The translations under genes and the position numbers were made by a program. Shown piece after piece: positions 1 to 64,000 of a DNA stretch of 64,000 bases. How positions within the stretch are numbered: the first letter of the stretch is position 1; each line of letters begins with the position of its first letter. Below the pieces are notes generated by a model. It did no database searches. It saw nothing but the letters and a program-made list of their open reading frames with translations, and was not told the origin of the DNA. The stretch is from NCBI RefSeq assembly GCF_000821185.2, contig NZ_CP050855.1:2418001-2482000 (forward strand), in the 5' to 3' direction. Origin of the DNA: Serratia symbiotica. Its GTDB lineage: Bacteria; Pseudomonadota; Gammaproteobacteria; Enterobacterales; Enterobacteriaceae.

Positions 1-745
1 CTTTCACCTTGTCTTGCATGGACACAGCGTCTATCGAGATATAACTCACCTTGATCTGCTCAGGTGCGATAAAGCTATTCTGGTTCTGTTGGTAGTAGGC
101 TTTTAGCTCGTCGTCACTGACGTTCTGCTTAGCCTGCAACGCGCTCAGATCAATCGTCGCCAGGCGCACATTGCGCTGCTGCAACAGCAACGCCGCCATG
201 GCCTGGGACTCAGCAGGTAGCACGAAACCCGACTCGCCGAAAGCTTGGGTCACTTGCTGGTTAACCAATTGCTGGCGCATGGACTGCGCGAAATCATCTG
301 CGGTGTAACCCATGCGGCCGAGCAAGTCGAGATATTTGGCGTTATCGAATTGGCCGTCGGTCTGGAAGTAAGGGGTCTTGCGGATGGCATTTTTGATCTG
401 CTCGTCGCTGACGCTCAGACCTAATTTCTTGGCGTATTGGGCCAGCAGCATGTTATCGATCAGTTGTGATAGCACTTGTTGGCGCATCCGCTGCATATAG
501 CCTTCATTGCCAGCCAGCACAGAGAACTGGTCACCCAGTTGCTGCTGCATGCGTTGGCGTTCGCTTTGGAAAACCTGTTCCAGTTGAGCGCGTTCAATCA
601 CCTGACCATTTACTTTTGCCGCATAATCGCCGAAGCCGCCGATCAGGTAATTACCCACCCCGGTCAAAATGAATGACAGGATGATCAGGGCCAAGATGAT
701 TTTGAGCGCGACGTGATTTGCAGCCGCGCGTAAATTGTCCATCAT
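1..745 (-). CDS. ppiD: Peptidyl-prolyl isomerase D, N-terminal part (cut by window edge)
   Basis: Periplasmic, inner-membrane-anchored chaperone that assists folding of exported proteins. Only about 248 N-terminal residues are present; the gene continues past base 1. The start at 745 gives MMDNLRAAAN, matching the MM start of E. coli PpiD. It is followed by one membrane segment (about residues 12-33, rich in ALIILSFIL) and the SurA-like N-terminal region with the pattern ERQRMQQQLGDQ. It lies downstream of hupB on the same strand, as in relatives. No disruption is visible. Confidence 0.95.
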   Translation of the reverse strand, partial: MMDNLRAAANHVALKIILALIILSFILTGVGNYLIGGFGDYAAKVNGQVIERAQLEQVFQSERQRMQQQLGDQFSVLAGNEGYMQRMRQQVLSQLIDNMLLAQYAKKLGLSVSDEQIKNAIRKTPYFQTDGQFDNAKYLDLLGRMGYTADDFAQSMRQQLVNQQVTQAFGESGFVLPAESQAMAALLLQQRNVRLATIDLSALQAKQNVSDDELKAYYQQNQNSFIAPEQIKVSYISIDAVSMQDKVK

Positions 746-806
746 AGTGTGACAACACTCCGCTGTGATATGGATTAACAACCCTTGCGCAGGGTTCCCC
801 CCTGCG

Positions 807-843
807 ACAAAAATAAAAAAGGCGCATCGTAACGATGCGCCTT
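807..843 (-). terminator. Rho-independent terminator of hupB
   Basis: A perfect GC-rich hairpin with arms GGCGCATCGT and ACGATGCGCC (821-841) is followed, in the minus-strand direction, by a T-rich run. It lies between the hupB stop and ppiD, so it should end hupB transcription and leave ppiD to its own promoter. Confidence 0.85.
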
Positions 844-924
844 GTATCTTACCTTACCAGTCGCTTTGCGTCAGGTGATTGTTTATTGCCATACCTGTTT
901 CGCTATACGGTTAGACACAAGCTA

Positions 925-1197
925 TCAATTGACTGCGTCTTTAAGCGCTTTCCCTGCGCGGAAAGCCGGAACTTTGGCTGCCGCGATGGTGATCTCTTTA
1001 CCCGTTTGTGGGTTGCGGCCAGTACGCGCCGAACGCTCACGCACAGTGAAGGTGCCGAAACCCACCAGAGCCACATCATCCCCTGCTTTCAAGGAGTCGG
1101 TAACAGAAGCAATTACTGCGTCTAAAGCGCGCCCGGCTGCCGCTTTGGAAATATCGGCACCTGTGGCAATCTTGTCGATCAGTTGTGACTTATTCAC
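925..1197 (-). CDS. hupB: DNA-binding protein HU-beta
   Basis: Nucleoid protein that bends DNA as an HU-alpha/beta or beta/beta dimer. It is 90 residues, the exact family length, beginning [11 protein letters not shown]. The beta-arm carries the HU/IHF signature [21 protein letters not shown] with the intercalating proline region RNPQTG at about 61-66. It sits between lon and ppiD, the usual enterobacterial order, with its own terminator downstream. Confidence 0.98.
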
Positions 1198-1389
1198 TCT
1201 ATCATCCCCTCTAGAATTCTATCGCCGCACCGAGAAAGATTTACGGTTGCAGCAGCGCAGCGGTTATATCAGTCCCGTCGAATCTTGGTAAGCCACCGAC
1301 TTCGAGGCCAAACACAGGCCGACAGTCTCTAACTTAGCGGCACAAAAAAATACTGGCAAGTCCGAAATGGCTTATCAGCATAAGTTTTA

Positions 1390-3768
1390 TCAATGGCTTT
1401 TGCTCTTCGTCACCGTTTTTACCGCGACTGGTAGTGCGCCGAAGGCTGGATTTTGCAAGGTAATGTTCAAAACCTCATCAATTCTCTGTACCGGATGAAT
1501 CTCCAAATCGGCGATAACGTTGTCCGGAATTTCTTCCAGATCGCGCTTGTTCTCATGTGGGATCAGCACGGTTTTGATGCCGCCGCGATGCGCCGCCAGC
1601 AGCTTCTCTTTCAGGCCACCTATCGGCAACACTTGACCACGTAGGGTGATCTCACCGGTCATTGCTACATCGGCACGTACCGGGTTGCCAGTCAGGCAGG
1701 AAACCAGCGCGGTGCACATCGCAATACCGGCACTCGGCCCGTCTTTCGGCGTCGCACCTTCCGGCACATGGACATGGATGTCACGCTTTTCATAGAAATC
1801 AGCGTTGATACCCAGTTTTTCTGCGCTCGCACGTACCACGGTCAGCGCAGCTTGGATCGATTCCTGCATCACTTCACCCAAGGAACCGGTGTAGGTCAGT
1901 TTACCCTTGCCCGGCACACAAGCAGTTTCGATGGTTAGCAAATCGCCGCCCACTTCCGTCCACGCCAAGCCAGTAACCTGACCTACGCGGTTTTCGATGT
2001 CCGCACGACCATAGTCAACACGCTGCACACCCAGATAATCTTTCAAGTTGTCGCCATTGATTTTGATATGTTTGACTTTTTTGTCCATCAATAGCGTTTT
2101 CACCGCTTTACGGCACAGCTTGGAAATTTCGCGTTCCAAACTACGCACCCCAGCTTCACGGGTGTAATAGCGGATAATGCCGATAATGGCGCTGTCATCA
2201 ACCACCAGTTCGCTTTGCTGCAACGCGTTGCGCTCAAGCTGCTTCGGCAACAAATGCTGCTTGGCAATGTTGAACTTTTCATCCTCGGTGTAACCCGACA
2301 GGCGGATCACTTCCATACGATCCAGCAACGGCCCAGGGATGCTCATCGAGTTTGAGGTAGCGACGAACATGACATCGGACAGATCATAATCCACTTCCAG
2401 GTAGTGATCATTAAACGCCACGTTTTGTTCCGGATCCAGCACCTCAAGTAGTGCAGAAGCCGGATCACCGCGCATGTCGGAAGACATTTTGTCGATCTCA
2501 TCTAGCAGGAACAACGGGTTCTTCACCCCGACCTTAGCCATTTTTTGGATCAGCTTACCGGGCATCGAACCGATGTAAGTGCGCCGATGTCCGCGAATTT
2601 CTGCTTCGTCCCGCACGCCGCCCAATGCCATACGCACATACTGACGCCCAGTTGCCTTAGCGATCGACTGGCCCAGCGAGGTTTTCCCCACGCCCGGAGG
2701 CCCCACCAGGCACAGGATCGGCCCCTTGATTTTGCTGACGCGGCTCTGCACAGCGAGATACTCAAGAATGCGATCTTTGACGCGTGCCAGGCCATAGTGA
2801 TCGGTATCGAGCACTTCCTGCGCCTTGAGTAAGTCTTTTTTCACCTTGCTGCGCGCATTCCAAGGCACTTGCAGCATCCAGTCGATATAGCCACGCACCA
2901 CAGTCGCTTCCGCAGACATCGGCGACATCATTTTCAGCTTTTGCAGTTCAGCTTCGGTTTTTTCACGCGCTTCTTTCGGCATTTTTGCCGCTGCGATCTT
3001 GCGTTTCAGCGCTTCATGTTCATCCGGCACATCATCCATCTCGCCGAGTTCTTTCTGAATCGCCTTCATTTGCTCATTCAGATAGTATTCGCGCTGACTT
3101 TTTTCCATCTGTTTTTTGACGCGATTACGAATGCGTTTTTCTACCTGTAGCAGGTCGATTTCCGATTCCATCATCGCCATCAGGTATTCCAAGCGTTCAG
3201 TAATATCGAACATCTCCAACACCGACTGCTTGTCGTTAAGCTTCAGCGGCATATGCGCGGCGATGGTATCCGCTAGACGTGCGGCATCGTCGATGCTATT
3301 GAGTGAAGCCAGCACCTCCGGGGGGATCTTCTTGTTCAGTTTGATGTAGCCTTCAAACTGGTTGATCGCAGTACGCACCAGTACTTCCTGCTCACGCTCA
3401 TCAATCGCCGGTGACTCAAGGTATTCCGCCTGGGCGGTAAAACACTCACCGCTGTCGGAAAGCGTGGTGATATGCATACGCTGGAGTCCCTCCACCAGCA
3501 CTTTGACCGTGCCATCCGGCAGCTTCAGCATCTGTAGAATCGACGCTACGGTGCCGACAGAGAATAAATCATTAATGCTAGGCTCATCCGTTGAGGCCTC
3601 TTTCTGTGCCACCAGCATGATCTTTTTATCATGATCCATTGCTGCTTCTAGGCACCGAATCGATTTTTCCCGGCCAACAAATAACGGGATCACCATGTGC
3701 GGATAAACCACCACGTCGCGCAATGGCAAAACGGGGATTTCAATGCGTTCGGAACGCTCAAGGTTCAT
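1390..3768 (-). CDS. lon: ATP-dependent protease Lon
   Basis: Cytosolic AAA+ serine protease that degrades misfolded and regulatory proteins. At 792 residues it is close to the usual 784. Visible parts are an N-terminal substrate-binding LON domain (about 10-200), a coiled coil with [17 protein letters not shown], Walker [10 protein letters not shown], Walker B FLLDEIDK, and the protease domain with catalytic Ser in PKDGPSAG and the paired Lys in [10 protein letters not shown]. The start ([20 protein letters not shown]) matches the family. A heat-shock-type promoter lies upstream, and clpX lies beyond it on the same strand. Confidence 0.98.
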
Positions 3769-3857
3769 AGAGCTCTCTCTTAGTTTTAATTTCCGCCAGG
3801 TTTAGGGGATCTCATAAGACGTCAGCATCACACGTTTCACAAAATCTGGTTGTGAGT

Positions 3858-3886
3858 ATATGGGGACGAATGGCTGACATTCAACA
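3858..3886 (-). promoter_or_regulatory. Probable sigma-32 (heat-shock) promoter of lon
   Basis: Read on the minus strand, TGTTGAAT is followed about 15 bases later by CCCCATAT, the sigma-32 type -10 element. E. coli lon has a very similar arrangement (GTTGAA ... CCCCATATACT). The position about 90 bases before the lon start fits. This is a pattern match without transcript data. Confidence 0.7.
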
Positions 3887-3904
3887 GCCAGAATACAGGA
3901 AAGA

Positions 3905-3932
3905 GAAATGGGGGATAAGATCCCCCATTTTA
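3905..3932 (-). terminator. Terminator after clpX
   Basis: A hairpin with arms ATGGGGGA and TCCCCCAT, flanked by A/T-rich bases, lies about 30 bases beyond the clpX stop in the transcribed direction. It probably separates clpX from lon, which has its own promoter just downstream. Confidence 0.65.
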
Positions 3933-3961
3933 CTGTCTAACATTATGGTTTGACTGGCGAA

Positions 3962-5233
3962 TTATTCACCTGAAGCCTGCGCTTCCGGTTTGCCATAAAT
4001 CAGCAGCGGCTTCGACTGACCCGCGATTACCGGCTCGTCGATCACCACTTTTTCTACGCTGTCCATCGATGGCAGATCGTACATAGTGTCGAGCAGCGCG
4101 CCCTCCACGATAGAGCGCAAACCACGAGCGCCGGTTTTACGCGCCATGGCTTTCTTGGCAATGGCGTTCAACGCCTCGTCACGGAACTCAAGCTCCGCAC
4201 CTTCCAGATTGAACAATGCCTGATATTGCTTGGTCAGGGCATTTTTCGGCTCTTTCAGGATCTGGATCAGCGCATCTTCACTTAGCTCGCTCAACGTTGC
4301 CACTACCGGCAAACGGCCAATAAATTCAGGGATCAGACCAAACTTGATCAAATCTTCCGGTTCGGCCTGTAGCAGCAGTTCGCCTTCGGTCGCTTTCTCA
4401 GATTCTCCTTTGACGGTTGCGCCAAAACCAATGCCGGAACCCGTGTTGACGCGCTGACCGATCACTTTATCCAGGCCAGCAAAAGCGCCGCCGCAGATAA
4501 ACAAGATCTTCGAGGTATCAACTTGCAGGAATTCCTGCTGTGGATGCTTACGCCCGCCCTGCGGCGGAACGGCGGCGATAGTGCCTTCAATCAGCTTTAG
4601 CAGCGCCTGCTGCACACCTTCGCCCGATACATCACGGGTGATAGATGGGTTATCTGACTTACGGGAAATCTTATCGATTTCATCGATATAGACGATACCA
4701 CGCTGCGCTTTCTGTACGTCATAGTCACATTTTTGCAACAATTTTTGGATGATATTCTCCACGTCCTCACCCACATAACCGGCTTCGGTCAATGTAGTGG
4801 CATCAGCCATGGTGAACGGCACATCCAGAAAACGCGCCAAGGTTTCCGCCAGCAGCGTCTTACCGCTGCCAGTCGGGCCAATCAGCAAAATGTTGCTTTT
4901 ACCCAACTCGACACCATTGCTGGCATCGCCGTTGCGCAGGCGTTTGTAGTGGTTGTACACCGCAACCGCCAGCACTTTCTTCGCCTGTTCTTGACCAATA
5001 ACGTAGTCATCCAGATGCTGGCGAATTTCGTGCGGCGTCGGCAGCTCACTGCGCTCACGATGCGGTGCAACGTCTTTAATCTCTTCGCGAATAATGTCGT
5101 TACACAGGTCAACACATTCATCGCAGATATACACTGACGGGCCGGCAATCAGCTTACGTACTTCATGCTGGCTTTTGCCGCAGAAAGAGCAGTACAGCAG
5201 CTTTCCTGAACCGTCTTTGCGTCTATCTGTCAT
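3962..5233 (-). CDS. clpX: ClpX, ATPase subunit of ClpXP protease
   Basis: AAA+ unfoldase that recognises ssrA-tagged and other substrates and feeds them to ClpP. It is 423 residues (family about 424). The N-terminal zinc-binding domain has LLYCSFCGK and [10 protein letters not shown]. Walker A is [15 protein letters not shown], Walker B is [10 protein letters not shown], the pore loop is GYVGEDVE, and the ClpP-docking IGF loop appears as GIGFGA. It lies 138 bases downstream of clpP on the same strand, the standard pair. Confidence 0.98.
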
Positions 5234-5371
5234 AAGTCAAACCTCTTCTTAGTCTTTGTCCCGCAAGAACATTACGGCGACAGTGATACCCCAGACACCT
5301 ATCGGGAACACCGAAAACCCTCAACAGAACGAGCCGTGCCTATTCTGATTTCTATACTCAAGGCACCACGT

Positions 5372-5995
5372 CTAGCTGCGGTGTGTCAGAATGCCGTCAA
5401 CCAAACCGTATTCTACGGCTTCGTCCGCAGTCATAAAGCGATCGCGCTCGGTGTCACATTCGATCTGCGCCAATGACTGGCCGGTATGCTCCGCCATCAA
5501 TTCATTCATGCGTGCCTTCACTTTCAAGATTTCACGCGCGTGGATTTCGATATCCGTCGCCTGGCCCTGATAGCCGCCCAGCGGCTGGTGAATCATTACG
5601 CGCGAATTAGGCAAGCAGAAACGCTTGCCTTTGGCACCGGCAGTCAACAGGAAGGATCCCATCGAACACGCTTGCCCCATACAAATGGTGCTGACGTCCG
5701 GCTTGATGAATTTCATGGTGTCATAGATTGACATACCCGCAGTGATCACGCCACCCGGCGAGTTGATGTAGAGGAAAATGTCTTTTTCCGGGCTTTCCGC
5801 TTCGAGGAACAGCATCTGTGCCACAATCAGGTTGGCCATGTGGTCTTCTACTTGACCAGTCAGGAAAATGATGCGCTCTTTCAGCAGGCGGGAATAGATA
5901 TCGTAAGAACGTTCCCCGCGTGAAGTCTGCTCTACCACCATCGGCACCAAAGCCATGTGAGGTGCGCATTGGTCTCTTTCGCCACTGTATGACAT
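5372..5995 (-). CDS. clpP: ClpP, proteolytic subunit
   Basis: Serine peptidase forming the 14-subunit degradation chamber used with ClpX and ClpA. It is 207 residues, identical to the E. coli precursor length including the short propeptide (MSYSGERDQ). The catalytic triad is visible: Ser in [11 protein letters not shown] (about 111), His in [10 protein letters not shown] (about 136) and Asp in the [10 protein letters not shown] region (about 185). The gene is intact. Confidence 0.98.
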
Positions 5996-6410
5996 TACCG
6001 TCTCCTAATAGAAATTGCTTTGGCGGCTAGGGTTACCCCCTAATACACCAATTCTACTTGAGAACGGTCATGATGACTATGCTCAAGCATTCGACCCACT
6101 CCACACCTACCCAACGGCTATTTCATCATCCCATGCATTTTGGCAAACAGTCGCTAGATTTTTACACATTGGGGAGCGATGGCGGGTTTTCAAGCCCAGA
6201 CGATGACTTTATCGCTCCAGTCCCCAGCATGCCGTGTGACCAATATGTAACCAAGTAAACATGTATCTATTGCTAAGATTAAAGCGGTGATTAATCAGCA
6301 ACATGATAAAATAAAAGCCCGCAACTGAAGGTTACGGGCTTTTTATTATACAGCCTACAGCGCTCCGCCAGTGAAAACCAGAGCGTTCCCTCCGCACTCA
6401 AATACTGCTA
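5996..6410. other. clpP-tig intergenic region
   Basis: About 415 bases without a credible gene. It should carry the clpP promoter near 6000-6100; I cannot single out -35/-10 boxes with confidence. The tig terminator lies at 6312-6345. Short open frames across 6015-6258 have no ribosome site and no recognisable product. Confidence 0.6.
6312..6345 (-). terminator. Terminator of tig
   Basis: Arms AAAAGCCCG and CGGGCTTTT enclose a short loop. On the minus strand the stem is followed by a T-rich run, about 70 bases past the tig stop. This is a typical intrinsic terminator. Confidence 0.8.
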
Positions 6411-7715
6411 TTACGCCTGTTGAGGCTGGTTCATCAATTCGCTGAAAGTGATGGCCTTCTCGGTCACTTGTGCTTTTGCCAACAGGGTTTCGACCGCTTG
6501 ATCTTCCAATGCCACGTTGCGCATGTTGTTCATCAGATCTTTGTTCTTACTATAGAATTCAACAACTTCTCGCGGATCTTCGTAGGCGGAGGCCATTTCC
6601 TCAATCAGAGTTTTTACGCGCTCTTCGTCAGCTTTCAGATTGTTGGCAGAGATCACTTCGCCCAGCAGCAGACCGACAGCAACGCGACGCTTAGCCTGCT
6701 CTTCAAACAGTTCGCGTGGCAGTTCCAGTGCTTGTTTCTCGTCGCCACCGAAACGCTGTGCCGCCTGATGGCGCAGAACGTCAACCTCACCATCGATCAG
6801 CACAGCAGGCACGTCGATGTCGTTAGTGCTGACCAAGCCGTCGATTACCTGAGTCTTGATACGGTTACGCACGGCACCTTTCAGCTCGCGTTCCATGTTT
6901 TTACGCACTTCGGCGCGCAGACCGTCAACGGAACCATCAGCCACACCAAAGCGCTTGATGAACTCTTCGCTCAGCTCTGGCAACTCACGCTCTTCAACTT
7001 TCTTCAGAACAATAGCGAATTTAGCCGCTTTACCCTGCAGATTTTCTGCGTGGTAGTCTTCCGGAAAGTTAACATCGATGGTGAATTCTTCACCGGCCTT
7101 GTGACCAGCCAGACCTTCTTCAAAACCTGGGATCATGCGGCCCTGGCCCATGACCAGCACAAAATCAGAAGCTTTACCGCCTTCAAACTCCTCGCCGTCG
7201 ATAGAACCGGTGAAGTCAATGGTCACGCGGTCTTCAACCTCTGTTGCGCGGTCACTTTCTTTCCAAGTCGCCTGCTGCTTGCGCAAAGTTTCCAACATGG
7301 TGTCAACGTCAGCATCGGTAACTTCAACCAATGGCTTCTCGACCTCAATGCTGTCCAGAGCTTTCAGCTCAACGTCTGGATACACTTCGAACTCAACAGC
7401 GAAGCTGAAATCTTCACCTTCTTTATATTCGCCCGGCAGGTAATTTGGCCTACCAGCCGGATTGATCTTTTCTTTGACGATCGCATCAATGAAGCTGCGC
7501 TGCATCACTTCGCCCAGCACGTCCTGACGAATAGAGGTGCCGTAACGCTGTTCAACGATGTTACGCGGCACTTTTCCTTTACGGAAGCCATCAATACGAA
7601 CGCTTTTCGCCGTATTGATCAGTTCTTTCTTAACTGCCTGGCTGATACTTTCGGCGGGTACAGTAATAGAGAGACGGCGCCCCAGACCTTGAGTGGTTTC
7701 TACTGAAACTTGCAT
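6411..7715 (-). CDS. tig: Trigger factor
   Basis: Ribosome-associated chaperone and prolyl isomerase that meets nascent chains at the exit tunnel. It is 434 residues (E. coli 432). The N-terminal ribosome-binding domain carries the signature [17 protein letters not shown] (about 43-60, loop FRK), followed by an FKBP-type PPIase domain (about 150-245, [11 protein letters not shown]) and an alpha-helical C-terminal domain. It lies upstream of clpPX on the same strand, the common order. Confidence 0.98.
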
Positions 7716-8084
7716 CTTGTTACCTCAAAAAAATCACAGTGCTCGGTTAACTCCGCCCAAGTACCAGGGCGGCTACATGCAGAACCGAGTTCCCTGATGA
7801 CAGAAGCGTACCGAAACCATTCCAAAAAATAAAACGCGGCATTATAGCGGTGCATGCGTGGCGAGTCGAGGACAGCAAGGCAACACTGACGCATTAAAAC
7901 GCACATTCTGCCAATTTGATGGTCAAAGGGCCACCGAAGCCGACCACCGCGTAGCCCTATTGGTCATCACCTGTGTGGTCGTCAAAAGCCAAAACAGAAA
8001 CGGCCCGCAGGCCGCTCCAAAATTCGTCAGTAGTAATACCCCAAATCAAGGGAAAAGTTCCACTGATTACTGTCAATTTTAACC
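7716..8084. other. tig-bolA intergenic region
   Basis: About 370 bases holding the tig promoter region. The A/T-rich stretch near 7820-7850 is the likeliest location, but the boxes are not certain. No RNA gene or real reading frame is seen. The short frames here have no start signals. Confidence 0.5.
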
Positions 8085-8399
8085 TTAGGCCAAGGTGCCA
8101 GCCCCGCGACAGCGTGGCGAGGCCGGTACCTTGTCCTGTTGCCTTTCCCACTCTTTCAGGGTAAAGGTGTGCAAGGCCAGTGCATGCACACCGTCTGCCA
8201 GTTCTTCCGACAGCACGCCGTAGATCGAACGGTGGCGCGTTAACAAACGCTCGCCAATAAAGCGATCACTGACCAATACCACCTTGAAATGGCTTTCTGA
8301 ACCGACCGGAACGTTGTGACGATAGCTTTCATCAACGACATCCAGATGCGTAGGCTCAAACGCCGCCTTTAACTTTGCTTCTATCTGCTCGCGAACCAT
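8085..8399 (-). CDS. bolA: BolA family protein
   Basis: Small stress and morphology protein of the BolA/IbaG family that partners monothiol glutaredoxins in iron-sulfur handling. It is 104 residues with the class II KH-like fold. The pattern [22 protein letters not shown] contains the conserved region before the invariant His (RHRSIY), and [15 protein letters not shown] matches the family C-terminal half. It is located between tig and yajG as in relatives. Confidence 0.95.
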
Positions 8400-8450
8400 A
8401 GGATTTCCTTACACCACTGGCATGAAGATCATACTCATCCAGTTCAATAT

Positions 8451-8511
8451 TAGGCTGTGTCCGACCATGTCCAGGTGAGCGCCACCACAACCAATTACCG
8501 GACACAGCCTA
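8451..8511. repeat. 61-bp element with perfect 13-bp terminal inverted repeats
   Basis: TAGGCTGTGTCCG (8451-8463) is mirrored by CGGACACAGCCTA (8499-8511). The element lies between bolA and yajG and has no coding capacity. It could be a miniature IS relic or a dispersed palindromic repeat. No second copy is seen in this window. Confidence 0.6.
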
Positions 8512-8762
8512 GCAGAAGCAACCCCATTTTAACGCATCGCCCAGATAAATTTCTGTTTCTTCCAGGACATATGGTGGTCAACGCGCCATGCCTATTGGGA
8601 TTAATCTGATTGAATCTGTTAAAAAGTCTGTTTTCATCAATAACAAATAAAAATTTATCACTCATGCGCATTATGCGCTGTCACCAAGCAGCGACAATGC
8701 TATGGTATCAGCGCTATGTTGCTCTGATTATGGCTAAATCCGTCGAAAATGAGACAGTAACC

Positions 8763-9341
8763 ATGTTAAAGAAACTTTGTCTTCCCTTGCTGGGCGCACT
8801 GCTACTGTTAGGTTGTGCGGCCAGCAGCAACACGCTAAACGTGACGCCGAAGATCGTGTTGCCGCAGCAAGTTCCCACCCTGCAAGGCGTCACCGTCAGC
8901 ATCAATGGCGCGGATCAGCGCCAGGATCAAGCGCTGGCCACAGTGAACCGCAATGGCCAATTGGTGACCTTGAGGCCAACGCGCGATCTGCGCTTTCTGT
9001 TACAGGAAGTGCTGGAAAAACAGATGAATGCCCGTGGCTACATGATCGGAAACACTGGCGCAGTTGATCTGCAAATCGTGGTCAATAATCTGTATGCCGA
9101 TGTATCCGAAGGCAACCTGCGCTACAACATCACCACCAAAGCTGATATTTCGGTCATCGCCCAGGCGAAGAACGGCAACAAACAGGTGAAAAACTACCGC
9201 TCCACCTATAACGTGCAAGGCGCTTTCACCGCCACTAATGAGAAAATCACCAGTGCAGTCAATAGCATACTCGGCGTTGTCATCGCCAATATGGCGCAGG
9301 ACACCATCATCAACGACTTTATCCAGAAAAATGCGCGCTAA
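8763..9341 (+). CDS. yajG: YajG family lipoprotein
   Basis: Predicted lipoprotein of unknown role, 192 residues. The signal peptide MLKKLCLPLLGALLLLGC ends in a clear lipobox (LLGC), with Cys18 the lipidated residue. The start at 8763 is chosen because it begins the signal peptide; the longer upstream frame has no matching sequence. It precedes ampG by 56 bases on the same strand, the standard pair, which suggests an envelope or peptidoglycan-related job. Confidence 0.93.
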   Translation: MLKKLCLPLLGALLLLGCAASSNTLNVTPKIVLPQQVPTLQGVTVSINGADQRQDQALATVNRNGQLVTLRPTRDLRFLLQEVLEKQMNARGYMIGNTGAVDLQIVVNNLYADVSEGNLRYNITTKADISVIAQAKNGNKQVKNYRSTYNVQGAFTATNEKITSAVNSILGVVIANMAQDTIINDFIQKNAR

Positions 9342-9397
9342 TGCGACAATACCTTATGCCGCGCGGATAATAACCCAAGGATACAGACCAGGAACTC

Positions 9398-10873
9398 ATG
9401 TTAAAACAGTATTTGAACATCTTCACCCAGCGCAATTATGCCATTCTGCTGTTGCTGGGCTTTGCATCGGGTTTGCCGTTGGCATTATCCTCCGGCACAC
9501 TACAGGCTTGGATGACTGTCGAAAATATCGATTTGAAAACCATCGGCATCTTCTCGCTGGTCGGTCAAGCCTATGTGTTTAAATTCCTCTGGGCACCCTT
9601 TATGGATCGCTACACCCCGCCCTTCTTAGGGCGGCGGCGAGGTTGGCTACTGATTAGCCAAATCCTGCTGGTTGCGGCAATAGCGGCGATGGGCTTCATG
9701 CAGCCAGCACAGCATTTAGGGTGGCTGGCGGCACTGGCAGTGATGGTGGCGTTCTGTTCCGCATCGCAAGATATTGTTTTTGACGCCTACAAAACTGACC
9801 TGCTAAGTGCAAAGGAACGCGGTGCCGGCGCCGCAATATCGGTGCTTAGCTACCGGCTGGCAATGCTGGTTTCCGGCGGGCTAGCATTGTGGCTGGCGGA
9901 TCGCTATCTCGGTTGGCAGGTGACCTATTGGCTGATGGCCGGGCTGATGCTGATTGGCATCGCCGCTACCCTGATGGCTCCAGAGCCGGACAACAGTATC
10001 CCGGTACCGCGCACTATGGAGCAGGCGGTGGTCGCACCGCTGCGCGATTTCTTTGCACGTAATAATGCCTGGCTGATCCTGCTGCTGATCGTGACGTACA
10101 AAATGGGCGATGCCTTCGCCGGTAGTCTGAGCACCACTTTCCTGATCCGTGGCGTGGGTTTCAATGCGAGTGAAGTGGGTCTGGTGAACAAGACCCTTGG
10201 CCTGCTCGCCACTATCGGCGGTGCGTTGTTTGGTGGCGTGCTAATGCAACAGATAAGCCTGTTCCGCGCTCTGATGCTGTTCGGTATCCTACAGGCGGTC
10301 TCCAACCTCGGCTACTGGGTTCTGGCGGTGACCGACAAAAACATCTTCACCATGGGCAGCGTCATCTTCCTGGAACACCTGTGCGGGGGTATGGGTACTG
10401 CGGCGTTCGTCACGCTGCTGATGACTCTATGCAATCGATCATTTTCCGCCACCCAATTTGCGTTGCTTTCCGCGTTCTCCGCCGTTGGCCGTGTCTATGT
10501 CGGCCCGATCGCTGGCTGGTTCGTCGAGACCAATGGCTGGCCGCTGTTCTATTTATTCTCGATCGCCGCCGCCTTACCTGGCCTGCTGCTGCTGGGCATC
10601 TGCCGCAAGACGCTTGAATATACTCAAAAGACCGGTAATTTTATGCCGCGTGAGGCGTTCCCTAGGGCTTATAGCTGGACGCTGCGGTTATTGACGCTAG
10701 GTTGTACGCTGCTAGGCTTGTGGCTATTGTTGCTGATAGCCGATAATCTGGACTGGTTCCAGGTGCCCGGTCTGGCAGAGAGGATGTTACAGATCGGTGC
10801 CGCGTTCAGTCTGATGGGCATCCTGATGGGTAGCCTGTTGGACTCTCTGGCATTACGCCGCATGCGGGTATGA
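9398..10873 (+). CDS. ampG: AmpG muropeptide permease
   Basis: Inner-membrane MFS-type transporter importing anhydro-muropeptides for cell-wall recycling. It is 491 residues, the expected length, with many hydrophobic segments throughout. The N-terminal pattern GFASGLPLALSSGTLQAWM is typical of AmpG. A ribosome site (CCAGGA) lies just before the ATG. The gene appears intact. Confidence 0.95.
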   Translation: MLKQYLNIFTQRNYAILLLLGFASGLPLALSSGTLQAWMTVENIDLKTIGIFSLVGQAYVFKFLWAPFMDRYTPPFLGRRRGWLLISQILLVAAIAAMGFMQPAQHLGWLAALAVMVAFCSASQDIVFDAYKTDLLSAKERGAGAAISVLSYRLAMLVSGGLALWLADRYLGWQVTYWLMAGLMLIGIAATLMAPEPDNSIPVPRTMEQAVVAPLRDFFARNNAWLILLLIVTYKMGDAFAGSLSTTFLIRGVGFNASEVGLVNKTLGLLATIGGALFGGVLMQQISLFRALMLFGILQAVSNLGYWVLAVTDKNIFTMGSVIFLEHLCGGMGTAAFVTLLMTLCNRSFSATQFALLSAFSAVGRVYVGPIAGWFVETNGWPLFYLFSIAAALPGLLLLGICRKTLEYTQKTGNFMPREAFPRAYSWTLRLLTLGCTLLGLWLLLLIADNLDWFQVPGLAERMLQIGAAFSLMGILMGSLLDSLALRRMRV

Positions 10874-11303
10874 TGTCGCTGGCCGACGTTCACGCTGGTC
10901 AGCAAAAACCCCCCGCGCGAATCTATTGGTTAAAAAAGATCACTGGCGGCAAAATTATTTTTTGTCCGCCCAACACGTATTCGAAATCAAATTAAATTCA
11001 CCCTTAACTCACAATTAATTTACATCAAGCCAACCATTTCTTCTGCTTTTAAAAATATGCTTCGCCTGTCTGATTCCGCATACCTTTATTTTTCCTTAAC
11101 ATACGCCCCAACATGTTGCAACATGACAACGTGTCATTGCCATTGGGTAAATACGCAGCAGGGCAACATCTGTGACCTCGTTAACAGAAAGTGCCAACTC
11201 AGGCGCTGACATACCCTTAAGCATGTTTACAGTACTGCGCCCTTCCCGTAAAATGTCCATACACATGAAACGACAATAGAGCTTTAGCAATTGGGGTCGT
11301 TAG
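10874..11303. other. ampG-cyoA intergenic region with cyo promoter
   Basis: 430 A/T-rich bases with no credible gene. This stretch must contain the promoter and control region of cyoABCDE, which in enterics responds to oxygen (ArcA, FNR) and iron. I cannot assign operator positions by eye. Confidence 0.5.
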
Positions 11304-12254
11304 ATGAGACTTAAGAAATACAATAAAAGTATTGGGGTAATGTCATTAATTGCAGCAACGGTAGTGCTCAGTGGCTGCCATAATATGGTATTGATGAACC
11401 CCAAAGGAGCAATTGGTGTTGAGCAACGAACACTGATTATCACTGCAATCATGTTAATGCTGATCGTGGTAATACCGGTTATTTTTATGGCGTTCACTTT
11501 TGCCTGGAAGTACCGAGCCTCCAACAAAGACGCCAAATACCGTCCTAACTGGGCACACTCCAATAAGATTGAAGTAGTCGTCTGGACCATTCCTATCATT
11601 ATTATTGCCATCCTCGGCACTATTACCTGGAAGACCACACATGAGCTTGATCCGTTCAAGCCGATTGTCACTGACAAGAAGCCGATGACTATCGAAGTGG
11701 TGTCGCTCGACTGGAAATGGCTGTTTATCTACCCAGAGCAAGGCATTGCGACTGTTAATGAGCTGGCTTTCCCGAAAGACGTTCCTATCGAATTTAAGGT
11801 CACTTCTGACTCAGTAATGAACTCGTTCTTTATTCCTCAGTTAGGTGGGCAGATTTATGCGATGGCCGGGATGCAAACCAAACTGCACCTGATCGGTAAC
11901 GAAGCTGGGGAATACGCCGGTATTTCCAGCAGCTACAGTGGCCGTGGGTTCTCCGGCATGAAGTTCACCGCAATTGTGACTCCGACCAAAGGCGGCTTTG
12001 ATCAGTGGGTTGCCAAGGTGAAAGCATCACCTAATAACCTTAATGCTACCAGCGACTTTAACACACTGGCAGCACCGAGTGAAAACAACCCGGTCACGTA
12101 CTTCTCCAGTGTCAAATCGAATTTGTTCAAAGAGACTATTGCCAAATTCATGGGCGATATGGACATGCACACTGGCGCTACTGCTCATCCAGGTATGGAC
12201 ATGAGCCAGGGTATGGACATGGGTGAACATGCTCACGCTGGAGCTGAGGAATAA
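11304..12254 (+). CDS. cyoA: Cytochrome bo3 ubiquinol oxidase subunit II
   Basis: Lipoprotein subunit of the aerobic terminal oxidase. It is 316 residues. The signal ends in the lipobox VVLSGC (Cys about 25). Two membrane segments follow (about 42-68 and 88-108), then a periplasmic cupredoxin domain that lacks CuA ligands, as expected for a quinol oxidase. The tail is rich in Met, His and Asp ([15 protein letters not shown]), also seen in relatives. It is the first gene of the operon; cyoB starts 4 bases after its stop. Confidence 0.98.
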
Positions 12255-12258
12255 ACTG

Positions 12259-14250
12259 ATGTTGGGAAAATTAACACTTGATGCGGTTCCATACCACGAA
12301 CCGATCATCATGGTCACCGTTGCTGCGATTGTTATTGGGGGTCTGGCGCTGCTGGCACTGATAACATATTTAGGTAAATGGAAATGGCTGTGGAAAGATT
12401 GGCTGACTTCGGTCGACCACAAGAAAATTGGTATCATGTACATCATTGTAGCCATGGTTATGCTGCTACGCGGTTTTGCCGATGCCATCATGATGCGAAG
12501 CCAGCAGGCGATTGCGTCCGCCGGTGAGGCTGGGTTCCTGCCGCCTCACCACTACGATCAAATCTTCACCGCCCACGGCGTCATCATGATCTTCTTCATG
12601 GCGATGCCGCTGGTGGTCGGTCTGATGAATATCGTGGTACCGTTGCAAATCGGTGCGCGTGACGTAGCTTTCCCGTTCCTGAACTCCCTGAGTTTCTGGC
12701 TGTTTGTGGTAGGCGTGGTGTTGATCAACCTCTCGCTGGGCGTTGGTGAGTTCGCACAAACCGGTTGGCTGGCGTATCCGCCACTGTCGGGCAAAGAGTA
12801 CAGCCCTGGCGTCGGAGTTGATTACTGGATCTGGAGCCTGCAAATTTCTGGGCTGGGTACCCTGCTGACCGGCGTGAACTTCTTCGCTACCATCATGAAG
12901 ATGCGTGCTCCTGGCATGCCGCTGATGAAGATGCCGGTATTCACTTGGGCGGTACTCTGTACTAACGTCCTGATCATCGTTGCTTTCCCCATTCTGACTG
13001 TAACCATCGCATTGCTGACCCTGGATCGCTATCTGGGTACCCATTTCTTCACCAATGATATGGGTGGCAACATGATGATGTACATCAACCTGATCTGGGC
13101 TTGGGGTCACCCAGAAGTGTACATTCTGGTGCTGCCGGTATTCGGTGTGTTCTCCGAAGTTACCGCCACCTTCTCCAGAAAACGCCTATTCGGTTATACC
13201 TCGCTGGTATGGGCAACCATCGCGATTACCCTTCTGTCATTCATCGTATGGTTGCACCACTTCTTCACCATGGGGTCCGGCGCGAACGTTAACGCCTTCT
13301 TCGGTATCGCCACCATGATCATTTCCATCCCAACCGGGGTGAAGATCTTTAACTGGCTGTTTACCATGTATCAGGGCCGTATACAGTTCAACTCTATCAT
13401 GCTGTGGACTGTTGGCTTCATCATCACCTTTTCTGTAGGTGGCATGACTGGCGTTCTGCTGGCGGTGCCAGGCGCGAACTTCGTGTTGCACAACAGCTTG
13501 TTCCTGATTGCCCACTTCCATAACGTAATCATCGGCGGTGTGGTGTTCGGTTGCTTTGCTGGCCTGACCTACTGGTTCCCTAAATCTTTCGGCTTCAGGC
13601 TTAACGAGAAATGGGGCATCCGTGCGTTTTGGTGCTGGATCATCGGCTTCTTCATTGCCTTTATGCCGCTGTACGCTCTGGGTTTTATGGGTATGACTCG
13701 TCGTATCAGCCAGAACATCAACCCTGAGTTCCACCCTCTGCTGCTGGTAGCGGCTTGTGGTGCAGCGCTGATTGCCTGTGGTGTCCTGTGCCAGTTGATT
13801 CAGATCTTCGTTAGCGTGCGTGACCGCGAGCAGAACCGCGATCTGACTGGTGACCCATGGGACGCTCGCACACTGGAGTGGTCAACCTCGTCTCCACCGC
13901 CGTTCTACAACTTTGCCGTAGTGCCACAAATTCATGATCGCGATGAATTCTGGGACATGAAAGAAAAAGGTGAAGCCTATAAGAAACCGGCGAAATACGA
14001 ACCGATTCATATGCCGAAAAATACCGGTGCCGGTGTGATTATTGCTGGCTTTAGCCTGGTATTCGGTTTCGCGATGATCTGGAATATCTGGTGGATGGCG
14101 ATCGCTGGCTTCGTGGGCATGATCGTGACTTGGATAGCCAAGAGCTTCGATGAAGATGTTGATTACTATGTGCAAGTTGATGAAATCGAGCGCATTGAAA
14201 ACCAACACTATGAACAAATCAGCAAAGCAGGCGTGAAACATGTCAACTGA
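12259..14250 (+). CDS. cyoB: Cytochrome bo3 ubiquinol oxidase subunit I
   Basis: Catalytic proton-pumping subunit binding heme b, heme o3 and CuB. The start at 12259 ([15 protein letters not shown]) gives 663 residues, identical to E. coli. Metal and heme ligands are visible: His in [11 protein letters not shown], His and Tyr in [10 protein letters not shown], the His pair in [10 protein letters not shown], and His-x-His in [12 protein letters not shown]. About 15 membrane segments are present. The end overlaps cyoC by 11 bases. Confidence 0.98.
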
Positions 14251-14857
14251 TACTCTGATTACCCCTAACGCAGCCCATGCAGAGCATGGGCACCACGACG
14301 CGGGAGAGACCAAAGTCTTTGGGTTTTGGATCTACCTAATGAGCGATTGTATTTTGTTTGCATGCTTGTTCGCGACTTATGCTGTACTGGCGAACGGAAC
14401 CGCAGGGGGGCCTGCGGGCAAAGACATCTTCGAGCTGAAGTTTGTCTTGGTTGAAACTTTCCTGCTGTTATTCAGCTCCATCACCTACGGCATGGCAATG
14501 ATCGCCATGAAAAAAGGCAAAGTGGGTGGCGTAAATATCTGGCTGTTCCTAACCTTCCTGTTTGGTCTGGGCTTCGTCGCGATGGAAATCTATGAGTTCC
14601 ATCACTTGATCGTCGAAGGCTTCGGTCCAGATCGCAGCGCATTCCTGTCCAGCTTCTTCGCGCTGGTTGCGACTCACGGTCTGCATGTGTCTATCGGCTT
14701 GATTTGGATCACCATCATGATGATTCAAGTGAGTCAACGCGGTCTGACCTCAATCAATAAAACCCGTTTGATGTGTCTGAGCCTATTCTGGCATTTCTTG
14801 GATGTGATTTGGATTTGCGTATTTACCGTTGTCTACCTGCTGGGGGTTATGTCATGA
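14240..14857 (+). CDS. cyoC: Cytochrome bo3 ubiquinol oxidase subunit III
   Basis: Membrane subunit of the bo3 oxidase, 205 residues with five predicted helices. It matches the family at [20 protein letters not shown] and [13 protein letters not shown]. Translation is coupled to cyoB through an 11-base overlap, and its own end overlaps cyoD by 4 bases (ATGA). Confidence 0.98.
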
Positions 14858-15192
14858 GTCATTCATCCCATGAAACTTCTCACGGCGGCGCAAGCCACGG
14901 CAGCGTTAAGTCATATCTGATCGGCTTTATCCTGTCGATCATCCTGACGGTAATCCCATTTGCGATGGTGATGAACGACTCCGCTTCTCATGCCACCATC
15001 CTAGCGGTTGTTGTTGGCACGGCGGTGATTCAGGTGCTAGTTCACCTGATTTACTTCCTGCACATGAACACCTCATCGGAAGAGCGCTGGAACCTGGTGG
15101 CATTGCTGTTCACCGCTATGGTCATCGGTATCGTTGTTGTAGGTTCACTCTGGATTATGTATAACCTCAACATCAATATGATGGTCAGTTAA
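14854..15192 (+). CDS. cyoD: Cytochrome bo3 ubiquinol oxidase subunit IV
   Basis: Small assembly subunit of the oxidase, 112 residues with three membrane helices after a His/Ser-rich N-terminus ([12 protein letters not shown]). The start at 14854 is supported by the ATGA overlap with cyoC and by family length (E. coli 109). The conserved segment is [18 protein letters not shown]. Confidence 0.97.
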
Positions 15193-15209
15193 CAATCGAG
15201 CTGCACGTG

Positions 15210-16100
15210 ATGATTAAGCAATACCTGCAAGTCACTAAACCAGGAATTATTTTCGGCAATTTAATTTCTGTCGTTGGGGGATTCCTGCTTGCCTCCAAAG
15301 GCAGCATCGATTATCCCTTGTTCCTTGCTACCCTGCTGGGTGTCTCGTTGGTGGTCGCCTCAGGCTGTGTGTTTAACAACTACATCGATCGCGACATCGA
15401 TAAGAAAATGGAGAGAACGAAGAACCGGGTACTGGTCAGAGGTCTGATCGCACCGAGTGTCACCCTGGTTTATGCTACCGTTCTAGGTATTGTGGGTCTT
15501 GCGTTGCTGTATATCGGTGCTAATCCGTTGGCCATGTGGCTGGCGGTGATGGGCTTCGTGGTTTATGTTGGCGTTTACAGCCTGTACATGAAACGTCATT
15601 CGGTATATGGCACGCTGATAGGTAGCTTGTCGGGTGCCGCACCACCGGTTATCGGCTACTGTGCGGTGACCAACGAGCTTGACACTGGTGCATTGATCCT
15701 GCTGGCCATCTTTAGCTTGTGGCAGATGCCGCATTCCTATGCGATCGCCATTTTCCGCTTTAAAGATTACCAAGCGGCTAACATCCCAGTACTGCCTGTG
15801 GTGAAGGGTATCTCCGTCGCCAAAAATCATATCACTGTTTATATCCTAGCGTTTATGATCGCCACGCTGATGTTGACCCTGAGCGGCTACGCTGGCTACA
15901 AGTACCTGCTCGTCGCTGCAGCGGTGAGCGCATGGTGGCTGGGCATGGCACTACGCGGTTACAAAACCGAAAATGACAGCATCTGGGCGCGCAAATTGTT
16001 TGTGTTCTCTATCGTTGCCATCATTTCTCTGAGCGTGATGATGTCGATCGACTTCAGTGTCACAGCTATGCCAGGAGCGCTGGTAACCTACGTCCGGTAA
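15210..16100 (+). CDS. cyoE: Protoheme IX farnesyltransferase (heme O synthase)
   Basis: Integral membrane prenyltransferase converting heme B to heme O for CyoB. Starting at 15210 it is 296 residues, the E. coli length. The prenyl-diphosphate site [18 protein letters not shown] carries the Asp-rich DxxxD motif, and a second conserved patch is [13 protein letters not shown]. It is the last gene of the operon, 17 bases after cyoD, followed by a terminator. Confidence 0.97.
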
Positions 16101-16117
16101 ACCAAATTGGCTGTAGA

Positions 16118-16146
16118 TGAGCCGCTTCTGCGGCTCATTTTATTTC
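16118..16146 (+). terminator. Terminator of the cyoABCDE operon
   Basis: ATGAGCCG / CGGCTCAT stem with a TTCTG loop, followed by TTTTATTT. It lies 18 bases after the cyoE stop. Confidence 0.85.
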
Positions 16147-16297
16147 TCTCTGCGAAAAGTGGCCAAACGGAAATATCTGTTAAACAACATTAGGTTTACC
16201 CTCCCCGCCCTTCACACTAAAATGACGCAGCATAGAGTCCCTTCTCTTAGGCACTATCTTCAAATGCCTGATAGAAGAGTTTTTACCGAGGTTTGAT

Positions 16298-17662
16298 GTG
16301 AACGATAATACAATGACCCCACTGGAGCTGCGCGCCACCTGGGGGCTGGGTACCGTGTTCTCACTGCGCATGCTCGGCATGTTTATGGTGCTGCCGGTGT
16401 TAACTACCTACGGCATGGTGCTCAACGGTGCCAGCGAGGCGCTGATCGGCATTGCCATCGGCATCTATGGCTTGGCACAAGCAGTATTTCAAATTCCGTT
16501 CGGCCTGATTTCCGATCGTGTTGGCCGCAAACCGCTGATCGTCTGTGGGTTGTTGATCTTTGCAACTGGCAGCATGATCGCCGCAACCACTGACTCTATT
16601 TGGGGTGTGATCCTCGGCCGGGCACTGCAAGGTTCCGGTGCCATTGCGGCGGCGGTGATGGCACTGTTATCCGATCTGACTCGTGAACAAAACCGCACTA
16701 AAGCCATGGCGTTTATTGGCGTAAGCTTCGGCATTACCTTTGCCATCGCGATGGTACTGGGGCCAATCGTTACCCATGCCTTTGGCCTGCATGCGCTGTT
16801 CTGGATGATCGCCGTGCTGGCTCTTGCTGGCATCGTGATAATCCTGGCTATCGTACCTTCTGCCGATCACCACGTGCTGAACCGTGAGTCAAGCATGGTG
16901 CGCGGCAGCTTCAGCAAGGTGCTAAGCAATTCGCGGCTACTGAAACTCAACGTCGGTATCATGTGCCTGCATATTCTGCTGATGTCGAGCTTCGTGGCGC
17001 TACCATTGGCGATGGAAAAAGCCGGGTTGGCAGCCTGCGAACATTGGAAAGTCTATCTGGTCACTATGCTGGTGTCGTTCGCCACCGTGCTGCCTTTCAT
17101 TATCTACGCCGAGAAATATCGCCGCATGAAGCAGGTGTTCATGGGCTGCGTGGCGATGCTGTTCTGCGCTGAAGTACTGCTATGGCTGTCCAACGCTCAC
17201 CTGTGGGGCATCATTACTGGCGTGCAGTTGTTCTTTATGGCATTTAACGTGATGGAGGCGATCCTGCCTTCGTTGATCAGTAAAGAATCGCCAGCCGGCT
17301 ATAAGGGTACCGCAATGGGGGCTTACTCCACCAGCCAATTTATCGGTGTGGCGATCGGTGGCAGCCTGGGCGGTTGGTTATATAGCCTGCAAGGCGCAGG
17401 GCTGGTGTTTATCGCCGGCGCGGTGCTTGCCGCTCTCTGGTTCCTGATCAGTAGCACCATGAAAGAACCCCCTTACGTCAGTAGCCTACGCATCACACTG
17501 TCAGCACTGGCGGTGAAAGATTCAGCGCTGGAAAGCCGCCTGAAAGCCCAGCCCGGCGTGGCGGAAGCGATTGTACTGCCGGAAGAGCGCAGCGCCTACA
17601 TCAAGGTCGATATCAAACAGACCAGCCGAAGCCAACTTGAAGCGCTAATGAATTCACGATAA
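16298..17662 (+). CDS. yajR: YajR family MFS transporter
   Basis: Inner-membrane drug/proton antiporter-type protein, 454 residues with 12 membrane segments and the C-terminal soluble YAM domain (about 390-454). The loop A motif is FGLISDRVGRKPL and motif C is GRALQGSGAIAAAV. The GTG start at 16298 (VNDNTMTPLELR) is chosen by alignment to E. coli YajR. The natural substrate is unknown. It is convergent with yajQ across a shared terminator. Confidence 0.93.
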   Translation: MNDNTMTPLELRATWGLGTVFSLRMLGMFMVLPVLTTYGMVLNGASEALIGIAIGIYGLAQAVFQIPFGLISDRVGRKPLIVCGLLIFATGSMIAATTDSIWGVILGRALQGSGAIAAAVMALLSDLTREQNRTKAMAFIGVSFGITFAIAMVLGPIVTHAFGLHALFWMIAVLALAGIVIILAIVPSADHHVLNRESSMVRGSFSKVLSNSRLLKLNVGIMCLHILLMSSFVALPLAMEKAGLAACEHWKVYLVTMLVSFATVLPFIIYAEKYRRMKQVFMGCVAMLFCAEVLLWLSNAHLWGIITGVQLFFMAFNVMEAILPSLISKESPAGYKGTAMGAYSTSQFIGVAIGGSLGGWLYSLQGAGLVFIAGAVLAALWFLISSTMKEPPYVSSLRITLSALAVKDSALESRLKAQPGVAEAIVLPEERSAYIKVDIKQTSRSQLEALMNSR

Positions 17663-17663
17663 A

Positions 17664-17692
17664 AACCAGAGCCAATATACTGGCTCTGGTTG
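17664..17692. terminator. Bidirectional terminator between yajR and yajQ
   Basis: The arms AACCAGAGCCA and TGGCTCTGGTT form a strong hairpin between the two convergent stop codons. Confidence 0.8.
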
Positions 17693-17693
17693 G

Positions 17694-18185
17694 TTAATCG
17701 CGGAAGTTCTTGAACTGGAATGGCTGCTCCAGATCCGCGCCACGCACCAGCGCCATCACGCTTTGCAGGTCGTCGCGCGATTTACCGGTCACGCGCACTT
17801 CATCGCCCTGGATCTGCGCCTGGACCTTCAGCTTGCTGTCTTTAATCAGCTTGACGATTTTCTTCGCCTGGATAGTGTCGATACCCTGCTTCAGCTTGGC
17901 ATCCACGCTGAAGGTTTTTCCGCTGTGAGTCAGTTCGTCCGGGATCTCCAACGCGCCGCCTTCGATGCTGCGCTTACTTAACTTTTCGCGCAAAATATCG
18001 AGCAACTGCTGCACCTGGAAATCGGATCCACTGGCAACCTTGATGCTTTCGTTTTTCTCGTTCAATTCAAAGCTGGCTGGCACATTACGAAAATCCCAGC
18101 GGGTACTGAGATCGCGCGAGGCGTTTTCAACGGCGTTACGCACTTCCTGCATATCAATTTCAGAAACAATGTCGAAAGATGGCAT
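17694..18185 (-). CDS. yajQ: YajQ family nucleotide-binding protein (UPF0234)
   Basis: 163-residue cytosolic protein of the DUF520 family; homologues bind nucleotides, and some bind cyclic-di-GMP. It begins [20 protein letters not shown], the family signature, and carries [22 protein letters not shown] near the end. The gene is intact. Its exact function in enterics is not established. Confidence 0.93.
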
Positions 18186-18351
18186 ACTTCTTCCTCCTGA
18201 ATGAATACCTTAGACAATTTTAATGCCGTATATGATAACCGCTTTACCCTATCAGGCAAAATCTGCAGAATGCCCCATGGATAATGCCTAGGGTAGCAGC
18301 AAAGTCTAAATTTAACTGCCAGTCATTGAGCGGTATTGCCAAGGAGTCTAG

Positions 18352-19263
18352 ATGAAAATAACTATTCTTGGTTGCGGTGCGCTCGGACAACTGTGGTTCT
18401 CGCGGCTGTATCAGCAGGGTCACGATGTACAGGGATGGTTAAGGGTGCCACAGCCCTTCTGCCCAGTGAAGGTGATCGAACCTGATGGGACCTGGTGCAA
18501 CCACACTTTGCCTGCCAACAATTTTGACCATTTGGCGCACAGTGAGCTACTGCTGGTTACGCTGAAAGCCTGGCAGGTTTCCGCCACCGTCAGTCCACTG
18601 CTGCCAAAGCTTAACGCCAACTGCGCCATTCTGCTGTTACATAACGGCATGGGCACCCAGGATGAACTGCCGCCAAGCACTCAGCCAATGCTTGCAGGCA
18701 CTACCACCCACGCAGCGCGCCATGACGGCAACAGCATTGTTCATGTCGCCAGTGGCACCACTCACATCGGCCCGACATCGCCAGCGGCGCAACACCTCAA
18801 CCATGTGGCGGAGGTGTTGCATCAGGCTTTGCCCAACGTCGTTTGGCATAACAACATCGCCTCGGCAAGCTGGCTCAAACTGGCAGTCAACTGCGTGATC
18901 AATCCGTTGACAGCGCTATACGATTGCCGCAACGGCGAGCTACAGCGCTATCCGCAACAGATTGCGGCTATCTGTCACGAAGTCGCCAGCGTGATGGAGC
19001 GAGAAGGCTACCACACCGCTGATGACACGCTGAGGCAGTATGTCATGGCAGTGATTCAGAGCACAGCGGATAACATCTCCTCAATGCTGCAAGACATTCG
19101 CACCCAGCGACCTACCGAGATTGACTATATTACCGGCTACCTGCTACGACGCGCGCACCACCACGGCATTACCTTACCGGAAAACACGCGGCTATTTGAA
19201 TTTGTTAAGCGAAAGGAAAATGAATATGAGCGTATCAGCACTGGTCTGCCTGGCACCGGGTAG
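18352..19263 (+). CDS. panE: 2-dehydropantoate 2-reductase
   Basis: NADPH-dependent reduction of ketopantoate to pantoate, for coenzyme A synthesis. It is 303 residues, the expected length. The Rossmann glycine motif GCGALGQLW is at residues 7-15, and the catalytic lysine region is [19 protein letters not shown]. The C-terminal helical domain carries the conserved stretch [21 protein letters not shown]. Its last 38 bases overlap yajL in another frame. Confidence 0.96.
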
Positions 19264-19816
19264 TGAAGAAACCGAAGCCGTCACCACCATCGATTTGTTG
19301 GTGCGGGCCGGCGTCAAAGTCACCACCGCCAGCGTAGCTGCCGATGGCGACCTAACCATTGTCTGCTCGCGCGGCGTGAAACTACTGGCCGACACGCCGC
19401 TGGTATCGATCGCTGATCAGCCCTTTAACGCTATCGTGCTACCCGGTGGGATGCAAGGTGCCGAATGCTTCCGCGACAGCCCGCTGCTGGTAGAAAAGGT
19501 GCGTCAGACACACTTGCAGGGCAACATCGTGGCGGCCATTTGTGCCGCGCCCGCGCTGGTATTGCAGCACCACGATCTGTTCCCGATCGGCAATATGACC
19601 AGCTTTCCCGGCCTAAAAGAGCAAATCCCGGCGAACAAATGGCTAGAGCGGCGGGTAGTGTATGACGCGCGCGTTAATTTGCTCACCAGCCAGGGGCCGG
19701 GAACTGCGATGGAATTTGCGCTAAAGCTGATCGATTTGCTGCTCGGCAAAGCCAAAGCGGCGGAGATCGCCGCGCAACTGGTGCTGATCCCGGGGATGTA
19801 CGATTTCCGCGATTAA
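19226..19816 (+). CDS. yajL: YajL, DJ-1/PfpI family protein
   Basis: DJ-1 superfamily protein acting in oxidative stress and protein deglycation in E. coli. The start at 19226 ([15 protein letters not shown]) gives 196 residues, the E. coli length, and is preceded by AAGGA at a proper distance; the ATG at 19220 is too close to that site. The nucleophile-elbow cysteine is in [12 protein letters not shown] (about 106), with the usual Glu near residue 15 (GSEETE). Confidence 0.94.
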
Positions 19817-19869
19817 GCATTTTCTGTTCTGCGAGCAAAATATAAAATCCCCCAAATAATTGAAGTGGA

Positions 19870-21318
19870 TTAGGGGCGATAAACTTTCACATTACTATAG
19901 CCCTGCTCAAGCAGGTACAGCGCTTGCAGGCGGCTCATCACACCGCGCTCGCAATACAGCAGGTAAGTCTTGCTCTGATCCAGGGTGCCGAATTGGCTGC
20001 CGAGCTTATAGAACGGCAAGGGTTTCACTTCAACTTGCGCCAATTGTAGCGGTTTGTCTTCCTGCTCATCGTTTGAACGGATATCGAGGATCACATCATC
20101 CGCGCCAAAGTCCACGACGGTTTCTACTTCGGCAACCTGCTCCTGCGCTTGCTCGGCGATGGTGCGGATATCGACGTTTTTCGCTTCGCTCACCACCCGA
20201 TCGAGAATAGAAAAGTCGAAGTGACTTTCCTCTTCCTCGATTTTGGCTTTGATGGCCTTTACCGTAGGGCTTTTCGAAATCACGCCGCAATATTCAGGCA
20301 TGGTTTTGGCGAAATCTTCGGTGCCTATCTCACGCGCTACTTTAATGATGTGCTCTTTGTCATGGGAAATCAGCGGACGCAAAATCAGCGTATCCGAGGC
20401 ATTATCGATCAGACGCAGGTTGGTCAGTGTCTGACTTGATACCTGACCCAGCGCCTCACCGGTCACCAGCGCCTGCACCCCGTAACGTTCGGCAATCTGT
20501 GAAGCAGCGCGCACCATCATGCGCTTCAACACCACACCCATCTGACCGTCGTCGACCTTCTCCAGTATTTCGCCCACCACTGGCTCAAAGTCGATGGCAA
20601 CGAAACGCACCTTGTGCGAGCTGGCGAAGCGGTTCCACAGGTAGTGAGCTACCTGCTTGACGCCGATCTCATGCGCCGCGCCGCCTAGGTTGAAGAAACA
20701 GAAATGCACACGGCAGCCACGACGCATCAGCATATAGCTGGACACGCCTGAATCAAAACCGCCGGAGATCAGCGACAGCACATCATCCTGAGTGCCAACG
20801 GGATAACCACCGATGCCCTCGCTGCGCCCCTTGACCAACATCAGCTTGTTGTCTTCAATTTCCAGATTCACCGTCACCTGTGGGCAGGAGAGATTCACGC
20901 ATGCACTTTCAATATGCTGGTTCAACCCACCGCCAACATAGCGCTCTAGATCCTGCGAGTTGAAATCCTGCTTACCTCGGCGTTTAACCCGCACACAGAA
21001 GGTTTTCCCTACCAACTGCTCACGGTAAGCGGCCAGCGTCTGTTCAAAAATGTGGTGAACATCGGTATAGGTGCGATCATCCACTGCCAGAATATGATGG
21101 ATACCGGGAATGCGTGTCAGCGCGTCGGCAATCACTGGCTGCTGTTTTTCATCTTTGGCACGAACTTCAATATGATCCCAGTGACGGACTACCGCCAGCG
21201 TTTCATCATACTGCTTTAGGACGTTGCGAATATTGGTCGAGAGGATCTTGATAAAGCGCAAACGCACAGATTGGCTCTTGATGGTGATTTCCGGAAATAA
21301 TTTAATGATAAACTTCAT
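19870..21318 (-). CDS. thiI: tRNA 4-thiouridine synthase / thiamine thiazole sulfur carrier
   Basis: Adenylates tRNA U8 and transfers sulfur to it; it also delivers sulfur to ThiS for thiazole synthesis. It is 482 residues. Domains in order are N-terminal ferredoxin-like and THUMP, a PP-loop ATP pyrophosphatase with [12 protein letters not shown], a cysteine in MPEYCGVIS, and a C-terminal rhodanese domain with the active persulfide Cys in [10 protein letters not shown]. All key residues are present. Confidence 0.97.
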
Positions 21319-21478
21319 GGCGATCTTTGTTGTCAGATAAGAATTCCGGCGCGGAGTATATCACCCTATCACTAGGCTCAGCGCAGAATTCCATACATAT
21401 GCACCATGATTTGCTAATCAAGATCCGCTAGGATAGTCTCTGAGACCCTGGTTCACATGATGATGTAAAAAGAAGATT

Positions 21479-21742
21479 ATGCAAAAAAATAATTCAAAAT
21501 CAGGCGGTAAAAATAAAAGCACCCATTTTGAAAGCTCCCTTAACGAGTTGGAAAACATCGTGACACGTCTGGAATCCGGTGAATTGCCGCTGGAAGACGC
21601 GCTGAGTGAATTCGAACGCGGCGTACAGTTGGCGCGTCAGGGCCAGCAAAAGCTGCAACAGGCAGAACAACGTGTACAAATGCTACTTAACGACAGCGCC
21701 GAAGATGCACCGCTGGTACCTTTCACCCCGGATACCGAGTAA
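21479..21742 (+). CDS. xseB: Exodeoxyribonuclease VII small subunit
   Basis: Small subunit of the single-strand exonuclease ExoVII. It is 87 residues, slightly longer than E. coli (80) because of a Lys/Ser-rich N-terminus. The core signature [26 protein letters not shown] is clear, and the rest is coiled-coil-like. It is first of the xseB-ispA-dxs set, 5 bases ahead of ispA. Confidence 0.95.
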
Positions 21743-21747
21743 CACCC

Positions 21748-22668
21748 ATGCCTGAGATCGGCAAATCCGCCGCCTTTGCCGATCAGTTGCTGGCTTTCCG
21801 CCAGCGCGCTGATCGCACGCTGCTGGATTTCATCGCACCTTTGCCATTCAACGATGGCGATTTGGTGGCGTCAATGCGTCACGGCGCGCTGCTGGGTGGC
21901 AAACGCCTGCGTCCATTCTTGGTTTACACCACCGGGCAAATGTTTGGCATTGCACAGAATAACCTGGATGCACCAGCCGCCGCAGTCGAGTGCATTCATG
22001 CCTATTCGCTGATCCATGACGATCTGCCGGCGATGGACAACGACGATCTACGCCGTGGTCAGCCGACCTGCCATATCAAATTTGGCGAAGCCAACGCCAT
22101 TCTGGCTGGGGATGCACTGCAAAGTCTGGCCTTTTCCATTTTGGCCGACGCCGAGATGCCCGACGTAGCGTTGCGTGATCGATTAGCGATGGTCTCCGAG
22201 CTGGCGGCTGCCAGCGGCGTAGCCGGCATGTGCGGTGGCCAGTCGATGGATCTGGACGCCGAGGGCAAGCAAATCGGCTTGGCAGCGCTGGAGCAGATCC
22301 ACCGTCACAAAACCGGTGCCCTGATCCGTGCAGCAATTCGTCTTGGCGCTCTGGCCGCCGGTAGTTCCGGTCGGGCGGCCCTGCCACTGCTTGACCGTTA
22401 CGCCGCTGCCATCGGCCTGGCATTTCAAGTGCAAGACGACATTTTAGATGTTATCGGTGAAACCGAAAAAATCGGCAAACGTCAAGGAGCGGATCAGCAA
22501 CACCGCAAAAGTACCTATCCCGCCTTGTTGGGGCTTGACTACGCAAAGGCTAAGGCGTGGGAACTCTATCAGGAAGCATTAGCTGCATTAAATGCTTTGG
22601 CGGCGCAATCTTATGACACAGCGCCATTGCGAGCACTAGCTAGTTTTATTATTAAACGCGACAATTAA
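21748..22668 (+). CDS. ispA: Farnesyl diphosphate synthase
   Basis: Condenses IPP with DMAPP and GPP to make FPP for ubiquinone, undecaprenyl and heme O. It is 306 residues. The first aspartate-rich motif is HDDLPAMDNDDLRRG and the second is QDDILDVIG; GGKRLRPFL binds diphosphate. It lies in the usual xseB-ispA-dxs order, though dxs is separated by a repeat-containing gap. Confidence 0.96.
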   Translation: MPEIGKSAAFADQLLAFRQRADRTLLDFIAPLPFNDGDLVASMRHGALLGGKRLRPFLVYTTGQMFGIAQNNLDAPAAAVECIHAYSLIHDDLPAMDNDDLRRGQPTCHIKFGEANAILAGDALQSLAFSILADAEMPDVALRDRLAMVSELAAASGVAGMCGGQSMDLDAEGKQIGLAALEQIHRHKTGALIRAAIRLGALAAGSSGRAALPLLDRYAAAIGLAFQVQDDILDVIGETEKIGKRQGADQQHRKSTYPALLGLDYAKAKAWELYQEALAALNALAAQSYDTAPLRALASFIIKRDN

Positions 22669-22677
22669 CGTGTGACA

Positions 22678-22872
22678 TTATACCCAATAGATTTCAATCT
22701 GCGGCTAGGTGGTGACTGAGCGATAACTTAGTCACTGAGGTGACAAATCTACCGCGAGCAGATTTGAGTACTGCTAGCAACGCCCCCGTAAGAGGCCTGG
22801 CCCATAGAGGGGCCAGGTAATCGAAGGTGGCCAACGCCGCTGCAACTTGAAAGATGAAGGGTAAACTCCTCT
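22678..22872. repeat. Intergenic repeat block between ispA and dxs
   Basis: About 195 bases with no gene. It holds several short inverted repeats, including GCCTGGCCC ... GGGGCCAGG and TTAGTCACTGAGGTGAC. The end carries GCTGCAACTTGAAAGATGAA, whose reverse complement recurs in degenerate form near 34337-34357. It looks like a dispersed enterobacterial palindromic repeat that has widened the normally tight ispA-dxs junction. Confidence 0.55.
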
Positions 22873-22886
22873 GATATGAGTATCGA

Positions 22887-24752
22887 ATGAGTATTGATAT
22901 AGCCAAATACCCAACCTTAGCGCTAGCGGAGGATCCCCATGAACTCCGTTTGCTACCCAAAGAGAGCTTGCCGAAGCTGTGTGATGAACTGCGGCAATAC
23001 TTGCTAGACAGCGTCAGCCGCTCCAGCGGCCACTTCGCCTCCGGGCTAGGTACCGTCGAACTGACGGTGGCGTTACACTATGTCTACCATACGCCGTTCG
23101 ATCGCCTGGTGTGGGATGTTGGCCACCAAGCCTACCCACATAAAATTTTAACCGGTCGCCGTGACCGTATCGCCACCATCCGTCAAAAAGGCGGCCTGCA
23201 TCCCTTCCCTTGGCGTGCCGAAAGCGAATACGATGTGCTGTCGGTCGGCCATTCGTCAACCTCGATCAGCGCTGGCCTCGGCATGGCGGTGGCAGCGCAG
23301 CGTGAGGGGCTGGGCCGCCGCACCCTGTGCGTGATCGGCGATGGTGCTATTACCGCTGGCATGGCGTTTGAAGCGATGAACCACGCCGGAGACATCAACC
23401 CGGATATACTGGTGGTGTTAAACGATAACGAGATGTCGATCTCGGAGAATGTCGGGGCGCTGAATAACCATCTGGCGCAGTTGCTCTCCGGCAAGCTATA
23501 CACCACGTTACGCGAGGGGGGTAAAAAAGTGCTGTCCGGCCTACCGCCAATCAAAGAACTGGTGAAACGCACCGAAGAACACCTGAAAGGTATGGTGGTT
23601 CCCGGTACATTGTTCGAAGAACTAGGCTTCAATTATATCGGCCCGGTTGACGGCCACGATGTCCATAACCTGGTCGCCACGTTGAAAAACATGCGTGACC
23701 TGAAAGGCCCGCAGCTACTGCACATCATGACGAAGAAAGGCCGGGGCTATGCACCAGCGGAAAAAGACCCGATCAGCTTCCACTCGGTGCCAAAGTTCGA
23801 TCCAGCCAGTGGCAAGCTGCCGACGATCGTCGGCAGCTTGCCGAGCTATTCAAAAATTTTTGGTGACTGGTTGTGTGAAACGGCCGCCAAAGATAGCGCG
23901 CTGATGGCCATTACGCCAGCGATGCGTGAGGGTTCCGGCATGGTGCAATTCTCGCGTGACTACCCACAACAATATTTTGACGTAGCGATCGCCGAGCAGC
24001 ACGCGGTAACCTTCGCCGCTGGGCTGGCAATCGGCGGCTACAAGCCAGTAGTGGCGATCTACTCCACCTTCTTGCAACGCGCCTACGATCAACTGATCCA
24101 CGATGTGGCAATCCAACAACTCCCGGTGATGTTCGCCATTGATCGCGGTGGTATCGTTGGCGCTGACGGCCAGACCCATCAGGGCGCTTTCGATTTGTCG
24201 TTCCTGCGTTGTATCCCGACCATGGTGATCATGACGCCGAGCGATGAGAACGAGTGCCGCCAGATGTTATACACCGGCTATCACTACAACGATGGCCCAA
24301 GCGCAGTGCGCTACCCACGCGGCACCGGCACTGGCGCAACGCTGGAGCCACTCAACATGCTGCCGATCGGTAAAGGCAGAGTGCGCCGCGCCGGTAAGAA
24401 CATCGCTATCCTTAATTTCGGTACCTTGCTGCCGGAAGCCGCTCAGGCGGCGGAAGTGCTCGACGCCACGCTGGTGGACATGCGCTTTGTCAAACCGCTG
24501 GACGAACAGTTGGTGCTGGAAATGGCCGCCAGCCACGAGGTGCTGGTGACGCTGGAAGAAAACGCCGTCATCGGCGGCGCTGGCAGCGGCGTCAATGAGT
24601 TACTGATGGCCCGCTGCCGCCCGGTTGCGGTGCTAAATATCGGCCTACCGGACAGCTTCGTGCCACAAGGTAGCCAGGAAGAAGTGCGCGCCGACCTGGC
24701 GTTGGATGCCGCTGGCATTCAACGCCAGATCGAAAGCTGGTTGGCACAATAA
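22887..24752 (+). CDS. dxs: 1-deoxy-D-xylulose-5-phosphate synthase
   Basis: Thiamine-diphosphate enzyme joining pyruvate and glyceraldehyde-3-phosphate, the first step of the MEP isoprenoid pathway. It is 621 residues (E. coli 620). Visible motifs are the N-terminal His region [15 protein letters not shown], the ThDP/Mg motif [18 protein letters not shown], and the catalytic Glu in [16 protein letters not shown]. The gene is intact, ends before a terminator, and is convergent with pgpA. Confidence 0.98.
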
Positions 24753-24760
24753 CGCTTTCT

Positions 24761-24790
24761 TGCCCCATTTGCTGGGGCATATTTGTTTTT
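24761..24790 (+). terminator. Terminator of dxs
   Basis: TGCCCCA / TGGGGCA stem with a short loop followed by TATTTGTTTTT, 8 bases after the dxs stop. Confidence 0.8.
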
Positions 24791-24895
24791 GGCGAAAATC
24801 TGCCTATGAAAACGTCATTTGGAATATTTCCCGTGACGCCTAATGAAAACAGTTGGGAGGCCCTTAGCCACCATAAATCAACGTGCTCATGACGT

Positions 24896-25414
24896 TCACA
24901 TTGGCTGGTAGTGGCCTATCAGGTAGATAATACCGGCTGACAACACCCCGGCGACGATGTCATCGATCATGATGCCCATTCCGCCCTGCACATTGCGATC
25001 AAACCAGCGGATCGGCCAGGGTTTCCCTATATCCAGAATGCGGAAAATCACCAAACCGGCGATCACCCACTGCCAATTATTAACTGGCAGCGCCATCAGC
25101 GTGATCCACATACCGACAAACTCATCCCAAACGATGCTGCCGTGATCGTGCACCCGCATGTCTTTGGCGGTCTGATGGCAGAGATAAACACCAATGCAGA
25201 TGCTGAACATCAGCAGTAGCAAATACAATTGCCACGGTAGCTGGATCAGCAGTAGCCAGAACGGGATCGCCGCCAGCGACCCTATGGTACCCGGCATCAC
25301 CGATGACAAACCGCTGCCAAAGCCGGTAGCCAGCAGGTGCCATGGATTGCTCATCCGCAGGCGACGTTTGGCTTCATCCATAAACCCCACCCTGCCCAGG
25401 GCTGAAATGGTCAT
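24896..25414 (-). CDS. pgpA: Phosphatidylglycerophosphatase A
   Basis: Membrane enzyme dephosphorylating phosphatidylglycerol phosphate. The start at 25414 ([11 protein letters not shown]) gives 172 residues, equal to E. coli, and overlaps the thiL end by 41 bases. The alternative ATG at 25381 ([10 protein letters not shown]) overlaps thiL by 8 bases and is also plausible. Conserved parts are [15 protein letters not shown] and the acidic motif [10 protein letters not shown]. The order pgpA-thiL-nusB-ribH matches other enterics. Confidence 0.95.
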
Positions 25415-26369
25415 AACCTTTCCACGCCAGTTCCACCACCTGATCATGGCGATAGAATTTGATACCTTCCGACAGCGGGCAAATCTGACCAATGCAAGTG
25501 TAGTCCGCGCCGAGGTGGCTCAATGCCACTTCCAGCGCGCCACGGTTGATCTCCGGCACAGTGAAACACAGTTCGTAATCCTCGCCACCCGTCAGCCCCC
25601 AGTACAATGCCTGTTCGGCATCCGCGTGACGACTCAGCATCTGCGACAGCGGTAATTCATCCAAATCGATACGCGCACCACATTCGCTGGCCTTCAGCAC
25701 ATGCCTCAGATCAGCGATCAAACCATCGGAGATGTCGATCGCCGAACTGGCCAGATCGCGTAGCGCCTGGCCCTGTAATACCCGAGGCTGCGGCCACAGG
25801 TGACGGCCAATCAAGTAATCACGGGCTTGTGCATCCGTAACTTGTAGGCGCCCCTGAATAATCGCTAAACCGGCGGCGCTATCGCCCAACGTGCCGGTAA
25901 CGTAGATCCAGTCGCCAATACGCGCGCCGCTGCGGGTCAGCGCTCGCCCAGCCGGGATCAACCCCTGGATAGTCAGCGTCATGCTCAGCGGGCCACGCGT
26001 GGTATCACCACCAATCAACTGCATGCCGTAGTAATCAAGCTGTTCGAATAGGCTGTCGCTAAATGCCTTAAGCCACGCTTCATCCACTTTAGGTAGCGTG
26101 AGTGCCAGTGAAAGCCAGGCTGGATCGGCCCCCATCGCTGCCAGATCGCTTAGGTTAACCGCCAGCGCCTTGCGGCCGAGATCGGCCGGAGCGATATCCG
26201 GTAGAAAGTGAATGCCAGCAACCAGAGTGTCGGTACTGACGGCCAAAAGCTGTTTTTCTGCCACTGTAAGAAGTGCGCAGTCATCTCCAATGCCCAACTG
26301 TACGTCCCGGCGTAAGTGTTCAATCCGGTTAAAATAGCGAGCAATGAGGTCAAATTCGCTGCATGCCAT
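25374..26369 (-). CDS. thiL: Thiamine-monophosphate kinase
   Basis: Phosphorylates thiamine monophosphate to thiamine diphosphate, the cofactor used by neighbouring Dxs. It is 331 residues. The N-terminal metal-binding motif is GIGDDCALL, followed by [24 protein letters not shown] and [12 protein letters not shown]. The start is [13 protein letters not shown]. It lies 51 bases downstream of nusB in the same direction and is intact. Confidence 0.96.
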
Positions 26370-26420
26370 GGTCGATATTCCAGTAACAGCAGTTAAGGCC
26401 GGGCATGCCGCCCCTAACTT

Positions 26421-26837
26421 TTATTTTTTCTTGCGAATAGTGGGTGCCGCTTTATCCAGCACGCCATTCACAAACTTGTGGCTATCCTCAGCGCCGAAGG
26501 TTTTCGCCAATTCGATCGCTTCATTGATGGCCACTTTGTAAGGAACGTCTTCACGCATTTTCAGCTCAAACAGCGCAATGCGCAAAACTGCACGCTCCAC
26601 CTGGCCCAGTTCGTCAAGCTGGCGCGACAAATAGGGAACCATCAGCGTATCCAGCATACCTGCATTCACCGCTACGCCGGAAAACAACTCGCGAAAATAG
26701 GCGATGTCAACACCGTTGACATCCTGCTCCGTCAGGAACTGGTGTTCAACATCGGCGATGTCATTTTTAGACAACTGCCAAGAGTAAAGCGCTTGAACAG
26801 CGCACTCACGAGCGCGACGACGAGCAGCAGGTTTCAC
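26421..26837 (-). CDS. nusB: Transcription antitermination factor NusB
   Basis: RNA-binding partner of NusE in rRNA antitermination. It is 138 residues, the E. coli size is 139. The Arg-rich N-terminus ([17 protein letters not shown]) and the C-terminal [15 protein letters not shown] are diagnostic. It sits 20 bases after ribH. Confidence 0.97.
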
Positions 26838-26857
26838 GGAATTCCCCTTAACTAAAT

Positions 26858-27328
26858 TCAGGCTTTAATAGCTTTGATAACATTAATCATTTCAAGTGCA
26901 GTCAGCGCAGCTTCAGCACCTTTGTTGCCCGCTTTGGTGCCAGCACGTTCGATAGCCTGTTCAATGCTTTCAGTGGTCAGCACGCCAAAGGCAACCGGGA
27001 CTTCAGTGTTCAAAGCAACACTCCCGATGCCGGAGCTAGCTTCACCCGCCACATATTCGAAGTGCGCAGTCCCCCCACGGATAACGGTACCCAATGCGAT
27101 AACTGCGTCATATTTGCCCGTGTTGGCCAGTACGCGCACAGCCAACGGCAACTCGTAAGCCCCTGGAACCCAGACCACGGTGATGTTGTCGTCAGCAACC
27201 TGACCGATGCGCTTTAGTGCGTCGCTGGCACCTTGCAGCAGGCTGCCGTTGATGAAATTGTTAAAACGTGCAATTGCGATCGCTACACGGGCATCTGGAG
27301 TCGCAATAACACCTTCGATAATTTTCAT
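26858..27328 (-). CDS. ribH: 6,7-dimethyl-8-ribityllumazine synthase
   Basis: Makes lumazine from the ribityl-pyrimidine and dihydroxybutanone phosphate, the penultimate step to riboflavin. It is 156 residues (called ribE in E. coli). The substrate site is [14 protein letters not shown] and the catalytic His is in [11 protein letters not shown] (about 89). Together with ribD it forms the riboflavin part of this locus. Confidence 0.97.
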
Positions 27329-27385
27329 AGGCTTTCCTTAAAAAAGGGTTCAGTATCCCACAAGGGGGCGGATTCTATCATATCC

Positions 27386-27499
27386 TTTATACCCGTCATA
27401 CTTGAAGCTGCATCTATACCCGTGATACTTCAAGTTGCATCGGCTGTTGCGCGCTGTCCTGATCCAGACTGGCTGCAATAATGTATGCCTACTGGGATA
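27386..27499. repeat. Dispersed repeat, partial copy, between ribH and ribD
   Basis: Two tandem degenerate units beginning TATACCCGT (27389 and 27415) are followed by the right half of a MITE-like element ending GCCTACTGGGATA (27499). Fuller copies lie at 34099-34241 and 50694-50827. There is no coding capacity. Confidence 0.65.
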
Positions 27500-27598
27500 A
27501 GCACTGACTCATTGGATAAACGCCCTTGCCACATTGATGCCACGCCAATGATTTGGGGTATATCTGCCTGCACGGGCAGTTTCGCCCCTCGCCGCACA

Positions 27599-28714
27599 TT
27601 ATATTCCGTACTTAGCCCTGAGCCGCAGGCGCAGATCAGGCCCGACTTGCCGCACCTCGCTGAAAACAAACTCAGGCGCATCAGCCAGTTGCTCAAGTCC
27701 CGGCAGATGACACAGACCCCGGCCATCATCACCCAACAGTTTTGGGGCGAGGTACAGAACTAGCTCATCTACTAGCCCGGCCTGGAGCAGCGCACCGGAC
27801 AATTGAGCGCCCGCTTCGACCCAGATTGAGTTCACTTGGCGCTTCGCCAGATGCATCATCATCACCACCAGATCGACGCCGCCACCGTGCGCTGGAAAGA
27901 TCAACTGTTCAACATCCTGCGGCCAAGCCTGTTTATCTGGCTGTAGGCGCGCCAGCCAGGTAGCGCCCGGCTGTTGCACTACCCGATGCTGCGGCGTCAC
28001 GCGGTTCTGGCTGTCAAGGATAATACGCCATGGCTGGCGCAGGTTTTCCTGCGGATATAGGCTTTGCGTTTCGGCATCCAGCTCATCCCAACGCACCGTC
28101 AGCGCAGGATCGTCTGCCAATACGGTGGCGCTGGTACTGAGGATCGCCGCGCTTTGCGCGCGTAGACGCTGTACGTCTTGGCGAGCCTGAGAGGAGGTGA
28201 TCCATTGGCTTTCACCGGAGGCCATCGCCGTGCGGCCATCCAGCGATACCGCAAGCTTAAGTTGCACATAAGGGAATCCGGTGCGCATACGTTTCAGAAA
28301 GCCCGGATTCACTGCTTCGGCTTCCGCCAGCATCAAGCCGTGACACACCTCGATACCAGCCTGCTGCAATTGGTACAACCCACGCCCCGCCACCTGTGGA
28401 TTGGGATCCTGCATCGCGGTGACCACCCGGCTGACGCCAGCTGCAACCAACGCATCGGCGCACGGCGGCGTGCGGCCATGATGGCTGCACGGTTCAAGCG
28501 TGACATAGGCGGTGGCACCACGCGCCTTTTCTCCCGCCATGCACAGTGCATGCACTTCTGCGTGGGGTTCACCAGCGCGTAGATGATACCCTTCACCCAC
28601 GATTTCGCCATCGCGCACAATAACACAGCCAACGTTGGGATTAGGGGCAGTGGTAAAACGCCCCAGCCGCGCCAGTTTAAAAGCACGCGCCATGTAAAAT
28701 TCGTCACTTTGCAT
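27599..28714 (-). CDS. ribD: Bifunctional riboflavin deaminase/reductase RibD
   Basis: Deaminates and then reduces the pyrimidine intermediate of riboflavin synthesis. It is 371 residues. The N-terminal deaminase domain has the zinc motif HAEVHAL followed by PCSHHGRTPPCADAL. The C-terminal reductase domain (about 150-371) has LAVSLDGRTA and IWVEAGAQLSGALLQ. A repeat of about 110 bases separates it from ribH. nrdR lies 11 bases upstream on the same strand. Confidence 0.96.
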   Translation of the reverse strand: MQSDEFYMARAFKLARLGRFTTAPNPNVGCVIVRDGEIVGEGYHLRAGEPHAEVHALCMAGEKARGATAYVTLEPCSHHGRTPPCADALVAAGVSRVVTAMQDPNPQVAGRGLYQLQQAGIEVCHGLMLAEAEAVNPGFLKRMRTGFPYVQLKLAVSLDGRTAMASGESQWITSSQARQDVQRLRAQSAAILSTSATVLADDPALTVRWDELDAETQSLYPQENLRQPWRIILDSQNRVTPQHRVVQQPGATWLARLQPDKQAWPQDVEQLIFPAHGGGVDLVVMMMHLAKRQVNSIWVEAGAQLSGALLQAGLVDELVLYLAPKLLGDDGRGLCHLPGLEQLADAPEFVFSEVRQVGPDLRLRLRAKYGI

Positions 28715-28725
28715 CCCCTGCTCCT

Positions 28726-29175
28726 TCAGTCCTGTAGGCGGGCGATCTCTTCGCCGAATTCGCGGATATCTTCAAAACTGCGGTATACCGATGCAAAGCG
28801 GATATAAGCTACCTTATCCAATTTTTTCAGCGCCTCCATCACCAGATTGCCGACCAGCTTGGTCGGCACTTCTCGTTCCCCCATAGCGCGTAGCTGTGAT
28901 TTGATATGATTGATGGCATTTTCCACATCATCCGCACTCACCGGGCGTTTTTCCAGCGCCTTCAGCATGCCGCGACGCAGTTTGTTTTCATCGAATGGCT
29001 CGCGCACCTCACTGCTTTTAATCACCCGTGGCATCACCAGCTCAGCCACCTCAAAGGTAGTAAAGCGTTCGCTACACATCAGACACTGACGGCGGCGGCG
29101 TACCTGCGAACCATCACCCACCAGGCGGGAATCAATGACTTTGGTATCAACGGCGGCACAGAAAGGGCAATGCAT
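28726..29175 (-). CDS. nrdR: Transcriptional repressor NrdR
   Basis: ATP/dATP-sensing repressor of ribonucleotide reductase genes. It is 149 residues, the exact family length. The N-terminal zinc ribbon has CPFC and CLMC pairs around VRRRRQC, followed by an ATP-cone with [19 protein letters not shown]. It heads the nrdR-ribD pair. Confidence 0.97.
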
Positions 29176-29411
29176 AACACGTCCTGATAAACGATTTCAT
29201 AGTTAGGCAGTTTAACGCGATAGTGCGGCCACAACAAAGGTCATCGGCCATTTGTTGTGATCGGCCAGGCTTCGCAATGGAGCCTTCAGCAATGTGCTGA
29301 TTGTCACTACTGCTCACAAGCCGCCCATCCGTTAGCCGGGCAAAAAAAGAGCGCCAATCGGCGTAATGCCGATCAGTTAAGGATCACTTGAACGATCCTA
29401 CCTCTGTGTGA

Positions 29412-29442
29412 AAATCCGTAATCTCCCTGAGATTACGGATTT
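29412..29442 (+). terminator. Hairpin before the IS4 transposase start
   Basis: The arms AATCCGTAATCTC and GAGATTACGGATT form a strong stem followed by a T run directly before the ATG at 29447. It is placed to stop or blunt read-through transcription entering the element, a known way IS elements limit accidental transposase expression. That role is inferred here. Confidence 0.6.
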
Positions 29443-29446
29443 TTTT

Positions 29447-30766
29447 ATGTTACTGAGTCAGGCGCTTGATGCCGTTCTTAAATTCTCTCCTAAAGAGTTT
29501 GCTGCACTGTCTGATTTGCTCTCACCTGAGCTTATCGATGAGTGCCTGGCTGATACCGGGGTCGTGACGCTTCGCAAGCGCCGTCTCCCCATGGAGATGA
29601 TGGTCTGGGCTGTCGCCGGTATGTCCTTGTTCCGCTCATTTTCCATGAATCAGTTGGTTTCACATCTCGATATTATGCTGCCGGGTAAGCGTCCTTTTGT
29701 CGCACCCAGCGCCGTGGTACAAGCCCGTCAGCGGCTCGGGGAAGATGTGGTTAGACTGGTTTTCGAGAAAACACGCCAACTCTGGTTCGAGAAAACACCG
29801 TTATCCCACTGGAACGGTCTGACATTGATGGCTGTAGACGGCACTCTGTGGAGAACACCGGACACGCCGGAAAATGATGCTGCTTTTGGACGAACAGCTA
29901 ATGAGTATGCCCAGTCCGACTGGCCACAGCTGCGTATGGTCTGTCAGATGGAAGTGACCAGTCATCTGTTATCCGGTGTGAGCTTTGGCAGCGTGTCAGA
30001 AACCAGCGAAGTTGACCTTGCCGCTCAATTGGCCGGGCAGACGCAGGACCACTCACTGACGATACTGGATAAAGGCTTCTATGCACTCGGGTTGCTTCAC
30101 CACTGGTGGTCATCAGGAACAGAAAAACACTGGATGATCCCACTGCGCAAAGGCGCGCAGTATCAGGTGCGCGAGAAGCTGGGTGCAGGACATGAACTGG
30201 TCGAACTCAGCTTACCCCCTCAGGCCCGTAAGAAATGGAAAGATGCGCCTCAAACACTGACGGCGAGGTTGATAAGTAAAGAAATCAACGGAAAAACAAT
30301 ACAGATCCTGACGTCAATGTGCGATCCGTTACGTTACCCTAAAGCTGATATCGTTGACCTTTACGGGCAGCGTTGGGAAATCGAGCAGGGCTTCAGAGAA
30401 ATGAAACAGCATCTGTTGCAAAATGAACTGACGCTGAGAAGCAGAAAGCCAGAGCTAATAAGACAGGAACTCTGGGGTGTAGTGCTGGCTTATAACCTGC
30501 TGAGGTTCATGATGGCACAGATGGCTTACAGCCTGAAAAACGTGGAGCCTTACCAGATAGGGTTTAAACAGGCTGCACTGTATCTAACAGCGCAACTGAG
30601 CATACTGCCAGCGGTGGCTCCGGGAAAGGTGCCGAAAGTGATGAATGAAATCCTGGCGATGGCTGAAAGCTTCGTCCTGCCAGCCCGACGGCAAAGACAT
30701 TATCCAAGAGCGGTAAAAAAGAAGCCGCAACGTTACCCGTTGCGGCGTCCTCAAAAGCTTAACTGA
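29447..30766 (+). CDS. IS4-family transposase
   Basis: DDE transposase, 439 residues from the ATG at 29447; an in-frame GTG at 29408 would add 13. It is similar throughout to E. coli IS4 InsG. The catalytic triad is seen in LMAVDGTLWRTPDTPEND (first Asp), ILDKGFYALG (second Asp), and RWEIEQGFREMKQ (Glu in the YREK-like signature). It looks intact, so the element may still be active. Confidence 0.93.
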   Translation: MLLSQALDAVLKFSPKEFAALSDLLSPELIDECLADTGVVTLRKRRLPMEMMVWAVAGMSLFRSFSMNQLVSHLDIMLPGKRPFVAPSAVVQARQRLGEDVVRLVFEKTRQLWFEKTPLSHWNGLTLMAVDGTLWRTPDTPENDAAFGRTANEYAQSDWPQLRMVCQMEVTSHLLSGVSFGSVSETSEVDLAAQLAGQTQDHSLTILDKGFYALGLLHHWWSSGTEKHWMIPLRKGAQYQVREKLGAGHELVELSLPPQARKKWKDAPQTLTARLISKEINGKTIQILTSMCDPLRYPKADIVDLYGQRWEIEQGFREMKQHLLQNELTLRSRKPELIRQELWGVVLAYNLLRFMMAQMAYSLKNVEPYQIGFKQAALYLTAQLSILPAVAPGKVPKVMNEILAMAESFVLPARRQRHYPRAVKKKPQRYPLRRPQKLN

Positions 30767-30820
30767 CAAGCATTACGCCAATCGGCGCCCCTTAAATTAT
30801 TTAGCTGAACACCACCTGGT

Positions 30821-31789
30821 TTACGGCAGGATCGCCGGCTGATCCGCGCCCTCTTTTTCCACTTTTTGTTGCAGCATGTGCTCGCGCTTCATACCCAGCT
30901 TTAATGCCAGCGCCGAGGCAACATAGATGGAAGAGAGGGTACCAATCGACACGCCGATCAGCATCGCCAGCGAGAAGCCATGCAGCATCGCACCACCGAA
31001 AATGTACAGCATCAGCACCACCAACAACGTGGTGCCAGAGGTCATCAGCGTGCGGCTCAACGTTTGAGTCAAGGATACATTCATGATCTCATAAGGCGTG
31101 CCACGGCGGATCTTACGGAAGTTCTCACGAATACGATCAGAAACCACAATGCTGTCGTTCAACGAGTAACCAATAACTGACATCAGGGATGCGACGATAG
31201 TGAGGTCAATCTCGATGTGGAACAGCGATAGTACGCCCAAGGTGATGACCACATCGTGCGCCAAGGCAATAACCGCCCCCAACGCCAGACGCCATTCAAA
31301 GCGGAAACCGACGTAGATCAGAATACAAATCAACGCCACCAGTAACGCCATACCACCGTTTTGCGCCAACTCGCTGCCCACGCTTGGGCCAACAAACTCG
31401 ATACGCTTCACGATGGCGTGGTTATCCACCGAGTCATTGATCACGTTGATCACCTTATTACCCAGTTCCTGGCCTGCAGTACCGGTCGTCGGGGGCATAC
31501 GCACCATCACGTCGCGGCTGCTGCCAAAATTTTGGATAATCGGGTCTTGGAACCCAGCTTTTTCCAGCCTATCGCGTATCAGGTCAAGGTTAGCCGGTTT
31601 TTCCAGGTTAATTTCAATTACCGTACCGCCAGTAAAATCTAACCCCCAGTTAAATCCACGCACCGACATGGTGGCGATTGATGCGACCAGCAGCAACAAT
31701 GAGATGCCAAAGGCCACGTAATCCCAGCGCATAAAGTCGTAGACTTTACGGCCATAGTTGAGTTGCTCAACAGTATAATCCTGTGCCAC
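30821..31789 (-). CDS. secF: Protein translocase subunit SecF
   Basis: Inner-membrane partner of SecD in proton-driven pulling of exported proteins. The GTG start at 31789 ([23 protein letters not shown]) matches the family, gives 322 residues and has AGGAG upstream; longer frames reach into secD. Six membrane segments are present, with [17 protein letters not shown] and [15 protein letters not shown] as conserved patches. The gap to the secD stop is 10 bases. Confidence 0.96.
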
Positions 31790-31799
31790 AACGCACTCC

Positions 31800-33647
31800 T
31801 CAGATAGACAGCTTGTTAATGCGTTTGCCGCCGTAAAGCAGGTTGACGATAGCACGAGTACCGACAATCGCGGTGAACATGGAGGTCGCCACACCGATTG
31901 CGGTGGTAATTGCAAAGCCCTTGATCGAACCCGTTCCCACAGCGTACAAAATGACTGCGGTGATCAGGGTGGTGATGTTGGCGTCAACGATACTGGAGAA
32001 GGCACCTTTATAGCCCTCATGGATCGCTTGCTGAACAGAACGCCCGTTCTTCAGCTCTTCCTTGATACGTTCGTTTATCAGTACATTGGCGTCTACTGCC
32101 ACCGCCAACGTCAATACGATCCCGGCAATGCCCGGCATGGTCAGCGTCGCCCCCGGTAGCAGGGACATCACACCAACGATCAACACCAGGTTCGCGACCA
32201 GCGCAGTGGTGGCGATCATGCCAAACTTGCGATACCAAGCCACCATGAAGATGATGGATGCCACCAGCCCCCATAAACAGGCTTCCAGACCTTGGGCAAT
32301 GTTCTGCTGACCCAACGTTGGGCCGATGGTGCGTTCTTCAACAATCTGGATCGGCGCGATCAGTGCACCAGCACGTAGCAACAGCGCAAGCTGACGTGCT
32401 TCGTTCGCATTACCGATACCGGTAATGCGGAAGCTGTTGCCCAGACGCGACTGAATATTTGCCACGTTGATCACTTCTTCTTGCTTGACCAACACTGCAC
32501 GACCATTGGCGTCTTTCTTGCCGCTATCTTTATACTCCACGAACAGGGTCGACATCGGCTTGCCGATGTTGTCCTTGGTGAAGTTAGACATTGAGGTACC
32601 GCCAGCGCTGTCCAGCGAGATATTAACCTGCGGCTGGTTGTACTCGTCGGTGCTTGAGGTGGAATCGGTGATGTGGTTACCAGTCAGGATCACGCGCTTG
32701 TACAGCACTATCGGATGACCATCACGGGTGTATTTCACTTCGGAATCGCCCGGCACGCGGCCATTGGCCGCCGCAGTGGCATCCGCAGTGGTGTTCACCA
32801 AACGGAACTCCAGCGTTGCAGTCGCACCCAGGATCTCTTTAGCCCGTGCGGTATCCTGAATACCCGGTAACTCGACCACAATGCGATCAGTCCCCTGGCG
32901 CTGCACCAGGGGTTCGGCAACACCAAGCTGGTTAACGCGGTTACGCAGAATAGTGATGTTTTGCTGCACCGCATATTCACGCGCTTCGCTCAGACGGGCA
33001 TCAGACAGGTTGGCTTTCAGAGTGTTGCTGCCATTGCTGGAAAGCACCAGGTCGCGTTGGCGTGGCCCCATGTAGCTGATGGCCTTATCGCGGGTGGCAT
33101 CGTCACGGAAGCGCACTTCCACGCCATTGTTGCTTAACTTACGGATAGACGCGTAAGGAATGCCCTTTTCGCGCAGCTCGCTACGCAAGGTATCCATGGT
33201 CTGTTCCTGCAACTTGCCGAGCGCGGTGTTCATGTCAACTTCCATCAGGAAGTGCACACCGCCACGCAGATCCAGGCCGAGTTTCATCGGCTCAGCCCCC
33301 AGCATCACCAACCAGCTCGGCGTGGCCGGGGCCAGGTTCAGCGCGACGACAAATTTGTCACCCAGTTCCGCCATCAGCGCTTCACGGGCGCGCAGTTGAA
33401 TGTCAGGAGCATTAAAACGCGCCAAGATGGCACCATTTTCCAACGCTATCGACTTGATCGCGATATGGTCTTTTTCTAATACGGTACGGATCTGATCCAG
33501 TGTAGTTTCACTGGCGGCGACACCGCGCGCACCAGTGATTTGTAAGGCTGGATCCTCACCGTAAAGGTTGGGAAGTGCATAAAGCAGCCCAATGAGGATC
33601 ACCACGATCAACATCAGATACTTCCACAGAGGATAACGGTTTAACAC
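31800..33647 (-). CDS. secD: Protein translocase subunit SecD
   Basis: Inner-membrane Sec accessory protein with a large periplasmic P1 domain. It is 615 residues (E. coli 615). It starts [20 protein letters not shown]. The conserved region [16 protein letters not shown] precedes P1, and transmembrane region 4 carries the functional Asp in [17 protein letters not shown]. It sits between yajC and secF as usual. Confidence 0.97.
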
Positions 33648-33670
33648 GGCAATTCCCTTAGGGAAAAAAA

Positions 33671-34003
33671 TTATAGGGCCTTCATGGTACCTTTAGGCAG
33701 AACGGCCGCCACGAAGTCGCGCTTGATCATCACTTCCGTGGTGTCGTTTAACGCAATGGTGATAATGCCGGTGTCGGCCACTTTGGCCACGCGGCCAATC
33801 AGACCACCGGTAGTCATAACTTCATCACCCTTGCCGATGGAATCCATCAGTTTTTTATGATCTTTAGCGCGTTTCTGTTGAGGCCGTAGGATCATGAAAT
33901 AGAAAATCAGACCGAACATCACTAGCATAATGATCAGAGAGTACGGGCTTCCCTGAGCCGGAGCCCCTGGGGATGCGATGGCGTCAGACATGAAAAAGCT
34001 CAT
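33671..34003 (-). CDS. yajC: Preprotein translocase subunit YajC
   Basis: Small single-span inner-membrane protein that associates with SecDF. It is 110 residues, the E. coli length, with one helix (about 19-40, [17 protein letters not shown]) followed by [17 protein letters not shown] and a small beta domain. It is 23 bases ahead of secD. A repeat block now separates it from tgt. Confidence 0.96.
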
Positions 34004-34033
34004 TAAAATTCCCTCATTAAGTTATCAATTATT

Positions 34034-34357
34034 ATACCCGTCATACTTCAAGTTGCCTGTACGTCAGCTTCCCTCACTCACCCCAGTCACTCAGAACTTA
34101 TCCCATTAGGCTATTTTTTTGCCATTTTGGCCCTGGGCAGTGCTCACCCTCCTCACGTACGCCATGTACGCCATGTACGCTACGGCTGTTGCACGCTGTC
34201 CTGGTGCAAACTGGCTGCAACAATGTACGCCTACTGGGATAGGCGCTGACTGGGGTAAGCGCCTGGGAAGCCGCTGCGTTGCCGCCTTCCTGCAACTCGA
34301 ATTATTTAGGGTATAGATTTAGCAATTCTACCCTTCATCTTTCAAACTACAGCGGTG
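34034..34357. repeat. Repeat block between yajC and tgt, with a full MITE-like copy
   Basis: It begins with TATACCCGTCATACTTCAAG (34034). The main unit, 34099-34241 (143 bp), has terminal inverted repeats TATCCCATTAGGC and GCCTACTGGGATA and no gene. A close relative is at 50694-50827. The end (about 34337-34357) carries an inverted, degenerate copy of the unit found before dxs. The block interrupts the tgt-yajC junction, which is normally short. Confidence 0.75.
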
Positions 34358-34439
34358 TTGGCTTCCCTCTCCCCATCACATAGCACTCTAAAGCCCTGAG
34401 GATTCGTTTGGTCGCCACTTTGCCGCATTTTGAGGTCTA

Positions 34440-35977
<1,538 letters not shown>

Positions 35978-36817
35978 ATGAGTGTGGATGCCGTTCTAAA
36001 CGCCAGTAAAGGCCTGATTGTAGCACCTGCGGGATGTGGCAAAACCCACCTGATTACTGAAGCTCTTGGTATTGCGCAAAGTAAGCCGTATCTCGTGCTG
36101 ACGCACACAACCGCAGGTGTCACGGCACTCAAAAAGCGACTGAGCCGTTTTGCAATTCCTCTGCGGAACTATATTGTGACAACAATCGATGGATGGGCTC
36201 TGAAAATAGCAGGCTGCTTTCCGCGATTGTGTCCGCTTGATGTGGGTCCTGAAAATCCAACCGTTTTCTACCCTTCTCTTCGCCGTGCCGTACTGAATCT
36301 GGTTGTTAACGGTAATATTAGCGAAATCATCACGGCCACTTATTCGCGTTTGCTGGTCGATGAATACCAGGACTGCAATAGCCAGCAACATAATCTGACC
36401 TGTGCGCTTTCACGCTTGCTACCAACAGTCGTCTTTGGAGACCCGATGCAGTGTATCTTCAGCTTCAGCGGCCCTATGCCAGACTGGAAAAGCACTGTTG
36501 AAACTTTTTTCCCCACTCTGGCAACCTTACAAGCGCCCTGGCGCTGGAACAATGCACAAACGCCAGATTTGGGTCAATGGATCCTTGAGCAAAGACTTCG
36601 CTTACTTCACCGGGAGCGTATCGACTTGAGATCCTGTCCTGACTATGTACATTTTCGCCCTCTTTCACGAAATCACAATGACAATATCCAGCGCCAGCAG
36701 CGCTAATATTACTCACTGCTGCGACAGTTTCCCAACGACTCGGTTTTAGTTATGGGTGATTCACGAAGAGCGTCATCCAGGCATCAATTTGCACAACGAA
36801 TCACTATTTTTGTTTAA
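35978..36817 (+). pseudogene. UvrD-like superfamily I helicase, N-terminal remnant
   Basis: The frame encodes Walker A LIVAPAGCGKTH (about 13-24), Walker B LLVDEYQDC (about 127-135), a GDPMQCIF motif III and an APWRW segment, as in UvrD-type helicases. A TAA at 36704-36706 interrupts it; the same frame continues with a protein-like stretch (LLRQFPNDSVLVMGD) to 36817 and then stops, so it is truncated as well. Relatives often pair with OLD-type nucleases in phage-defence loci. That link is inference. Confidence 0.75.
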
Positions 36818-36982
36818 ATAGCCCCTTACTACATTGACTAATTCTTCTTTTTTTTTTGCTTTTTCAAAAATAGGTGCTGATATTATACCTTCTTCTATGG
36901 CATTTTTATATGTATATATATGAGTGTTCTGTGTCAACATCAAAAATAAATAAGTCGTTTCGGTATGGTGTGGCAGTCACTA

Positions 36983-37474
36983 TTATTTTTTTGCATTAAA
37001 CCTGCGAATAACCCCTCCCCATTCTGGAGATGGTTCGGAATGGCCTTCATCAATAATGACCAACTCAAATTCATCACATATTTTATTTATTTCCTCGCTG
37101 TTGATTTTGAGTAATTTTTGGAAGGTAGTACAAAAGACCCCTCTATTACTTTCTTTATTGATGTTGTTGTGCACATCTTTAATTGTAAGTGATTTAGATT
37201 TATCCGAGTCGGTTAATTTAGTAAAAAAATCACCTCTAATCTGTTTATACAACTGATCGCAAACAGCTCTTCGATAAGTAACAATTAATATTTTTTTATA
37301 TTTACTGAATTGACTTAGACAACATATAACACCACTTTTCCCTGCCCCTGTCGGCAAGCTTATAAGACATGAGCCAGAAGAGCGCGATCTAAAATATTTT
37401 GCCGCTACACTAATACTTTCTACCTGACATGTTCTAAGTTTTTCTTCTACTTCAGTTGGTGTACCATTGTACAT
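36983..37474 (-). pseudogene. DEAH-box helicase, N-terminal remnant
   Basis: 163 residues containing helicase motif I SLPTGAGKSGVICCL (about 38-52), motif Ia LIVTYRRAVCDQL, and motif II VIIDEGHSEPSP (about 138-149). The rest of a superfamily II helicase (motifs III-VI) is missing, so this is a truncated gene or, less likely, a short stand-alone domain. Strongly A/T-rich. It resembles the restriction-type helicases found in defence islands. Confidence 0.7.
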
Positions 37475-37974
37475 TTAAATTCCTCTTATAATGAAAAAAC
37501 GCTGGATTAGAACCTTATATAAGGATAGACAAGGGACTGAAGAAACTCATTCAATTGGAAGCTAACTGGCTACTAGGGATTGAGCTTATATCCCTTCTGG
37601 CAAACCCAGTCAGCCTTGCCAACGCTGCCGCCCCCAGAGACATCAGTGCCGATTAAGTATAGGCATATCCGAATGTTATCAAAACTCATGAGTTGTTCAA
37701 GAAGACAATTAGATAATCCCTAAAGTTTAGTGCGCTTGGTCGTGCAATTACGATGGGAAATGATTGATGAACTGAAGTAAGTAAGCTGTCAGAAAATGCT
37801 CATAAGAAGCATATTCTTTGTTAGTTCATGAAGTTCTCCTGAAGTGAATTTATATTTTTATTAAAAATACCAATTTAAATCAAAGAGATATAGTTACTGT
37901 AGATTATGAACTAGATTCACGCTTAACATAAGTTAAATAACCTACATCGACCGAGGTGGAGCCAGGGGCGCGCG
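37475..37974. other. Degraded island DNA
   Basis: 500 A/T-rich bases with no supported gene. A few protein-like scraps occur (for example a 25-codon frame from about 37490), but none can be assigned. Confidence 0.5.
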
Positions 37975-38136
37975 ATGTCTGACACCTCAAGTTTGCTGTT
38001 AATACAACCAGCATCCAGCCAGATAACCTCCATTCCCATCAAAGTATCGCCAGTTTCACAACAGCAGACCGGTGTTTACCTCAACCGCATCTCTGCAAGC
38101 CATTCAACGCAGCGTTACTACATGTTCGGTAGTTAG
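37975..38136 (+). pseudogene. Tyrosine-type integrase, N-terminal fragment
   Basis: A 53-residue frame starting MSDTSSLLLIQPASSQ contains IPIKVSPVSQQQTGVYLNRI and SASHSTQRYYM. This resembles the N-terminal arm of plasmid or transposon site-specific recombinases, where a Ser/Pro-rich start is followed by VYL...L...S...R. It ends at a stop and no catalytic domain follows. The assignment rests on pattern memory only. Confidence 0.4.
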
Positions 38137-38139
38137 CAA

Positions 38140-38368
38140 GGGACCTATTTCCTGGTGCAAAGTCTGCCCGCTTCGTCATTTGTGTAACCAGCAGACGCGT
38201 ATACCTCGGAAGGCAGAGGTTGCACAGGTTGTTGTCGTAGATTGAGTGATCACTGCCCTATTCCAGCCATCGTTCAATATGGGGTTTAGACGGAAAGCCC
38301 CCGTGATACAGATCACGCAACTGAAAGATACGCTGACGATGCAGTTTATTATGTGCTTGATAAGTCAT
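38140..38368 (-). pseudogene. Unrecognised degraded coding sequence
   Basis: From ATG at 38368 the minus strand reads a coherent basic peptide (LHRQRIFQLRDLYHGGFPSK), meets an amber stop at 38258-38260, and continues open and protein-like (LPRYTRLLVTQMTKR) for another 40 codons. I do not recognise the family. It may be a plasmid or transposon gene with a nonsense mutation. Confidence 0.35.
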
Positions 38369-38541
38369 TGACGTTGAAATGTATCACCAAAAAATCTTAT
38401 GAATTAGGAATGGTCTTAGTTTTCATTAATGCATTATATTTCAATTGGATGAGTAAAATGTAACGGATGAGTAACAATTTAATAACAAAAAACACTTCCC
38501 ATATACCATATGCACTGCTACATATTTGAGCATAATTTACA

Positions 38542-38566
38542 TATAAATAAACGAGAATGATTTTCA
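38542..38566 (+). promoter_or_regulatory. Promoter region with Fur-box-like site before the biosynthetic operon
   Basis: CGAGAATGATTTTCA (38552-38566) matches the Fur consensus TGATAATNATTATCA at 11 of 14 defined positions. TATAAA at 38542-38547 could be the -10 element, which would put transcription start inside the Fur site, a classic repression layout. No convincing -35 is seen. Iron control is therefore predicted, not shown. Confidence 0.6.
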
Positions 38567-38586
38567 ACTCCACGAATGGATGCATG

Positions 38587-39393
38587 ATGAAAAAAGCTAA
38601 AAAGTGCCTTGCCTGTGTGGATGAATTGCCTGTATTCGAAGGTTATCTCGTAGACGTGTGGGGTGTCTTATACGATGGCCAATCGAAAACTCATATTGCC
38701 GATGATTTGATCCGGAAAATGAAAATACATGGCCGGATCGCACTCGTGAGCAATACCTCACGCTCGTCGGAAGAGTTGGCTTTATTACTGGACGATAAAG
38801 GGATTTCAGGAACATTTATTGATGGAATTTTCACGTCTGGAAGCCTGTGCAAAGAACGAATTACTCGCCATTTTGCTGCCAATCCACAACACACTTTCAT
38901 CCTAGTGGGCACCGCCGGTGAATGCCACTGGCTTACTACGATTTTTGATCGACAAGTCTCTTCTATCGAAACATGTGATTTTGTTATTGCTGCAAACATC
39001 ATTTATGAAAATGATGAAGAGATCGAAAGGTTAGTAAGAAAAATCATAGGAAGAGGGTTAGTCGTATATTCAACGAATCCGGATAAACTTGTCAATATTG
39101 GAGGTCGTATTCATAAGGCTGCGGGGTACTTCTGTCAAAAAGTGAGAGAAGCCGGTGGTACTGTTTACGAGTATGGCAAACCTAATACGGATATTTTTAA
39201 TATTGCATTGGCAGGGATTGGTGTGAAAAAAGCAAATGCTTGCATGTTGGGGGATTCGCTAGAAACGGATATTTTGGGAGGGAATTCTGCGTCACTTAAA
39301 ACCATACTGGTCGCTGGATGTGGTGGTTTGCAGTATAGCGAAGATGAATTAAATGAAGGGTTGCATGATTATATTCTAAATCTACAGGGGTGA
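38587..39393 (+). CDS. HAD-superfamily (subfamily IIA) phosphatase-like protein, biosynthetic operon gene 1
   Basis: 268 residues from ATG 38587, chosen because GGA lies 6 bases upstream; ATG at 38584 and 38557 are alternatives, the last overlapping the Fur-like site. HAD motifs are motif I LVDVWGVLYDG (nucleophile Asp23), motif II ALVSNTSRS, the motif III Lys in YEYGKPNTDIF, and motif IV MLGDSLETDILGG. The motif I +2 position is Trp25 instead of the usual Asp. NagD-type cap. Likely dephosphorylates a pathway intermediate (inference). Followed after 2 bases by gene 2. Confidence 0.85.
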   Translation: MKKAKKCLACVDELPVFEGYLVDVWGVLYDGQSKTHIADDLIRKMKIHGRIALVSNTSRSSEELALLLDDKGISGTFIDGIFTSGSLCKERITRHFAANPQHTFILVGTAGECHWLTTIFDRQVSSIETCDFVIAANIIYENDEEIERLVRKIIGRGLVVYSTNPDKLVNIGGRIHKAAGYFCQKVREAGGTVYEYGKPNTDIFNIALAGIGVKKANACMLGDSLETDILGGNSASLKTILVAGCGGLQYSEDELNEGLHDYILNLQG

Positions 39394-39395
39394 TT

Positions 39396-40517
39396 ATGTA
39401 TAAGGTACTTATCATTGGTTCAGGTATCCTTTCTACGATGGTTTCAGAGATGTTGGCTTGGAGAAATTTTCCGTGCCAGGTAACGATTGCTGCCAGGAAT
39501 GAAAATGCTGCAGACGAAATTGTGAACCTGATAAAATTCACGTCAGAGAATGTTGGCCATACATTTAATATATCGTCAAAAAAAATCAACCTTGACTCTG
39601 TTGAGGAAATGGCGGAAATCATTAGTGATATTGAACCTGATTTAATTTTCAATACTGCTTCAGTTCAGTCATTTTGGGTTGTTTCAGAACTGCCCGATCA
39701 TATCAGCAAAGCATTATGGTCCGCAGGCGTGGGCCCCTGGACCGCATGCCATGCCTATCCGGCACTCCAATTGATGAAAGCAATAAAAGCCTCCGGTGTA
39801 AAAACGACGGTAGTCAACGCGGCATTTCCTGATGCAGTGAATCCGTTGCTTAAGGGCATAGCACTTGCCCCTGATATCGGCATTGGCAATGTCTCAAATA
39901 TTTGTCAGCCTATCCGCGAGGCGGTTTCAAAGATTCTCAATAGTGACATATCTTCAATCTCCGTCAAAATAGTCGCTCACCACTATGTTGGCAATACCAT
40001 TCCCTCAGAAGGACATGCAAAGGGCGCGCCTTATCATTTGAGCGTAAAAAATAATGGGGAGGAAATCAGTCAGGACATGTTACCGCACGATAAAATCTTC
40101 AAACACATCAAAACAGACTTAAAGAGAAAAAGAGGAAAGGACGGTATGTTTGTAACTGCCAGTTCGGCAGTGAGAATTATTGAAGGCTTTTTCGGTGATA
40201 AAACGATAGCGGCACATGCACCAGGTGTCAGGGGCTTAGTCGGAGGGTATCCCGTCACCATTGGCAGGCGAACTTTCGATGTGGCGCTCAATGACGATAT
40301 TTCACTCTCAGACGCGATCAGCATCAATGAAAAAGGCCAGCGGTATGATGGGATTGACAGTATCCAGGACGGTTATATCCGGCTCAAGCAAGAATCCTCG
40401 GATGTCATGAATGCCCTGATGGGATTTGGGCTCGGGGAATATCATATTTCTGAGGTCGCTGAGGTGTCCGCTGAGTTGGTACAACGCTATCAAACGTTGA
40501 GGAGTAAACATGTCTAA
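39396..40517 (+). CDS. NAD(P)-binding dehydrogenase (saccharopine dehydrogenase-like), operon gene 2
   Basis: 373 residues. The N-terminus MYKVLIIGSGILSTMVSEM is a Rossmann dinucleotide motif (GxGxxS), followed by TIAARN after the second strand. The middle region has NAAFPDAVNPLLKGIALAPDIGIGN and a later VGGYPVTIGRR. Overall it resembles saccharopine/opine-type oxidoreductases, but I cannot name a substrate. The start is 2 bases past gene 1 (a GTG at 39390 would overlap it). The end overlaps gene 3 by 8 bases, implying coupled translation. Confidence 0.75.
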   Translation: MYKVLIIGSGILSTMVSEMLAWRNFPCQVTIAARNENAADEIVNLIKFTSENVGHTFNISSKKINLDSVEEMAEIISDIEPDLIFNTASVQSFWVVSELPDHISKALWSAGVGPWTACHAYPALQLMKAIKASGVKTTVVNAAFPDAVNPLLKGIALAPDIGIGNVSNICQPIREAVSKILNSDISSISVKIVAHHYVGNTIPSEGHAKGAPYHLSVKNNGEEISQDMLPHDKIFKHIKTDLKRKRGKDGMFVTASSAVRIIEGFFGDKTIAAHAPGVRGLVGGYPVTIGRRTFDVALNDDISLSDAISINEKGQRYDGIDSIQDGYIRLKQESSDVMNALMGFGLGEYHISEVAEVSAELVQRYQTLRSKHV

Positions 40518-41883
40518 CCTTCTCTTCCACGCATACAAAAATGCGCGCAACGTCCTGTCCGGAAACGATGAAACCGGTATGAAAGTCTTTCCGGGGATGT
40601 TTGACAGCGATGTCGTTTCTCTCTCTCACGGCGACGGCACAAGACGACCTCAGTGCGGCATTATTTCTGCGGGGGTTTTAGCATTGCTCGATGATCGTTA
40701 CTCCCCTGATGACTACCATGTGATGACGCATAATGCAGAGTTGGAAACCTGGATCATCGATGATTTCAAGGCGGATGGGATACATGAGAGTCTCGCCAAC
40801 AATATTGTGCTGTCACACGGTTCGACCAGTTTCTTTGATGCCATATTTACTTATTATATCGGAAAAGGACGTCGTTATTTAGTGCCTTCTTCGTTCTATC
40901 ACAACCTGATAAAGTGGTCAGCGTTATATCACGAACATCTTACGTGCCAGTATACGAAGATTGAAAATGATTATAAACTGACAGCGGAAGAATTGTCTAA
41001 ATCGGTATCAGAAAAAGAAATTGATACACTGTTCTTGTTTAATCCTACGCAAACCGGTGCGATTTATACAGATGCTGAGCTCATGGCACTGTCTAAAGTG
41101 TGTATTGAATTTAATATAGCGGTTTTTGTAGATAGTGTTTTTTCTGGTACGGAATTTAACGATGAGGAGAGAACTCCTCAGATGGCAAAATATTTTACGC
41201 AGCATCCTGACAATATCGTAACGATTAAAAGTGCTTCCAAATTTTTAAATCTGGCCAATGTCAGGGTGGGTTGGGCATGTGGTGGGGAGAATATTATCGC
41301 AGCGCTGCGTGATATCTGTTCTGCGAAAAACCCGTCGATCTCAAATGTGGCACTGGAAATGGTCAAGTACGGTGTTCTACACTGTCATGAATATATCAGA
41401 GAAAACAATCTGGAAAGTGCACAACGTGCGCGTATTATTGATGCGTCTGTGTATGACATCAATAACTCTCTGGGGGAGCAGGTGATAAACACCACGCATA
41501 AACCAGCCGCAGGGCACGGATTTTTGCTCGATTTCGACTATTTGATCAAGGCGACGCACGGGCGCATAAAGTCAGGCTGCGATCTGGTTGCGTATTTGCT
41601 TAAAGAACAGAAATTGTCCCTGTCCCCTGCGGATTCTCTTGGTTTCACCGGGTGTAAAGTGAGAGTTGCTTTCTCATCCGTCGGGCTCAAGTCAACCTAC
41701 CTGGATAGCGAATACGAGCGCAACGTGGCAATGGACAGCATCACTATTGGCCGCGTGCCAGTGACCGCATTGAAGATCCCTCGCAGGCAGCATACCGACT
41801 ATTTTGATGCAGGCCGAGGTATTCTGGACCATTCGCTGAGAAATTCCTTGCACACTGCATTAGCTAATTTACTGAAAAACTAG
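40510..41883 (+). CDS. PLP-dependent aminotransferase, class I/II fold, operon gene 3
   Basis: 457 residues. Fold-type I features are FNPTQTGAIY (NPxNPTG-like), the cofactor Asp in AVFVDSVFSG, the Schiff-base lysine probably Lys244 in IKSASKFLNLANVRVGW, and a C-terminal Arg in GCKVRVAFSSVG that would hold a substrate carboxylate. It could transaminate a keto acid made by the gene 2 enzyme. Start overlaps gene 2 by 8 bases; gene 4 begins 9 bases after its stop with AGGAGA as ribosome site. Confidence 0.85.
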   Translation: MSNLLFHAYKNARNVLSGNDETGMKVFPGMFDSDVVSLSHGDGTRRPQCGIISAGVLALLDDRYSPDDYHVMTHNAELETWIIDDFKADGIHESLANNIVLSHGSTSFFDAIFTYYIGKGRRYLVPSSFYHNLIKWSALYHEHLTCQYTKIENDYKLTAEELSKSVSEKEIDTLFLFNPTQTGAIYTDAELMALSKVCIEFNIAVFVDSVFSGTEFNDEERTPQMAKYFTQHPDNIVTIKSASKFLNLANVRVGWACGGENIIAALRDICSAKNPSISNVALEMVKYGVLHCHEYIRENNLESAQRARIIDASVYDINNSLGEQVINTTHKPAAGHGFLLDFDYLIKATHGRIKSGCDLVAYLLKEQKLSLSPADSLGFTGCKVRVAFSSVGLKSTYLDSEYERNVAMDSITIGRVPVTALKIPRRQHTDYFDAGRGILDHSLRNSLHTALANLLKN

Positions 41884-41892
41884 GAGATAAAT

Positions 41893-43134
41893 ATGTCAGT
41901 TATTGCTGTTCTTGAGTCAAACCTGGCAGGCAATGGTACCTTAGTCATTCAGGCGGCCAAACTAAAGGGTTATAAAACGCTTTTTGTCTGTGGAAATAAA
42001 GCGGAATACGCCAATACCGTGATTAATCCGATTGATTTTGCGGATGAAGTGGCCGTTGTTGACTCTTATGACATAGCCAAGCTACTGGCCTTCTTCCAGA
42101 GTTACCCGGATACGGTTGACGCAGTCATGGCATTTGATGACTTTAGAATGATACAGGCCGCGCTCATTAATCAGTTCCTTAACCTGCCGTATGCGCCTGC
42201 TGTTGAGGCATTATTGACGGTGCGATTTAAACATTTGTTAAGAGAAAAACTCAACAATACTGCGTATGCAATTGACTTTACACGTTTGGCGGGTGACAGC
42301 ACAGCCCATCAAGCGTTATTGAAATACCCATGTGTAATCAAGCCGGTAGATGAAAGTGGCAGCATCGGTGTCAAGGTGTGTCATTCAAAATCGGAGTCGG
42401 ACGAGGCTATCGACTATATTCTGTCTCTACCAAAATATAATGGTCGCGGGTTTACCGTTTCAAAAGACATCCTGGTTGAAGAGTTTATTACCGGGGAAGA
42501 ATACAGTGCCGAGTTGGTTTGGGATTGTGAAAATGAGGACTGGAGACTGCTTGGCGTTACGCAAAAATTTGTTACTCCTCCCCCGTTTTGCGTCGAAAAG
42601 GCCCATATTTTTCCGTATGCAGACGGCAGTGAATTTTCAGAGCAGGTGAGCCTGCATGCCAACCGTATACTTAAACATATTGGTCTGCGAAATACGTTTT
42701 TACATATGGAATTTAAATTCTCCGATGGGCGCTTTGATGTCATTGAAATCAATCCGCGCTTGGGGGGAGACATGATTATCGAACTCATGAAAAATGCGAA
42801 AGGGTATGATGCAGCTGGTCTTATGTTGGAAGCGAATATCAATCAACCTTTGAGTATAGAAAACACAGGCGTACAGGGGGATGCTTCGGCTATCGTGTAT
42901 ATCACAGATAGTCGCTGTGGACATATAACCGATATTACCGTCGAGAGTGATGGGGACATTTTCTCCCGGATCAATATTTTTTCGCTCCCAAAAACACTGA
43001 AAGGGTTGCGCAGCAGCGAAGACCGGTTGGGGTATGTCATTTTAAATAAAGACCGTTATCAGCAGATTGAGCTGCGTGTTAACGCTCTGCTTGATGGTAA
43101 TGGTTTCAATATTACCCAGTCGGCATTGTCCTGA
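41893..43134 (+). CDS. ATP-grasp ligase, operon gene 4
   Basis: 413 residues of the ATP-grasp carboxylate-amine ligase type. Visible are the nucleotide-binding strand KYPCVIKPVDESGSIGVKV, the EEFITGEEYSAELVW segment, and the metal-binding FDVIEINPRLGGDMI. The N-terminal pre-ATP-grasp region begins MSVIAVLESNLAGNG. Length and motifs resemble L-amino acid ligases such as BacD. It probably forms an amide or peptide bond with ADP release; the substrates are unknown. Confidence 0.85.
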   Translation: MSVIAVLESNLAGNGTLVIQAAKLKGYKTLFVCGNKAEYANTVINPIDFADEVAVVDSYDIAKLLAFFQSYPDTVDAVMAFDDFRMIQAALINQFLNLPYAPAVEALLTVRFKHLLREKLNNTAYAIDFTRLAGDSTAHQALLKYPCVIKPVDESGSIGVKVCHSKSESDEAIDYILSLPKYNGRGFTVSKDILVEEFITGEEYSAELVWDCENEDWRLLGVTQKFVTPPPFCVEKAHIFPYADGSEFSEQVSLHANRILKHIGLRNTFLHMEFKFSDGRFDVIEINPRLGGDMIIELMKNAKGYDAAGLMLEANINQPLSIENTGVQGDASAIVYITDSRCGHITDITVESDGDIFSRINIFSLPKTLKGLRSSEDRLGYVILNKDRYQQIELRVNALLDGNGFNITQSALS

Positions 43135-43165
43135 CTTGACAATACATTTTATTTTGGTGGTGAGC

Positions 43166-44335
43166 ATGGTAAATAAAATTGGTTTTATCGGCAGCGGTAA
43201 ACTGCTTTTAGATCGCGCGAAGTCGTTTGGTCTTTATGTGGTACTGATTCAAAAACAGTCACTTGCTTCGATGGAAGCTATTGCACTGGCAGACAGTGTT
43301 CTGCTGTGTGACTATGATGCCGCTGATAATAAAAAGATGATATTGGATTTCTTACGGGAGCAACGAATCGAAAAGGTCCTGACGCTTTCTGAGAAAGCTT
43401 TGCCAGCAGCGGCATGGATAAATGACGAATTATCGTACGATACTAAAAATAGTACGATCGCTGAAATAGTCAAAAATAAAATATTAATGCGTGATAGGCT
43501 TAGGGCAACCCCCTACGGTAATGTCAACTATCATGCGGTCCATTCCGCCAATGATCTGTCTCGGGCCGCTGCCCAGCTCGGATTTCCGTTTATTCTGAAA
43601 CCATCTCGGGGTGTGGGAAGCGAAAATGTTCATCTTGTTGTCGATGATAAGCAACTTTCGACAATAAACGTTCTGCAGACATTAATCGCAGAACAGTACA
43701 TCGGGGGAAAGGAATATTCCATTGAGGCATTTTCTGTCAATGGGGTACATACCGTTCACGCGGTCACCGAGAAATCCCTGTTTGATAATGAAGACTCCCG
43801 GTTTGTTGAGCATGGACATGTTGTCTCCAGGGAGAATAATGATGGGCCGTTTTTTGCCGCGATCGATGATTTTGTCTGTGGCTTCTTATCCCTTATCGGG
43901 ATTGAGTCCGGCGCGACCCATACCGAAGTGAAGGTCGATCTGAGTGGCATACACATCATTGAGTCCCATAATCGGGTCGGCGGCGACAGTATTCCTGAAT
44001 TGGTTTACCATGCGACGGGAGTCGATCTGTATTCACTGGCGATACAAGATGCGTCGGGCCTGCCTTTGGATAATACGCGCAAGTCGGTGAGCAATAATAG
44101 TGGGATTCTCTTCTTTGATTTTGAACCTGGTCAGGTCAGTAGTCTTTGCGGTGAACAACGTGTTAAACTGTTACCCTACGTCAAAGACGTAAGTTTACCT
44201 GAACTCATCAATGCGCCACTTTCCCGCCCCGTCGATTCTTTTTCACGTAATGGCTATGTGATTTGCAGCACACCCGAGGATGTGAAAAGTAAGCTCGAGC
44301 TGTGCCAAACCCTGATAAAACCGATATACATTTGA
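43166..44335 (+). CDS. Second ATP-grasp ligase, operon gene 5
   Basis: 389 residues from ATG 43166, preceded by GGTGGTGAG; frames extending into gene 4 are unlikely. Motifs are FPFILKPSRGVGSENVHLV, LIAEQYIGGKEYSIEAF and HIIESHNRVGGDSIPEL. In the last, His replaces the Asn of the usual EINPR-type motif, though Glu and Arg remain. It is clearly related to but distinct from gene 4. Two ligases in series suggest a product with two amide bonds. Confidence 0.82.
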   Translation: MVNKIGFIGSGKLLLDRAKSFGLYVVLIQKQSLASMEAIALADSVLLCDYDAADNKKMILDFLREQRIEKVLTLSEKALPAAAWINDELSYDTKNSTIAEIVKNKILMRDRLRATPYGNVNYHAVHSANDLSRAAAQLGFPFILKPSRGVGSENVHLVVDDKQLSTINVLQTLIAEQYIGGKEYSIEAFSVNGVHTVHAVTEKSLFDNEDSRFVEHGHVVSRENNDGPFFAAIDDFVCGFLSLIGIESGATHTEVKVDLSGIHIIESHNRVGGDSIPELVYHATGVDLYSLAIQDASGLPLDNTRKSVSNNSGILFFDFEPGQVSSLCGEQRVKLLPYVKDVSLPELINAPLSRPVDSFSRNGYVICSTPEDVKSKLELCQTLIKPIYI

Positions 44336-44368
44336 GTGGGAACAGTCAAATATGATTCAGGACGCAAA

Positions 44369-45589
44369 ATGAGCAGAACTAACTATATACTCATGTTCGT
44401 TATGCTAATATCTTGTGTTAGCATGTTTTCGTTTTTCCCTTTCCTTGTCACTATCCTGACAGGGCATTATGCCTTTACTGCTGCTGATGTGGGCATCATG
44501 ATGTCAGTGGGTATTATTGCTGGCAATTTATCCTCTGTCATTGTTTGCATGTTTTTGTCTGAAAAGGTGTATAAACCTGTATTTACGCTGGCACTGATGG
44601 TGTTCTCTTTGGCCGCTTTTGGTTTTTACTTCGTCAGCAATATCTCCAGCACGGTTTATCAGTATGTCCTTCTTTTGTGTTGTGTTGTACTTTATCGGTT
44701 TTCTGTGGGCGTCTATTATAATATCTCGCGCGCGTATCAAATTTACTCGCTCGATAAAGAACACGAGAAGTTAAGATTATTTTCTAATATAAAATTTGTT
44801 AATAGTATCGGTGGCGGGCTCGGACCAGTTATTGGACAAGCCCTCATCAATTACGGGGGGTATGGCGCTCTATCAGTTTTTTGCGCGATCACTTTTTTGT
44901 TCGCAGCCATATTGGTTTTTCTGTTTGTTCCCGGTGTAAAGAAGTCTCAGCCGGCACAGTTTGTAAATGTGTTTCAAGGCATTATTCAGATTATTCGCGA
45001 CAAAGCTTTTGTACTGCTTTCTTTGGGGGCGCTTTTTCATTATATCTTCGAAGCGCAGATATACACATTCATTACGTTAAAAATAAAAGAGAATGATATT
45101 CAGGATGGTGTTGCCTATATTTTTACATTGAACTCGATTTTCCTAATTGTTTTTTCTTTTTTTGGCGGGAGAGTGATAAGGAAGATTGACAAACTTCCAA
45201 AAATATCCATTTTGGCCTTTGGTAGCTTCTGTTCATGCCTATCATTGATTTCAACGCCCCTGGTATCTGGCTATTTTGGATTGGCTTTTGTAGTTTTTAT
45301 TTTCTCTCTCGGTGAATATCTGGTACCACAATTGGCTGTGGATTTAATTACCGATACACCAGAAAATACGTTACAGAGAATAACATTGTTCAATTTTATG
45401 ACGAGTGCAATCGGCCTGGGTATAGGGTTCATATTCGGTTCTTATTTGTCCACAGTTGGCAACCTTTCCGTCGTCGCTATCTCGTGGATTACCATCCTGG
45501 TGCTGGTATGCCTGCTTTTCTCTCTTGGCCTGAGCGCCAGTCGTGCACAACGCAGTGCGGTGCTGCCTGCCAATGTGTCTGAAAAGTGA
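44369..45589 (+). CDS. MFS transporter, operon gene 6
   Basis: 406 residues from ATG 44369, preceded by AGGAC. There are twelve hydrophobic segments. The N-terminus is MSRTNYILMFVMLISC, and the conserved periplasmic/cytoplasmic loop residues are weak. Its position as last gene of a biosynthetic operon suggests export of the product, though import cannot be excluded. It is followed by a hairpin. Confidence 0.85.
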   Translation: MSRTNYILMFVMLISCVSMFSFFPFLVTILTGHYAFTAADVGIMMSVGIIAGNLSSVIVCMFLSEKVYKPVFTLALMVFSLAAFGFYFVSNISSTVYQYVLLLCCVVLYRFSVGVYYNISRAYQIYSLDKEHEKLRLFSNIKFVNSIGGGLGPVIGQALINYGGYGALSVFCAITFLFAAILVFLFVPGVKKSQPAQFVNVFQGIIQIIRDKAFVLLSLGALFHYIFEAQIYTFITLKIKENDIQDGVAYIFTLNSIFLIVFSFFGGRVIRKIDKLPKISILAFGSFCSCLSLISTPLVSGYFGLAFVVFIFSLGEYLVPQLAVDLITDTPENTLQRITLFNFMTSAIGLGIGFIFGSYLSTVGNLSVVAISWITILVLVCLLFSLGLSASRAQRSAVLPANVSEK

Positions 45590-45612
45590 GGGAAAGTAAA
45601 CATTGGGCGACA

Positions 45613-45645
45613 CCGACCGGGTGATTGCCTTGTCCTGGTCGGTTT
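45613..45645 (+). terminator. Probable terminator of the biosynthetic operon
   Basis: CCGACCGGG (45613-45621) pairs with CCTGGTCGG (45634-45642), with a G-T pair and a 12-base loop. The T tract is only TTT, so it is weaker than a textbook terminator. Confidence 0.5.
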
Positions 45646-45752
45646 ATGCTATGGCCCTGAGTGTTGTTACATACCGGCGTGCTGGTACTGATGTTTAACG
45701 TTATTTTCCCACCACTGGGCTGCGTTCCTCATTCAGCTGTATTTGCACCGGC

Positions 45753-45872
45753 ATGCCCTCTTCCCGCCTCGACAAATACCGCTGGTCTCCGCAGAAAACG
45801 CTGTGGCAATGCTGGCGTAAAGAGCGAAAGTCGCGGCACAAGCAACGACTGGCCGAGAGGAATAATGCATGA
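45753..45872 (+). CDS. Small basic hypothetical protein
   Basis: 39 residues, very rich in Arg, Lys and Trp (LDKYRWSPQKTLWQCWRKER). Its stop overlaps a downstream ATG by 4 bases (ATGA). It lies at the start of a plasmid-like stretch. No ribosome site is strong and no function is recognised. It could be spurious. Confidence 0.35.
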   Translation: MPSSRLDKYRWSPQKTLWQCWRKERKSRHKQRLAERNNA

Positions 45873-45970
45873 GCGGTTTAGTGGTTCCGGAGTTCTCCCC
45901 GGCGATGCCTGCGCAGTCGCCGGTATCGGGATTTCTCATTTATAAAACCACACAGAAAGGTACAGGTGTT

Positions 45971-46762
45971 ATGGGAAGCATGAAAGACCTGATGCTGGAT
46001 ATTGAAGCTGAACGATTTGATGAATGGTTTGCGGAAAATTACCCGGATGTTATCCCCGACTCTGAAGAATGGGAGCAGGAGGCGCTTGCCGATCAGGCTC
46101 AGTGGGATCATGAACACGAGCTGTTTGTGGCTTCCCTGAACAATGTTCGTCAGCGTTACCTGCACGCAAATCAGGAGCTGAAGAAGTTATATGCCCTACT
46201 CGATAAAGAACAGCCTGAACTGGTGTACAGGATGTCTTTCGTCCATGCTGTGACGGTCATGGAGGCGTATCTGATGTACTGCGCCAGGGCCCTGCTGGAA
46301 CATGACTAGCCCCTTAAACGCTTCAGGGATGCGTATTACATGAAGTCCAAACGAATCAAAAATCCGGAAAAACATGCTGCCCGTGACATGGGTCTGTCTC
46401 TGTTCCGCCCTGCGGCGCAGAATGTTGTTTCCCGAATGACATTTCATAACGTTGAAACCATTGAGCGCTATTTCGGCGCCGTGCTGCACATCCCACCCGT
46501 CTGGCCGGTTAAGCCGCTGGGCATCATCGCAGAGTGGCGAAACGACCTGGTGCACCGTAACGGCGTGGATGAACATGATGTGCCAAGAGCGATATCCGCG
46601 CAGCAGCCACAGAATTCCCTGCAGAGAGTATCTGACCTTATAGAGGCGGCACACCAGTCCCTGCGCCTGGAAGTGGGCTATTTCGGTAACTTGCGTAATG
46701 AGGAAAACTGGGAAATTATAGCGTCAGCACTGAACATACCTCCAGCCGGAGAGGCCTCCTGA
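45971..46762 (+). pseudogene. HEPN-domain-like protein interrupted by an in-frame amber codon
   Basis: One frame of about 263 codons beginning MGSMKDLMLDIEAERFDEWF is interrupted by TAG at 46307-46309. Reading continues in the same frame (PLKRFRDAYYMKSKR) to 46762. The second half contains AEWRNDLVHRNG, an RxxxxH motif typical of HEPN RNases and related domains. A longer start at 45869 is possible. Its stop overlaps the next start (TGATG), as in an operon. Probably a plasmid gene inactivated by a nonsense mutation. Confidence 0.6.
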
Positions 46763-47469
46763 TGACCGGGCTTGTTACCCTGGGGCAGCCAGGAACTGCA
46801 ACTCAGTTGCCTGTGTCCATCGACTACCCGGCTGCGCTGGCGCTGTGCCAGATGGCACTGGTACAGGACGAACTGCCGAAGAGCGCCCTGCTCCACTATG
46901 TGCCGGATCTGCACTGCAAGATGTTGCTGGCTACGTTGTGGAATACCGGCGACCGGATTAACGAAGCGCTGGCGCTGACAAGGGGGATTTTTCGTTGGCA
47001 CCGCCCTACCCGTTCGCGCAGTTGGCCACGCTCAAGCTGCGGGCAGAAGAAGGCCGCGCGAACCGCAGGCTGGCAGCTCGGCACACCGCCTGGTGCCGAA
47101 GTCTGATCCGCAGTACGTCGCGCAATTGCAGACCATGGTGGCCACGCTGAAAATTCCACTGGAACGCCGGGATCCCAAAAACGGTCGCATGGAGAAAGTA
47201 CGCCTGTGGACAATCACTGACAGAACGGCAGCGCAGGATGGTGTGACGTTCTCGGTCCCCATCACCCCGCACACTTTCCGACACAGCTACGCGATGCATA
47301 TGCTGTATGCCGGTATTCCACTCAAGGAGCTGCAAGCGTTGATGGGGCACAAGTCGATCAGCTCGACTGAGGTCTATACGAAGGTGTTTGCGCTGGATGT
47401 GGCTGCGCGGCATCGGTGCAGTTCTCGATGCCGGAAGCGGAGGCGGTGATGATGCTTAAAGGTCGGTAG
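46762..47469 (+). pseudogene. resD: F-plasmid-type resolvase ResD, frameshifted and internally deleted
   Basis: Pieces match the F-plasmid D protein (a tyrosine recombinase) across frames: GTATQLPVSIDYPAALALCQ, ALLHYVPDLHCKMLLATLWN, then VAQLQTMVATLKIPLERR, and finally VTPHTFRHSYAMHMLYAG-like and LMGHKSISSTEVYTKVFALD in another frame. The last part has the HxxR and the nucleophile Tyr (EVYTKV). At least three frame changes and two deletions are present, so it is not functional. It marks integrated plasmid DNA. Confidence 0.8.
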
Positions 47470-47495
47470 TGAATGGCCGATAGGTAAAAACAGGC

Positions 47496-47524
47496 AGGCC
47501 GGTCAAGTGACCGGCCTTTTGTCT
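47496..47524 (+). terminator. Terminator after the resD remnant
   Basis: AGGCCGGTCA and TGACCGGCCT form a strong stem followed by TTTTGT. Well placed to terminate the plasmid-derived operon. Confidence 0.8.
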
Positions 47525-47564
47525 CCCTGGTGTTTCCTAGCGTATTGCATGGTTGGTGTCTCTG

Positions 47565-47611
47565 ATGTTTAGCAACTCTAAACAAGTCTGATGTTAAGTA
47601 ATGCTAAACAT
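47565..47611 (+). promoter_or_regulatory. Paired operator-like repeats upstream of the XRE regulator
   Basis: Two 17-base near-palindromes, GTTTAGCAACTCTAAAC (47567-47583) and GTTAAGTAATGCTAAAC (47593-47609), are spaced 26 bases apart, each preceded by CTGAT. Such tandem dyads before an HTH gene are typical autoregulatory operators. Confidence 0.6.
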
Positions 47612-47640
47612 GTTGTCAATCCTTTCTATGACGGCAGACC

Positions 47641-47889
47641 ATGGTTCCCCAACGACTGAAAAGTGCCCGCCTTCAGGCTGGGCTTACACAAGAGAAACTG
47701 GGTGTACTGGCGGGTATTGATGAAGCCACTGCCCGTTCGCGGGTCTCCCAATACGAGAGTGGTACCTACACCCCGTCCTTTACGACTATGTGCGCACTGG
47801 CACGTGTACTTAACGTCCCTGAGTGTTATTTCTATGTGCTGGACGAGGGGTTTGCGGAGAAAGTTTTATTGCTTCACGTTAAAAACTGA
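47641..47889 (+). CDS. XRE-family helix-turn-helix regulator
   Basis: 82 residues, almost entirely one HTH_3 domain. LKSARLQAGLTQEKLGVLAGI is followed by RSRVSQYESGTYTPS and LARVLNVPECYFY. Such short proteins are phage or plasmid repressors or antitoxins. Two dyad operators lie upstream, suggesting autoregulation. No partner gene follows; the next sequence is an IS remnant. Confidence 0.85.
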   Translation: MVPQRLKSARLQAGLTQEKLGVLAGIDEATARSRVSQYESGTYTPSFTTMCALARVLNVPECYFYVLDEGFAEKVLLLHVKN

Positions 47890-48042
47890 ATTGTTTTTTA
47901 GATGTTTTGGTAATCCCGGCATTATACACTTGTCACATAATTCCTTTAAAATAATTTTGTTATCTGTATTTCTCTGTAAGGTTACTAACTCATTTTTTAT
48001 CATAGTACTTTTATGTTTTCACTCAAAGTTCGGTTACAAGTA

Positions 48043-48489
48043 AAAATCCACCTCTTGAAGAGGTGGATTTAAATGGGGCCCCCTAAAAGGGGGGCTTGTC
48101 CGTTTTAGTCCTGTAATAACGCCATTTGCTGTTCGTATTCTTGGTCTTTCTTATCCTGATGCCTCACGTAACGCCTGATAATTTCTTCGTTCACTCCAAA
48201 CTGTGTCTGCAAAGTATCCCCTCGCCCAAAAATGATTACCCCAGAGCTTCTTTCGTATATGCGGGAACTTGTTGTAGAGACGAATAGCAGTGCGCCCTTT
48301 CAGGACGCCCATCAGCGTTGAGATTGAGAGTTTAGGTGGGATCATCACGACAAGATGAACATGGTCTGGTTGAACATTCAGTTCCAGTACCTCGCAATCT
48401 TTCATATTGCAAAGTATATAAACTGAGCGGTAAAGCTCTTTACCTACCGCCCCAGTTAAAATCTTGTAGCGATACTTGGGCGTCCACAC
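48043..48489 (-). pseudogene. tnpA: IS200/IS605-type element remnant with broken tnpA
   Basis: The minus strand encodes most of an IS200 HUH transposase: LNVQPDHVHLVVMIPPKLS holds the HxH-type motif, with GVLKGRTAIRLYNKF and LWGNHFWARGYF after it. Near 48200 an extra base shifts the frame; the family C-terminus (EEIIRRYVRHQDKK) continues in another frame to a stop at 48105. The 5' end is cut off by the adjoining IS3 copy. A subterminal hairpin (CCACCTCTTGAAGAGGTGG, about 48048) fits an IS200 end. Confidence 0.85.
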
Positions 48490-48497
48490 TGTAGTGG

Positions 48498-49666
<1,169 letters not shown>

Positions 49667-49738
49667 TGAAGCACCTGTAATGTCCTGAGGTGAGCATATC
49701 ACCTCTGTTCAGGTGGCCAAATTCAGTGTGCCACTACA

Positions 49739-50263
49739 AAATACCTGATTACAGGCCTGGCGGATTTTGCGCAGTTTGTCTAAAACACCACGTTTTTCGA
49801 GTTTACGAAGTGAACTGAGAATCTCCAGAGGCTTTATCTCTGCAATTGGGCGCTTACCGATATCCGGGAAGATATCGTTTTCAAACGCTTCCATAATGTC
49901 TTCAGCGTAACCCTTCGACCAGTTAGGGCGTTTATACTCATGCCACTCCAGTGCGATAGCTTTGAAGGTGTTTTCTACCGTCGCTTTGCGAGCTTGTTTC
50001 TCAACCTTTTTCTGTTCACTGGGATCAATAGCGTTAGCGACTTGCCGTTTAGCTTCATCTCTGCGTTGTCTGGCTTCAGATAACGAAATCTCTGGATAGA
50101 TACCTAACGCCAGCATCTTTTGTTTACCGTCAAAGCGGTACTGTAAGCGCCAGTATTTAGATCCATTGGGATGAACCATTAAATGCATTCCTTCGCCATC
50201 GGTAAGCTTGTAAGGCTTATCGGTAGGCTTTGCACTTCTTACCTTTACATCGGTTAATGCCAT
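49739..50263 (-). pseudogene. int: P4-type integrase, N-terminal part truncated by IS3 copy 1
   Basis: The frame begins MALTDVKVRSAKPTDKPYKL, the DUF4102 arm-binding domain, followed by DGEGMHLMVHPNGSKYWRLQ and the SAM-like core-binding domain (EWHEYKRPNWSKGYAEDIM). It stops being integrase at about residue 175, where the IS begins, so the catalytic domain with the R-H-R-Y residues is lost. It lies about 200 bases from the 3' end of tRNA-Arg and points away from it, the usual layout for a tRNA-targeted island. Confidence 0.92.
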
Positions 50264-50458
50264 TTAAGGCCCTCCGTTGCTGGCTGTTGGTACAAGATTT
50301 TATTGAACGGGGATGTACCATCACATATACCAACAGATACTACTTGATGCTGGTAGATGTAGGTAGACTTGCAGAGAATCTCGATGCACTAAAATCAACC
50401 AACCTGCTGAATTTTAGGCATAAAAAAAGACGTCGGTTGACGTCTGTTTACTTCGAAA

Positions 50459-50535
50459 TGGTACGCCCTACAGGATTCGAACCTGTGACCTACGGCTTAG
50501 AAGGCCGTTGCTCTATCCAACTGAGCTAAGGGCGC
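50459..50535 (-). tRNA. argU: tRNA-Arg (anticodon TCT)
   Basis: On the minus strand the cloverleaf begins GCGCCCTTAGCTCAG, has the anticodon loop CTTCTAA (anticodon TCT), a T-arm with GGTTCGAATCC, and an encoded CCA at 50459-50461. It closely matches E. coli argU, which likewise lies near folD and is a prophage attachment site. The acceptor starts with a G-T pair. Confidence 0.95.
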
Positions 50536-50693
50536 GCTGGGTGGCGGGGTTGGATTATACGGTCAGCGTTTATTGAGTCAATTCCTTTTCATAGCGTTAC
50601 GGCTGCAACCGTGCATTATGCTGGTTTTGCGCTATCGGTCAATGCGTGGGTAGGTAAACGCGGTCATCCAGCTTGGATGATAACTAAGGGCCG

Positions 50694-50827
50694 ATCCCAT
50701 TAGGCTATTTTATTTGCCATTTTGTACCTGGGCAGTGCTCACCCTCATCACGTGCTCCCTGTACGCGCCGGTTGTTGCCCACTGTCCCTGTCCAAACTGG
50801 CTGCTGCAATATACGCCTACTGGGATA
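50694..50827. repeat. MITE-like repeat, second copy (134 bp)
   Basis: The terminal inverted repeats ATCCCATTAGGC and GCCTACTGGGAT enclose a non-coding core very similar to 34099-34241 (shared TGGGCAGTGCTCACCCTC). No flanking target duplication is obvious. It lies between tRNA-Arg and folD. Confidence 0.8.
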
Positions 50828-50993
50828 GGCTCTAAACTTGCCCAGTAGATGATAGATAAAGGCAGAGAAGATCATACCGTTGATATAAAAAAGCGTAAAT
50901 CATGACGAGGATAATTCAGCGCCTGACAGCGCGCTCAGCTTCTGACAAAATAGCGCCATCCCCGCTTTTCTCAAATGATGGATTTTCTCACTG

Positions 50994-51860
50994 ATGGCAG
51001 CAAAGATTATTGATGGTAAAACGATTGCGCAGCAAGTTAGAAACGAAGTGGCTGAGCAAGTTAGACAACGTCTGGTGGCCGGTAAACGCGCCCCAGGTCT
51101 GGCGGTGGTGTTAGTCGGCGATAACCCAGCCTCACAGATTTACGTTGCCAGCAAGCGCCGCGCCTGCGATGAAGTGGGCTTTCTTTCCCGCTCCTACGAT
51201 CTGCCCGCCACTACCAGTGAGGCTGAACTACTGACGTTGATCGACCAATTGAACGCCGATTCGGCAATCGACGGCATTCTGGTGCAACTGCCGCTGCCCG
51301 TCGGTATCGATAACGTCAAGGTGCTAGAGCGCATACATCCCGATAAAGACATTGATGGCTTCCATCCGTACAATGTTGGCCGTCTGTGCCAGCGTGCGCC
51401 TACACTGCGCCCTTGTACCCCACGGGGTATCGTCACCCTGCTGGAACGTTATAACATTGATACTTATGGCCTGAATGCCGTGGTGGTCGGTGCCTCCAAC
51501 ATCGTCGGCCGTCCGATGAGCATGGAGTTGCTGCTGGCTGGTTGCACCACCACCATCACCCACCGCTTCACCAAGAATTTGCGTCATCATGTTGAAAATG
51601 CCGATCTGCTGGTGGTAGCGGTCGGCAAACCGGGTTTTATTCCGGGGAACTGGATCAAACCGGGTGCCATTGTGGTCGATGTTGGCATCAATCGTCTGGA
51701 AAGTGGCAAAGTGGTCGGTGATGTGGATTTCGACGTCGCCAGCGAACGCGCTGCTTATATTACGCCAGTGCCGGGTGGCGTTGGCCCGATGACCGTTGCC
51801 ACACTGCTCCAAAATACCTTGCAAGCCTGCGAGGTCTATCACGATGTTCAACCTAAGTAA
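50994..51860 (+). CDS. folD: Bifunctional methylenetetrahydrofolate dehydrogenase/cyclohydrolase
   Basis: Interconverts methylene-, methenyl- and formyl-tetrahydrofolate, supplying one-carbon units. It is 288 residues, the E. coli length. The catalytic Lys is in [13 protein letters not shown] (about 54-60), followed by the [10 protein letters not shown] loop, the Rossmann patch [12 protein letters not shown] and the C-terminal [13 protein letters not shown]. The gene is intact. It is convergent with cysS, as in E. coli, but now 10.5 kb away. Confidence 0.98.
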
Positions 51861-51896
51861 GGCAATATGGAAATTTTTAACCTGGATAACCACCCC

Positions 51897-52713
51897 GGCA
51901 CTGTTGCAAAAATCTGGAGGTAATAAACTCATCTCTCCCCTTAGCTGAAGGAGCAGCACATGAACCTATTCAAAAGCCGGCATTTTCAGCGTGACATCAT
52001 CCTGTGGACGGTACGCTGGTACTGCAAATACGGAATCAGCTACCGTGAGCTGCAGGAGATGCTGGCCGAGTGTGGTGTCAGTGTTGACCATTCCACGATT
52101 TATCGCTGGGTTCAGCGCTAAATCGTGGAATGGAAAAACGCCTGCGCGGGTACTGGTGTAATCCTTCCGATCTTTGCCCGTGGCATATTGATGAAACGTA
52201 CGTGAAGGTCGATGGCCGCTGGGCTTATCTGTATCGCGCCGTTGACAGCAGAGGGCGTACCGTCGATTTTTATCTTTCCTCCCACCATAACAGTAAAGCC
52301 GCATACCGGTTTCTGGGTAAAATCCTCAACAATGTGAAGAAGTGGCAGATCCCGCGATTTATCAACACAGACAACGCTCCCACCTATGGCCGTGCGCTTG
52401 CTCTGCTCAAACGCGAAGGTCGATGCCCGCCTGACGTTGAACACCGGCAAATTAAGTACCGGAATAACGTCATTGAATGCGATCATGGCAAGCTGAAAAG
52501 GATAATCGGTGCCACGCTGGGATTTAAAACCATGAAGACGGCTTACGCCACAATTAAAGGTATTGAGGTGATGCGTGCACTGCGCAAAGGCCAGGCCTCA
52601 CCGTTTTATTATGGTGCCCCCCTGGGCGATAGGCATCTGGTAAGCCGAGTCTTTGAAATGTAGGGCCTTTCAATAAGACAAAAGGCACCTATCGTGAACT
52701 TTGCAACAGTGCC
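51897..52713 (+). mobile_element. IS6-family (IS26-like) element with broken transposase (817 bp)
   Basis: Perfect 14-bp terminal inverted repeats GGCACTGTTGCAAA are at 51897-51910 and, inverted, 52700-52713. The size is like IS26 (820 bp). The flanking octamers differ (ACCACCCC and AAATTTAA), so no target duplication remains, which suggests recombination with another copy. A 3' remnant of the same family lies at 62246. Confidence 0.93.
51961..52663 (+). pseudogene. IS6-family transposase, frameshifted
   Basis: The first 53 codons (MNLFKSRHFQRDIILWTVRWY) match IS26 TnpA up to the HTH STIYRWVQR, where TAA interrupts. From 52130 another frame continues as TnpA: WHIDETYVKVDGRWAYLYRA (first Asp), FINTDNAPTYGRALA (second Asp) and a late NVIECDHGKLKR (Glu). 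The break coincides with a local inverted copy of the preceding bases (see findings). Inactive as read. Confidence 0.9.
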
Positions 52714-52748
52714 AAATTTAACATAAACAAAAAAGTTTATAAATCGCG

Positions 52749-52777
52749 TTGACAATATAATCAAAAATGTTTATATT
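52749..52777 (+). promoter_or_regulatory. Promoter of hicAB
   Basis: TTGACA (52749-52754), 17 bases, TATATT (52772-52777): a near-consensus sigma-70 promoter 32 bases before hicA. Repeats of ATAAAC and GTTTAT around it may serve as operator for HicB. Confidence 0.75.
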
Positions 52778-52808
52778 GGTTCTATCTTAAAGCAGACAGG
52801 AGGAGGAA

Positions 52809-52985
52809 GTGAAGCAAAGCGAGTTCAGGCGTTGGCTTGCGGCTCAGGGGGCAGAATTTAAAGACGGTACTAACCATCTAAAAATTATACTCAACAGCAA
52901 GCAAACGGTAATGCCGAGGCATCCGGGGAAAGAAATACCGGAACCGCTCAGGAAAGCAATCCTCAAGCAACTCGGCATCACATAA
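52809..52985 (+). CDS. hicA: HicA toxin (mRNA interferase)
   Basis: 58 residues, the E. coli length. The GTG start at 52809 follows AGGAGG closely (2 bases), so initiation may be weak. The sequence VKQSEFRRWLAAQG, the conserved His in DGTNHLKI (His23) and TVMPRHPGKEI are family hallmarks. The double-stranded-RNA-binding-like fold cleaves mRNA. hicB follows 50 bases later. Intact. Confidence 0.92.
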   Translation: MKQSEFRRWLAAQGAEFKDGTNHLKIILNSKQTVMPRHPGKEIPEPLRKAILKQLGIT

Positions 52986-53035
52986 TAAACCAACCCTCCG
53001 GGGCTGGTCACTCGCGAAGGTTCACTTAGTCAAAT

Positions 53036-53443
53036 ATGCGATATCCCGTAAAATTTGAGCATGACGAAACCGGGTGGTGTGTATCTTTCCCGGATATCCC
53101 GGAAGCACTAACGGGCGGAGATACCAGGGAGGAAGCGATAGAAATGGCGCAAGACGCCCTGGTAACGGCGTTTGATTTTTACTTTGAAGATCGGCGCCCT
53201 GTACCGATGCCAAGCGCTAACGGCGAAGAGTTTATCGATGTGCCGGCCAGTGTGGCGGCCAAGGTGCTGCTGCTTAATGCCATGATTGCCACCGGCACAA
53301 CACCGGCGCAACTGGCCCGCCGCCTGGGTACACGACCGCAGGAAGTTAACCGCATCGTTACCCTAAACCATGCGACCAAAATCGATACGATCGAGGCCGC
53401 GCTTAAGGCGCTGGGCAAGCGGCTAGAAATAACAGTTCTGTAA
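53036..53443 (+). CDS. hicB: HicB antitoxin
   Basis: 135 residues. The N-terminal partial RNase H-like domain begins MRYPVKFEHDETGWCVSFPD and has IPEALTGGDTREEAIEMAQD. A C-terminal helix-turn-helix (TTPAQLARRLGTRPQEVNRI) follows, as in E. coli HicB. It should neutralise HicA and repress the upstream promoter. A terminator lies just after. It is an intact module inside otherwise decayed prophage DNA. Confidence 0.93.
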   Translation: MRYPVKFEHDETGWCVSFPDIPEALTGGDTREEAIEMAQDALVTAFDFYFEDRRPVPMPSANGEEFIDVPASVAAKVLLLNAMIATGTTPAQLARRLGTRPQEVNRIVTLNHATKIDTIEAALKALGKRLEITVL

Positions 53444-53460
53444 TCATTATCAACCTATCT

Positions 53461-53487
53461 AAAGGCTCACTTCGGTGGGCCTTTTTA
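53461..53487 (+). terminator. Terminator after hicAB
   Basis: AAAGGCTCAC / GTGGGCCTTT stem with a TTCG tetraloop followed by TTATTTT. Confidence 0.85.
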
Positions 53488-53520
53488 TTTTAACGGAGCC
53501 ACCCATGCGGGAGGTGGAGA

Positions 53521-53848
53521 ATGAAAATGCACAATAACCCTTACTCCTGGACAGACCTTTTCGAACTTTTACAGGGCTGGTGGCGGGGAGAGACCCCAAT
53601 GGGTGCGGTTCTCATGGCGATAATCATGGCAACCCTGCGCATTGCCTACACGGGTGGTGGCTGGGAAGATGATTTTAGAGGGATTACTATGTGGTGCGCT
53701 GACGCTAACTTTTGCCTCTTCGCTGGAATATCTGGAATGGCCTAAATCCATTTCAATTGCGATAGGTGGTGGCATTGGTTTTATCGGCGTGGATGCTTTC
53801 CGCACAATCACCCTGCGTTTTATTGGTAATCATTTGGGGGGGCAATGA
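53521..53848 (+). pseudogene. Phage holin, frameshifted
   Basis: The first frame (53521 on) starts MKMHNNPYSW and reads into MGAVLMAIIMATLRIAYTGGGW. The second frame continues as KMILEGLLCGALTLTFAS and ends ISIAIGGGIGFIGVDAFRTI to 53848. Together they form a lambda-type class holin (Phage_holin_3-like) with three membrane segments. The switch falls near 53665-53680, consistent with loss of one or more bases. A ribosome site GGGAGG precedes the start. Confidence 0.75.
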
Positions 53849-54258
53849 CAACAAGTAGAGGCATTCGCAACAACAATCCCGGAAATATCCGCTGGGGTGA
53901 TGAGTGGCAAGGTTTAGTATCAAAGCCTGATCGAACTGATAAATTATTCTGCCAGTTTACTACTCCGGAATACGGTATCCGCGCGATGATAATTATCCTG
54001 CGTAATTACCAGCGTAAACACGGTATCAACACTATCAGCGGCATTATCCACCGTTGGGCACCGACTAGCGAGAACGACACGCAGGCTTATATCGACAGCG
54101 TATCGCAGGAGGTTGGTGTTGCTCCTGATCAGCGCATTGATATCAGCGACAGCCGTATCTTGATGAAGTTGCTACAGGCGATTATCAGGCATGAAAATGG
54201 TAGCCAGCCTTACAGCTTTGATGTATTTATTAAGGCCATCGACCTTGCGAGGTGCTAG
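53845..54258 (+). CDS. Phage virion/lysis protein in endolysin position
   Basis: 137 residues beginning MTTSRGIRNNNPGNIRWGDEW. Closely similar proteins are common in enteric prophages, often labelled structural protein. The position between holin and Rz, with a 4-base overlap of the holin stop, suggests a role in peptidoglycan penetration or lysis. I see no certain catalytic motif. The frame is intact. Confidence 0.75.
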   Translation: MTTSRGIRNNNPGNIRWGDEWQGLVSKPDRTDKLFCQFTTPEYGIRAMIIILRNYQRKHGINTISGIIHRWAPTSENDTQAYIDSVSQEVGVAPDQRIDISDSRILMKLLQAIIRHENGSQPYSFDVFIKAIDLARC

Positions 54259-54260
54259 CT

Positions 54261-54717
54261 ATGCTCAACGGGACAGTAGGCCTTGCTGCGCTATCAGGAT
54301 GGGTGATTATTATTTTGTCTATAGCCACTTGGCATTACCGCGACAGCTACCACCATGCTCTCGACAAGCAGCGCGAGTTGGCACAACTGGCCGCAACCAG
54401 GCAAAGCCATCGTTGATATGCAGGCCAGACAGCGCGTCGTGGCGGATATTGATGCAAAGTATACAAGAGAGTTAACTGATGCTAAGGCTACTATCAATCA
54501 GCTTGAGCGTAGCGTTATCGTTGGTAATCAGCGGTTACGCATCAACGCCATTTGCAAGCCCATGTCTGGAACCGCCACCCCCGGCGCAACTAATGCAACC
54601 GCCCCCAGACTGGCGGACGCCGCTCAACGAAATTATTTCATTCTCATCGAACGAGTAACTCAGATGGAAAAACAGATGGAAGGTTTGCAGGAGTATGTAA
54701 GGTCTCAGTGCCGTTAA
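54261..54717 (+). pseudogene. Rz-type inner-membrane spanin, frameshifted
   Basis: The first frame (54261-54416) encodes a membrane anchor, MLNGTVGLAALSGWVIIILS, and the start of a coiled coil (HALDKQRELAQLAATRQ). The remainder lies in another frame: RQRVVADIDAKYTRELTDAK, ending LQEYVRSQCR at 54717, a typical Rz tail. One frameshift near 54400 separates them. No embedded Rz1 lipoprotein is evident. Confidence 0.8.
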
Positions 54718-54777
54718 TTATTAATTTCCCAGAGCGCCTTTATGAATTAATCAAAGTAAATTTAAGAGGTGAAGTAT

Positions 54778-55737
54778 ATGAATTGTGATATTTTCGGACT
54801 TAAATATTTAACGTATAACTCCCCATCCTCTGTGGTCAGAGAGGATGGGATGAGTCTGCGGGATTACCTGGCATATGATATGCGTGTTAAGCTGGGAGTG
54901 GTTCGCGAAAACATAAAAGATGCAGTAAGGAGAAGAAAAACAAATGCAATGTTTTTCTGTATTCCCGAATTTTACTGGAATGTCCCATGGGATTATATTT
55001 ATTCGGCTGATGAAATTAATGAGCTATTTGAGTTTTATTTTAATGAGTTGAGCCTGAATCTGAAATCTCTCATGGAAGAATTTCAGGTGGTAGATCATGA
55101 TAAGTTTGTTTTTATTGCTGGCAGCGTCGCACTTCTTTTGGAAGTGAACTCATTTGATAACATTCACTATGAAGCTATTAATTATTCTCTTGTGGTAAGT
55201 AATTTCACTGAGTCAGGATGTGGGTCAGAAATAAGCATGTGGCCCAAGAGGTTTGTTTCCAAGATAGATTTTGGTGAACAGAACGGGGAAGATGAAGATT
55301 ACCGTTATTTTACCCTTGGTAATGATTTGAAAATAGATGTTGTAAAAAAAGGGGATGTAGTCGCAGAACATAACGGCACTGATGGCTATGGTTCTAGGTT
55401 GAATAATGTTCTTTTTGAAAAGATTCCTTTCAGTATTAATTTGTGTGTTGATTATAGAGAAGTTTTGTCAGGCGAAAGGAATAGTGAGTTAGCAGAACCT
55501 AAGAGTAAAGTAGATTTCCTGATATCATGCGGTATGCCGTACAGTGAAGATCATATTTATCCTGAATCAGTAATATATTCTGTAAGAAATGATGGTTACC
55601 CAACTATGGCTGGGGTGGAAGTGCGTAGGGTAGAGAATGGAAGACTTTCAGAAAAAATGGATATTACTGATAATTACGGTGATTTGTACCATTGGCTGCT
55701 TGATGTGTCAGAGATGAAAGAGGTAATGCACGGGTAA
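54778..55737 (+). CDS. Nitrilase-superfamily-like hydrolase carried in prophage
   Basis: 319 residues from ATG 54778, chosen because AGAGGT lies 7 bases upstream; a GTG at 54769 is also in frame. The order of motifs fits the Glu-Lys-Cys triad of carbon-nitrogen hydrolases: MFFCIPEFYWN (Glu64), WPKRFVSKIDF (Lys157 or Lys162) and INLCVDYREV (Cys223). Length fits the family. It is more A/T-rich than the lysis genes and lies between Rz and terminase, a usual cargo slot. The assignment is by motif only; substrate unknown. Confidence 0.55.
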   Translation: MNCDIFGLKYLTYNSPSSVVREDGMSLRDYLAYDMRVKLGVVRENIKDAVRRRKTNAMFFCIPEFYWNVPWDYIYSADEINELFEFYFNELSLNLKSLMEEFQVVDHDKFVFIAGSVALLLEVNSFDNIHYEAINYSLVVSNFTESGCGSEISMWPKRFVSKIDFGEQNGEDEDYRYFTLGNDLKIDVVKKGDVVAEHNGTDGYGSRLNNVLFEKIPFSINLCVDYREVLSGERNSELAEPKSKVDFLISCGMPYSEDHIYPESVIYSVRNDGYPTMAGVEVRRVENGRLSEKMDITDNYGDLYHWLLDVSEMKEVMHG

Positions 55738-55796
55738 AAGAGCTATCAAATTCGTCGCATGGAATTCATTGTTGAGGTGGGACAGGCAACAGGACA

Positions 55797-56221
55797 GTGA
55801 TTGATGAGCAAGCGATCGAGCGTGATTTCTGTGCTGGGGTGCTTTCCCTCCAGACTGTGGCGGATAAGTACGGAATCACGATAAAAGCCCTGCGCTATAT
55901 GGCTGGATAAGGGCAAAAACGGGGCAAAAAAAAGGGGCAAAAAATAATCTTGTTCCAAAAAAACGCCCCAAAAAAAGCAGCAAAATTCTGATAGCCGCCT
56001 AAAGCCGCGTGAGCAGATTTTCGATGAAGAAAAATCATCAGAGTACGATTTTAATCTGGCGTTTGATCCTGATGAATTCGGACTTTCTGACCAGCACGCT
56101 CTTTTTGTTTATTGGTATGTAAAAACAAAAAATAGAATCGAGGCGTATAGAAAAGCGGGCTACAAATGCGAAGGCAATGCGGCTTACGCTGCTGCCAGTC
56201 GGTTGTATAGGAACGTTAAGG
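55797..56221 (+). pseudogene. Phage terminase small subunit, frameshifted and cut by an IS
   Basis: GTG 55797 begins VIDEQAIERDFCAGVLSLQT and VADKYGITIKALRYMAG, a helix-turn-helix start typical of small terminases, then stops at 55910. After A-rich slippage-prone runs, another frame continues with FDPDEFGLSDQHALFVYWYV and RIEAYRKAGYKCEGNAAYAA until the IS481-type element begins at 56222. No large terminase subunit remains. Confidence 0.75.
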
Positions 56222-56729
56222 TGTATTAGCTCAAACTTAATCTGACATTCACTCATTTTTCAGACCCAAATTTGTCAGTTGAGTCTGACTGTCCGATGCG
56301 ATAAATAAACTCTCAAGTTACTTTTCTTTCGCCAAACCCTTGCTGCTTTCCCAAGTCTGCCAAGGCGTTTTTCCATAACAGTATCGTCATGAATGGGGCG
56401 CTCACGGTTGTAAAAATAGAGCCATTGGCTGAGTTCTCGCTGGATTTCATCAGATTTACGGTAAATCTTACGGCGATACATGACATCGTAGCATTCCGTT
56501 TTCATTGTCTTGTGAAACCCTTCACAGATGCCGTTTGTCTGCGGGCTGTAAGCCTGGGGTCGTGTATGCTCGATATCTTCAATATTCAAATATAATTCAA
56601 ACGCATGACTCTCTTTTTTGCCACAGAACGCCGTCCCGCGATCAGTCAATATCCGTAACAACGCTATCCCTTGCTCATCAAAGAACGGCAACACTTGCTC
56701 ATTGAGCATTTCTGCGGCAATTGTAGTGG

Positions 56730-57898
<1,169 letters not shown>

Positions 57899-58639
57899 TG
57901 AAGCACCTGTAATGTCCTGAGGTGAGCATATCACCTCTGTTCAGGTGGCCAAATTCAGTGTGCCACTACAAATCAATGCATTCTTCTCGGTATAGACTTT
58001 GGCAACAGCAACACGGCTATAAGTATCAATAAAGGTTTGCTGATAAATTCTGCCAATCCCTTTGATATTGCCGACATAATAGGTGTCTTGTGCACCCAGA
58101 TAGCCTGGGTACTGTGTCTCTATTTCACCGTGAGCTTCTCGTTGGGATTTAGCTTGCTCCAGTGCCTGCAACTGAGCCTCGGTGAGAACACCGCCCTCCT
58201 GAGCCATCTTGGTTTCCAACGCAGTGAGCCGCTTTTTAAAGCATTCCAAATCATATCGTCACCAAACAGAACGAACCCCGCTGCCTGAAATCAGTATTCC
58301 TTGGCGACACGGTGCTAGCCATAAGCGGGGAATTCATAGGCCATATTTACGACGGCTTGTTCGATATGAGCTTCAACACGATTTTTTTCGATAGGTTTTT
58401 TACGACTGATTTCCTGTAGCGCCAACTCACCACCTTGTTCGTAAAGCGTTTTGAAACGATAGTAGCGGTCTCTGCTGTAGCCCATAATTTTACAGGCTTC
58501 CCGAACATTACCCAGTTGTCGTGCCAGTTCTCACAAACCGAGTTTAGGTTTAATGATTTTTGCTGTCTGATTCATTTTTCGCCTCTCTGGTATTTTTTAT
58601 ATACAACAAGAGAGGTCAGTTCAAGTAAGAGCTACTACA

Positions 58640-58879
58640 GATTTATGCATGAAGTGCTGTCTTCCGCAGATAACGCTCTTGTCCGTATGGTTGTGGGGGA
58701 TGCAGATGCTAACAAACTCCCTAAATCAGCGGTGAATATGGCCTTTAATGCTGTTTCTGAGCTTGCCAAATCCCGCAATACCTAAACCTGTACTGTCGAC
58801 AGTTTCCGCCAGACAGCGAACACCATCGCCGATCTGAACAAACAGAACCGCGAATTCTGGTCTAACCGCAAAGGATAAT
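58640..58879 (+). pseudogene. Phage gene 3' fragment with internal stop
   Basis: Directly after the IS481-type element one frame reads [20 protein letters not shown] and [18 protein letters not shown], meets TAA at 58783-58785, and continues in the same frame as VDSFRQTANTIADLNKQNRE to a stop at 58879. It looks like the C-terminus of a phage head-region protein, with its front removed and one nonsense mutation. It ends 3 bases before the next gene. Confidence 0.6.
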
Positions 58880-58882
58880 TCA

Positions 58883-59187
58883 ATGAGTAATGCATACCTG
58901 TACCGGATGCTGGTTGGCATTGCCGGGGCTGTGTCACGTCCGCAGGATCTGACCATCGAACCGGTTATTATCGACTCCTCCCGTTCGTTCCCGGTATATG
59001 GCCTCGTCGGGAAATATGACGGTGATTATTTTGTTCCCCTGACGGCGGGCGATACTGCTGAAAAAATTCAGGGTATCTATATGTCCGGCCTTATCCGACC
59101 ACTTCAACCCCTGACTGGGTACGCCAGATCGGCAAGGGTAAAAACTTCCCCGGCGATGCCTATAAGTGCATTTTTGAGCAGACTTAG
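58883..59187 (+). pseudogene. Phage capsid-associated (cement-like) protein, frameshifted
   Basis: It starts MSNAYLYRMLVGIAGAVSRP and keeps frame through PVYGLVGKYDGDYFVPLTAG. Near 59080 the natural continuation moves to another frame (YVRPYPTTSTPDWVRQIGKG, NFPGDAYK) and ends at 59187. The left inverted-repeat arm begins at 59163, so the end is probably foreign. Homologous starts occur in capsid decoration proteins of enteric phages, from pattern memory. Confidence 0.55.
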
Positions 59188-59383
59188 CGAATGAAGAAAA
59201 CGAGGGTCTGCTTACTCTTTTCCTTGATGTCAGTTCTCTTACCGTTTTCAGCACTATTGAAGTTAATAAACCCAACAATGAAATCAACGTAAATCCGGTT
59301 GACAAAGTAACGTATTTATGGATTTAAAATCATATAGTTACGTTTTTAACGTACATTTCCGTTCCATTGGGATTCAAACCCCT
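59163..59383 (+). repeat. Left arm of long inverted repeat flanking the effector gene
   Basis: 221 bases from TAAGTGCATTTTT to GGGATTCAAACCCCT. The reverse complement occurs at 61998-62220 with five substitutions and one single-base indel by my alignment. Both flanks diverge abruptly at each end, so the arms have sharp borders. Confidence 0.93.
59191..59292 (+). CDS. Short signal-peptide-like open frame inside the repeat arm
   Basis: 33 residues beginning MKKTRVCLLFSLMSVLLPFS, a basic start then a hydrophobic run, like a secretion signal without a mature protein. The right arm encodes the same frame with GTG start and Lys to Glu near the end. No clear ribosome site. It may be a fossil of a longer gene or nothing. 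Confidence 0.25.
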   Translation: MKKTRVCLLFSLMSVLLPFSALLKLINPTMKST

Positions 59384-59499
59384 TATACACCACAGCCAGA
59401 TTTTAAAGATGGCTAACTATTTGCCGTCTAGTCAGTTTTCAATTACATTCTTTTTTCGGGCGAAGTTACCCACTTCATTAGAATGATTAAGAGAGTGTC

Positions 59500-61983
59500 A
59501 TGCTTCCTGTCAATAATAACCCTTATCAGCCTTTTCAGACGGGTCTCCGTTCTGCAAGGGATGCCACATCTTCAGACAATGTTTCTCACACGACAACCGT
59601 TCCACTCAGACCCGATGAGTATTATGCCCTCTGGTCTGAGTGGGAAGAAAATGCCCCACCAGGTATGGGGGAGAAACGGGACATCGCAGTGGCAAGAATG
59701 CGCGAGTGTCTGGAAACAGGCAGAGAGTTGCTTGACCTGGCTGAACTACAACTCAGTTCGTTGCCCGAATCCCTTCCTCCATATATCAGGGAATTAATTG
59801 CTTATGGCAACCACCTCAGTAAATTACCTGATAATTTACCAGAGACACTGATTGCTATTAATGCTTGCGATAATATACTCATGGAAATCCCCGCAAACAT
59901 CCCTCCTAGGCTTATATCTTTTTATTTAGAAAACAATTATTTGGAAATAATATCTAGTAATCTACCCGATACCATTGAGGACCTTAATTTAGCTGAAAAT
60001 AGATTATCAACCCTGCCAGCTCATCTACCTAATAACCTGCGGTTCTTAGATTTACGAGATAATCAATTTCAAACAATTCCTGCTTCCCTTTGGCGTCTTC
60101 CATCGGAGGCTAGCGTTTATTTGGATAGTAATCCGTTTTCAGCACGCACCCTCCGCAGATTCATGGATTGGGTTCAGATGGCAGATTATACCGGGCCACA
60201 TTTCCTTTTCTCCATGTCAGAATACAGGGCTGATGCCCCGCCCCGTCCCTTGGGTGAAGCGGTGAAAGACTGGCTGTCAGCACAGACGGCAGAAAGTGCC
60301 TGGGCAGCCATGGAAAAGGAGGATAACGCAGCGGCCTTCAGCGCGTTCCTCAGCCGCCTGGGCGAAACCCAAAACGCGCGAGAAAATCCGGCATTTAAGG
60401 CGCGGGTGTCTGACTGGCTGACCCGCCTGGCAGAAACCCCCGCGCTGCGGGAGACAACATTTGCCGTAGCCCAGGAGGCCACCACAAGCTGCGAAGACAG
60501 GGTGACACTCGCCTGGAACGATATGCAGAAAGTGGCGCTGGTGTATGACGTTGAAAGCGGTACCTGGGATGACAGACTGCCGGAATTAATGACTGCCGGA
60601 TGCGAGATGTTCCGTCTTGAACAGCTTGAGCAGGCAGCCCGTGACAAGGTTAAAACGCTCCGGTTCGTTGATGAAGTTGAGGTTTACCTGGCATACCAGA
60701 CCGGCCTGCGCGATGCACTGAGGCTGACCTCTGCGGGAGAAAGAATGCGCTATGGTGACGTCTCCGGCGTGACGCAGGAAGACCTGGATCGGGCACTGGT
60801 ACAGGTCAGAGAGCGGGAAAAACGGGCGTTTCCCACCTGGCTGGCACAGTGGACCCCCTGGAAAACGGCGCTGTACCGGGCCAGCCCCGGATTTGTCGAG
60901 AACATGCAGGAGCAGCAGACAGGGGCTTTAAACGACACTTATCGTCAGCGCGTGGATGCAGAACTGAAGGCCGCTGGGGTGGAGGGTATTGCTGATGCCG
61001 AAGTGGCTGTTGGCAAAAAAGTCTGGGATGAAATGACGGGTGAGAACGAGACTGCCCTTACCCGCGCGTTCCTGCAAAACCGGTACTGTGCTCTGATGGC
61101 TGATAAGCGCCCGGAGCAGGCCCTGAAAGCCGTGATTGAACTGACTTCGGTTGCTGCCTCCGCCCCTGCGGTGGCGGCTATGGCAGTCCGACCCGGCAAT
61201 GTCAACGAGGCCCACCCCGGCAGCCTGCTGGCAACCAGGGTAGCAGCAGGCGGAATGGCTCCCCTTGCAGAGGCATGGGTTTCTTTATTACACCGGTTGT
61301 ACGAAAACAAATACCTCGACAAAGAGGAGGTAATATCAGCGCTGCTGCCGCATAAAAAGGAGCACAGCGTTGGATCCCTCGCCCATGCCATTGCCGGCGC
61401 AGCATGGAATTCTGAGGCCGCAACGAAGCTTTGCGCCCTGCTGTCTGACGTTGCCGGCAGCGATGAAAATTCACGTCAGGACATCATGGCGCGTCTGTCT
61501 CTGAAGTTGCCCGGCTCCAGGCTCAGTCAGCTTAAGCGTAACCAGGCTGCAGATTTCTACGAACAGGCAAAAAAGGCAGATAAATTCAGCCGAAATGAAG
61601 CGGCAAAAGCACACCTGAAAGAAGGGGGACTCGTTCCAGAAAACCGGGAACTGTACAGAATGGTTTCCAGAGCACAAACCGGAGTCCGGCGAACTAAAAA
61701 TCCGAAATCCAGTTTTGAAGCCCTACAGGAAAAAATTAAAGAAAAAATCACTCCGCAGGTATTGGCATTATTACATACTGCGATGGCGAGAGAGAAAGCT
61801 GAGCTGGATCGAGTTAAAATAACGACCAGAGAACAGTTGGATGGTCAGGGAAAAGAGGTGAAAAAAAGGACACAACAGGCACCACCGCACAGTCAAAACA
61901 GACAAGAAGAAACTGTGGACTGGGAGATAGCTATAGCTCAGGCAGCTAAGCGACAGAGGAACCAGGAGGAAGTCGCTGGGTGA
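59500..61983 (+). CDS. LRR-NEL type III effector, predicted E3 ubiquitin ligase (IpaH/SspH/SlrP-like)
   Basis: 827 residues. An N-terminal LRR cap (YYALWSEWEENAPPGMGEK and ARMRECLETGRELLDLAE, about 40-82) is followed by about six 20-21-residue leucine-rich repeats (about 84-210, pattern LxxLPxxLPxxLxxLxxxxN). The NEL domain runs from about 240: catalytic Cys331 with Asp333 in TSCEDRVTLAWNDMQK, then GCEMFRLEQLEQAARDKV, EVEVYLAYQTGLR and MRYGDVSGV. Unlike IpaH, about 270 further residues follow (helical, Ala- and Lys-rich). Such effectors are injected by type III secretion and ubiquitinate host proteins; no secretion genes lie in this window. Framed by long inverted repeats. Confidence 0.9.
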   Translation: MLPVNNNPYQPFQTGLRSARDATSSDNVSHTTTVPLRPDEYYALWSEWEENAPPGMGEKRDIAVARMRECLETGRELLDLAELQLSSLPESLPPYIRELIAYGNHLSKLPDNLPETLIAINACDNILMEIPANIPPRLISFYLENNYLEIISSNLPDTIEDLNLAENRLSTLPAHLPNNLRFLDLRDNQFQTIPASLWRLPSEASVYLDSNPFSARTLRRFMDWVQMADYTGPHFLFSMSEYRADAPPRPLGEAVKDWLSAQTAESAWAAMEKEDNAAAFSAFLSRLGETQNARENPAFKARVSDWLTRLAETPALRETTFAVAQEATTSCEDRVTLAWNDMQKVALVYDVESGTWDDRLPELMTAGCEMFRLEQLEQAARDKVKTLRFVDEVEVYLAYQTGLRDALRLTSAGERMRYGDVSGVTQEDLDRALVQVREREKRAFPTWLAQWTPWKTALYRASPGFVENMQEQQTGALNDTYRQRVDAELKAAGVEGIADAEVAVGKKVWDEMTGENETALTRAFLQNRYCALMADKRPEQALKAVIELTSVAASAPAVAAMAVRPGNVNEAHPGSLLATRVAAGGMAPLAEAWVSLLHRLYENKYLDKEEVISALLPHKKEHSVGSLAHAIAGAAWNSEAATKLCALLSDVAGSDENSRQDIMARLSLKLPGSRLSQLKRNQAADFYEQAKKADKFSRNEAAKAHLKEGGLVPENRELYRMVSRAQTGVRRTKNPKSSFEALQEKIKEKITPQVLALLHTAMAREKAELDRVKITTREQLDGQGKEVKKRTQQAPPHSQNRQEETVDWEIAIAQAAKRQRNQEEVAG

Positions 61984-61997
61984 CCAGTTGCTCATCT

Positions 61998-62220
61998 AGG
62001 GGTTTGAATCCCAATGGAACGGAAATGTACGTTAAAAACGTAACTATATGATTTTAATTCTATCAATACGTTACTTTGTCAACCGGATTTACGTTGATTC
62101 CATTGTTGGGTTTATTAACTTCAATAGTGCTGAAAACGGTAAGAGAACTGACATCAAGGAAAAGAGTAAGCAGACCCTCGTTTTCTTCACTCGCTAAGTC
62201 TGCTCAAAAAATGCACTTAA
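61998..62220 (-). repeat. Right arm of long inverted repeat flanking the effector gene
   Basis: 223 bases, the inverted partner of 59163-59383, beginning 14 bases after the effector stop. Outside it lies a 25-base scrap (62221-62245) and then an IS6 remnant. Confidence 0.93.
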
Positions 62221-62245
62221 CGGGGGTGTACGCTGGAACCGCGAA

Positions 62246-62372
62246 ATTGAAGTGATGCGTGCACTGCGCAAAGGCCAGGCCTCACCGTTTTATTATGGTG
62301 CCCCCCTGGGCGAGAGGCATCTGGTAAGCCGAGTCTTTGAAATGTAGGGCCTTTCAATAAGACAAAAGGCAC
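62246..62372 (+). mobile_element. IS6-family 3' remnant
   Basis: 127 bases nearly the same as the end of the element at 51897: the transposase tail VMRALRKGQASPFYYGAPLG, its stop, and the following AATAAGACAAAAGGCAC. The terminal inverted repeat and the rest of the element are missing. Same orientation as the larger copy. Confidence 0.9.
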
Positions 62373-62403
62373 TAATATCAGCGCCTTTTCGTATCAAGCC
62401 GCA

Positions 62404-63789
62404 TTACTTGCGACGCCAGGTGGTGCCTTGGGGGCCGTCCTCCAGCACGATGTTCATCTCGTTTAGTCGATCACGCGCGGCATCCGCCAGCGCCCAGTTT
62501 TTGGTTTCGCGCGCCTCATTACGCTGTTTGATCAGCGCTTCGATTTCCGCTCCTTCACCACCGTTAACCTGCGCACCGTTTTGCAGGAACTGTTCGGGCT
62601 GTTGCTGCAACAGGCCGAGCACCTTCGCCAGCTTGCGTAGCGTCGCCGCCATGCCGTTAGCCGCCACCCTGTCCTCGTTCTTCAGGCGGTTGACTTCACG
62701 CGCCAGCTCAAACAGCACTGAGTAGGCTTCCGGGGTGTTGAAGTCGTCGTCCATCGCCTGGCGAAAGCGAGCTTCGAACGCGTCTCCCCCCATTGGCTGA
62801 GCATCAGCATCGGCACCACGCAGCGCGGTATATAACCTCTCCAGCGCAGTGCGCGCCTGCTTCAGGTTCTCTTCGCTATAGTTCAGTTGGCTGCGATAGT
62901 GGCCAGACATCAGGAAGTAACGTACCGTCTCAGCATCGTAGTGGCCGAGCACATCGCGAATGGTGAAAAAGTTATCCAGTGATTTGGACATCTTCTCTTT
63001 GTCGATCATCACCATGCCGGAGTGCATCCAGTAGTTGACGTAGCGACCATCGTGCGCGCAACTGGACTGAGCGATCTCATTCTCGTGGTGCGGAAACATC
63101 AGATCCGAACCGCCGCCGTGGATATCAAAGTGGGGGCCGAGCTGCTTGCAGTTCATGGCGGAGCATTCAATGTGCCAACCAGGGCGGCCTGCCCCCCATG
63201 GTGATTGCCAGCTCGGCTCACCCGGTTTGGACATCTTCCACAACACAAAGTCCATCGGATTGCGCTTCACATCGTCAATCTCAACGCGCGCTCCCGCTTG
63301 TAGTTGTTCCAAAGCCTGGTGCGACAGCAAACCGTATTGTGGATCGCTGTCGATGGAGAACATCACATCGCCATTGCTGGCCACATAGGCGTGATTACGA
63401 TCGATCAGACGCTGGGTAATCGCGATGATTTCAGCGATATGCTGGGTGGCGCGTGGTTCTTGATCCGGGCGCTCAATCAACAATGAATCGAAGTCGGCAT
63501 GCATCTCCGCCAGCATGCGCTCGGTCAGTTGATCGCAGGTTTCAGCGTTTTCCGCCGAACGGCGGATAATTTTGTCGTCGATATCGGTAACATTGCGCAC
63601 ATAGTTCAACGAATAGCCGAGATAACGCAGGTAACGTGCCACCACATCAAAAGCAACAAAGGTACGGCCATGGCCGATATGACACAGGTCATAGAGGGTT
63701 ACCCCGCACACGTACATGCCAACTTTTCCAGCATCAATGGGTTTGAATTCCTCTTTTTGACGACTCAGGGTATTAAAAATCTTTAGCAT
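62404..63789 (-). CDS. cysS: Cysteinyl-tRNA synthetase
   Basis: Class I synthetase charging tRNA-Cys. The start at 63789 ([15 protein letters not shown]) gives 461 residues, equal to E. coli; the longer frame upstream is not conserved. Motifs: [19 protein letters not shown] with the HIGH signature and a zinc Cys, further zinc ligands at HIECSAMNC and [11 protein letters not shown], and the KMSKS loop [13 protein letters not shown]. The gene is intact and convergent with folD across the prophage. Confidence 0.98.
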
Positions 63790-64000
63790 CGGGACATTCC
63801 GTGGTGTGCGTGATAACAAAAAGGGTAACCAGGGTCAGGGGGCTAACCCGGTAGCATATTGAAACCTGAAGCCTGCTCTAATGCAAGATCATGCATGTTT
63901 TACCTACCTACCCCATAGAAAACGATAAAAATAAGCCATAGACAGCGATGTTATAACAAATTTATTTTTCCACGGGCAGGACGCCATTTAGCGGCTGCTG
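63790..64000. other. Upstream region of cysS
   Basis: About 210 bases to the window end. It should hold the cysS promoter and, in relatives, a divergent ppiB promoter. No gene is seen and I cannot assign boxes reliably. Confidence 0.4.

Follow-up and report, generated by a model that had tools for sequence, protein, structure and literature searches.

The phosphonoalamide pathway, which has been characterised, employs an aminotransferase and two ATP-grasp ligases, and the enzyme logic of its Streptomyces cluster, pnaABCD, is similar to that of the operon described here, a comparison of logic and not of ligase sequences with PnaB and PnaC (PMC11867202). Unlike that cluster, the operon adds a dehydrogenase with an LDH/MDH fold and a HAD-IIA protein, and no PEP mutase was detected in its genome. 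The genes reported for Pantoea PNP-1 are different ones (PMC4010436), as is a cluster of Eh318 reported there, which combines MFS, ATP-grasp, sulfotransferase and aminotransferase genes. The initial annotation had not recognized the gene set as a described pathway, and among the papers listed by our searches of the open-access literature there was likewise none with these six genes. In a paper on Serratia symbiotica, which gives genomes of 3.2–3.4 Mb for three culturable strains, no mention of such an operon was seen (PMC8275996).

The window, that is, the whole stretch of 64,000 nucleotides of S. symbiotica DNA that was analysed, carries six intact ORFs on one strand between 38557 and 45589, spaced by +2, −8, +9, +31 and +33 bases in gene order, with the 8-base overlap falling between the dehydrogenase and aminotransferase genes (Table 1). 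This agrees with the initial annotation, which had described six intact genes on the same strand with short gaps or overlaps. Its labels for the six products (HAD, dehydrogenase, PLP enzyme, two ATP-grasp ligases and MFS) were backed by Pfam and NCBIfam; the dehydrogenase was matched weakly by sequence (PF03435, 20.6 bits, under the cut-off of 25.1), but its predicted model has a clear LDH/MDH fold. The initial annotation had placed the operon between a promoter-like region and a hairpin. A 9/12 promoter-like site lies upstream of the first gene, but the promoter scan found only a slight excess of sites (24 vs. 16.4 expected, sd 4.0); approximately 180 bases 5′ of the HAD gene fall within the block shared with Serratia silvae. 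The 3′ hairpin folds better than shuffled sequences (45598–45652, −21 kcal/mol, z −2.68, with 2 of 200 shuffles equally good), but its stem is followed by only three U, and it was not among the terminators listed by the scan of the window.

Table 1. Features of the six-gene locus, with positions counted within the window
Feature	Position	Strand	Remarks
Weak sigma-70-like site	38368–38395		9/12, upstream of HAD gene (promoter scan)
Transferable unit	38379–45621	+	Sole window stretch matching S. silvae (L002, 8985–16226), 95.0% nucleotide identity
Presumed promoter and leader	38379–38556	+	Within the block shared with S. silvae
Fur-like site	38552–38566	+	12/15, overlapping the likely start codon
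HAD-IIA protein	38557–39393	+	Family TIGR01459; start at 38557 or 38584
Dehydrogenase	39396–40517	+	LDH/MDH fold, saccharopine-dehydrogenase-like N-terminus
Fold-type-I PLP enzyme	40510–41883	+	Aspartate-aminotransferase superfamily, rare subfamily with Phe211
ATP-grasp ligase 1	41893–43134	+	L-amino-acid-ligase-like, EINPR motif
ATP-grasp ligase 2	43166–44335	+	L-amino-acid-ligase-like, weak LAL_C2, ESHNR motif; ATG at 43166
MFS transporter	44369–45589	+	Presumed exporter
3′ hairpin	45606–45650	+	Possible weak terminator

The two ligases, whose presence as different enzymes in one operon with an MFS protein was confirmed, share 25% identity and differ in motif, ESHNR in ligase 2 standing against EINPR in ligase 1. 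Both matched PF13535 and appear L-amino-acid-ligase-like by homology, related but far from the members with solved structures: ligase 1 matched BL00235 (3vot) at 1.4e-9 and ligase 2 matched it at 2.7e-18, and ligase 1 also matched BacD (3wo1, 1.1e-4). The family of the dapdiamide A synthase DdaF (NF041595) was matched weakly, at 53.6 and 47.1 bits vs. a curated cut-off of 840.

The remaining three enzymes seem to fit their labels less comfortably. In HAD phosphatases, the second Asp of the DxD motif serves as the general acid/base. An alignment of HAD proteins (eight rows, the two from S. silvae partial) contained the Asp nucleophile and the SN(T/S/A), GKP lysine and GD(S/N)LxTD motifs, but the second Asp was replaced, giving D-x-W or D-x-F in all seven sequences covering the motif; the window protein keeps the nucleophile and has Trp at +2. 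The dephosphorylation named in the initial annotation is thus unsafe, because Trp stands where phosphatases carry this Asp. The dehydrogenase shares the fold of the lactate/malate dehydrogenase superfamily, but its family seems to differ from it at two positions. Among 27 aligned dehydrogenases (the window protein and 26 of 120 listed relatives), His196 was invariant. By a weak profile alignment, made against an MDH profile of only three sequences with an alignment probability of 28% (18% in global mode), the position matching the catalytic Asp was Asn throughout, and the one matching the LDH substrate Arg was Pro in 19 and Gln in 8. The enzyme therefore seems to be devoid of the LDH substrate arginine.

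For the PLP enzyme, a profile search gave aspartate aminotransferases as the closest solved structures, and the best NCBIfam match was the guanitoxin enzyme GntC, at 69.3 bits vs. a cut-off of 415. We aligned the window protein with 14 of its 15 relatives, leaving out one at 22%, and added one from a distant genome (G1197). K244, N178, D208, R252 and R385, which we take by motif to be the PLP Lys, Asn, Asp and Arg and the carboxylate Arg, were present in 16 of 16 sequences. F211, equally invariant (16/16), occupies what is presumably, by motif in an alignment of these 16 relatives only, the position of the Tyr contacting PLP O3′, and the transamination proposed in the initial annotation is doubtful because of this Phe. 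Since all three active sites seem to depart from the textbook, the reactions of the HAD protein, the dehydrogenase and the PLP enzyme may differ from those named.

The gene set is uncommon: the aminotransferase was present in 1 of 30 genomes of the genus, this being the window's own genome. Among seven genomes of the neighbouring genus, one, S. silvae, contained the same 7.2-kb block at a different locus, 95% identical and lying between transposase remnants; the IS end seen there was not found in the window at up to two mismatches. All six genes are in the S. silvae block, and the HAD gene is frameshifted there, so either this gene is dispensable or the S. silvae copy is decaying. Between the two copies, dN/dS ranged from 0.085 (PLP enzyme) to 0.223 (MFS) over the six genes at dS of 0.09–0.19. 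The operon is thus under purifying selection at the protein level, as had been supposed from its integrity, although these values combine selection along both lineages and do not describe its present state in this strain.

Agrobacterium vitis (longest contig 417796), Vibrio mediterranei (703265) and a metagenome (contig of 14221) each have listed relatives of three operon proteins, namely the dehydrogenase, the PLP enzyme and ligase 1, with equal contig sizes; for 150548 (Vibrio sp.), 141742, 7372 and 3468, two of the three share the size. This co-occurrence was read from equal contig sizes and names, not from DNA, and concerns these three proteins. The A. vitis dehydrogenase record has 255 aa and covers 67% of the operon dehydrogenase; this copy may be broken or misannotated. 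At least the three-gene core looks conserved and horizontally moving. Joint synteny of the six proteins, which had been suggested as a check, was seen in full in S. silvae (HAD frameshifted); in the more distant sources it may extend to three of the six, as judged by equal contig sizes. As DNA, Vibrio copies were found in 0 of 227 genomes of the genus taken for Vibrio, an empty answer that is not proof of absence; in the family to which this genus belongs, 1 of 296 genomes had distant dehydrogenases.

Other arrangements were seen farther away. In G1197, the PLP and HAD domains are fused in one 774-aa protein adjoining a dehydrogenase, with identities to the operon proteins of 32% (residues 10–400), 32% and 31%. 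In another genome (G1455), the neighbourhood of a PLP-enzyme relative includes an ATP-grasp ligase, an MFS gene and a further ORF that looks ATP-grasp-like by eye, and the cluster had no match to the operon dehydrogenase or HAD protein. A plasmid or phage home was considered and rejected, the aminotransferase having no match in plasmids (E limit 1e-30) or phages (E limit 1e-10). The dehydrogenase matched 22 plasmid records, all below 60% identity, and ligase 1 matched six at 26%–29%, of which two contexts were inspected, one being without annotation. The operon DNA had no match in plasmids (distant mode) or E. coli (near mode), and of eight stretches in viral contigs that fitted a pattern, none was confirmed.

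From the observed gene content and integrity, the block shared with S. silvae, the co-listing of the three-gene core, purifying selection and the assigned folds and families, we propose that the operon is probably a small mobile biosynthetic gene cluster that converts a non-standard amino acid into an exported di- or tripeptide-like product; the order of steps, the amide products and the direction of transport are what we infer from the genes. A central metabolite would be turned into the non-standard amino acid, or into something closely similar, by a module of HAD protein, dehydrogenase and PLP enzyme. The two ligases would then create two amide bonds by way of acyl-phosphate intermediates of the carboxylates, yielding a di- or tripeptide-like compound for export by the MFS protein. 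The product would most likely be a peptide-borne antimetabolite or signal directed at competitors or hosts. The cluster is short and contains no NRPS or PKS genes; it has passed from one Serratia-type bacterium to another, and a plant-associated and a marine genus appear to share a core of it.

The same genes could be read in the opposite direction, as a catabolic or detoxifying operon in which a substrate enters through the MFS protein and is degraded by the dehydrogenase, the PLP enzyme and the HAD protein, while the ligases conjugate or recycle amino acids. Three rhizobial plasmids lend it some weight: there the dehydrogenase and HAD genes are accompanied by alanine racemase and lie near ABC, solute-binding or peptidase genes that look catabolic. 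However, a single MFS gene combined with two distinct ATP-grasp ligases is a better fit to export-coupled biosynthesis, which disfavours the catabolic reading, and in an alphaproteobacterium a relative of the three-enzyme module adjoins a lanthipeptide-synthetase gene; we regard it as rather unlikely. A phosphonopeptide pathway of the phosphonoalamide type, with the PLP enzyme giving phosphonoalanine and the ligases a tripeptide, would share the enzyme logic noted above, and one dehydrogenase relative (G836, contig C64) has a PEP mutase that scores over the cut-off 4.7 kb away. It is hardly credible here, as neither the window's genome nor S. silvae gave a PEP mutase match at E 0.001; with this search, matches appeared in 4 of 6 genomes (one above the cut-off) and in 6 of 14 controls (none above it).

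Iron regulation had been put forward for the operon, and with it a metallophore that chelates iron or another metal and leaves through the MFS protein. The Fur-like site at the first gene is unchanged in S. silvae, with a chance of a match within 200 bases upstream of roughly 0.6%–2% by our own arithmetic at the observed or the expected rate, and is at most suggestive of Fur control. But the site lies across the likely start codon, and this by itself could account for its conservation; such sites are also frequent throughout the window (seven matches in six places vs. 1.87 expected, with 0 of 100 shuffles reaching seven), a better one lying inside the aminotransferase gene. Moreover, no receptor or iron-uptake gene was recognized beside the S. 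silvae copy in ORF lists read by eye, with a family search covering at most a minority of the entries, and a metallophore appears quite improbable. That the operon is a relic, recently acquired, intact through its youth and without present function in a reduced genome, would accord with its GC content (43.8% vs. 51.0% in the remainder of the window), the gene fragments around it and the broken HAD gene of S. silvae, but it is unlikely given that, over the two lineages together, every one of the six genes has a dN/dS well under 1.

Within the favoured biosynthetic reading, it is possible, although we advance it tentatively, that the dehydrogenase, PLP enzyme and HAD protein constitute an undescribed headgroup module with off-textbook active sites, which would supply a new amino-acid warhead to different assembly systems. 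In Serratia its partners might, with similar reserve, be both ATP-grasp ligases, at least one of which would also serve in Agrobacterium and Vibrio, and in the alphaproteobacterium the lanthipeptide synthetase. Should the module prove to make a new amino acid, its three unusual active sites would add to enzyme chemistry and an antimetabolite might be gained as well; with six genes, the operon is small enough for expression and chemical readout.

The surroundings had been described as almost entirely broken, and this was checked for part of the island. Of seven ORFs scanned between 35978 and 47886 outside the operon, three carry partial domains (UvrD-type, 35978–36706; ResIII-type, 36983–37474; the C-terminal half of a phage integrase, 47093–47449) and those at 45869, 46340 and 46762 had no family match in the domain scan, and one small HTH ORF looks whole. 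The chromosomal genes outside the island (tgt, secD, secF, folD and cysS) also look whole.

The operon is real, rare, mobile and under selection. The initial annotation had described six intact, tightly packed genes on one strand, and the open reading frames were found so, with spacings of +2, -8, +9, +31, and +33 bases in gene order (+31 being counted with the ligase 2 start at ATG 43166). The GC content of the operon was 43.8%, versus 51.0% in the remaining window. Its neighbours, from tgt to tRNA-Arg/folD, included partial helicase-type and restriction-type ORFs.

Features of the window and of related loci (loci in their own coordinates)
Feature	Position	Details
Six-gene operon	38557-45589 (+)	HAD, dehydrogenase, PLP enzyme, ligase 1, ligase 2, MFS
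HAD-IIA protein	gene 1 of operon	TIGR01459, 120.6 bits (cut-off 103.75)
Rossmann dehydrogenase; class I/II PLP enzyme; two ATP-grasp proteins; MFS protein	rest of operon	domain matches (weak for the dehydrogenase)
tgt	34440-35615	one border of surroundings
Apparent tyrosine recombinase	46762-47449	split across two overlapping frames; Pfam phage-integrase match in C-terminal half only
Two ORF pairs	48498-49702; 56730-57934	279 and 112 aa in each, same strand, ~8.2 kb apart; integrase-core and transposase domains in the former pair, the one scanned
tRNA-Arg; folD	50459; 50994	other border
827-aa ORF	59500-61983	resembles a type III effector; carries LRR plus NEL (novel E3 ligase) domains
Block shared with S. 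silvae	38379-45621	L002 8985-16226
S. silvae operon with transposase remnants	L002 7980-16700
G1197 cluster	L040 5411-13185	arginyl-tRNA-synthetase-like ORF adjoining
G1455 cluster	L047 8858-16870
G958, possible cluster	L033 4926-12114	dehydrogenase relative; HAD, transaldolase-like, sulfotransferase, SDR, methyltransferase, MFS genes
G581	L035 8300-13542	two distant dehydrogenase relatives, same strand, ~2.8 kb between

Serratia silvae, from a neighbouring genus, carries the same block at 95.0% DNA identity, while no other stretch of the window matched and the flanks differed on both sides. In S. silvae, going by the translations, a dapE-type gene and its small neighbour flank the block on one side and an RND-pump gene on the other. 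DDE transposase remnants with a common 85-base direct repeat bracket this operon, as in a decayed composite transposon. The S. silvae HAD gene has a frameshift near codons 150-158, and the remaining five genes are intact. Nei-Gojobori counts between the two copies gave dN/dS values of 0.085 for the PLP enzyme (456 of 457 codons), 0.103 for the dehydrogenase, 0.114 and 0.172 for the two ligases, 0.21 for HAD (first 150 codons only), and 0.223 for MFS, bearing out the selection judged likely initially.

The PLP enzyme occurred in 1/30 genomes of the genus (the window's own), 1/7 of the S. silvae genus, and 0/227 of a genus presumed to be Vibrio; a relative with 32% identity was found in 1/327 genomes of a rhizobial-type family, and profile search detected 2/279 in its class. 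At E 0.001, the dehydrogenase matched 56/394 genomes of the order, strongly in the window's genome and S. silvae only; the other 54 matches were 2.7e-20 or weaker and mostly restricted to the first 90 residues. At 1e-15, 6/398 genomes of the phylum matched, the window's own included. The protein database also has an entry for Serratia entomophila (P0121) and one for a partial ligase 1 of S. marcescens (P0139), so the set's proteins are present in strains beyond the species representatives searched.

Database relatives numbered 170 for the dehydrogenase (120 of them listed), 15 for the PLP enzyme, and 75 for ligase 1. Among the matches listed, all three proteins shared longest-contig values in A. 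vitis (417796; dehydrogenase record short, 255 aa), V. mediterranei (703265), and a metagenome (14221), and two of the three shared 150548 (Vibrio sp.), 141742, 7372, and 3468. Identities dropped in step from the nearer group (14221, 417796, 7372; dehydrogenase 73-79%, PLP enzyme 69-71%, ligase 1 65%) to the vibrio-type contigs (48-50%, 53%, and 43-46%). From the shared values we infer that the genes are adjacent on those contigs. For conserved synteny, the comparison suggested initially, all six genes lie together in S. silvae (HAD frameshifted), and a three-protein core probably keeps together in the distant lineages.

Submodules recur elsewhere. Three rhizobial plasmids each carry an alanine racemase gene alongside the dehydrogenase and a HAD protein of family TIGR01459. 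In the distant genome G1197, a 774-aa PLP enzyme-HAD fusion lies between a LanM-type synthetase (DUF4135 and LANC_like) and a dehydrogenase, followed by a methyltransferase. In G1455, a PLP enzyme relative has an ATP-grasp ligase, an MFS protein, and a haem-oxygenase-like redox protein encoded nearby; by reading, a second ORF there also looks ATP-grasp-like, and the cluster gave no match to the operon's dehydrogenase or HAD. The PLP enzyme therefore partners ligases/MFS in one distant place and HAD/dehydrogenase in another.

No matching pathway was found in the open-access literature searched, in agreement with the initial failure to recognise the gene set. The operon works like known ATP-grasp peptide pathways, but its headgroup module differs. 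On balance we favour an unusual amino acid being built, ligated by two ATP-grasp enzymes, and exported, with the chemistry of every step inferred. The dehydrogenase, PLP enzyme, and HAD would make the amino acid, each ligase would attach one amino acid, and the MFS protein would export the product. Alternatively, one ligase might form a dipeptide that the other attaches; PnaC and PnaB work in this way (PMC11867202).

Fur control, also proposed initially, stays an idea resting on one candidate 12/15 site, which overlaps the likely start codon of the operon. The window has seven Fur-like matches at 12/15 stringency versus 1.87 expected, a number reached in 0/100 shuffles, and the best match sits within a gene.
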